Below, piece after piece: positions 1-30,121 of a stretch of 30,121 nt of DNA (positions are counted from its first letter, which is position 1; every line of letters begins with the position of its first letter). Origin of the DNA: a virus; IMG/VR virus record IMGVR_UViG_3300027736_000168, positions 1 through 30,121 of that record; one strand, given 5' to 3'. The notes under the pieces were generated by a model, which ran no database searches, was not told the DNA's origin, and saw only the letters and a program-made list of their open reading frames with translations. Made by a program: the position numbers and the translations under genes.

Positions 1-86
1 TAAGTGTAACCGTAACCTTGTGTTGCTTTGTGAATAACAGGAACTTCTTGTTGGAACGCTGCTAAACTTTTAAATAAATGTTTCAT
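1..86 (-). CDS. ERF annealing protein, N-terminal fragment (duplicate copy)
   Basis: This is the first 28 codons and part of the next of the ERF-family gene, reading from an ATG at 86 and cut by the window edge. It is the same sequence as 29995-30080 in the terminal repeat and is not a second gene. When the circle is closed it merges with the full gene at 29565-30080. Confidence 0.95.
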   Translation of the reverse strand, partial: MKHLFKSLAAFQQEVPVIHKATQGYGYT

Positions 87-127
87 AGTTAAATAATTTA
101 AGTTAATAATATATGCAAATATAAATA
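1..127. repeat. Left copy of exact 127-bp terminal repeat
   Basis: Positions 1-127 are identical to 29995-30121. The repeat holds the first 86 bases of the ERF gene (antisense here) and the core of promoter P1. 127 is a common maximum k-mer size in short-read assemblers, so the repeat most likely marks the overlap of a closed circular contig rather than a physical terminal repeat. The unique genome would be 29,994 bp. Confidence 0.97.
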
Positions 128-145
128 AAGTTATTTAATAAACAA
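116..145 (-). promoter_or_regulatory. Promoter P1 (Bacteroidota -33/-7 type)
   Basis: On the minus strand a TTG (143-145) is followed by 19 bases and TATATTTG (116-123), matching the Bacteroidota consensus TTTG / TAnnTTTG. The start codon of the ERF gene lies 30 bases past the -7 box, with an AT-rich leader. The sequence around the -7 box and start site is almost the same as at P2 (6029-6058). It drives the recombination operon that reads 30080 to 27788. Confidence 0.85.
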
Positions 146-153
146 CTATTTTT

Positions 154-642
154 TTAATTTATTTTTTTAAGTTGGTGGTTTTTTACAATCCAAGTGTCTT
201 CAGAAAAAATAAAATCTTTGTATACATCGCAGCGTTCACCCTTTTTTTTTAAAATCTTTAATTTGTTTAAGTCTTCTTTTGATAGCATTCCTTTTATCCA
301 AACTTTACTAAAATCTTTTAAGACGTGTAAAAAACAATAATAATCGCAATTTTGGCTATCGTTAAACGTGCTTAATTTGCAATCGTAATTACTTTTAGGC
401 GTATAATTAGACGATTGAGTTTTACATTCAATTTTATATTTTTCAATTATTAAGTCATATTCAAAATCTTGTGCGTGAATTACATTTTTTCCTTTGTTTG
501 TGTAATAATCAAAAAGAACAATTTCGCCTATTGCACCAATTAAATTTCCTTTGCCTTTACTTAATGAATTATTTAAAACTTTAAATTCGTATAAGTTTTT
601 TGAACGTTCTAATTGTTCTTTACTTACGTTAATTTCTATCAT
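154..642 (-). CDS. PD-(D/E)XK-type endonuclease, putative
   Basis: A 162-residue protein with the layout of a small PD-(D/E)XK nuclease: a helix with GAIGE (Glu40), then a strand with DFEYDLII (Asp63) and the IECKT strand (Glu72, Lys74), which would form the metal site. Such proteins act as Holliday junction resolvases or structure-specific nucleases. The gene is the last of the replication operon, its start overlaps the stop of the NinG-like gene, and it ends just before promoter P1. The place next to NinG supports a role in processing recombination intermediates. The exact substrate cannot be told. A restriction-type nuclease is the main alternative, but no partner methylase of matching architecture is adjacent. 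Confidence 0.6.
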   Translation of the reverse strand: MIEINVSKEQLERSKNLYEFKVLNNSLSKGKGNLIGAIGEIVLFDYYTNKGKNVIHAQDFEYDLIIEKYKIECKTQSSNYTPKSNYDCKLSTFNDSQNCDYYCFLHVLKDFSKVWIKGMLSKEDLNKLKILKKKGERCDVYKDFIFSEDTWIVKNHQLKKIN

Positions 643-1157
643 TTTAATTTTTGTTTATATGTTTCTATTAATTCTTTTAATTCGTCTTTTGTCCATTTTT
701 TAACTTCGTGTGCTTTTGCCTGAAGCTCCATTAATCTTTGCGCTCCTATTCGTGTTTCTATACCTATTTGATAGTTTAGTAAGTTACCGCTTAAATAAGT
801 GTTACAAGCTTCGCATTGCAAGTGTACGTTGTCTTCGTTAAACCTTACGTTACTGTGCCCACCTTGTGAATAATAGTGTCCGGCATTTTCTTTTTTACAA
901 GGTTTGTTGCACGAAATACAATTTAATCCAGCGTCACGAACACGAATAAATTTATTGAACACTTGTTGAGCAATTTTTAAATAGTCGTTTGCAGTTTTTA
1001 AATTCTCGACTAACTTCTTTTTCTTTTTGTTCCATTCCTTTAACTTTTGTGTTTCAACCATTGCTTTTATACATTCGTTTTTTAAACAAAACTTTTGTAG
1101 TGTGCTGAACGGTGTAAATTCTTCTTTGCAATTAAAACATTTCTTCGTGTTTTTCAT
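639..1157 (-). CDS. ninG: NinG-like recombination protein
   Basis: 172 residues resembling the lambda NinG/Rap family. The N-terminus has a zinc-binding cluster (Cys8, Cys11, then a Cys pair around 24-29) and a lysine-rich helical linker. The C-terminal half has an HNH-like zinc core: CISC and CKKE at about 80-88, the signature AGHYYSQGGHSNVRFNEDNV (about 91-110) and CEACN. In lambda, Rap cleaves branched DNA such as Holliday junctions during RecA-independent recombination. The gene overlaps its neighbours by 4 bases on both sides (ATGA type), so translation is probably coupled. It pairs functionally with the ERF and exonuclease genes across P1. Confidence 0.88.
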   Translation of the reverse strand: MKNTKKCFNCKEEFTPFSTLQKFCLKNECIKAMVETQKLKEWNKKKKKLVENLKTANDYLKIAQQVFNKFIRVRDAGLNCISCNKPCKKENAGHYYSQGGHSNVRFNEDNVHLQCEACNTYLSGNLLNYQIGIETRIGAQRLMELQAKAHEVKKWTKDELKELIETYKQKLK

Positions 1158-2023
1158 CGTTCTATAAAATTAAATATGTGTTCAATTATTGGTAGTGTCC
1201 AACCGTCACCAAGTAAACTTCCTGCTTTATAAACATCTAAAATATCACAATAATAATCCGAAAAACCTTGTAAACGACACATTTCAATTTTGTTTAAAGT
1301 TCTTATTTTACCATTATCAACATAAACAACAGGGCAACTTCCTACTGTATTTATTCTTTTATTTAAATACTTTTGTCCGTTTTCACTTTCTTCATCTCTT
1401 AATTTATTAAAAATATATCTTTCACCTATACATTGACATTTCTTTTTTTTAACACAACCGTCTGTAATAATATCTTTAAACATTATTCCTAAATCTTTTG
1501 GTTGTGTAATATCTGTTACAATATCAAACATAGTTTTTCTCGTTTTAATGTTACTCCAGTAGTAGCGGTCTCGCAGTTGTGCTGTTACTAACTTTGAATT
1601 TATACGAACAGGGTAAACGCCTAAAGCACGGCTCATAATTCCAACGTCTAACTTTGACGCTGAACCAACATTTTCTTGTAAAAATAAAACATTTGGATTA
1701 AGTTTTTTTATATGTTCTAAAATCTCTACAAACACGAAAAACAAACTACTTCTACTTCCGTTTATTCCTGCACGTTTTCCTGCTGCGCTTAAATCTTGAC
1801 AAGGTGAGCCACTTAAAATTAAATCAATGCTTTGCCAATCAATGTCCCATTCTCTCCATTTGGTTACATCTCCAACTTGGATAGTGTCTGGAAAATGATG
1901 TTGCGTTAATTCTATTGCATACGGTTTAATTTCACTTGAATAGTATTTGTTTACTTTTATCCCTACGTTTTCAAGTGCTTGTCTTCCTGTGTTCATTCCG
2001 TTAAATAAAGATACTACGTTCAT
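1154..2023 (-). CDS. DNA (cytosine-5)-methyltransferase
   Basis: A 289-residue, apparently intact C5 methyltransferase. In order: motif I SLFNGMNTG (5-13) for AdoMet, motif IV GSPCQ (72-76) with catalytic Cys75, motif VI QENV (116-119), motif VIII QLRDR (149-153), motif IX RLQGF (250-254) and motif X GDGWTLP (272-278). The target-recognition part between VIII and IX is short and contains a Lys/Cys-rich stretch (about 190-199). The overall form resembles DNMT3-like phage methylases. It probably protects phage DNA from host restriction or marks it. It sits between a coiled-coil gene and NinG in the replication operon with 4-base overlaps. No cognate restriction enzyme is evident, so it looks like an orphan methylase. 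Confidence 0.92.
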   Translation of the reverse strand: MNVVSLFNGMNTGRQALENVGIKVNKYYSSEIKPYAIELTQHHFPDTIQVGDVTKWREWDIDWQSIDLILSGSPCQDLSAAGKRAGINGSRSSLFFVFVEILEHIKKLNPNVLFLQENVGSASKLDVGIMSRALGVYPVRINSKLVTAQLRDRYYWSNIKTRKTMFDIVTDITQPKDLGIMFKDIITDGCVKKKKCQCIGERYIFNKLRDEESENGQKYLNKRINTVGSCPVVYVDNGKIRTLNKIEMCRLQGFSDYYCDILDVYKAGSLLGDGWTLPIIEHIFNFIER

Positions 2024-2310
2024 AAGTCTATATTGTTAAATTCAATTTGTCTTTTAAGGTTTTGTATTTCTTGTTTTTGTTCCAAATTTAACCGCTCTAA
2101 ATTAAAATTCATTTGCCTTGCAACTCTAAACTCCTTTTCCAAGACTTCATAAACAACCATTGCTCGTCTTATGTCTTTTAAAGAACTTTGCATTGATGTT
2201 ATTAAATCAGTTCTTTTTGGGTGGTTCGTTTTTATTTCGTATAAACTAATTTCTAATTTTATACAGGTGTGGTTTAAGTTTATTCTACTGCTCAATAAGT
2301 CAAGTTCCAT
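2020..2310 (-). CDS. Hypothetical coiled-coil protein
   Basis: A 96-residue protein that is mostly helical, with heptad-like spacing of Leu/Ile/Met in its second half (about residues 45-93), suggesting a coiled coil. No catalytic motif or membrane segment is visible. It begins 1 base after the helicase gene stop and overlaps the methylase start by 4 bases, so it belongs to the replication operon. A helicase accessory or oligomerisation factor is possible but cannot be supported further. Confidence 0.7.
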   Translation of the reverse strand: MELDLLSSRINLNHTCIKLEISLYEIKTNHPKRTDLITSMQSSLKDIRRAMVVYEVLEKEFRVARQMNFNLERLNLEQKQEIQNLKRQIEFNNIDL

Positions 2311-2311
2311 T

Positions 2312-3199
2312 TTAAAAAATATTTAAGTTAGTTTTTGTTGTTGGTCTAAATTCCGAAATTACGTCTTTTCCGTAAACTTTAAAACCTAAACCGTAATTGT
2401 ATTCGCAATAAACAGGGTCGTTAAGTCCAGTATGTTTTCCGCCAGTATCAATATCCTTTATTTTTTCAGTTGAAACCCAAGTAACGTATTTCATTACATC
2501 GTGCTTAATTAGTCTGTGAACTACTATCATATCGTCGCAACGATTAGTAAATGCTTTGCCACCTTCTACGTGGTCTTTTAACGGTGCTTTTAAATGTCCT
2601 TTAAAGTCTCCTTCAGTATAAATGTTAGAACTCCTTCCGCTTTCAGTATTCGGATGAGTATTAATGTAAATTGTCATTCCTGTTTTGTTTACAAATTCTC
2701 TCGCTGCGTTCATAAATTGGTAATTACCTTCGTAAGTCATATTGCGGTCAAGTCCTGTAAATGGGTCAATAAGTGCAACGTCTGCTTCGCTTTGTTCAAA
2801 TATTTTAAATAGTTCTTCGTGTTTGTACAGTCGGTCGTTTTTTACAAATGTAAAGTATTGTTCTAAATAAGCTGAATAGTTTCTTATTTCATCGTGGGTT
2901 AATTGTTTGAAATTTATTCCTGCATACATTTGTATTAAGTCTCGCAGAATTTGTCCGTGTTGGTTTTCTCCGCTCCAGATAATAAACTTTAATTTGTGTT
3001 TAAGTGCAAGTGCTAAAAAATACCAATTAATAAAATAAGTTTTACCTACGTTGTCGTGTCCTAAAATTATGTTTACTTGTTTACGTTTAAATTTTAAATA
3101 GTCATCAAGTCCGTTTCCAAGTTCTAAACCGTGTTTTATTTTGCCGTCTCTGTAGTTCAATAAATATTCTAAAGCACTTCCGTTATTTAATAAGTCCAT
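2312..3199 (-). CDS. RecA-fold replicative helicase (DnaB/RepA-like ATPase)
   Basis: A 295-residue P-loop ATPase. Walker A is GHDNVGKT (47-54), following the NIILG strand; Walker B is VALIDP (141-146), and INTHP (about 179-183) fits the sensor/motif 3 strand of DnaB/RepA-type hexameric helicases. It lacks the DnaB N-terminal domain, which is typical of short phage helicases that consist of the motor domain only. The gene overlaps the end of the initiator/loader-like gene, and such pairs usually work together to open the origin and load the helicase. Walker A has Asn and Val where Gly and Ala/Ser are common, but the GKT is intact, so it should bind ATP. Confidence 0.8.
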   Translation of the reverse strand: MDLLNNGSALEYLLNYRDGKIKHGLELGNGLDDYLKFKRKQVNIILGHDNVGKTYFINWYFLALALKHKLKFIIWSGENQHGQILRDLIQMYAGINFKQLTHDEIRNYSAYLEQYFTFVKNDRLYKHEELFKIFEQSEADVALIDPFTGLDRNMTYEGNYQFMNAAREFVNKTGMTIYINTHPNTESGRSSNIYTEGDFKGHLKAPLKDHVEGGKAFTNRCDDMIVVHRLIKHDVMKYVTWVSTEKIKDIDTGGKHTGLNDPVYCEYNYGLGFKVYGKDVISEFRPTTKTNLNIF

Positions 3200-3818
3200 A
3201 TTTTCTTGCTTTTATTTCTTCAGGTGAAATACCTTCGGAAGTTGGTTCGTTTTTCTGTAGCCATTTTACTGCCGTTAAATATAAACTTTTATATTTAGTA
3301 TTTTGCTTGTAATTTTCAATGTCGTTTAATACGTTGTTTATTTGTGTAATTGTATGTTTATCTAATAACTTTTTTACTTCGTCTTCGGTTATGAATAAGT
3401 GTTGAAATTCCCTATATATATTTTCTTTATTATTCTTTTCATTCTTGTTAGTGTTCGTTTGCTTTATTGTTTGGTGTTCGTTTGCGTTATCGTTTGCTTG
3501 GTACTCTTTATATTTAACTATTGATATTAAAGTAGTTACATTGCTTTTTTGCCTTACTATATTTTTATCATTTTCTAACGAATTTAAAAACCTTTCAACT
3601 TTGCCCCTTGACCATTTCCAGCGCTTACCTAAACTATCAATATCGTAACCAACTTGCCCTTCTTTTACATCAATACGAATACCACGTTTATAAAAATATC
3701 CTTCTTTGTGGTTTGCTAATAATAATAAATCAATCCAAGCGTGTGTCCTATCAAATGGCTCACAATTGTAAATTGGGTTTTCTAATAAGCACCTGTGTAT
3801 TTTAATCCAACCTTTCAT
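3183..3818 (-). CDS. Replication initiator / helicase loader-like protein (DnaD-like)
   Basis: A 211-residue protein whose N-terminus (MKGWIKIHRCLLENPIYN and following) matches the winged-helix start of phage replisome organisers. RWKWSRGKVERFL (about 67-79) looks like the recognition helix. A polar Asn/Lys/Glu linker follows (about 107-132), and then a helical C-terminal part with LTAVKWL, resembling the DnaD C-terminal module. It begins the replication operon just after the structured RNA and terminator at 3838-3930 and overlaps the helicase gene by 17 bases. The likely role is to bind origin DNA and deliver the helicase. Confidence 0.75.
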   Translation of the reverse strand: MKGWIKIHRCLLENPIYNCEPFDRTHAWIDLLLLANHKEGYFYKRGIRIDVKEGQVGYDIDSLGKRWKWSRGKVERFLNSLENDKNIVRQKSNVTTLISIVKYKEYQANDNANEHQTIKQTNTNKNEKNNKENIYREFQHLFITEDEVKKLLDKHTITQINNVLNDIENYKQNTKYKSLYLTAVKWLQKNEPTSEGISPEEIKARKYGLIK

Positions 3819-3837
3819 ACTTTAATTTTTTTTAAAT

Positions 3838-3863
3838 GAAAAACCCCTGTTGAATCCGCAGGG
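3838..3863 (-). terminator. Intrinsic terminator ending the structured RNA
   Basis: On the minus strand CCCTG, a 9-base loop, CAGGG and then GTTTTT form a classical hairpin plus T-run, only 20 bases before the start codon of the initiator-like gene. The 5' arm shares two C residues with the last pairs of the longer GGTCTCAC/GTGAGACC stem, so the two structures compete at their border, as in attenuators. Confidence 0.75.
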
Positions 3864-3930
3864 TCTCACTTCTGCTTCATTAACAAGGGTTAATAATTTT
3901 TTTTGTTCTATTACGTGAGACCGAACCATA
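3838..3930 (-). ncRNA. Putative structured small RNA or attenuator leader
   Basis: The gap between the DnaA-like and initiator-like genes encodes a compact predicted RNA of about 93 nt. GGTCTCAC (3922-3915) pairs perfectly with GTGAGACC (3869-3862). Inside lies a second perfect hairpin, ATTAAC-CCTT-GTTAAT (about 3893-3878), and the RNA ends in a CCCTG/CAGGG terminator with a T-run. A promoter-like TAAATTTG lies just upstream. It could be a stand-alone regulatory RNA or an attenuator that limits read-through from the early genes into the replication operon. I do not recognise the family. Confidence 0.6.
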
Positions 3931-3933
3931 TCG

Positions 3934-3963
3934 CAAATTTAATAATTAATTTAACATAAACAC
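3934..3963 (-). promoter_or_regulatory. Putative promoter for the structured RNA
   Basis: TAAATTTG (3941-3934 on the minus strand) matches the -7 consensus TAnnTTTG. The -33 element at the same 19-base spacing is GTG instead of TTG, preceded by TTC, so it is weaker than P1 and P2. A start about 4-6 bases downstream would place the 5' end just before the GGTCTCAC arm. Confidence 0.5.
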
Positions 3964-3966
3964 GAA

Positions 3967-4332
3967 TTAATAAAATTTATTTTTTAAACGTTCCTGTATG
4001 TTTCGCAAGTCCGTTAAATTCCTTGCTTCTTTTATTTCAGTTCTTAAATTATAAGCAACTCGTTCTGGGGCTTGCATATTTAAAAGTAGTTCGTAATACT
4101 CCGTGTCAATTTTTAATTGCTTGTCGTTTGTTTCAACTAAATTTTGGTAAGTGTTTAAACCGTGTAGAATATTTGCGTGGTTCATATTAAATAAGTCTGC
4201 AATATTTTTAAGTGTGTAACCTTCTTTTCGTAGTGTTGAAAACAAATAAATTCGTTTATGTACTATTTCACGTTTTCGGTTTTTATTTGCAAGTCCGTCT
4301 TGTTCTATAATTTTTTTTATTAGTTCAATCAT
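3967..4332 (-). CDS. Orphan DnaA domain IV-like DNA-binding protein
   Basis: 121 residues. The region from about 18 to 62 reads like domain IV of DnaA: a basic helix (KREIVHKRIYLFSTL), a helix-turn-helix (YTLKNIADLF) and NMNHANILHGL (49-59), which parallels the DnaA signature around DHSTVLHA. There is no AAA+ domain, so it is only the DNA-binding part followed by a helical tail. It is the last of the early genes from P2, just before the replication operon, and is a reasonable candidate to bind the AAGGTAA repeats at 6173-6270. It could act as a phage origin-binding protein or as a regulator copied from DnaA. The match is by pattern, not alignment score. Confidence 0.65.
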   Translation of the reverse strand: MIELIKKIIEQDGLANKNRKREIVHKRIYLFSTLRKEGYTLKNIADLFNMNHANILHGLNTYQNLVETNDKQLKIDTEYYELLLNMQAPERVAYNLRTEIKEARNLTDLRNIQERLKNKFY

Positions 4333-4354
4333 TGTTCTGAGTTTTGTTTGTTAT

Positions 4355-4843
4355 TTATAAATTCATATACATTGCTTTTGTAAGTATTCTATTAAAATCG
4401 TTGTCTTCTTCACAAAATAATTTTCTATAATTTTGCGCTCCAATTTTCTCATATATTAAGTCTGTTAAATTAGAAATTGCTTTATAATTTTTTTCTTGTT
4501 CTAAAATTACAAGTTCATTTAAAATTACAGACTCATTTATAAAATAATCGTTTAATATGTAGTTTTTATTTTTTTCAGCTATTTTATTTATAGGCTTAAA
4601 TATTTTAAAAATTTCACTTTTTATTTCATTTGGAAAATTAAACCATTCGCCAACAACTCTATATTTAAAATATACTGAATGTAAATATTTTTCTTCAATA
4701 AAACTTACACCTATTAATTTAACAAAAGGGTTGCTTACTTTAAAATTTTTTAACCTATTTATTGGGTTATTAGACTTGCCTATTTTATAAAGATTGTTTG
4801 TTGTGTCTTCGATTAAATAAGAATAAATTATTTCGTTTTTCAT
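4355..4843 (-). CDS. T5orf172 / GIY-YIG-family nuclease-like protein
   Basis: 162 residues. The N-terminal half has the pattern of the T5orf172 (MUG113-type) branch of GIY-YIG proteins: IIYSYLI, then YKIGKS (19-24), NR (29-30), a conserved Asn (38), a Glu-rich helix EEKYLHSVY (50-58) and GEWFNF (65-70). The C-terminal part (about 85-162) is Asn/Lys/Glu-rich and unassigned. These proteins often occur as free-standing genes in phages, where DNA cleavage or a regulatory role has been proposed. It is more AT-rich by eye than its neighbours, which could point to later acquisition. It overlaps the upstream gene by 4 bases. Confidence 0.65.
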   Translation of the reverse strand: MKNEIIYSYLIEDTTNNLYKIGKSNNPINRLKNFKVSNPFVKLIGVSFIEEKYLHSVYFKYRVVGEWFNFPNEIKSEIFKIFKPINKIAEKNKNYILNDYFINESVILNELVILEQEKNYKAISNLTDLIYEKIGAQNYRKLFCEEDNDFNRILTKAMYMNL

Positions 4844-5124
4844 TTTTCTATTTGTTTAATTTCTAAAATAATATCATCGTTTTTTTGTATTAAGTTTTTA
4901 ACGTGCTGGGTGTCGTAAGCTTCAACTATTCGTGTTTCTAACTTAACAGGTGCGCCAACATACGCCCAAGTTTTAAAAGTTGCTTTGTATCGTTTCATTT
5001 CTTTAAATTTTATTTGTTCGTTTTTTTTAATTCTGCATATTTCTAAATAAAGGTGTAAATCAAATGAACCCCTATCTTGTCGTTGCCACCAATCTAATTG
5101 GTCGTAAATTGTTCCGGCTTTCAT
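4840..5124 (-). CDS. Hypothetical early protein
   Basis: 94 residues with an aromatic N-terminus (DQLDWWQRQDRGSFDLH) and a basic middle. The second half (about 43-94) alternates strand and helix and ends Glu/Lys-rich. No known motif was recognised. It overlaps both neighbours by 4 bases, so it is translated with the P2 early operon. Confidence 0.65.
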   Translation of the reverse strand: MKAGTIYDQLDWWQRQDRGSFDLHLYLEICRIKKNEQIKFKEMKRYKATFKTWAYVGAPVKLETRIVEAYDTQHVKNLIQKNDDIILEIKQIEK

Positions 5125-5453
5125 AGTTCGTGGTAAAAATTATAGTTACTTTCATCGTTACTCGCTTTCCATTCCCAGAAGTTATAATGTACCAAATCAC
5201 TGTTTATTTCTTCTTGCATTTCTAAACGTAAATCTTCTAAAATACGAACTCCAAGAACGTGCGGTTGTAAATTGTCATCTGTTTCTGTTAACCACTTTTC
5301 CGAAACTTCAACATCTAATTCTATAAATGCAAACTCCGAAACTTCGTCATAGTCGTTAAATTCCCAAGTTCCTGCTATTGAATAAGTCCAACCTAAAAAT
5401 TCATAGGTTAATTCCCAACCTTTATTCCAAAATTCTAAATTTCTATTTTCCAT
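5121..5453 (-). CDS. Hypothetical acidic early protein
   Basis: 110 residues, strongly acidic and rich in Trp and Tyr (ELTYEFLGWTYS near the start, YNFWEWKAS near the end). This composition recalls phage DNA-mimic or inhibitor proteins, but that is only a compositional hint. It is followed with a 4-base overlap by the 94-residue protein. No family recognised. Confidence 0.65.
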   Translation of the reverse strand: MENRNLEFWNKGWELTYEFLGWTYSIAGTWEFNDYDEVSEFAFIELDVEVSEKWLTETDDNLQPHVLGVRILEDLRLEMQEEINSDLVHYNFWEWKASNDESNYNFYHEL

Positions 5454-5454
5454 T

Positions 5455-5592
5455 TTACAGCGCTTTTAAATACATTAAACAATAGAACATACCACCCAAC
5501 ACAATAAAAACCGTTAGAGTGCTTAAAAAGTGCCTTAAAAACGATTTGTGTTCTTCGGTTGTTGGTGTAAAGTAATTAATTAAGTTTTTCAT
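5455..5592 (-). CDS. Small single-pass membrane protein
   Basis: 45 residues from an ATG at 5592. A longer frame begins at 5640 but would overlap the upstream gene and adds only a Lys/Asn-rich leader, so the inner start is preferred. Residues about 22-42 (STLTVFIVLGGMFYCLMYL) form one hydrophobic span; the N-terminus is hydrophilic. It probably sits in the inner membrane early in infection. Function unknown. Confidence 0.6.
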   Translation of the reverse strand: MKNLINYFTPTTEEHKSFLRHFLSTLTVFIVLGGMFYCLMYLKAL

Positions 5593-5614
5593 AGTCTTAT
5601 TTTTTAAATTGTTT

Positions 5615-5827
5615 TTATTCTTCGTTTTTGTAATTTTCAATTGCTAAATCTTTCAATTCGTGATAGTCATCAATATCTTCGTATCTCTCCGCAATATCTT
5701 TAACAAGTAATATTAATTCTGCAAATGCGTTTGCTTCATCTCTTGAAAGGTCTCCATCTGGAAGGTTGTCGTAACAATCCTTTAAATCTGATAATGTATT
5801 TTGAAATCGGCAGTAACTCATATTCAT
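5615..5827 (-). CDS. Hypothetical MSYCRF-type small protein
   Basis: 70 residues; a start at the internal Met3 (MSYCRFQNTLSDLKDCYDNL) is also plausible and resembles the start of small conserved phage proteins. It is acidic and helical, with regularly spaced Leu/Ile in residues 30-60. It lies in the early P2 operon and its function is unknown. Confidence 0.7.
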   Translation of the reverse strand: MNMSYCRFQNTLSDLKDCYDNLPDGDLSRDEANAFAELILLVKDIAERYEDIDDYHELKDLAIENYKNEE

Positions 5828-5832
5828 AATTT

Positions 5833-5997
5833 CTATTTTTTAAATTGGTTAAATAAATTTTCTACTTCCTGCAATTGTTCATCGTCTAAAAATGTACATA
5901 AGGTTTGAATAATTAAATGCAGTTGGTTCGTGTTTAGTTTGTTTTCCTGTTGTTGTGTTTCCAAGAAATCAATTACTTTGTTAAATTCTGTTTTCAT
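5833..5997 (-). CDS. First early gene after P2, 54-residue protein
   Basis: Starts at an ATG at 5997, 31 bases past the -7 box of P2, and ends 6 bases before the next gene starts. It encodes a Gln/Asn/Leu-rich, probably all-helical protein (FLETQQQENKLN, then TFLDDEQLQEVENLF). Leader length and spacing closely parallel those of the ERF gene after P1, which supports it as a real first gene of an early operon. No family recognised. Confidence 0.7.
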   Translation of the reverse strand: MKTEFNKVIDFLETQQQENKLNTNQLHLIIQTLCTFLDDEQLQEVENLFNQFKK

Positions 5998-6028
5998 AGT
6001 TTTAAATTGTTTCGTTAATAATTATATG

Positions 6029-6058
6029 CAAATATAAATACTATTTTAATAACTACAA
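6029..6058 (-). promoter_or_regulatory. Promoter P2 (early)
   Basis: TTG (6058-6056), a 19-base spacer and TATATTTG (6036-6029) on the minus strand match the Bacteroidota consensus exactly. From the -7 box into the start-site region it repeats the P1 sequence (TATTTATATTTGCATATA, then TTATTAAC), so both are probably read by the host primary sigma factor at the same time after entry. Confidence 0.85.
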
Positions 6059-6341
6059 TACTTTTTAACAATTATTTTTAATTTATTTTTAAAATCCTTG
6101 TGTTTATTGGGTTTTATGAATAGAAAAAAGTGTAATTTATATTCATTCTAAATAAGAACAAGGGCAAATTTCACCTTTATTTAAAGGTAAAACATATAAC
6201 AAAGGTAATTTTTACCTAATAACGTAATAAAGTAAGGTAAAACCCTTAAAACATTTGCTATTAATAAGGTTATAAACTGAAAATGTCAAGTTTACGTTGC
6301 GCTTTACTTTACAGTTAATCGGAATTAAACCGTTTATTGTC
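6059..6341. other. AT-rich non-coding region, candidate replication origin
   Basis: The longest non-coding stretch of the genome. It lies between the end of the late operon (terminator 6342-6386) and P2. I found no reading frame longer than about 12 codons in it. It holds clustered AAGGTAA-type sites in both orientations at 6173-6270 and very AT-rich flanks (for example 6061-6090). No canonical DnaA box was seen. Position, composition and repeats together fit an origin, an operator array for P2, or both. Confidence 0.55.
6173..6270. repeat. Cluster of six AGGTaa sites (iteron/operator-like)
   Basis: AGGT/ACCT cores occur at 6173 (ACCT), 6185, 6203, 6214 (ACCT), 6235 and 6267. The first two form ACCTTTA-TT-TAAAGGT and the next two AGGTAA-TTT-TTACCT, both perfect inverted repeats. 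The distances from the third site on are 11, 21 and 32 bases, close to whole helical turns, so proteins would bind on one face of the DNA. Confidence 0.6.
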
Positions 6342-6386
6342 ACAAAAAAAAACAGCTACGTGCTGGGGAGCTTATAACTGTTTTTC
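6342..6386 (-). terminator. Terminator after the metallophosphoesterase gene
   Basis: On the minus strand AAAAACAG is followed by an internal AGCT...AGCT pairing and then CTG and a run of nine T. It closes the late operon before the non-coding origin region. Confidence 0.7.
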
Positions 6387-6406
6387 TTTTTATTAACTAT
6401 GAATTG

Positions 6407-6440
6407 CAAATATATTAAAAAATATGTGTTAATCGTGCAA
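6407..6440 (-). promoter_or_regulatory. Promoter-like sequence at the end of the phosphoesterase gene
   Basis: TATATTTG (6414-6407) directly follows the stop codon, with a TTG 23 bases upstream (6440-6438). Transcription from here would give an RNA of about 55-60 nt ending at the 6342-6386 terminator. The long spacer makes it weaker than P1 and P2, and the match could be chance in AT-rich DNA. Confidence 0.35.
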
Positions 6441-7452
6441 TTTGTCCAAATTCTTTGTGGTGGACGTAGCCTTCAACCGCTTTTGGAACGCCTGTATATC
6501 CGTTTTTATGGTGCCAACTATCTGAACCTGAAGGACTGCGTAACGTTTCAAATGTTACCCCTATAAAATCTTTGCTTGTTTTGTGGTGTACGTGATGTGA
6601 ATAAATATAACGGTGTTTTGTTTCGCTCCAAAGTATTGGAAACTCCGTCGCTAATAATAAAGGTAAGTGTTCGATTTTTGCTCCGTCTCCGTGTGTTGTA
6701 CCGATAAGGTTGTTTCCGTACTTAAATGCTTTACGGTGTTTTAAATCTACGTTAAAATTGATTGTGGACTTGCTAAAGTGTGCTTCTATCAATTGCATTA
6801 AAAAGAACCCGTGCGTTAAATCGTGGTTGCTTGGATTGTAAACAACTTCAACTTCTGCAAAACTTAATAACTTTTCTAAAAGTTCTATATATAAATTTTT
6901 AGCCATTAAAAAATTGTCGTACCACATTCCGTCCGTGTCTTGTGGCGTATTTCCTGTTGTAGTTCTTTTAGTATTATCAGTATGTAAAATGTCGTTTCCT
7001 GCAACGAATAAAACTTTGTCTATATTAAACCCTTTAGCTTTGTTTAAAATGCCTTGCATTCCGTCTTTTGCACGTTTAACGGCTATCTGGCTGTTATAGT
7101 CTTCGCCTGTTTCAAATGCAGTTGCAAGTTTTCCTATATGTAAGTCTGCAATATCAATTACAAGTAAATGCGTATCCTCGCTTTTTATTGTTTCTATTGC
7201 GTGGTATTTCGGAGCGTATAACTTTACTTCTTTTATACATTCGTCTTTTATCCTTTGAATTGCGTTTAGTTCTTCTTGTTTAAAGTTTGGGTTCTTAAAA
7301 AATAAACTTGCTTGTTTTGTTTTTAGCCAACCGTGTTTTACATCTTTGTCATCAACTCCAGCTTCGTCTGTTGCGGTTTTTATTCCACGATACTGCATAA
7401 GTATTTCGATTTCGTCTTGTTTTAGTCGAAACCTTGCGCTGTTATTTTTCAT
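6415..7452 (-). CDS. Calcineurin-like metallophosphoesterase (SbcD/Mre11-like)
   Basis: 345 residues with all the metal-binding motifs of the calcineurin-like phosphoesterase fold in order: DLH (103-105), GND (152-154), SNHD (208-211), HGDG (254-257) and SHHVHH (285-290). Residues 1-90 form a helical extension that begins with a possible DNA-binding segment. The closest type known to me is the Mre11/SbcD-like phosphoesterase, which cuts DNA, but no SbcC-like ATPase partner is present. It is the last gene of the late operon, after the lysis cassette, which is an unusual place for a DNA repair nuclease. RNA or nucleotide substrates cannot be ruled out. Confidence 0.85.
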   Translation of the reverse strand: MKNNSARFRLKQDEIEILMQYRGIKTATDEAGVDDKDVKHGWLKTKQASLFFKNPNFKQEELNAIQRIKDECIKEVKLYAPKYHAIETIKSEDTHLLVIDIADLHIGKLATAFETGEDYNSQIAVKRAKDGMQGILNKAKGFNIDKVLFVAGNDILHTDNTKRTTTGNTPQDTDGMWYDNFLMAKNLYIELLEKLLSFAEVEVVYNPSNHDLTHGFFLMQLIEAHFSKSTINFNVDLKHRKAFKYGNNLIGTTHGDGAKIEHLPLLLATEFPILWSETKHRYIYSHHVHHKTSKDFIGVTFETLRSPSGSDSWHHKNGYTGVPKAVEGYVHHKEFGQIARLTHIF

Positions 7453-7459
7453 AAAAAAT

Positions 7460-7888
7460 TTAGATTAATGATTGTTTTGCGTACTTCCATAAGAACGAAA
7501 GTAGTAAACCTATTCCAACCCCAACAAATAATAAATTTAAATTTCCTTTTGGTCGGTTCTTTTTGCCTTCAGCTTTAGCTTGTGCTTTTTCAACTACCTT
7601 GTCTTTGTAGATAGTTTTTATCTTTATTTTGTATTCACGTTTTAATTGTATTCGTGTTTTTGGAACGTAAACATTCTTGTATTTTATAACCGTGTCTTTA
7701 GTGCTTATAAACTTTTCCCAAACTATTGTGTCGTTTACAATAACCGGAATACTATCTAAAGTTGTAATACGAATTGTGTCGCCTGTTTCTTCACAAACAT
7801 AACCTTTCTTTATTGCTTTGTTCAGGTGAAATTGAGCCGAACACGAATAAAGTAAAATGCTAATAATTAGAATAAATAGTTTTCCCAT
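7460..7888 (-). CDS. Lipoprotein with C-terminal membrane anchor, putative unimolecular spanin
   Basis: 142 residues. The N-terminus is a lipoprotein signal (MGKLFILIISILLYSC, lipidation Cys16). The middle is a charged Lys-rich periplasmic part with likely strand and helix content, and residues about 117-137 (LNLLFVGVGIGLLLSFLW) are a membrane span. A lipid anchor in the outer membrane plus an inner-membrane anchor at the C-terminus is the architecture of T1 gp11-type u-spanins, which fuse the two membranes in the last step of lysis. It starts inside the end of the endolysin gene. No sequence family was recognised; the call rests on topology and place. Confidence 0.6.
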   Translation of the reverse strand: MGKLFILIISILLYSCSAQFHLNKAIKKGYVCEETGDTIRITTLDSIPVIVNDTIVWEKFISTKDTVIKYKNVYVPKTRIQLKREYKIKIKTIYKDKVVEKAQAKAEGKKNRPKGNLNLLFVGVGIGLLLSFLWKYAKQSLI

Positions 7889-8294
7889 TTTTTTTGCTTG
7901 CTTTTAATACTTGTTTACGATTTTTAGAACTATAACTAACGTGAACCCAAGACGGATTTTCATCGTTTCCAAACTCCCAAATAAGTTGGTCGAATTGTAA
8001 TTTGTCTTTAATAAAATTAAAACCCTTTGCGCCTATTTGTAAGTCCATTGCTTCGCCTTTTGTATGTTGGCTTGTACTTGCGCCACCTATCATTTTATTA
8101 ACCTGTAAACTACGAAAACCCGAACTAATTTTAATTGGTGTGTTTAGGTAAATTCTTAACGGTTCAAACACGTTTTCACACAAAAGTTTTGCGGACGCAA
8201 TTTGCGACTCGTTCATTTCGTTATTAAGGCTGCGTAACGTTGCCAACCCTGAAGCTTGAAACTCTTTTAATGTAACGTGTGCGCTTAAATTCAT
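7860..8294 (-). CDS. M15-family peptidase endolysin
   Basis: 144 residues resembling the M15 D,D-/L,D-carboxypeptidase group used by many phages to cut peptidoglycan peptides. The zinc ligands appear as SQHTKGEAMDL (His77, Asp84) and WVHVS (His118), with SSGFRS (58-63) and a possible catalytic Glu107 (IWEFG). No signal peptide is seen, so it would need the holin for release. It overlaps the holin gene by 4 bases and the putative spanin gene by 29, giving a compact lysis cassette. Confidence 0.88.
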   Translation of the reverse strand: MNLSAHVTLKEFQASGLATLRSLNNEMNESQIASAKLLCENVFEPLRIYLNTPIKISSGFRSLQVNKMIGGASTSQHTKGEAMDLQIGAKGFNFIKDKLQFDQLIWEFGNDENPSWVHVSYSSKNRKQVLKASKKNGKTIYSNY

Positions 8295-8752
8295 TTTAAC
8301 TTGTTTAAACCGTCTTTAACTTCTTTTGCTCGTGCAAATAATAACTTTGCGCTTTGCCAAATGTCTATTCCTTTAACAACTTTGTAATTTTCGTTTATAC
8401 TCATTATTTCGATTGAAGCAAGTACCAACGCTAAAACTTTTGTAAGCATTAAAGGAACGGAAAAGAATTGTAAAATTATTTGGTTAAGAATAAAATAGTC
8501 TATAAGGTAAAACATAATAACCGTTAATTCGTATAAAAGTAATTTAGAAACTATTGCCGAAAGTTTACGCGATGTTATTTCTTGTTTTTGGTGTTTTGCT
8601 TTCCAAATTCCTGTTGCTGTGTCCGACAATATTAACGCAAATAAAAGTCCAAGTATTCCAGAAATAGGTAAAAAAAACGAAAAGCAAATTGTTATAAGTT
8701 TCAACGCTGAATTTTTAATTGTATAAAGTAATAAATAAAATTGTATTCTCAT
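8291..8752 (-). CDS. Phage holin (holin 4 / toxin-secretion type)
   Basis: 153 residues with several hydrophobic segments (about 17-43, 68-88 and 93-115) and the motif DTATGIWKAKHQKQEITSRK (44-63), which matches the short cytoplasmic loop (D..TG..KA......SR) of the holin-4 family. The C-terminal tail is charged. It would permeabilise the inner membrane and release the endolysin encoded next to it. It overlaps the upstream 54-residue membrane protein and the downstream endolysin by 4 bases each. Confidence 0.82.
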   Translation of the reverse strand: MRIQFYLLLYTIKNSALKLITICFSFFLPISGILGLLFALILSDTATGIWKAKHQKQEITSRKLSAIVSKLLLYELTVIMFYLIDYFILNQIILQFFSVPLMLTKVLALVLASIEIMSINENYKVVKGIDIWQSAKLLFARAKEVKDGLNKLK

Positions 8753-8913
8753 AACCCTAAATCTTCAAGTGCTTCCGTTAAACTAAAAGTTAAGTAAAAA
8801 AATAAAGTAACTCCTGCCAAATTAATGTAAAGTTCTGTTCCTTGAACCATTAAAGAAAACGAAGTTAAAAACCCTGCTATAAAATATAAACCTGCTAAAT
8901 AATTACTTTTCAT
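8749..8913 (-). CDS. Small two-span membrane protein of the lysis cassette
   Basis: 54 residues from an ATG at 8913, overlapping the holin start by 4 bases (ATGA). Two hydrophobic spans, about 6-22 (AGLYFIAGFLTSFSLMV) and 29-45 (YINLAGVTLFFYLTFSL), with an acidic end, suggest a hairpin in the inner membrane. Its place directly before the holin suggests an antiholin, pinholin or holin helper. No family recognised. Confidence 0.7.
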   Translation of the reverse strand: MKSNYLAGLYFIAGFLTSFSLMVQGTELYINLAGVTLFFYLTFSLTEALEDLGL

Positions 8914-8920
8914 TTTATAT

Positions 8921-9616
8921 TTAATTAACGTAACAACTATTTATACCAAATATTGAACTTGAACCTTGCGAGTTTGTTCCTATTACTTCTATGGTAATAT
9001 AATTTCCCGAGTCGGGACTTGCTGTTAAATAAGTATTTCCCGTGTGTGGTGTTTGGTGAACTCCGTTTCGATACCATTTATATGTTAAAGTTGGTATCGG
9101 GTTTCCGTCCCATAAATTACTAATAATACTAATCGTGCCGCCAACACTTGTTTCTTCTGGTGTTAACTCGGGTTCAAATACATTTACAGGTGCAAATAAA
9201 AACTCTGTCGCAATAGCATTACTATTACCTTGTCCCGTGCCTACTGCATTAGTTCCATAGACTTTACAATTTATTTCCATATCTGCGTCTGCAATAAGCA
9301 AAGTATAAGTGTTATTTGTTGCTCCTACTATATTATCTCCTAACGTAACATTGTACCATTGATAAGTAAAACTTGTTGGTGAACCGCTCCATGTTCCGTT
9401 TGTAGTTGTAAGTACATCTCCAACATAAAAATTTGTTCCTGTTACAACAGGTGCTACTGTATTAACAGGTGCAGTTGCTGTTGCTCCAATAATATCAGTA
9501 CGCCCTGCTGAACTTACTGCGTAAACTGAACCCCAACCAATAGCGTTAGTTGCACCTTGCCCCCAACCAATTGTATTGTTAGCTGCTCCGTCACCCCAAC
9601 CGTTACTATTTGCCAT
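8921..9616 (-). CDS. Ig-like virion protein with GWG repeats
   Basis: 231 residues. The N-terminus contains three spaced GWG motifs (about 6-8, 17-19 and 27-29), a style seen at the start of Bacteroidota phage structural proteins. Two Ig-like/Big-type domains follow (about 47-135 and 140-230) with YQWY and YKWYRNG strand motifs. Such domains decorate heads or tails and bind carbohydrate or cell surfaces weakly. It lies between the connector and lysis genes. It could be a head fibre, a tail adhesin or a host-contact protein. Confidence 0.6.
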   Translation of the reverse strand: MANSNGWGDGAANNTIGWGQGATNAIGWGSVYAVSSAGRTDIIGATATAPVNTVAPVVTGTNFYVGDVLTTTNGTWSGSPTSFTYQWYNVTLGDNIVGATNNTYTLLIADADMEINCKVYGTNAVGTGQGNSNAIATEFLFAPVNVFEPELTPEETSVGGTISIISNLWDGNPIPTLTYKWYRNGVHQTPHTGNTYLTASPDSGNYITIEVIGTNSQGSSSIFGINSCYVN

Positions 9617-9692
9617 TTTCTAATTTCTTTAAATAAGTTTTTAACTTTACGATGTTTACTTCTTTTGGTTTGTAAGTTTTTAAATGTACCAT
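9606..9692 (-). CDS. Tiny basic protein between connector and Ig-like genes
   Basis: An ATG at 9692 opens a 28-residue frame rich in Lys (MVHLKTYKPK, then VKLKTYLKKLENGK). It overlaps the end of the connector gene and the start of the Ig-like gene. The 63 bases between those two genes are otherwise unused. Compact tiling is typical of this genome, so it may be real, but its length makes chance possible. Confidence 0.4.
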   Translation of the reverse strand: MVHLKTYKPKEVNIVKLKTYLKKLENGK

Positions 9693-10180
9693 CCTGTATA
9701 ATTATTATTAGTATCTGGAAACATATCGCTATTTGAATTTGTGTTGTATTCAGGAAACAAATTATTATTGTTACTTATGTAGTCAATAAAACGTTGTGTG
9801 TAGTGTTGTGCTATTTGTGTTTCCTTTTCAATTAAAAAGTCTATTTCGCTTTTTTCTACGCTCGTTGAATTTTCGGAATTGTGTTTGTAAACTCCTTTGT
9901 TTGAAATCGTGTAACAAGCAAACGGCAAATAATACTTCATTGCTAAATGAATAAGCATTGGCTTTAAATAAGTCGTTGTAAGCGTTAAATAATTACCCGA
10001 CAACGTATTTGCTATGATGTCCGCTTTTATCTTGTTTAGAAGCTTCGTACCGGTGAAATTTTGCAAGTCTGTATCCTGTGCAATCTTAATATATTGAATA
10101 AAATTGTCCGTGTCAACGTTTCCGTTTAACGAAGTGAATTTAACTATGTCTTGTCTTGTGACTAAAAGTGCTTCTGCCAT
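9680..10180 (-). CDS. Head-tail connector protein
   Basis: 166 residues. The N-terminal part (VTRQDIVKFTSLNGNVD, then IKIAQDTDLQNFTGTKLLNKI) resembles the helical head-tail adaptor family of Bacteroidota phages (DUF6712-like, gp6/gp15-type connectors). The C-terminus is Asn-rich. It directly follows the portal gene with its start touching the portal stop, the usual place for a connector that docks on the portal ring. Confidence 0.68.
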   Translation of the reverse strand: MAEALLVTRQDIVKFTSLNGNVDTDNFIQYIKIAQDTDLQNFTGTKLLNKIKADIIANTLSGNYLTLTTTYLKPMLIHLAMKYYLPFACYTISNKGVYKHNSENSTSVEKSEIDFLIEKETQIAQHYTQRFIDYISNNNNLFPEYNTNSNSDMFPDTNNNYTGWYI

Positions 10181-11946
10181 TATCGTGTTATTGTTCTTGG
10201 TGGTTGTGGGTTGCTGGGTAAAAATCCGTAGTTATCCATATCAACAGGACGTTTTGCAACGAGTTCTGGATTAGTAACTAAATAACCACTAATTGCGGCT
10301 TTTAATTGCCCTATTTTTTTTGCTTCATTTATATTAATTCCCTTTCCTAAAGGAACAACATAAACTTGTTTATTCCAACGGTGGTAACAATTTCCCCCGC
10401 CTTTGTATAAAAATATATCGTATGTCGGTGCGCCTTTCGGGCCCCATCCTTCGTTTACTGCTACGTCTTTCATTGCTACAATATCTTCTTTCCTGTATAT
10501 TTTATTTGCGCTTATCATTTGAGTACAAAACGGTCTTGTTTTTTCATTTATTGCACCTACATATTTATAACGTACAATAAATTTCATTTGCTTAATTATC
10601 TTATCTTGTGCGCTTGTTATGTTTGGTCTTGCTTCTCCTGTACTAACCAAGTTTACAATTTTGCTTAGTAGACTTTGTTTGGGATCGCTGCTTAATAGTT
10701 CGTTTTCTTTATCGTCATTTTCGTAATCAACTTCTTTTTCGTCTATTAAAATCCAATTGTCTTGCGGTTCTTCGCCTAAATCAATCAATGGGTTTCTGTG
10801 TGCGCTTAATTCCGTTCCTGTTTCTTCTGCAACTTGTTCTGCGTTTTGCGTGTTTTCCAAGTCCGTAAATTCAAGTGGTTGTAAAGTCTTAAAAAATAAC
10901 TTTAAAGCTACTCCGTTGTATGCTAATATGCTATCAAAAGCATCTAATATTTCTTCTTGGAACGGCCTAATAACCATATTGTCAAAAAGAATACTTGAAT
11001 TTTTTAATTCTTCTGCGTTACTTGAAAAACCATTTGTTGAAGCAACTCCAAATAATAACGGACTTGTAATATTGTGTCCTAACATTATCTTGCGTAAACA
11101 TTCTTCGCTTAAATACGTGTAGTGCTGTGGAGCGTCGTTTAAAGGTATGTCTTCAACCGTTGTTTTGCTTTCTGCGTTGTTGTTAAAAGCTACTATAACT
11201 TTTTGTCCGCGACTTCCTGTAAGTTTGTCAAGTACCTTGTTTGAAATTATTTGTTGTTGTTCATCTGTTGGAACTCCGTTATTAAAATTTACAACTTTTG
11301 TACCGCTAAATCCGTTCTGAACTTCGTTAATTAAATAGTCTGCAATTTCTTCTTCTAAAAGTGTATAAGGAACAGCGCCTTGATAGTCTGGATAAGCGTA
11401 ATATTTCATTCCAACCGAATAAGGTTTTGAATAAAGTATTTCTATTTTTTCTTTGCTATACCCAAAAGCGTTAAATCTAATTGGTGCAAACTTCTTTGTA
11501 TCGTCCCAATTATCAGAATAGTAATAACCTGTTATTTGTCCGTCTTTATCGCATTTTTCAGCTCGTAATAAATTAACCGGTATATGATATGCTTTTAATA
11601 TTTTGTCGTGCTTGTCGTTGTAGTGTACTTGAATAGCAAATTGTCCAAACATTTTTCTATCCAAAACCATTTTTCTAACGTCTTCTTTGTGGAATAAAGA
11701 CATCATTTGTGCGTACTCGTTTGGCTTTTTATTAGCGTCTAATGCACTTAAACCTTTTCCGTAAATTAATCGTGCTACGTTGTTTATAATAGCGTTATTC
11801 GTTGTTGAATTGCTGTATCTCTCAATTAAAAATTGAAAGTATTGGTCTCCGTCTTCAGTTAAAAAGTCCACCCAATTTTCTCGGTTTGTTTCCGAAACTA
11901 CAGGTGACGTATAAGCCGACAAATTAAGTACGTGTAAATTATTCAT
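10180..11946 (-). CDS. Portal protein with C-terminal MuF-like domain
   Basis: 588 residues. Residues 1 to about 400 have portal character: GKGLSALDANKKP, FGQFAIQVHYND and LRKIMLGHNITSPLLFG followed by SNAEELKNS, the wing/stem pattern of SPP1-like portals. From about 448 a second part reads RYKYVGAINEKTRPFC (about 458-474), then GWGPKG and GGGNCYHRWNK (516-526), the Cys/His pattern of the SPP1 gp7/MuF minor head family. The two are normally separate genes, so this looks like a portal-MuF fusion. The portal forms the 12-fold DNA gate, and MuF proteins go into the capsid or are ejected with DNA. Confidence 0.8.
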   Translation of the reverse strand: MNNLHVLNLSAYTSPVVSETNRENWVDFLTEDGDQYFQFLIERYSNSTTNNAIINNVARLIYGKGLSALDANKKPNEYAQMMSLFHKEDVRKMVLDRKMFGQFAIQVHYNDKHDKILKAYHIPVNLLRAEKCDKDGQITGYYYSDNWDDTKKFAPIRFNAFGYSKEKIEILYSKPYSVGMKYYAYPDYQGAVPYTLLEEEIADYLINEVQNGFSGTKVVNFNNGVPTDEQQQIISNKVLDKLTGSRGQKVIVAFNNNAESKTTVEDIPLNDAPQHYTYLSEECLRKIMLGHNITSPLLFGVASTNGFSSNAEELKNSSILFDNMVIRPFQEEILDAFDSILAYNGVALKLFFKTLQPLEFTDLENTQNAEQVAEETGTELSAHRNPLIDLGEEPQDNWILIDEKEVDYENDDKENELLSSDPKQSLLSKIVNLVSTGEARPNITSAQDKIIKQMKFIVRYKYVGAINEKTRPFCTQMISANKIYRKEDIVAMKDVAVNEGWGPKGAPTYDIFLYKGGGNCYHRWNKQVYVVPLGKGININEAKKIGQLKAAISGYLVTNPELVAKRPVDMDNYGFLPSNPQPPRTITR

Positions 11947-12286
11947 AAACTATAAATTCATTGGTTGTGGAATTAGAAACGTACTGATTGTTATTTACAG
12001 AAAACGTAACTAAAGGTTGTGCTGTGCAAAATACTTTATCTTTAAAAATTATGTTTGTGCCTACTCTTAAAACCAAAGTATAAGTATGTCCTTCAATTAA
12101 TTCTAATACCGAAGTGTTAAAATTACCTTCAATTGTATTAACATACGCTCCTGTTGTTCTGTTAATAACTGCAATAGCAAATACTTCGTTTGTTTGCTCG
12201 TCTGTTATTTCCATAACATTCCAAGTGTCATTTCGTGGAATACAACTAAATGTTTGATTGCCCGAAGCAGGTGTCAATACTATCAT
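11939..12286 (-). CDS. Hypothetical virion beta-sandwich protein
   Basis: 115 residues, rich in Thr/Asn/Val with alternating strand pattern, consistent with a small beta-sandwich. It starts with MIVLTPASGNQTFS. No enzyme motif. It is transcribed after the terminator at about 12340 and overlaps the portal start by 8 bases. It could be a decoration, adaptor or fibre-like protein. Confidence 0.55.
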   Translation of the reverse strand: MIVLTPASGNQTFSCIPRNDTWNVMEITDEQTNEVFAIAVINRTTGAYVNTIEGNFNTSVLELIEGHTYTLVLRVGTNIIFKDKVFCTAQPLVTFSVNNNQYVSNSTTNEFIVYE

Positions 12287-12328
12287 ATTAGTATAATTAA
12301 ATATTCGTGTTTTTGTTCTTTTTTTAAG

Positions 12329-12362
12329 ACAAAAAAAAAGCCGAACTATGAAGAACGGCTTT
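12329..12362 (-). terminator. Terminator after the tail tube gene
   Basis: On the minus strand AAAGCCG, a 12-base loop, CGGCTTT and a run of T form a strong intrinsic terminator. It stands between the tail tube and the 115-residue gene. With no clear promoter after it, read-through must feed the portal and lysis genes, or it serves to lower their expression. Confidence 0.85.
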
Positions 12363-12382
12363 AAAAATAATTTTTTTAAATA

Positions 12383-12952
12383 TTAAGAAGTAACTACTGT
12401 TCCGCCTGTAAATATTTTTGCTGCACCTACTAAATCAGTATCAGCATAAGGTGAACCAACGTTTAAATGATTTGCAGGAATTGCTTCTTGTCCTACAAGT
12501 GTCAAAGTATAACCGTTTAAATCACCCATTGCAGTACCGTTTGAAATTAAACCTGTAGTTACATCCATTCCGTGTTCTAAACCTGCAATAAAGAAATTGT
12601 TAGCGTTAGTCTTAATTACTACGTGTGGACGACCCCAAGCAAGTAATTTCATTTGCTTTGTAGTTGTTGCATCTAAACCTTTAATTGTAAAAGTTAAAGT
12701 TTGTTCTGCAAAAGTAGTTCCGTTTTCACGTGAACTTGTAATTGTTTGTTCAAAAGAATTTGTGCCTTTTAAGTCGTACTTATACAAATTCATAGTTCCG
12801 GCAATAGTCGTTATTCTATCTGAATTATCAGTATCAACAGTTCCGTAAGTGATTAAACCTAAATCTCCGTATTTAATAAAGTAAATTGACTTTATACCGC
12901 CTACAAATTCTTTACAAACTTCAGCTCTACCGTGTGTTAATAAACAAGCCAT
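12383..12952 (-). CDS. Major tail (tube) protein
   Basis: 189 residues. The start MACLLTHGRAEVCKEFVGGI followed by KSIYFIKYGDL matches the typical start of major tail proteins of Bacteroidota siphoviruses. The rest is beta-rich (TITSSRENGTTFAEQTLTF), as expected for a gpV-like tube fold. It is framed by terminators on both sides (12982-13003 and 12329-12362), giving a separate transcript end right after capsid and after tail tube, as expected for the two most abundant virion proteins. Confidence 0.8.
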   Translation of the reverse strand: MACLLTHGRAEVCKEFVGGIKSIYFIKYGDLGLITYGTVDTDNSDRITTIAGTMNLYKYDLKGTNSFEQTITSSRENGTTFAEQTLTFTIKGLDATTTKQMKLLAWGRPHVVIKTNANNFFIAGLEHGMDVTTGLISNGTAMGDLNGYTLTLVGQEAIPANHLNVGSPYADTDLVGAAKIFTGGTVVTS

Positions 12953-12981
12953 TTTGTTTTGTTTTTAATTGTGAATAAAAT

Positions 12982-13003
12982 AAAGCGCAGTTGCCTACGC
13001 TTT
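12982..13003. terminator. Terminator between capsid and tail tube genes
   Basis: AAAGCG and CGCTTT form a perfect 6-bp stem around a 10-base loop, with T-rich sequence on both sides, so it can work in both directions. It lies 10 bases past the capsid stop codon. Confidence 0.8.
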
Positions 13004-13013
13004 TTATTTAATG

Positions 13014-13967
13014 TTATACTCCGTAAAGAACTACGTCTGAACCGATACCATATTGAACCGCTCCATTGTAACGCATAATTACACGAACATTTTGTGAACC
13101 GTCTATATCAGCCATATCAATTACTTTAACAAGTGAATTGTCATTTAAAAGTCCGCAACCAAAATAAAGGTTGTCTACAGTTGTTGCAACCATATTGTTT
13201 GCTCCAAGTCCGTTAGCCATAAAAATTGGAATACCGTCGTAAGATAAACTTCCGTTTGTGTACCATTGCGTTCCTTGTGTGTTAACTCCGTTTGCTCCTA
13301 ATCCACTCGCTCCAAAACCACCCAATGCACGAACGTACAATTTAGCAATCTTTTGAGAAACATAAATTCTTAAATTTTCGTTTCCGTAAAGTGCTGCTGG
13401 AATAGCATCTACTGTTCTTCCAATTTCGCCAATTACAGTTGTTGCGTCTAAAGTTGTTGTTAATGGGTTTAGTACGTCAATAACGTCTGAGTCATTTAAC
13501 ATCAAAGTTTTAAATCCTGCAAATTCTCCTGCTGTTGCGTTTGTTCCGTTCCAAATTGTTGTCTCAATTTTAGCTGCTACTTTAGCCGCTACGTGTGCAA
13601 TTAAAAAGTCTGAAAAAGATTTTGGCAACGTTTTAAACGATGAATAACCCATTTCAGCCGATTGCCAAGATTGTGCCAAGTCTGACTTGCAAAGTTGTAA
13701 ATTTACTTGAAACTCTTCTGTTGTTAATACTCTTTCTGTTAGTGTTATAGTTGATGAAGGCGTAAAGTCACAAGTTGCGTTTGCAACGATGTCACCTGTT
13801 GCAACTTTTTGCATAACTTGTTTGTAAGCAACGTTTGGAAGTATAGTTACTCCGCCTTGCTCAAGTGTTGGTGCGCTTAATAAAGCTGCTGCCAAATATT
13901 TACCCGCAAACTGACCTTCGTAAGTTGTGGTAATTGATGTTGTTGTACTTAAATTAATGTTTTTCAT
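13014..13967 (-). CDS. Major capsid protein (HK97-like fold, inferred)
   Basis: 317 residues with capsid features: an N-terminal arm rich in Thr (STTTSITTTYEG), a helix containing LIAHVAAKVAAKIETTIWNG (122-141, the spine-helix-like segment), then IPAALYGNENLRIYVSQKIA, glycine-rich loops and a beta-rich end. It follows scaffold and decoration genes and is followed at once by a terminator. No N-terminal scaffold (delta) domain is obvious, which agrees with the separate scaffold gene. Confidence 0.85.
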   Translation of the reverse strand: MKNINLSTTTSITTTYEGQFAGKYLAAALLSAPTLEQGGVTILPNVAYKQVMQKVATGDIVANATCDFTPSSTITLTERVLTTEEFQVNLQLCKSDLAQSWQSAEMGYSSFKTLPKSFSDFLIAHVAAKVAAKIETTIWNGTNATAGEFAGFKTLMLNDSDVIDVLNPLTTTLDATTVIGEIGRTVDAIPAALYGNENLRIYVSQKIAKLYVRALGGFGASGLGANGVNTQGTQWYTNGSLSYDGIPIFMANGLGANNMVATTVDNLYFGCGLLNDNSLVKVIDMADIDGSQNVRVIMRYNGAVQYGIGSDVVLYGV

Positions 13968-13985
13968 TGTATAAATTTTTAAAAA

Positions 13986-14408
13986 TTAAACTGTTGTAAA
14001 TGTAATTGCAGCTGCGGTTGTTCCTACTCCTGAAACATACCAATTAACGCCATCACAATTTAATGCAACAAAATCGCCAATTGTGTCAGCAGCGTGTGCA
14101 AAAGTAATTGTGTTTCTATTTGCTGAAGGTACGTTAACTGAATTAACAATTGCTCCACCTTGAATAACGTTTGAAGCCGCTACAATTGTCCAAGCCGTAG
14201 TTGCAAATAAAGCTTGTACTTGAAAACGGAAATTTACACCTGCTGAAGTTGCTACCGCAGGAAGTGTAATTTGTGCTCCTGCTGCTGCATTTAAAGATAA
14301 AAGTTTTCCAGAATCCGCTGCACTTAAAGTAGTTGCTGAACTAATTACTTGTGTTTGTAATACTTGACGTAAATCGTCATTTGATATTGAAATTAATGTT
14401 CCACTCAT
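13986..14408 (-). CDS. Head decoration or fibre-type protein
   Basis: 140 residues, rich in Ala/Thr/Val/Ser with a low share of charged residues, predicted mostly beta. AADSGKLLSLNAAAGAQITL and GVNFRFQVQALFATTAWTIV resemble repeats in beta-rich virion surface proteins. It sits between scaffold and major capsid, where many siphoviruses keep a capsid decoration gene. No direct family proof. Confidence 0.6.
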   Translation of the reverse strand: MSGTLISISNDDLRQVLQTQVISSATTLSAADSGKLLSLNAAAGAQITLPAVATSAGVNFRFQVQALFATTAWTIVAASNVIQGGAIVNSVNVPSANRNTITFAHAADTIGDFVALNCDGVNWYVSGVGTTAAAITFTTV

Positions 14409-14435
14409 TTTTTTTTATTTTAAAATTGTTAATAT

Positions 14436-15017
14436 TTATTTGTTTATTTTTTCTAAAATTGAATCCATAATTGAACGTGGTCTTTTACTTGCGTATTGGA
14501 AGTGTTCAACTTCATTCGTGTTTTCAGGGTTAAATGAAATTGGCGTGATGTCTGCAAGTTCGGTTACTTCGTTTGTAACTTCGTCAACTTTAGACAACTT
14601 TTCTAATTGTGCTTTTAACTCTATATTTTCGTTTGTTAATTTTTCTATTTCTGCAAAGAACGTTTCTTTAACTACGCTTTCAATTGTCTTTTTTGCTGTT
14701 GGTGTTGCTTCAGCTTCTACTTCAACTTCTACTTCTGGAGCTTCAACTTCTGGAGTAACTTCTTCTTCAGTTGGTGCGTCTTTTATTTCTAAAATAATTC
14801 CTTCAACTTCTACAACTAAAATACGTCCGTCTTCTAATTCATATTCTCCAACCGGAACAGGAATTTTTTGTTCGTCTTCAGTTATGATAAAAACTTCTTT
14901 GTCGGTTTCAAAAGTATCCGCTTCAAAAATTGTTATTCCGTCCATTAACTTCATTGTTTCCAATTTCACTTCCATTCCTAAAAGTGTTTTGATTTGATTA
15001 ATTACGCTTGTTTTCAT
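14436..15017 (-). CDS. Scaffolding-like protein
   Basis: 193 residues, very acidic. The first 80 residues form a beta-rich part (ADTFETDKEVFIITEDEQKI, then PVGEYELEDGRILVVE). A Glu/Val/Pro/Ala low-complexity linker follows (about 82-107) and then a coiled coil (about 112-150). The C-terminus is basic (KRPRSIMDSILEKI). Acidic, coiled-coil proteins just before the capsid genes are usually scaffolds, and a basic tail would bind the capsid. The protease gene lies upstream, so it may be cleaved during maturation. Confidence 0.65.
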   Translation of the reverse strand: MKTSVINQIKTLLGMEVKLETMKLMDGITIFEADTFETDKEVFIITEDEQKIPVPVGEYELEDGRILVVEVEGIILEIKDAPTEEEVTPEVEAPEVEVEVEAEATPTAKKTIESVVKETFFAEIEKLTNENIELKAQLEKLSKVDEVTNEVTELADITPISFNPENTNEVEHFQYASKRPRSIMDSILEKINK

Positions 15018-15078
15018 ATTTCGTGTTTTTGGTTATATTTATATAATTTAATTGTTTATTTTTTGTTGTATTTTTAAA

Positions 15079-15225
15079 TTAGATTGCGCCTATTCCTTGC
15101 GCTTGTAAACTACCGTCACAACATTTTATTGAGTACGTTTTTCCGTCTTTACATAGGCAACCACGTTGACCGCCTTTTGGACTTGTTTTGGCTTGTGCTA
15201 CTTTTTTTGTTATTTTTTTACTCAT
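15079..15225 (-). CDS. Small cysteine-containing protein (GCLCKDGKTYS-type)
   Basis: 48 residues from an ATG at 15225; an upstream TTG at 15270 would add 15 residues, but the ATG is preferred. A basic N-terminus (MSKKITKKVAQAK) is followed by RGCLCKDGKTYSIKCCDGSL and ends QAQGIGAI. The four Cys (CxC and CC) could bind a metal ion or form disulfides. Similar short proteins recur in flavobacterial phages as far as I remember. It lies just before the scaffold gene and its function is unknown. Confidence 0.65.
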   Translation of the reverse strand: MSKKITKKVAQAKTSPKGGQRGCLCKDGKTYSIKCCDGSLQAQGIGAI

Positions 15226-15284
15226 TGTTTGTATTTTTTTAGTGCTTCTGTAACCCACGACTGTATTCAAGAACGCAGTTCTCT

Positions 15285-15304
15285 TAAAAAAGGTATTACA
15301 CCTT
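15285..15304 (-). terminator. Weak hairpin-T terminator candidate
   Basis: On the minus strand AAGGT-GTAAT-ACCTT is followed by a T-run. A second perfect hairpin, AGAAC-TGC-GTTCT (15270-15282), follows directly. The five-pair AT-rich stem is weak, so it may only slow transcription between the 45-residue gene and the 48-residue gene. Confidence 0.4.
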
Positions 15305-15323
15305 AATATAAAGTTAAAGTTCG

Positions 15324-15356
15324 TTAAATCGCATTAAAACCGTATTAAATCGCATT
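15324..15356. repeat. Direct repeats with 21-base spacing
   Basis: TTAAATCGCATT occurs at 15324-15335 and 15345-15356, exactly 21 bases apart, with a degenerate copy (TTAAAACCGTATT) between them. The roughly 10.5-base period equals one helical turn, as for a protein that binds one DNA face. It lies in the only sizeable gap in the middle of the late operon (15226-15380). Confidence 0.6.
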
Positions 15357-15380
15357 TCGTGTTTTACTTGTTTTTTATAC

Positions 15381-15518
15381 TTAACGTCCTTGTCTTGTAT
15401 AAGTTTTTGTATAATTTTTACTTGACTTTAATTTACTATTTCGTGTTTTTGCGTGTACTCCTGCACGTTTAACTTTTGGTTTTTTAAGGTGGATTTTAAC
15501 GTTAGTTTGCTTCGCCAT
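15381..15518 (-). CDS. Small basic protein (KRAGVHAKT-type), 45 residues
   Basis: An ATG at 15518, inside the end of the protease gene in another frame, opens a 45-residue frame. The product is strongly basic (MAKQTNVKIHLKKPKVKR, then AGVHAKTRNSKLKSSKNY and ending TRQGR), with no acidic residue at all. I recall similar short basic proteins in phage head modules, which together with the stop-start overlap makes it likely to be real. It may bind DNA or the acidic scaffold. Function unknown. Confidence 0.75.
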   Translation of the reverse strand: MAKQTNVKIHLKKPKVKRAGVHAKTRNSKLKSSKNYTKTYTRQGR

Positions 15519-16086
15519 TTAAAATAATTTCTTTGATTTTATCCATTAAAATTTGTTCTTCATTTACTAAACTCATTTCGTATTTGTCCGCAAAATAACC
15601 TTCAATAGAAAAACCTTTTACTTCGCCTAATTTTACTTTGCTCCAAATTTCATCGTTGTTTACTTTCATAGAAATAACCCAAGTACCTTTTGGAAAATTA
15701 AAACCGTAATTCGTGCTTTTGTCGTTTTTTCCTTCTGTAATCCAACTTTCGACAACCGACATTCCGTCTAACTTTTGTTTATGTTCTAACGTTGCGTTGT
15801 TCTGGTTTGAGTTCATAAAAAACAATTCACTTGCTTTGCGTACCGTTTCTTCCGAAAAGTAAATATAGTATTCTTCGTTCTTGTCGTTCTTGCGGTAAAT
15901 TTGTTTGTTAGGTATTAAAGCCGCACCCATTAAAATACGCTTTTCAGCATCAACTTCTTTTAACTCTATTTCGTGTTTTTTTAGTGCTATAAAGTCGCTT
16001 TCGATTGCAGGACTTTCAACAACTGAAACTGCGTCTATTCCGCTTGTTTCGTCTTTTTCGTCAATTATTAATTCAACTATTCGCAT
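15502..16086 (-). CDS. XkdF-type prohead maturation protease
   Basis: 194 residues resembling the XkdF family of phage serine proteases (S78-like). Signature parts in order: GAALIPNKQIYRKNDKNEE (54-72), YYIYFSEETVRK (73-84), ATLEHKQKLDG (98-108, catalytic His102), VVESWITEG (111-119), DKS (122-124), GTWVISMKVNNDEIW (134-148) and VKGFSIEG (156-163, catalytic Ser160). It would cut scaffold and capsid during head maturation and lies after the tape measure gene and before the scaffold. Confidence 0.87.
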   Translation of the reverse strand: MRIVELIIDEKDETSGIDAVSVVESPAIESDFIALKKHEIELKEVDAEKRILMGAALIPNKQIYRKNDKNEEYYIYFSEETVRKASELFFMNSNQNNATLEHKQKLDGMSVVESWITEGKNDKSTNYGFNFPKGTWVISMKVNNDEIWSKVKLGEVKGFSIEGYFADKYEMSLVNEEQILMDKIKEIILNGEAN

Positions 16087-16124
16087 ATCTATTTAATTAA
16101 ATTATTGTTTGTTTGTTGTATTTT

Positions 16125-18011
16125 CTAACCGCCTAAAGTTGCGTTTGCTAACCTGTTCCTATCTAACGCTTGTTGTGAAGTTACTTGTCCTGAAACTACA
16201 TAAGCTTGTATTGGTTGTTGGTTAAGACTCGCTAATTGATTAACGCCACTTTGACCGACTACATTAAATTGTGGTGCGCTCATTGTTGGGGCTGTTGCAC
16301 CGCCACCGCCACCACTTCCACCGCCACCGTTACTTGGCGCGCTTGCGCCTTCAAATTGTGAAGCGGCTATTTTCTTAATGTTCATTAAACCAACTGCAAC
16401 GGCACCGGCTGCAGCTATTGGCGCCAAAACGGGTCCTACAACAGGAATTCCAACGGCTGACTTATAAGCTGCCATTGCCGAAGTATAAGTATCTATTGTT
16501 GTTGAAGCAATATTTGCCGCTTTCTGTATATTAAACGCGGTCTTTTGTGCCTTCTTGTTTTTACCTGCAAACAAAGTTGCTACGTCTGCAAACGCTTGAA
16601 AAGTTCCTTTGACTAAATCTAATTGTTTTTGTAAAATAGCCGCTTTTTTTTCTGCTTCTTCTTTTGCTATTTGTATTGATTTTTCGCTTGTCTCTTTTTC
16701 AATTTGTAATCGTGTTTTTGAACTATCAACTAAACCTTTTATTGCATCTTTTGGCGAAATAGTTTTTAACTTTAATTCTTCATCATATTTAAGTTCAATT
16801 TTTAATTTTTCGGCTGCTTCTGCTTTTTTTAATTCTGTTATGTCTAATTTATGTTTTGCGGCTTCATCATAAATTTCCTTGTATTTTCTTTGAACTCCAA
16901 CAATTTCTCTTGCTTCATCACTTAATAAACTATCTGAATAAGCGGTTTCAAGTTCTTTAATTTTCTTTAAAGCATCTTCTTTTTGTTTTACTCTTTCTTT
17001 TTCCTTTTCTGCGTTTTCTTTTCCACGTTCTTTTGCTGCGTTTATTGCTTCTTTATTTTCGGCTATTTCTTGACGGTTTAACATTTTCTTTTGCCTGTTC
17101 AATTTAATGCCAGTCATTGCGCCTTCAGTTTCCGCTTCGTTTAACGCAATAGTTGCTTCACGTATTTCTTGCTTCATTTTTATTTCGGCTTGTCCGCCTA
17201 ATGCCTTTGCTCTTGTTTTTAAAATTTCTAAATCTTTAGCGGCTATTCTTGTACGTTCTGCTGCGGCTTTATTTTCTTCTCGTGTTACTTGCGCAAGTGC
17301 TTTTCGTTTTTCCGACATTGAAGCCGTTTCATCCGTTAAAATTTCTCTTGATTGAACAAGTAATTTATTAACTTCTGACTGAGCAACTGTTTGTTCTTTT
17401 TTTGCCTTATTGTTTGCTTGCTGTTCTTTTTCTAAAGCTCTAATAATTTTAAAGGTTGCGCCACTTGCAGCGTCTCCTAATTGTTTATAAGAAGCGGCGG
17501 CTTCTCCGTTTGCGTTTTTAATTGCTTCCGAAGCACCTTTAAAATCTAAAGTTAAAAATTTATAAGCTGCTTGTACTGCATAACCAAAAGCACGAACTAA
17601 ACCCATAGTTGCGTCTTTAACTTGTGTGCCAACAGCGCTTAAACCTGCCCAAACAGCCGCTATTTCTTTACCGCCTTTAACGTTAGATTGAAACGCTTCA
17701 TAAACAAGTTTTAAACTTGCTACAATTCCTGCAATAAGTAAAACAATTGGGTTTGCAAGTAACTTTGTAAATTGTGCGCCTAAACCCATCACTCCGCCTT
17801 CTGCCGCTTTAAGTCCCGGAACAAGTCCTGTAATTGCAGTTTTGATTGCGCCAAACGTTCCCATTTTAGCGCCTGTTGCTGTGCTTGCATTTCCTAAACC
17901 TGTAACGCCTGCCGCTGCCGCTGTTGATGAAGCCGTTACGGTGTTTATTTCTGTAGCTGCTTGTGTAGCGTTTGTTTTAACTTGTATTTCAATTACTCTT
18001 TTTTCAGCCAT
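16125..18011 (-). CDS. Tape measure protein
   Basis: 628 residues. An Ala/Thr-rich N-terminus is followed by hydrophobic segments (about 52-68 and 80-108, with NPIVLLIAGIVASLKLVYEA), then long Lys/Glu/Ala-rich coiled coil (about 190-480). A second hydrophobic Ala/Gly/Val segment (about 520-560, with VVGPVLAPIAAAGAVAVGLM) and a Gly-rich end complete it. This layout is typical of tape measures, which set tail length and are ejected to help DNA entry. By the usual rule of about 0.15 nm per residue the tail would be in the region of 90 nm. Fewer repeats than in large tape measures are seen. Confidence 0.85.
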   Translation of the reverse strand: MAEKRVIEIQVKTNATQAATEINTVTASSTAAAAGVTGLGNASTATGAKMGTFGAIKTAITGLVPGLKAAEGGVMGLGAQFTKLLANPIVLLIAGIVASLKLVYEAFQSNVKGGKEIAAVWAGLSAVGTQVKDATMGLVRAFGYAVQAAYKFLTLDFKGASEAIKNANGEAAASYKQLGDAASGATFKIIRALEKEQQANNKAKKEQTVAQSEVNKLLVQSREILTDETASMSEKRKALAQVTREENKAAAERTRIAAKDLEILKTRAKALGGQAEIKMKQEIREATIALNEAETEGAMTGIKLNRQKKMLNRQEIAENKEAINAAKERGKENAEKEKERVKQKEDALKKIKELETAYSDSLLSDEAREIVGVQRKYKEIYDEAAKHKLDITELKKAEAAEKLKIELKYDEELKLKTISPKDAIKGLVDSSKTRLQIEKETSEKSIQIAKEEAEKKAAILQKQLDLVKGTFQAFADVATLFAGKNKKAQKTAFNIQKAANIASTTIDTYTSAMAAYKSAVGIPVVGPVLAPIAAAGAVAVGLMNIKKIAASQFEGASAPSNGGGGSGGGGGATAPTMSAPQFNVVGQSGVNQLASLNQQPIQAYVVSGQVTSQQALDRNRLANATLGG

Positions 18012-18169
18012 TATTCCTTAGTTTTTTTTCTTAAATTTCTTCTTAATGCTTGTTTATATTGTTCTTTTATAGAAGTAGTAAATTTATATTTACCCTTTGC
18101 GATGTCTATGTTTTCGCTTTCTCCGTAAAAGTCGCTTAATAAAAGCATTTCAATTATTTTGTTTATCAT
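18011..18169 (-). CDS. 52-residue protein before the tape measure
   Basis: ATG at 18169 overlaps the stop of the large tail gene by 4 bases, and the stop overlaps the tape measure start. The product has an acidic middle (SDFYGESENIDI) and a basic end (ALRRNLRKKTKE). It fills what would otherwise be a 154-base gap. Both overlaps support translation. Function unknown; a tail assembly helper is possible. Confidence 0.75.
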   Translation of the reverse strand: MINKIIEMLLLSDFYGESENIDIAKGKYKFTTSIKEQYKQALRRNLRKKTKE

Positions 18170-20493
18170 TGTTGTTCTATTATAATATAGTTTGTGTCCG
18201 TGTTTCCGTTAATGTAATCAGTATCTAAAGTTAAAGTAATAGTTCGTGCTGCGTTTGCAGGTACTGTTACTGTTAAATAACTATCTGCTTTAAACAATAC
18301 GCTTGACAAAGTAACGTTACTTGCGTTTGAACTTTTTGAAATCCTTACTTCTGTTGCTCCGTTTGAAAATAAAATTGCAAAACTTAAAACGTTTGAATTG
18401 TCTGTATCTGCTTCAACTAACACAATTGGTTTTACTTCTGCAAAGTCATTAATCAAAGTAAAATCTACGTCACCTGTTGTCAAGTCACTTTGCATTTCAT
18501 TTATTAAATAACGTTTGTCTTTTATTATAAGGCGGTCGTTTAACTGAAGTTGTGTAAGTAAAGAAACAGGAAGTATTGTTTTTACTTTTACAAGTCTGTT
18601 TTTTGGGTTGTATAAATTAGTTAAATAACTTTGATAGTATAAAGCGTAAAGTGTGTTTGGGTTATTTACTAAATAATAACTTGAAATTTCTACGCCAAAA
18701 TTTAAAGTTAAAGGATAAGTGCCACCTGAAATAATTATTTCGCTATCTTGCCCAAATGGAACGTAACCTGTTATATTAGCTTGTCCGTTCCAATGTATAT
18801 GCCCGCTTGTTAAAGTTGCTTTTTTGTTCATATACAACAAACAAGGTTTTGGAATATACGAAGCTAGTTCTTTGTTTAATGCGTAACCAACTTGTAATTG
18901 ATTGCCAAAATTATTAAATAGTAAGTTTTCAAATGGACTTTCAACTTTGTATTCGCCACCGTCATAGTTAAAACCAATTTTCGTGTTTCCGTATTCGTGT
19001 GCGTCTACGTTTAATGGACTTTCTAAAAAGTATTTATTTAACATACATTCGCTATCTTGATATTTAAACTCAATAGACTTATAAAGTTTCATTCGTTCAA
19101 TTTCAATACTTGTTATGTCGGTGTATTTTGTTATGTCAACTACTGCGCCTTTTTTATACCAATCATTTAATGGTTCAAAAGTAAATACGTTCTTCGTGTT
19201 TGAGTAAACAGTTAAATTAAACTCTTTGCATATTCCAGAAACAAAATCACTAATTTTCATATCAGGTGCTAACGATTGTAAATTAGTAAAACCCGTTGTT
19301 GTTGCTGTTGCGTTATTTGAATTTCCTGTTTCATTAATTACCGCGTTTGAGTTAGTATCAACATAGCTTCTTTGATATGTAAAATTTAAAGTTAAAGTCA
19401 TTACTGCGTTAGCCCTTAATTTAAAAGTCATTGTAGATTCAGGGTTTGCAATAATATTAAATTGATTAATATTACTTGAAGTTGTTGAGCCTGTGTGTGA
19501 ACTATTAAAAACTCCGTTTAAATAAACATCTATGTAATAAGTTGTTGCTACCGAAATTGCCGTTACATTAAAACCAAGTAAATGTGAATATTCATTGTAA
19601 TTGCTTGAATTTATTGCGGTAAAACTATTTGTTGTTGTGTTAAACGCATTTGCTAAAGTTCCACTTGAAGCTGTTAAGTCTATTGGTATTGCATTACTGC
19701 TTGTAAAAGTATTTTGTTGCTTATTCTTAAAATATAAAAATGCTTTTTTAAACATATCTGAACTTAAAAATAAGCCATTAAATGTTATTCCGTATTCTGT
19801 TTGAATTAACCCAAAAATACTTGCAACACGAACCGCAGGAAATAATTCTGTGTAAACTATTTTGCCGTCTACGTGGTTTAAATTATTGCTATTGTTTGTA
19901 GGGTATTCATACCAATTAGGTAAGTTTGCAGTAGGCAAAGGAAAACTTGAACCAAACTGCCAAACTCTATTTGAACTTATTAACGGATAACGTACGTTGT
20001 AATCAGTTACTGTGCTATCTATTGTTACTCTGTTATATACTTCCGTATTTGTGTAGTTGTGGTCTAACGTTAAATAGTTTAATTGACTTAATTTGTCTTC
20101 ATTAAAATAGTCTTTTAAAGAAATTCCTGCTCCGTAAAATGTTATTGAATAACTATCTGGTCTTCCGTTTTTTAGGTTCGTTTTTTCAAGTTGAATTTTA
20201 CCACGTCTAAATAAAACCGTGTCAACTTCAATGTAAGCGTTGTATCGGTTTTGGTAGTCAATAGTTGCATCAACATCGTTTTGGTAAAAGTGTTGAAATA
20301 TAGCGTTGTTTATTGGTGAACACGGAATAGTAAAACCTTGCGAATAGTCTGTAAATATTTTGCTTATATCTGATATGTTTTGTATCGTAGAACTAACAGA
20401 AATTTTTTCATCGTTGAATAATTCTAAACGTGAAAATTCTAACTCGGTTTGTGCTAAAGCCGTTTCTATAAAAATTGCTACTTGCCTTTTCAT
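18166..20493 (-). CDS. Large tail tip/baseplate-type protein
   Basis: 775 residues. The N-terminal part (ISVSSTIQNISDISKIFTDY, then SQGFTIPCSPINNAIFQHFY and VLFRRGKIQLEKTNLKNGRP) follows a pattern common in tail-associated proteins of Bacteroidota siphoviruses. The centre (about 400-500, SDFVSGICKEFNLTVY and following) resembles distal-tail/Tal-like proteins, and the last 100 residues look like a beta-sandwich. It is encoded next to the tape measure and probably forms the tail tip that contacts the host. No clear lytic domain was seen. Confidence 0.65.
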   Translation of the reverse strand: MKRQVAIFIETALAQTELEFSRLELFNDEKISVSSTIQNISDISKIFTDYSQGFTIPCSPINNAIFQHFYQNDVDATIDYQNRYNAYIEVDTVLFRRGKIQLEKTNLKNGRPDSYSITFYGAGISLKDYFNEDKLSQLNYLTLDHNYTNTEVYNRVTIDSTVTDYNVRYPLISSNRVWQFGSSFPLPTANLPNWYEYPTNNSNNLNHVDGKIVYTELFPAVRVASIFGLIQTEYGITFNGLFLSSDMFKKAFLYFKNKQQNTFTSSNAIPIDLTASSGTLANAFNTTTNSFTAINSSNYNEYSHLLGFNVTAISVATTYYIDVYLNGVFNSSHTGSTTSSNINQFNIIANPESTMTFKLRANAVMTLTLNFTYQRSYVDTNSNAVINETGNSNNATATTTGFTNLQSLAPDMKISDFVSGICKEFNLTVYSNTKNVFTFEPLNDWYKKGAVVDITKYTDITSIEIERMKLYKSIEFKYQDSECMLNKYFLESPLNVDAHEYGNTKIGFNYDGGEYKVESPFENLLFNNFGNQLQVGYALNKELASYIPKPCLLYMNKKATLTSGHIHWNGQANITGYVPFGQDSEIIISGGTYPLTLNFGVEISSYYLVNNPNTLYALYYQSYLTNLYNPKNRLVKVKTILPVSLLTQLQLNDRLIIKDKRYLINEMQSDLTTGDVDFTLINDFAEVKPIVLVEADTDNSNVLSFAILFSNGATEVRISKSSNASNVTLSSVLFKADSYLTVTVPANAARTITLTLDTDYINGNTDTNYIIIEQQ

Positions 20494-21548
20494 TAAACTA
20501 CTGAATTAAGAACATCGTAAGTAAATTCAAACTCTAAACTATAATTTATTTGTTTCGTGTTTATATGCTTAAACAACTCCGTGCTTTTAGTATTAATCTT
20601 TGCAGGTTTATAAGTGTTAATTAAAATTCGTTCGCTTAACATTATTTGTTTTAATACTTCGCCCCAAGTTTCATCTACCCAGCCTGTATTTACTTTAATA
20701 CTACTTTTTCCGTTTGTGTTAAATGTTTGTCTTTGCCCTTTTACAAAGTTATACAATGGAACACCGTAATTATTAACTTGAATGGTATTTTGTAATAAAT
20801 TATATTCCGTGTTTTCAACGCTGAACGTGTCGTTACTTGCCTTAAAGAAAAATTCCCGTTGCCACGCTCCGTATTTGTTCACAAAGTCAATAGTTACAGG
20901 TGTATATTTACATTCTTCAAGTGGGTAAAAATAATATGTTTTCTGAACTGCTCCAGCGGGGTTTAAAATTTCAACTTTGTTTCCATCTAAATAGTTTAAA
21001 TCATAACATCTTGGAACATCATAAGTTCCCGTTGCTAAACCTATTGAATTAATTACTCCCGTGCTTAAATTTGTGTATCGTGCGGCAGAATTTATTAATG
21101 TTGTTACTCGAATAAGTCCAGAATCTAACTCCGGATAGTAGTAATAATTTCCTTCATCAAGTCCGTAGTTTCCTAAATCGTAATTGTAATTTTGTACGTA
21201 AGCTGTGTAACCGTCAAATGCTATATAATCAACCGTGTTTAATAGTGTGTAAGTTGTACCTACTAACTTATAACGTTTTACTCTAACGTTTACACGTTCG
21301 TTTGTAGGGTTTACTTCCGCAGTGTTACTGATAGTTTGTGGATAATAAAAACTTATATATTCTCGTATGTAAGGCGATATGTCGTAAAGTGTTTCTACGT
21401 TGTTTGACGCAGGTATTAATTTACTTAACGTGTATGTTGGTGTTCCACTAAAACTTGTGTTGCTTAAAAACAATTCTACCTTTGAACCGTTTTGTCCACT
21501 TTCAGCAATCCTAATTAAATACGGTGAACGTGCAAATATATTAGCCAT
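20493..21548 (-). CDS. Tail-associated structural protein, putative
   Basis: 351 residues, beta-rich, beginning MANIFARSPYLIRIAESG and containing ETLYDISPYIREYISFYYP (about 53-71). It pairs with the 775-residue protein with start and stop touching. Such pairs next to the tape measure are normally distal tail and tip components. No enzymatic motif was found. Confidence 0.55.
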   Translation of the reverse strand: MANIFARSPYLIRIAESGQNGSKVELFLSNTSFSGTPTYTLSKLIPASNNVETLYDISPYIREYISFYYPQTISNTAEVNPTNERVNVRVKRYKLVGTTYTLLNTVDYIAFDGYTAYVQNYNYDLGNYGLDEGNYYYYPELDSGLIRVTTLINSAARYTNLSTGVINSIGLATGTYDVPRCYDLNYLDGNKVEILNPAGAVQKTYYFYPLEECKYTPVTIDFVNKYGAWQREFFFKASNDTFSVENTEYNLLQNTIQVNNYGVPLYNFVKGQRQTFNTNGKSSIKVNTGWVDETWGEVLKQIMLSERILINTYKPAKINTKSTELFKHINTKQINYSLEFEFTYDVLNSVV

Positions 21549-22096
21549 TATTTCTTTTCGTTTTTAAATTGTGTGTCTTTAAATAAATTCATTGCATCCA
21601 ACCCAAACTTTTCTACAAGTTCATCAGGCAATCTTTTAAATGCGCTTTCAAATGGTTTGGTAAAAAACAAGCTCGGTTTAATTCCCTGTGCAAATATTCT
21701 TTTCTGTAACCAAAAACCTAAAGTCTTATAACCACCTTTTGCAAATGTTCCGTCTGCGTTTCTAAATCTTATATTCTTTTTTTGCGCCCATTTACTTAAA
21801 GGTTCAACAGGTGGCATTTTGTTTTTAAAACTAAATTTACTATTCGGTGCTTTTTGTTTTCCGTTTTTTACTAAACTTGGGTTTGCACCTTTAACTCCTT
21901 TGTCTTGAAATTGTCCGTATTGGTTCATTTCAAAGTCCATACTAAACGAATTCGGCATTGCCTTAACATTTCCTTTTAAACTTTCGTAAAGTCCTTTAGA
22001 AACGTTTTTTTTATCGCGTGTTAAATTTTTTCGTGCTTCTGCAATAACGTAATTTCTAAACCTTTCAAGTTCTTTTTGTACTTCGCTTTGTTTCAT
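21548..22096 (-). CDS. Neck / tail completion-like protein (HK97 gp10-type), putative
   Basis: 182 residues, basic and helical at the N-terminus (ELERFRNYVIAEARKNLTRD), with YGQFQDKGVKG (about 60-70) recalling the YG.F.D.G loop in HK97 gp10-like proteins. The end is helical (FESAFKRLPDELVEKFG). It follows the 151-residue gene by one base. The call rests on weak motif likeness and position. Confidence 0.5.
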   Translation of the reverse strand: MKQSEVQKELERFRNYVIAEARKNLTRDKKNVSKGLYESLKGNVKAMPNSFSMDFEMNQYGQFQDKGVKGANPSLVKNGKQKAPNSKFSFKNKMPPVEPLSKWAQKKNIRFRNADGTFAKGGYKTLGFWLQKRIFAQGIKPSLFFTKPFESAFKRLPDELVEKFGLDAMNLFKDTQFKNEKK

Positions 22097-22097
22097 C

Positions 22098-22553
22098 TTA
22101 ACAAATTGTCATTTCGTTCGGTGTTACTATGTCAAAAGTCATTGTCCAACCTGCCATATAGTTTTCAAAACGTTCTGTAAACGGTTCTAAACTTGCCGTG
22201 CCTTCAACCATAAATAAATCGTATGCTAAACTTCCGTGTTTTATTATTTCGTACGCCCTGTTTAATACTGCGTGTTGTGTATTCAAAACATCTATTTCGT
22301 TGTCGTTACCTAAAAAAATATTTGTTGTTGCGTTCTTGGATAAGTCTACAATATCCATTGCTATTAAACTAATATTCCAAGTTGTTGTGTTTGAATCCAA
22401 CGTGCAGTTATTAACCATAATATGCAACAAAGGAAATATAGTTTGTTTGCTTAAATCAACTTTAAATATGTCTCCTTGTGTTACCGTATTTACAATAACG
22501 TCTGCGTCAAAGTGTGTTTTAAGTTTGTCTAATAAGTTGTAATATCCTGTCAT
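22098..22553 (-). CDS. Tail terminator-like or neck protein, putative
   Basis: 151 residues of mixed alpha/beta type. The N-terminal helix YNLLDKLKTHFDADVIVNTV and later IFPLLHIMV and SLIAMDIVDLS, followed by AVLNRAYEIIKHG, recall the fold pattern of tail terminators (gpU/minor capsid type). It overlaps the end of the -1 frame of the chaperone by 4 bases. Family proof is missing. Confidence 0.5.
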   Translation of the reverse strand: MTGYYNLLDKLKTHFDADVIVNTVTQGDIFKVDLSKQTIFPLLHIMVNNCTLDSNTTTWNISLIAMDIVDLSKNATTNIFLGNDNEIDVLNTQHAVLNRAYEIIKHGSLAYDLFMVEGTASLEPFTERFENYMAGWTMTFDIVTPNEMTIC

Positions 22554-22822
22554 TTTCGTAGTTTATTTAATTGGCGTTGTTCAATTTCTTGCTTTTGTTT
22601 TTCGAAGGTAAGATAGGTAAGACATTGAGTAAGTCGATAGCTGGTGACTGTGTTAAATCTTGTAACGTCTCCCTGAGCGAGTGCATAAATTGACTGGTAC
22701 CAACCCCATTGTTTTCCAAATTGAGCTTGTTCGCTAAACTCGTTTGCGTCTTCTTGTTCGTCTTTATCTGCCGTTCCAAATAAGTAAGCGTAGCTGTCAA
22801 TAATTCGCTTCCTAAATTCCAA
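22550..22822 (-). CDS. Tail assembly chaperone, -1 frame extension (G-T type)
   Basis: A 90-codon frame offset by -1 from the chaperone gene and overlapping it for 256 bases. No ATG occurs in it; only a TTG at 22822. The product (KRIIDSYAYLFGTADKDEQE, then FGKQWGWYQSIYALAQGD and CLTYLTFEKQKQEIEQRQLN) reads like a genuine protein and resembles small proteins I recall from Bacteroidota phages. It is best explained as the C-terminal part of a fusion made by -1 slippage on T9 at 22829-22821. The fusion would hold 163 residues of the 0 frame plus 90 from here (253 in total). Independent initiation at TTG is the alternative. Confidence 0.7.
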   Translation of the reverse strand: MEFRKRIIDSYAYLFGTADKDEQEDANEFSEQAQFGKQWGWYQSIYALAQGDVTRFNTVTSYRLTQCLTYLTFEKQKQEIEQRQLNKLRK

Positions 22823-23310
22823 AAAAAAATACTTGAACTAATCGCTATGTCAACAGGCGTGAACTTCATTAACTCGTGCATTTCGTCCATTGGTGTATAG
22901 TCAACTATCTCATACTTGTCTTTAAACTTCATTTTAATAGGCCTGTACATTACAGCCATTGCCTTATGGTAGTCTTCCCACTTTAGTAAATTGTTTTCAA
23001 GGTCTACGTATTCGCCAAAACTTATGTCTTCAAGATTAGTTATAAATCCAAATTCTTGTGTTCCTATTTTAAACGTTGGTTGAAATTTTGGCTTTTGTTC
23101 AAACAACTTTGTGAAGTGTGTTATTAATTCGTTTAAACTTGTAAGCTTCATTTTTACAATATCCTTTAGTTCTATTCCGCAGAATATTTGTACCATTTTT
23201 TGCGCTATAAATTCTTCGTCGTTGCTTCCCTGTTGAACCTTTAAAAATTCTTGGTAGCTTTTTAATGGTATTTCGTTTAAAGTTGTTGGTACGTTTATTT
23301 CTAACTTCAT
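22567..23310 (-). CDS. Tail assembly chaperone-like protein (G-type frame)
   Basis: 247 residues. The first 160 contain a beta-rich part (INVPTTLNEIPLKSYQEFL), FGFITNLEDISFGEYVDLEN (87-106) and AMAVMYRPI (117-125), a pattern of tail assembly chaperone proteins in Bacteroidota phages. After SSIFFWNLGSELL (159-171) the 0 frame goes on for about 85 residues with NNGVGTSQFMHSLRETLQDL, while the -1 frame is also open. Chaperones of this type bind the tape measure during tail assembly. Its location right after terminase and far from the tail tube gene is unusual. Confidence 0.65.
   Translation of the reverse strand: MKLEINVPTTLNEIPLKSYQEFLKVQQGSNDEEFIAQKMVQIFCGIELKDIVKMKLTSLNELITHFTKLFEQKPKFQPTFKIGTQEFGFITNLEDISFGEYVDLENNLLKWEDYHKAMAVMYRPIKMKFKDKYEIVDYTPMDEMHELMKFTPVDIAISSSIFFWNLGSELLTATLTYLERQIKTNKKTQTSLANKLNLENNGVGTSQFMHSLRETLQDLTQSPAIDLLNVLPILPSKNKSKKLNNAN
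22821..22830 (-). promoter_or_regulatory. Putative -1 ribosomal frameshift site (T9)
   Basis: In the chaperone gene the 0 frame reads ATT TTT TTT TGG, giving the heptamer T TTT TTT in the correct X XXY YYZ phase. A slip of one base back moves the ribosome to TTG GAA TTT AGG, exactly the frame of the overlapping 90-codon reading frame. The T9 run could also cause transcriptional slippage. Confidence 0.65.
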
Positions 23311-23320
23311 ATATCTATAA

Positions 23321-23485
23321 TTAATTATTTGCTGTTTTGTTGTGTTCGTTATTTTGTATGTAATCGTATGCTTGTTTTAACATATTAATATCTCGGATGT
23401 CACGTAAATAAATACGAACCTTTACACCTTTTTTTTGGTATATGTAAATTTGTACCGCTTGCATCATTATTTCTAAATCATTCAT
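23321..23485 (-). CDS. 54-residue protein after the large terminase
   Basis: ATG at 23485 overlaps the terminase stop (ATGA). The frame fills the gap before the chaperone gene. The product starts MNDLEIMMQAVQIYIYQKKG and has a short basic region (VKVRIYLRDIRD). The end is Asn-rich. It is probably a real gene; function unknown. Confidence 0.75.
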   Translation of the reverse strand: MNDLEIMMQAVQIYIYQKKGVKVRIYLRDIRDINMLKQAYDYIQNNEHNKTANN

Positions 23486-24642
23486 CGTATAAAATATTGT
23501 CCGTGTGTATTGTTTAATCCTAACGTTTCCATTTCGTGGTATCTAACAGCGTCTATTGCGTGGTCGTTTTTGCCCTGCGGTTTGTTTAATGTTTTTCCAG
23601 ACTTGTCAGCATCCCAACAATAAGCCCTTAATTCTTTAATTAGGTTTGTGCTTTGTGAAGTAACTAAATAATTTTGTGACTGCATTATTTGAATACCGTA
23701 GTTTACACTATCTGCGCCCTTTGTTACTCCTTTAATTTGTTGTCCTGTTCTTCGTATTTCTTCAATGCTTTTTGGTTCGCTACTATCCGCATATGCTATA
23801 ACGTGTTTTTGTAGTTTCTTTGCTATATCGTTATTCAATAAACTTGTTTGGTAACATATTTCGTTAAGTATTCTTTGCCCGTTGTAATTGTAAACTTCAA
23901 CTATGCTTGTCGGGTCGTTTGAATACCCGAAGTCTAAACCGTAACCAAGTAACCGTGCTTCAGGCGGTATCGTGTCAATTAGTTTATAGTTTGAAAATAT
24001 AACTCCTTCTAACATTCCAACAAGTCCTTCGCCATATACCCGCCACCAATTAGCCCAATAACTGCTTGTCGTGGCTTTTAAGCGGTTCTTTTCTATTTCT
24101 GTTACTATTCGTTCATCTAACGCTTCGTTGTCCTTGTACGTTAAAATTAAAAAGTCTGTGTCGGGTTCGTCTTTTAGTTCCGTGTGTACCCAAAATTCAT
24201 TCGCTGGGTTAAAGTCAAGGTATATTCGTTTTTTTGTACGTATTGCAAGTTCGTTGTATGCTTCAAATGTTACGTTGTTACATTCGTTTATGTAAAGAAT
24301 ATCACGTCTTGCACCCCTTAATTTTGAACTATCGTCTGCACTAAAAAATTCAATGTAAGAACCGTTTGAAAATTCGTAACGTAATAAAGATTTGTTAAAC
24401 TTGTCTTCAAAGAACCTGTTACTCCAACGCATTATTTTAACAAAGTCTTTTAGTGCGCCCCTTCGTAAGTGTGGAATACTTTCAGCTACAATACTTATTT
24501 CCGTGTTTTTGTGCTTTGTCGCAATATCTATTAACAACGGAATAACACCAAAAGTTTTACCCGCTGAAGTACCGCCTTGAATTATTTTTATTCGCTTGTC
24601 TAACTTTGCAATTTTACTAATTGCAGTCGTCCGTATTAACAT
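23482..24642 (-). CDS. terL: Terminase large subunit (PBSX type)
   Basis: 386 residues with a complete packaging motor. Walker A is GGTSAGKT (23-30), Walker B ILYINE (115-120) with catalytic Glu120. The RNase H-like nuclease carries GLDFGY (Asp237), AYADSS (Asp286) and KNDHAIDAVRY (Asp360/Asp364). It pumps DNA into the prohead and cuts concatemers. The start overlaps the small terminase gene by 26 bases. PBSX-type enzymes are usually linked with headful or cos packaging; a circular contig fits headful packaging but cannot prove it. Confidence 0.93.
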   Translation of the reverse strand: MLIRTTAISKIAKLDKRIKIIQGGTSAGKTFGVIPLLIDIATKHKNTEISIVAESIPHLRRGALKDFVKIMRWSNRFFEDKFNKSLLRYEFSNGSYIEFFSADDSSKLRGARRDILYINECNNVTFEAYNELAIRTKKRIYLDFNPANEFWVHTELKDEPDTDFLILTYKDNEALDERIVTEIEKNRLKATTSSYWANWWRVYGEGLVGMLEGVIFSNYKLIDTIPPEARLLGYGLDFGYSNDPTSIVEVYNYNGQRILNEICYQTSLLNNDIAKKLQKHVIAYADSSEPKSIEEIRRTGQQIKGVTKGADSVNYGIQIMQSQNYLVTSQSTNLIKELRAYCWDADKSGKTLNKPQGKNDHAIDAVRYHEMETLGLNNTHGQYFIR

Positions 24643-24952
24643 CAGGAAATAAAGGTTGTTCTATATTTGTTTGTTCTATTTGTTGAACAGGCGCACCGTA
24701 GCCACTATCCATTAGTGCTTTGTATGCTGAAACGTCACCGTCACGCATTTTTTTAACCATTGCTAAAGTTCCTAAGTCTTCTTGACTTAAAGTTTCTTCA
24801 ACGCCTGTTATTGGGTTCTTTGCCTTTTGTGTAGTTTCTAGCCAAAGGCGTGCTATTGTGCTTCGGTTTCTACTTCCTTTTGGACGTCCAGCAGGGTTTC
24901 CGCTTTCGCCTTTATTAAATTCGTGTTTTGTTATGTTTTCTTTGTTTGGCAT
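24617..24952 (-). CDS. Terminase small subunit-like protein (DUF5681-type)
   Basis: 111 residues. The N-terminus has KGESGNPAGRPKGSRNRSTI (14-33), the GNPxGRPKG AT-hook-like signature of the DUF5681 family that occurs before large terminases. A helical part follows (ARLWLETTQKAK, then LAMVKKMRDGDVSAYKALMD), with an acidic end. It would bind phage DNA and recruit the large subunit. Confidence 0.78.
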   Translation of the reverse strand: MPNKENITKHEFNKGESGNPAGRPKGSRNRSTIARLWLETTQKAKNPITGVEETLSQEDLGTLAMVKKMRDGDVSAYKALMDSGYGAPVQQIEQTNIEQPLFPDVNTDDCN

Positions 24953-24976
24953 ATCGCTGTAATTTCGCTGTTTATT

Positions 24977-25735
24977 TTAAACTCCTTTGATAGGTACATT
25001 AACTTTTTTTGCGTTTAATAAATCAGTCATTTTTTGTGGTGGTATTTTATACTGAATTATTTTTTTTCCCCACTTTAACATAATTTGTTTACAATATTGT
25101 ATTTCTTTTTCTTTACTTCTATAACTAACTATTCCGCCTTTATTGTCTCCGTGTTCACATAAATAATGGAACTTATTTAACCTTAATACTTTTTTATATT
25201 TTTGAAGTTGTTGTAACGCCATATCGTAATCGTCTTTTGTGCCTACTCTACTATCAAATTTTAATTCGTGCTTTAAATGCGCTTGAAAAGGACCTAAAAT
25301 AATATTTGTTAAATTAAATGGCAAAAATTCTTTAAATATTCTATTGTCTTCATTTTGTCCTAATCCCCACATTTTACAATTAAAATCTTCGCATAACTTA
25401 AAATTATGTTTAAAAAAATTAATTAATTCGTGTTTGTCTAATTCTTTATTTTTATGTTCTCCGTCATTTTCGCCTTTTCTATTTTCATAATAATTTATGC
25501 TTTTAACATCATCATCAATCATTATTAAAGGAAATTCTATATTGTTTAAAATCCAATTGCGTTTTTTTACTATGTCTCCGTCTTCGCTATCAGGCAAAGT
25601 AATAACTCTGTCTTTTCCAACTGCTTCAATATATTCTTTTTCTTGACTTTTAGGAACACAATATTTAGCCATAAAAAAATAATCTTTACCTTTTAAATCG
25701 TGGCTTCTTTTGTAACTTGGTATTATTATATTCAT
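24977..25735 (-). CDS. TET-associated-type glycosyltransferase
   Basis: 252 residues. NIIIPSYKRSHDLKGKDYF (2-20) and AKYCVPKSQEKEY (23-35) begin a nucleotide-sugar binding fold; IDDDV (73-77) is the DxD metal site, with TKDDYDM (166-172) and an HxDNKGG-like segment later. This fits the glycosyltransferases first noted next to TET/JBP genes in phages (TAGT), which are thought to glycosylate modified bases in DNA. It overlaps the ParB-like gene by 4 bases and directly precedes terminase, an arrangement typical of this group. No TET oxygenase gene is seen here, so the acceptor is open; a protein or surface acceptor is an alternative. Confidence 0.72.
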   Translation of the reverse strand: MNIIIPSYKRSHDLKGKDYFFMAKYCVPKSQEKEYIEAVGKDRVITLPDSEDGDIVKKRNWILNNIEFPLIMIDDDVKSINYYENRKGENDGEHKNKELDKHELINFFKHNFKLCEDFNCKMWGLGQNEDNRIFKEFLPFNLTNIILGPFQAHLKHELKFDSRVGTKDDYDMALQQLQKYKKVLRLNKFHYLCEHGDNKGGIVSYRSKEKEIQYCKQIMLKWGKKIIQYKIPPQKMTDLLNAKKVNVPIKGV

Positions 25736-26325
25736 ATAAAATTTTTCCCGTTTATTACTCTACCAATTCCAATTTTTTGAGTTCCTTCTGCGCTTGTTTT
25801 ACTTTTTACTTGTTTTAAACCATAAATTTCTTGTGCTACTTCCCAATCCATTGCATTGTCAAAATATAAAACAATATAATTATGCTCTAAAAATAATTCT
25901 TCGCTAAATTCTATTTCTCCAATATCAGGTATGTCTTTTGTTTCTTTTATTTCTTCAATGTCTAATGGTAAACTTAATCCCCAATCCGTTAATTTATCCG
26001 TGTCCCATTCATTCGCTAAAATATCCCAATCCCATTCTCCAAAACCTACGTTGTCTTTAACTATAAATTCGTCTTTTTGTAGTTCGGTTAAATCTTTTGC
26101 CTGTACAATATAAACTTCTTTTAACCCTGCTTCAATACAAGCTTTGTGTCGCATATTTCCACCTAAAATAATATTGTTTTCATCTACTACAATTGGACGT
26201 AGTTCTAACATTTGCGGAAACTCCTTTATTGAATTGACTAACTTTTTAAACTTGTCGTCTTTAATTAAACGTGGGTTCTTTGGGTTCGTCTTTATGCTGT
26301 TAATCTTTACTTTGTCTACTTTCAT
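25732..26325 (-). CDS. ParB-like nuclease domain protein
   Basis: 197 residues. The first 90 match the ParB/sulfiredoxin-like domain: an N-terminal strand KVKINSIKTNPKNPRLIKDD, then RPIVVDENNIILGGNMRHKA (43-62) with the GGxxRxxA box, and VYIVQAKDLTE. The rest (100-197) is unassigned, ending GIGRVINGKNF. ParB-like proteins beside phage terminases are thought to act as nucleases or NTP-dependent DNA clamps linked to base modification or packaging. It is coupled to the glycosyltransferase gene. Confidence 0.85.
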   Translation of the reverse strand: MKVDKVKINSIKTNPKNPRLIKDDKFKKLVNSIKEFPQMLELRPIVVDENNIILGGNMRHKACIEAGLKEVYIVQAKDLTELQKDEFIVKDNVGFGEWDWDILANEWDTDKLTDWGLSLPLDIEEIKETKDIPDIGEIEFSEELFLEHNYIVLYFDNAMDWEVAQEIYGLKQVKSKTSAEGTQKIGIGRVINGKNFI

Positions 26326-26750
26326 ATTAATTGACCTATGTTGCCTAATTCGTTTACTACATCTTTATTATTGTCGTAGTGTTTTGATATTTCAAGTTCT
26401 TTAATCTTTTCTATTTTTGCTTTGTTGCTTCCTGTTGCGTAAACTCTATTTGAAGGAATATTAAGTTCGTTTGCTCTTGGTAACATTTCATCTTTGTTAT
26501 CTCTTGCTGAAATAATATAAATCGTGTTTCCATCGCTTAACTTCTTTGCTAAATCAAAACCTTTTTTTGTTGATAGTGTTCCGTCATAGTCAAAACTTAT
26601 TTTCTCCTTTGCTAATTTTGTATTATAAGCATCTTGACATATTGCAGAACGTTGATTAATATCGTACTCGTTTATCATAACGTGGTCTAACATACATCGT
26701 TTAACAAAGTCGCTTTTTGTTTCGTCTTTACTTGGTTTCGGTATTGGCAT
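26322..26750 (-). CDS. HAD-family phosphatase fused to a phage head-associated N-terminal segment
   Basis: 142 residues in two parts. Residues 1-46 (MPIPKPSKDETKSDFVKRCM, later INQRSAICQDAYN) resemble a short segment found at the start of various phage head proteins. Residues 50-142 are a small HAD hydrolase: ISFDYDGTLS (51-60) with both Asp residues of motif I, ISAR (about 80-83), and a Lys-rich helix followed by HYDNNKDVV in place of motif III. It might remove phosphates from nucleotides or sugars. The joining of these two parts is unusual. Confidence 0.7.
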   Translation of the reverse strand: MPIPKPSKDETKSDFVKRCMLDHVMINEYDINQRSAICQDAYNTKLAKEKISFDYDGTLSTKKGFDLAKKLSDGNTIYIISARDNKDEMLPRANELNIPSNRVYATGSNKAKIEKIKELEISKHYDNNKDVVNELGNIGQLI

Positions 26751-27114
26751 TTTCTTCTGTTTGTTCTGGACTGTACTCGTTGTAAATTACCCTTAACTTA
26801 CTTACTAAATCTCTTAAACAACTTGAACAGGTGCTGAAGGTTAATTTTTGGTTTAATACTCTGTTGTTAATTGCAATTAGACTTGTTTGTTCATCGCTTG
26901 TTAAGGTGTTTGTGTTTTGCTTAAAATAAGCGTCTAACGTGTTAAACTCGTCTTCTGTTAAACACAACGGTTTTGCATACGGAAATAGTTTATTCAACTT
27001 TTCTTTACGTTCATCGCATCCGCAGTCTTCACCTGCAACAAATTTTACAAGTTTATCAATTCCTGTTGCTTCTGTAATTTTTGCGATTGTATCGCCTAAT
27101 CCTTTACTTTTCAT
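26728..27114 (-). CDS. Conserved Cys-containing protein following the sigma factor
   Basis: 128 residues. GLGDTIAKITEATGIDKLVK (5-24) is followed by GEDCGCDERKEKLNKLFPYA (28-47) and a late pair CSSC (about 96-99), which together could bind a metal. I recall this N-terminal sequence in other flavobacterial phage proteins, always uncharacterised. It overlaps the sigma-like gene by 4 bases. It could be a sigma partner, but that is inference from position only. Confidence 0.7.
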   Translation of the reverse strand: MKSKGLGDTIAKITEATGIDKLVKFVAGEDCGCDERKEKLNKLFPYAKPLCLTEDEFNTLDAYFKQNTNTLTSDEQTSLIAINNRVLNQKLTFSTCSSCLRDLVSKLRVIYNEYSPEQTEENANTETK

Positions 27115-27650
27115 TTTTTCTTTTTTATTAGTTCATAATCTTGGTTTATAAAATCTTGGTAGTCTTCTCCTAGGTTATTTTTAATTCGTTTTTTGCAAGT
27201 TTTAACCGTGTTAAATATACTTGTTACACTTATGTTTGTTTCTGCACTTATTTGTCTTAAACTTTTATTCGTGTTTTTGTATAACTCAAATAATTGTTTG
27301 TCGTACCAATGCCAACTATCGCACTCTAAATCTACGTTATTCAGCAAGTCGTTGTAAGCTTCGTTTTCTTCTGTGTTGTTTTCTTCTGCTAAATTATAAA
27401 CGTCGTCTAAAGGTATAAATTTAATTTTGTTGTTTTTGTTCACGTGCTGAAGGAAAGTATTTTTTAAAGCCAACCACATATAACCTTTACTTATGTTTCC
27501 GTCTTTGAATAGTTTTTCTTCGCTACTCCACTTCATTAACATAATATAAGTTTCCTGTACTATGTCTTCAGCAAAAAAGTATTCGCCAAAAGTGTTAACC
27601 ATTTTAACCCATTCGTTGTGATGTTTTGCAACTTTAGTTAACCATTCCAA
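27111..27650 (-). CDS. Phage sigma-70-like transcription factor
   Basis: 179 residues with the two parts of a minimal sigma factor. Region 2-like: FFAEDIVQETYIMLMKW (25-41) and KGYMWLALKNTFLQHV (56-71). Region 4-like helix-turn-helix: KQLFELYKNTNKSLRQISAE (118-137) followed by NISVTSIFNTVKTCKKRI (139-156). The linker is acidic. It is the first gene of the late operon and comes 22 bases after a promoter-like box, so it may direct host RNA polymerase to late promoters. A helical DNA-binding protein of the terminase type is less likely. Confidence 0.78.
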   Translation of the reverse strand: MEWLTKVAKHHNEWVKMVNTFGEYFFAEDIVQETYIMLMKWSSEEKLFKDGNISKGYMWLALKNTFLQHVNKNNKIKFIPLDDVYNLAEENNTEENEAYNDLLNNVDLECDSWHWYDKQLFELYKNTNKSLRQISAETNISVTSIFNTVKTCKKRIKNNLGEDYQDFINQDYELIKKKK

Positions 27651-27672
27651 TTTATATTGTTTAGATATTAAG

Positions 27673-27706
27673 CAAATGTATGATTAATTTTTCAACAATA
27701 AACAAA
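27673..27706 (-). promoter_or_regulatory. Promoter P3 ahead of the sigma factor gene
   Basis: TACATTTG (27680-27673) matches TAnnTTTG, with TTTG 22 bases upstream (27706-27703). It lies between the terminator of the recombination operon and the sigma gene start at 27650. The spacer is longer than the 19 of P1 and P2, so it may be weaker or need a helper. Confidence 0.6.
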
Positions 27707-27736
27707 CGTATTTATTAACAATTAGTTGTGTATAAC

Positions 27737-27765
27737 GAAAAAAGCGCAAACAATTAAGTCTGCGC
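27737..27765 (-). terminator. Terminator of the recombination operon
   Basis: On the minus strand GCGCA, a 12-base loop, TGCGC and TTTTTT make a strong intrinsic terminator, 23 bases past the stop codon of the 63-residue gene. Confidence 0.88.
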
Positions 27766-27787
27766 CTACGTTTTTAACTTGAAAATT

Positions 27788-27979
27788 TTATCTATTTACA
27801 AAGTAATCTATTTTTTTAAGCGTTGAAAGTGAAACGTCTTTGCCTTCCAAGAAATTTGTAAGCTGGAAAAAGTGGAATTTTTTTCCTTTGTCCTGTATTT
27901 CTTTTACTATGCTGTTTCGTTTTTTAAAAGCTAAAATCTTTTTTAATTCAGTTCGTAACTGTTCGTCTTGTATGTACAT
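27788..27979 (-). CDS. Small possible HTH regulator
   Basis: 63 residues, basic, mostly helical. FFQLTNFLEGKDVSLSTLKKIDYFV (37-61; seen as two helices around a GKDVS turn) recalls the helix-turn-helix of small phage Cro-like regulators. It ends the P1 operon, directly before the terminator. A regulator of the early-to-late change is possible but unproven. Confidence 0.5.
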   Translation of the reverse strand: MYIQDEQLRTELKKILAFKKRNSIVKEIQDKGKKFHFFQLTNFLEGKDVSLSTLKKIDYFVNR

Positions 27980-27980
27980 A

Positions 27981-28235
27981 TCAAAACGGTAAATCGTCGT
28001 TTACATCCAATGTTTGAATTTGTGGCTCATTATTTTTTATTTGTGGCTCATTTTTTACAAATGGTTCACTAAAACTTGCACTAAAAAATTTAACTCCCTT
28101 TGCTGAAGTTTTCATCCATAACGCTATTTCCATATCCTTACCGTTTACGTTTACTTTTCCTTTGTAGTCAGGATGGTTTTCCGCTTTTTTGTTTTCGTTC
28201 TTGAAAATTGCACCTGTGTTGTTTCTTGTTTCCAT
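27981..28235 (-). CDS. SSB-like protein (DUF736-type) with acidic DDLPF tail
   Basis: 84 residues. NNTGAIFKNENKKAENHPDY (5-24) with KGKVNVNGKDMEIALWMKTS (25-44) and a later FFSAS match the small OB-like DUF736 pattern. The linker contains two NEPQI repeats, and the protein ends DVNDDLPF, very like the acidic C-terminal tip of bacterial single-strand binding proteins (DDDIPF), which recruits replication and repair enzymes. Together with ERF and the exonuclease it would coat ssDNA during recombination. Confidence 0.72.
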   Translation of the reverse strand: METRNNTGAIFKNENKKAENHPDYKGKVNVNGKDMEIALWMKTSAKGVKFFSASFSEPFVKNEPQIKNNEPQIQTLDVNDDLPF

Positions 28236-28237
28236 TT

Positions 28238-28402
28238 TTATTTGTTTTTTTCTGTTATAAATTCTAATGTTTTACTATCAATGTATTCTTGTACTTCTAA
28301 CCATTGTTCAACGGTTACTGAATTTGGCAAGGTTGTTTCCCAATATAAACGCCAAAAAGACGTAGTATCTTGACCGCTTACAATTTGTTCTTGTATTTTC
28401 AT
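28238..28402 (-). CDS. 54-residue hypothetical protein
   Basis: ATG at 28402 opens a frame that fills the gap between the MazG-like and SSB-like genes and ends 2 bases before the latter starts. The product has an aromatic segment (TTSFWRLYWETTLP) and an acidic helix (VEQWLEVQEYIDSKTLEF). Tight spacing supports it. Function unknown. Confidence 0.72.
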   Translation of the reverse strand: MKIQEQIVSGQDTTSFWRLYWETTLPNSVTVEQWLEVQEYIDSKTLEFITEKNK

Positions 28403-28407
28403 ATTAT

Positions 28408-28614
28408 TTATTTAGATTGTTTGTATTCGTGTTTTAGTCGCTCCAAGTAAAGAACAAAGTCCATTGCTTCTTCTTGTGCGTGTGTAAGCCATTCTAACGT
28501 GCTTAAATCGGTTCGTTCTAACGTTGTCTTGTATTTCTTTATTCCAGCTTCTGAACGTTCTTTGAATTTAGCCATTACGCTTAAAACGTTTTTGTCTTGT
28601 ATTTGTATGTTCAT
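28408..28614 (-). CDS. MazG-like / nucleotide pyrophosphohydrolase-type small protein
   Basis: 68 residues from an ATG at 28614 (a TTG at 28623 is also possible). KFKERSEAGIKKYKTTLERT and WLTHAQEEAMDFVLYLERLK contain an EExxD-type helix like half of the MazG metal site, in the form seen in short phage MazG-like proteins. It may hydrolyse nucleotides or, as a shortened copy, be regulatory. The first part of the fold (a second acidic pair) is not clear. Confidence 0.55.
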   Translation of the reverse strand: MNIQIQDKNVLSVMAKFKERSEAGIKKYKTTLERTDLSTLEWLTHAQEEAMDFVLYLERLKHEYKQSK

Positions 28615-28703
28615 ATCAACCAATTAAATAAATTGTAAATACCAACGGCAGCAAAACCATAAATTGCTATCCAAATAATAATTGCTATTGTTTTTTCTTT
28701 CAT
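28611..28703 (-). CDS. Tiny single-pass membrane protein, 30 residues
   Basis: ATG at 28703 overlaps the stop of the upstream gene and its TGA overlaps the next ATG, so it is tiled exactly between two genes (both ATGA). MKEKT is followed by one hydrophobic span (IAIIIWIAIYGFAAVGIYNL). The double coupling argues for a real gene. An early-expressed membrane peptide might alter the host membrane, but this is speculation. Confidence 0.65.
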   Translation of the reverse strand: MKEKTIAIIIWIAIYGFAAVGIYNLFNWLI

Positions 28704-28900
28704 ATTTTTATATTATTGTCGTTAATAAATTGCTGTAATTTTTCTCTTGCTTCAAACATTGGTTCGTTACCGTTGTATTTGTATTCGCTTCTTAACCAAT
28801 GGTCAAACTCAACTAATGTTATATAATAATTTACTCCATTGTTTGCAAAGTTGTATTCGTCTTTTTCTTCCGGCAGGTTGAATTCAAGTATTGCTTTCAT
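28700..28900 (-). CDS. Conserved small phage protein
   Basis: 66 residues. MKAILEFNLPEEKDEYNFA and VEFDHWLRSEYKYNG resemble a small protein found next to recombination or nuclease genes in many phages, whose role is unknown. It overlaps the exonuclease gene by 4 bases. Confidence 0.72.
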   Translation of the reverse strand: MKAILEFNLPEEKDEYNFANNGVNYYITLVEFDHWLRSEYKYNGNEPMFEAREKLQQFINDNNIKI

Positions 28901-29568
28901 ATTGTTTCAATTAAACTGTTAAAATAAATTCTTGCTTCTTCAACCTTTGTTTGTATTTCCCAAATTACTGTTTCATCACGTTCTATTTTAAAGACTTTTA
29001 CTTTTGTTTGTTCTGGCAAATGGTCAAAGTTATGTTTCTTTTCTACGTATTCTCGTATTTCTGCGTCTTCGTCAATTTTAAATTGTTTCCAATGTTCACG
29101 TCTAATTTCGTCTTCAACTATTTCTAAAGGTGTGTTTACTAAACAATAACATAATAACGCTTCGGCTTTTCCTGTTAACCACATATAACCCTGCAATTGA
29201 TAGTAATAATCTTTTGTAGGTATTTCGTCTTCAAAGAACGGAAAAGTATGCGCTTCGTAACTGCATTTAATATCTAATAAAACATCATTCGTGTTTACGT
29301 CGGGTGTTCCTGTAATCCATTCGTTATTAAAATGTTCTTCGTTCTTAAAAATAAACCCTAATCCTAAAACATCGTTTACCAAGCTAATTGCTTCGTCTTC
29401 ACATTGTAAACCTTTGTCCGTGTAACGTGAACTAAATTCTTTTTTAATTCCGTACTTATGTTCTAAAACAAGTTCTTGGATGTAACTCTTTGCTGTTTTG
29501 CTTAATGTTTCGGTCTTGGTGCGTGGAGCGGTCATTAACCGCCCCAATGCTGAACAACGTATTTTCAT
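28897..29568 (-). CDS. Lambda-exonuclease/YqaJ-like recombination nuclease
   Basis: 223 residues with a PD-(D/E)XK core: an N-terminal Glu (CEDEA, 56-60), GTPDV (87-91, Asp90), LLDIKC (97-102, Asp99 and Lys101) and YQLQGYMWL (123-131), in the order seen in lambda exonuclease/YqaJ enzymes. It would degrade one strand of DNA ends and hand the ssDNA to the ERF annealing protein whose gene overlaps it by 4 bases. Together they form an exonuclease-annealase pair. Confidence 0.82.
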   Translation of the reverse strand: MKIRCSALGRLMTAPRTKTETLSKTAKSYIQELVLEHKYGIKKEFSSRYTDKGLQCEDEAISLVNDVLGLGFIFKNEEHFNNEWITGTPDVNTNDVLLDIKCSYEAHTFPFFEDEIPTKDYYYQLQGYMWLTGKAEALLCYCLVNTPLEIVEDEIRREHWKQFKIDEDAEIREYVEKKHNFDHLPEQTKVKVFKIERDETVIWEIQTKVEEARIYFNSLIETI

Positions 29569-30080
29569 ACTTCTAACGTTTTTAATTGTGCAGGTGTTAA
29601 ACTAAACTTTGTTGTTAGTTCTTCAACGGTGTATTCTCCTTTGCTAATTGCGTCAATAGCTTTTTGAAACCTTGCGTTGTCTATTGTAAACTTTATAGAT
29701 GGGTGTTTTACTTGTTCTCCAGAAGCGTCTGTGTCTTTGTCCGTAACTAAACCAAGCATTGAACTTAATGCGTAACGTCTTAAATAAGTTATTGCACTAC
29801 CTAAAACTTGGAACTCGTTCATTCCTTTTAAAATTACTCCTTGCGGAATATCTATTTTACTTTCGATACTTTCTGCGCTTTCAACGTGAAATAAACAAGT
29901 TGCAATTTGTGTTCCGTTAATTAGTTGTGTAAACCCTAAACCGTGTTTTTTTAAAAGTGGGTTTATAACTTCAAAGATTTTTGGTAAATCTGCGTAAGTG
30001 TAACCGTAACCTTGTGTTGCTTTGTGAATAACAGGAACTTCTTGTTGGAACGCTGCTAAACTTTTAAATAAATGTTTCAT
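29565..30080 (-). CDS. erf: ERF-family single-strand annealing protein
   Basis: 171 residues. ATQGYGYTYADLPKIFEVIN (21-40) and GSAITYLRRYALSSMLGL (94-111) are the two hallmarks of the ERF superfamily; VTDKDTDAS follows. The C-terminal part (125-171) is helical. It promotes annealing of complementary ssDNA for recombination and concatemer formation. It is the first gene after P1, with an AT-rich leader, so it is made very early. Its start codon is within the terminal repeat. Confidence 0.9.
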   Translation of the reverse strand: MKHLFKSLAAFQQEVPVIHKATQGYGYTYADLPKIFEVINPLLKKHGLGFTQLINGTQIATCLFHVESAESIESKIDIPQGVILKGMNEFQVLGSAITYLRRYALSSMLGLVTDKDTDASGEQVKHPSIKFTIDNARFQKAIDAISKGEYTVEELTTKFSLTPAQLKTLEV

Positions 30081-30121
30081 AGTTAAATAATTTAAGTTAA
30101 TAATATATGCAAATATAAATA
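29995..30121. repeat. Right copy of the exact 127-bp terminal repeat
   Basis: Identical to 1-127. It contains the start of the ERF gene and, at 30110-30117, the -7 box of P1; the -33 box lies past the window end and is found only in the left copy. It shows that the contig closes to a circle. Confidence 0.97.
30110..30117 (-). promoter_or_regulatory. Promoter P1 -7 box, duplicate copy
   Basis: TATATTTG on the minus strand, the same element as 116-123. The matching -33 TTG falls outside the repeat, so only the circular form gives a whole promoter in front of the ERF gene. Confidence 0.8.

Follow-up and report, generated by a model that had tools for sequence, protein, structure and literature searches.

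The 30,121-base window analyzed here (virus record IMGVR_UViG_3300027736_000168, from a phage of Bacteroidota bacteria) encodes a structured RNA of about 90 nt in which the loop of an upstream hairpin pairs with the loop of a terminator hairpin. We are nearly certain that the RNA structure is real and under selection. The element, including its promoter box, occupies positions 3941-3839 of the minus strand and adjoins the 5′ side of a replication operon whose first gene encodes a DnaD-like helicase loader (3818-3183; phrog_2514, E = 5e-24) and whose second encodes a RecA-like replicative ATPase/helicase (3199-2312; phrog_239, E = 7e-21). The upstream neighbor, on the same strand (4332-3967), encodes a DnaA C-terminal-like helix-turn-helix protein (Bac_DnaA_C, E = 6e-5, a match below the Pfam cut-off). 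A preliminary description of the window had placed at this site, next to the replication genes, a compact structured RNA equipped with a promoter and a terminator and not recognized as a known RNA family. In these respects it is borne out.

Read 5′ to 3′ on the minus strand, the element begins with the promoter-like box TAAATTTG (3941-3934), which was recognized in the preliminary description and which sequence and relatives identify as a -7 box of the sigma-ABfr type (TAnnTTTG); the transcript is predicted to start just 3′ of it. The first helix, P1, is formed by GTTC (3926-3923) and GAAC (3908-3905) and shows paired changes in relatives, including a switch from U-A to A-U. Its loop holds the 5′ kissing strand GGTCTCAC (3922-3915) and, between that strand and the P1 3′ arm, the conserved unpaired segment GTAATA (3914-3909; consensus NNNATA). 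An A/U-rich single-stranded linker, AAAAAAAATTATT (3904-3892), conserved as unpaired and of the AAAGGAATTATT type in relatives, leads to the terminator stem P2, with arms AACCCTTGTT (3891-3882) and AACAGGGGTT (3851-3842). Stacked atop P2 is P3, in which GCAG (3875-3872) pairs with CTGC (3861-3858); the internal loop between the two helices has a conserved GAA before the P3 5′ arm and a conserved GG after the 3′ arm. The P3 loop contains the 3′ kissing strand GTGAGACC (3869-3862), which forms 8 bp with the P1 loop to give a loop-loop (kissing) pseudoknot; the other conserved unpaired part is an A plus one base just before this strand. The combined P2 and P3 hairpin has a predicted energy of -17.7 kcal/mol and is followed by the terminator T-run (3843-3839), the predicted 3′ end of the RNA. 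The distance from P1 to the end of P2 is 84-88 nt in most of 70 RNAs. Alignment of 41 distinct sequences distinguishes two subtypes, set apart by matched changes: P1 is GTAC/GTAC and P3 is GTTG/CAAC in subtype B, as against GTTC/GAAC and GCAG/CTGC in the window.

The kissing strands constitute the sole GC-rich inverted repeat of 8 bp with a spacing of 30-60 nt in the window, where shuffled sequences lead one to expect 0.15. The preliminary description had seen this perfect complementarity (3922-3915/3869-3862) correctly and had read it as a nested outer stem; the helix is in fact the P1-P3 loop-loop pseudoknot. Folding of the single sequence, which had been suggested as a check, gave an unremarkable result (z = -1.6) because folding programs cannot form the pseudoknot. 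The second suggested check, a search for compensatory changes in the 8-bp helix, succeeded, and the helix is conserved among related phages.

Several independent comparisons support the structure. In 19 diverse sequences, double-sided changes were found in 24 of 29 pairs, with a covariation of 0.614 against 0.195 +/- 0.017 after shuffling and less than 0.07 for slid versions of the fold. A covariance model (R1) built on the nested helices only, with the kissing helix left out, retrieved seven divergent members with other kissing sequences, and the six that were aligned proved fully complementary. Of 78 further loader loci, about 48 proved to contain the RNA when scanned with a second model (R2); the kissing helix (7-8 bp or more) was present in 43 of 44 full-length matches even though it is absent from the model, and shuffled loops reach a complementarity of at least 7 bp in 0.7% of cases. 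With 47 sequences the covariation was 0.755 (0.213 shuffled); 93.3% of cells pair (63.9% shuffled), and 378 cells carry double changes (112 shuffled). A sequence-free descriptor gave 63 matches in 734 kb, against 7 in dinucleotide shuffles, and about 54 of the 63 are genuine as judged by promoter box and position. Finally, a pattern confined to the 5′ half retrieved 66 contigs, every one of which has a fully paired 3′ strand. In an alignment of 77 rows the kissing helix is 98% paired, P3 is fully formed in 76 rows and P2 is paired in 91% of cells. Wobble pairs identify the RNA strand: T.G and G.T are common and A.C is almost absent, as is allowed on the minus strand only.

The same alignment bears on the finer claims of the preliminary description. 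Mutual information among the 77 sequences recovers P1, P2, P3 and the kissing helix only; no alternative helix covaries, neither an antiterminator nor a pairing that would let outer stem and terminator switch, as had been proposed. Only 5 of the 77 relatives have the inner hairpin ATTAAC-CCTT-GTTAAT completely paired. The T-run ending near 3839 was correctly identified, while the CCCTG/CAGGG stem assigned to it pairs throughout in 9 of 77 relatives, the conserved terminator stem being AACCCTTGTT/AACAGGGGTT. An AAGG-CCTT antiterminator was also considered and rejected because AAGG persists where CCTT is lost, so that the pairing is not maintained.

The TAnnTTTG motif matches the established -7 consensus for sigma-ABfr promoters of Bacteroidota (PMC7366714). 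In each of the 70 distinct RNAs tabulated it precedes P1 by 2-7 nt (the box was required for that set), and it is present in 64 of the 66 contigs from the largely box-independent 5′-half search, with variation mostly confined to the nn positions. For the -33 TTTG element of such promoters, the upstream region offers a weak, AT-rich consensus; the -33 motif was likewise not identified in F. johnsoniae (PMC7366714). By its sequence, the element thus has the -7 box of a putative sigma-ABfr-type promoter. At the other end, it has the GC-containing hairpin (median -17.5 kcal/mol among relatives) and the T-run of an intrinsic terminator, where termination is predicted; the T-run is present in 66 of 66 contigs of the 5′-half set, and in nearly all relatives tabulated T makes up at least 6 of the 8 nt that follow P2.

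The covariance model gives a single significant match in the window, indicating one copy of the RNA. In viral contigs that carry a related loader gene, a homologous element lies directly upstream of that gene, and further contigs were recovered by independent pattern search. In all, 91 distinct RNAs from viral contigs were collected. Their kissing helices are of 22 different kinds, of which 19 consist of Watson-Crick pairs throughout; this set was selected by complementarity and box and so illustrates range, not significance. One member is carried by the cultured Cellulophaga phage phi18:3 (L233, 2142-2233; model E = 2e-6), a phage of Cellulophaga baltica #18, which was reached via the loader protein, then the sequence-free descriptor and then the covariance model. 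In KC821620.1 the RNA is predicted at approximately 3170-3079 on the minus strand, with its start expected just 3′ of TACATTTG. A blastn search of INPHARED with a subtype-B RNA returned chance Staphylococcus matches only, and the sole pattern match in bacterial genomes (L153) is a chance match within a recombinase gene. The pattern AAGGNATTATTNACCCTTNNNNNNGAA gave no matches, which was unexpected given several near-matching loci; these were missed because the exact spacing to GAA excluded them. One 47-kb contig (IMGVR_UViG_3300044639_000820; L017, L022, L112 and L114) contains two different cassettes of RNA and loader, of subtypes A and B, and may be an assembly artifact that fuses two phages, or else a tandem prophage.

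Synteny with the replication operon is strict. In the first set, retrieved by RNA pattern only, a loader gene is downstream at 66 of 70 loci; three contigs end too soon, and the remaining locus (L109) has an HNH gene followed by a gene that appears primase-like by eye. In the second pattern-only set, based on the 5′ half, a loader is downstream in 54 of 66 contigs; 11 of the other 12 have a different loader type (MSKELPFF or MAKDKKG/MAENKKG proteins) together with an ATPase-like gene, and one contig ends. Because the loader type varies beneath it, the RNA goes with the replication operon as such, not with any single protein. The next ATG follows P2 by 21-26 nt in 84 of 91 RNAs (typically about 24 nt), whichever gene comes next; in some loci the RNA and the loader are separated by small open reading frames (ORFs) or HNH genes. 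The start region after the RNA is also conserved, with AAAAATT in 59% of cases versus 2% of other genes in the same loci. From this position and synteny, the RNA likely controls the replication genes, as the preliminary description had proposed.

Several further features of these loci were recorded. Between RNA and loader there is often a recurrent short ORF of some 55-60 residues, such as MEEIILQC... (L104, L067, L184 and others). The loader itself is mosaic: in the window gene and in L028 (4734-5315, plus strand) and L020 (5001-5636, plus strand), the N-terminal half is swapped (MKGWIK, MSGWIK or MAEEKKG types), and the C-terminal 100 residues are about 75% identical or more. Elsewhere in the window, a sigma-factor-like phage gene (27111-27650, minus strand; phrog_1740, E = 5e-7) is a candidate late-gene regulator, and a gene matching beta-glucosyl-HMC-alpha-glucosyltransferase (24977-25735, minus strand; phrog_842, E = 9e-16), together with a C-5 cytosine methylase gene (1154-2023), points to possible DNA modification in this phage.

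Differently shaped leaders precede other loaders: L162 upstream of 2556, L170 upstream of 2564 and L063 upstream of 3896 (all plus strand). In each, a 5′ segment complementary to the terminator-hairpin loop recurs at the next start codon (as an 11-nt copy in L162); L162 is the only one to do better than shuffles (p ~0.006). Such copies suggest possible translation or antisense control. Leaders identified by eye at L170, L063, L210, L182, L213, L216 and L220 were not counted because individually they are no better than shuffled sequences.

These features are consistent with the following mechanism. A host-type (TAnnTTTG) promoter would produce a phage RNA of about 90 nt in which the first hairpin loop would kiss the terminator-hairpin loop, and this RNA would end at the T-run some 20 nt before the first replication gene. 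Polymerases that pass the terminator would be the sole makers of mRNA for the helicase loader and helicase ATPase, and the RNA would thus throttle (attenuate) replication-gene expression. The kissing domain may be the target of some factor, whether polymerase, a host protein, a phage protein, a ligand or another copy of the RNA. Because the start codon lies so close to P2, there is no room for a promoter between it and the T-run, and transcripts entering the loader gene must therefore read through the terminator; for both reasons a self-terminating leader is the most economical reading. We consider such a leader (attenuator), limiting replication-gene expression, to be the best explanation, with roughly even chances of being correct; in it, transcription and termination would take place at the predicted sites, read-through would supply the replication mRNA, and the fold would alter termination. 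The missing covarying antiterminator helix argues against a classical two-state attenuator, and autoregulation by a particular loader is unlikely because the first gene varies. A more specific proposal, which we advance only tentatively and would not expect to hold in most such cases, is that the element typifies a new class of Bacteroidota-phage regulatory RNA, in which an intrinsic terminator incorporates a kissing-loop domain that senses a signal to time replication-gene transcription, whatever the loader. Candidate signals include polymerase state, a host factor, a metabolite or RNA dosage.

The main rival is a stand-alone, trans-acting small RNA that binds a host or phage protein, or a host RNA via the A/U-rich linker; the neighboring genes would then be expressed by leaky termination or from upstream. 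The RNA's own -7 box and terminator, its constant length and its one static fold with no alternative helix all fit this explanation, and the conserved single-stranded linker would suit it equally, which counts against the leader reading. A trans-acting RNA would, however, be expected to move, whereas in the pattern-only searches the element is strictly linked to the head of the replication operon over large sequence divergence and its distance to the next ATG is nearly constant. We consider a trans-acting role possible but rather doubtful.

Considerably less probable is an RNA device for dosage control or immunity on the model of satellite phage P4, in which the terminated RNA would pair through its kissing strands with the nascent leaders of other copies and promote termination, and would thereby limit replication or exclude superinfecting phages that share the loop sequence. 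The RNA is self-complementary through two loops, the loop sequence differs between phages (the 22 types noted above), the 5′ strand of the related leader L162 recurs at the start codon of its loader, and the location on the replication operon is as in P4 (PMC4825925). However, in the main class complementarity of the kissing loop to the start codon region is equal to that of shuffles; target sites of the P4 CI/seqA type, up- and downstream on the same transcript, were not found, L162 alone having a downstream copy; and no integrase or repressor is among the window proteins scanned. Since P1 and P3 are no less variable than the kissing helix, ordinary structural drift suffices to account for the loop variation.

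A DNA element (a replication origin or operator) made of inverted repeats, with the RNA incidental, would agree with the position between the DnaA-like gene and the loader, but the four helices, their crossing topology, wobble pairs of the minus-strand-only kind, and a T-run and promoter box on that same strand make this very improbable. Least credible is a small protein-coding gene: an ATG-started frame of 35 codons runs through the element in the window and, by common descent, in many relatives, yet 20 of 70 distinct RNAs lack any open frame, single-base insertions separate the subtypes and changes track base pairing instead of codons.

No match at the gathering threshold to any of the 4227 families of Rfam 15 was found for the window, 15 diverse members or 8 other loader loci; a permissive Rfam search gave sub-threshold, chance-like matches only, and a literature search found no description of this RNA. 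In terminator-type riboswitches and attenuators, where a ligand or protein changes termination, a structured 5′ leader is coupled to an intrinsic terminator that immediately precedes the gene under control. The leader layout here is the same, but there is no covarying antiterminator, and the kissing helix involves the loop of the very hairpin that forms the terminator. Antitermination RNAs of the put and EAR kind make polymerase resistant to terminators farther along, and put of HK022 is a structured RNA situated at the beginning of a phage early transcript or close to it. To our knowledge, neither put nor the Bacillus EAR antitermination RNAs have a terminator of their own at the end, whereas the RNA here ends in its own terminator and has no Rfam match. 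We know of no described family in which a kissing loop is built into a terminator.

The replication-operon leader of satellite phage P4 (CI RNA, seqA and seqC) and IsrK of Gifsy-1 (PMC4825925) also give rise to a short RNA from a phage promoter near early genes. The element described here has no sequence or Rfam match to these, is encoded once and occurs in phages of another bacterial phylum; its main class lacks a downstream complementary site, only the internal 5′ strand being complementary, and its kissing-loop fold lies within the terminator. Type III toxin-antitoxin RNAs (ToxI, CptI and TenpI; PMC5086642) share the layout of promoter, pseudoknotted RNA, Rho-independent terminator and ORF. 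In those systems, however, the RNA is a tandem array of antitoxin repeats, in contrast to the single copy here, and the genes downstream here encode a DnaD-like loader and an ATPase, not a ToxN/AbiQ-like endoribonuclease toxin.

Our analysis therefore adds a well-supported structured RNA family outside Rfam, in a phage group with very few characterized RNAs. Its architecture is unusual in that the loop of an upstream hairpin holds the loop of the terminator hairpin. The family supplies a consensus, defined compensatory mutants and one cultured host-phage pair (phi18:3); if the proposed role is true, it would show how these phages time replication.
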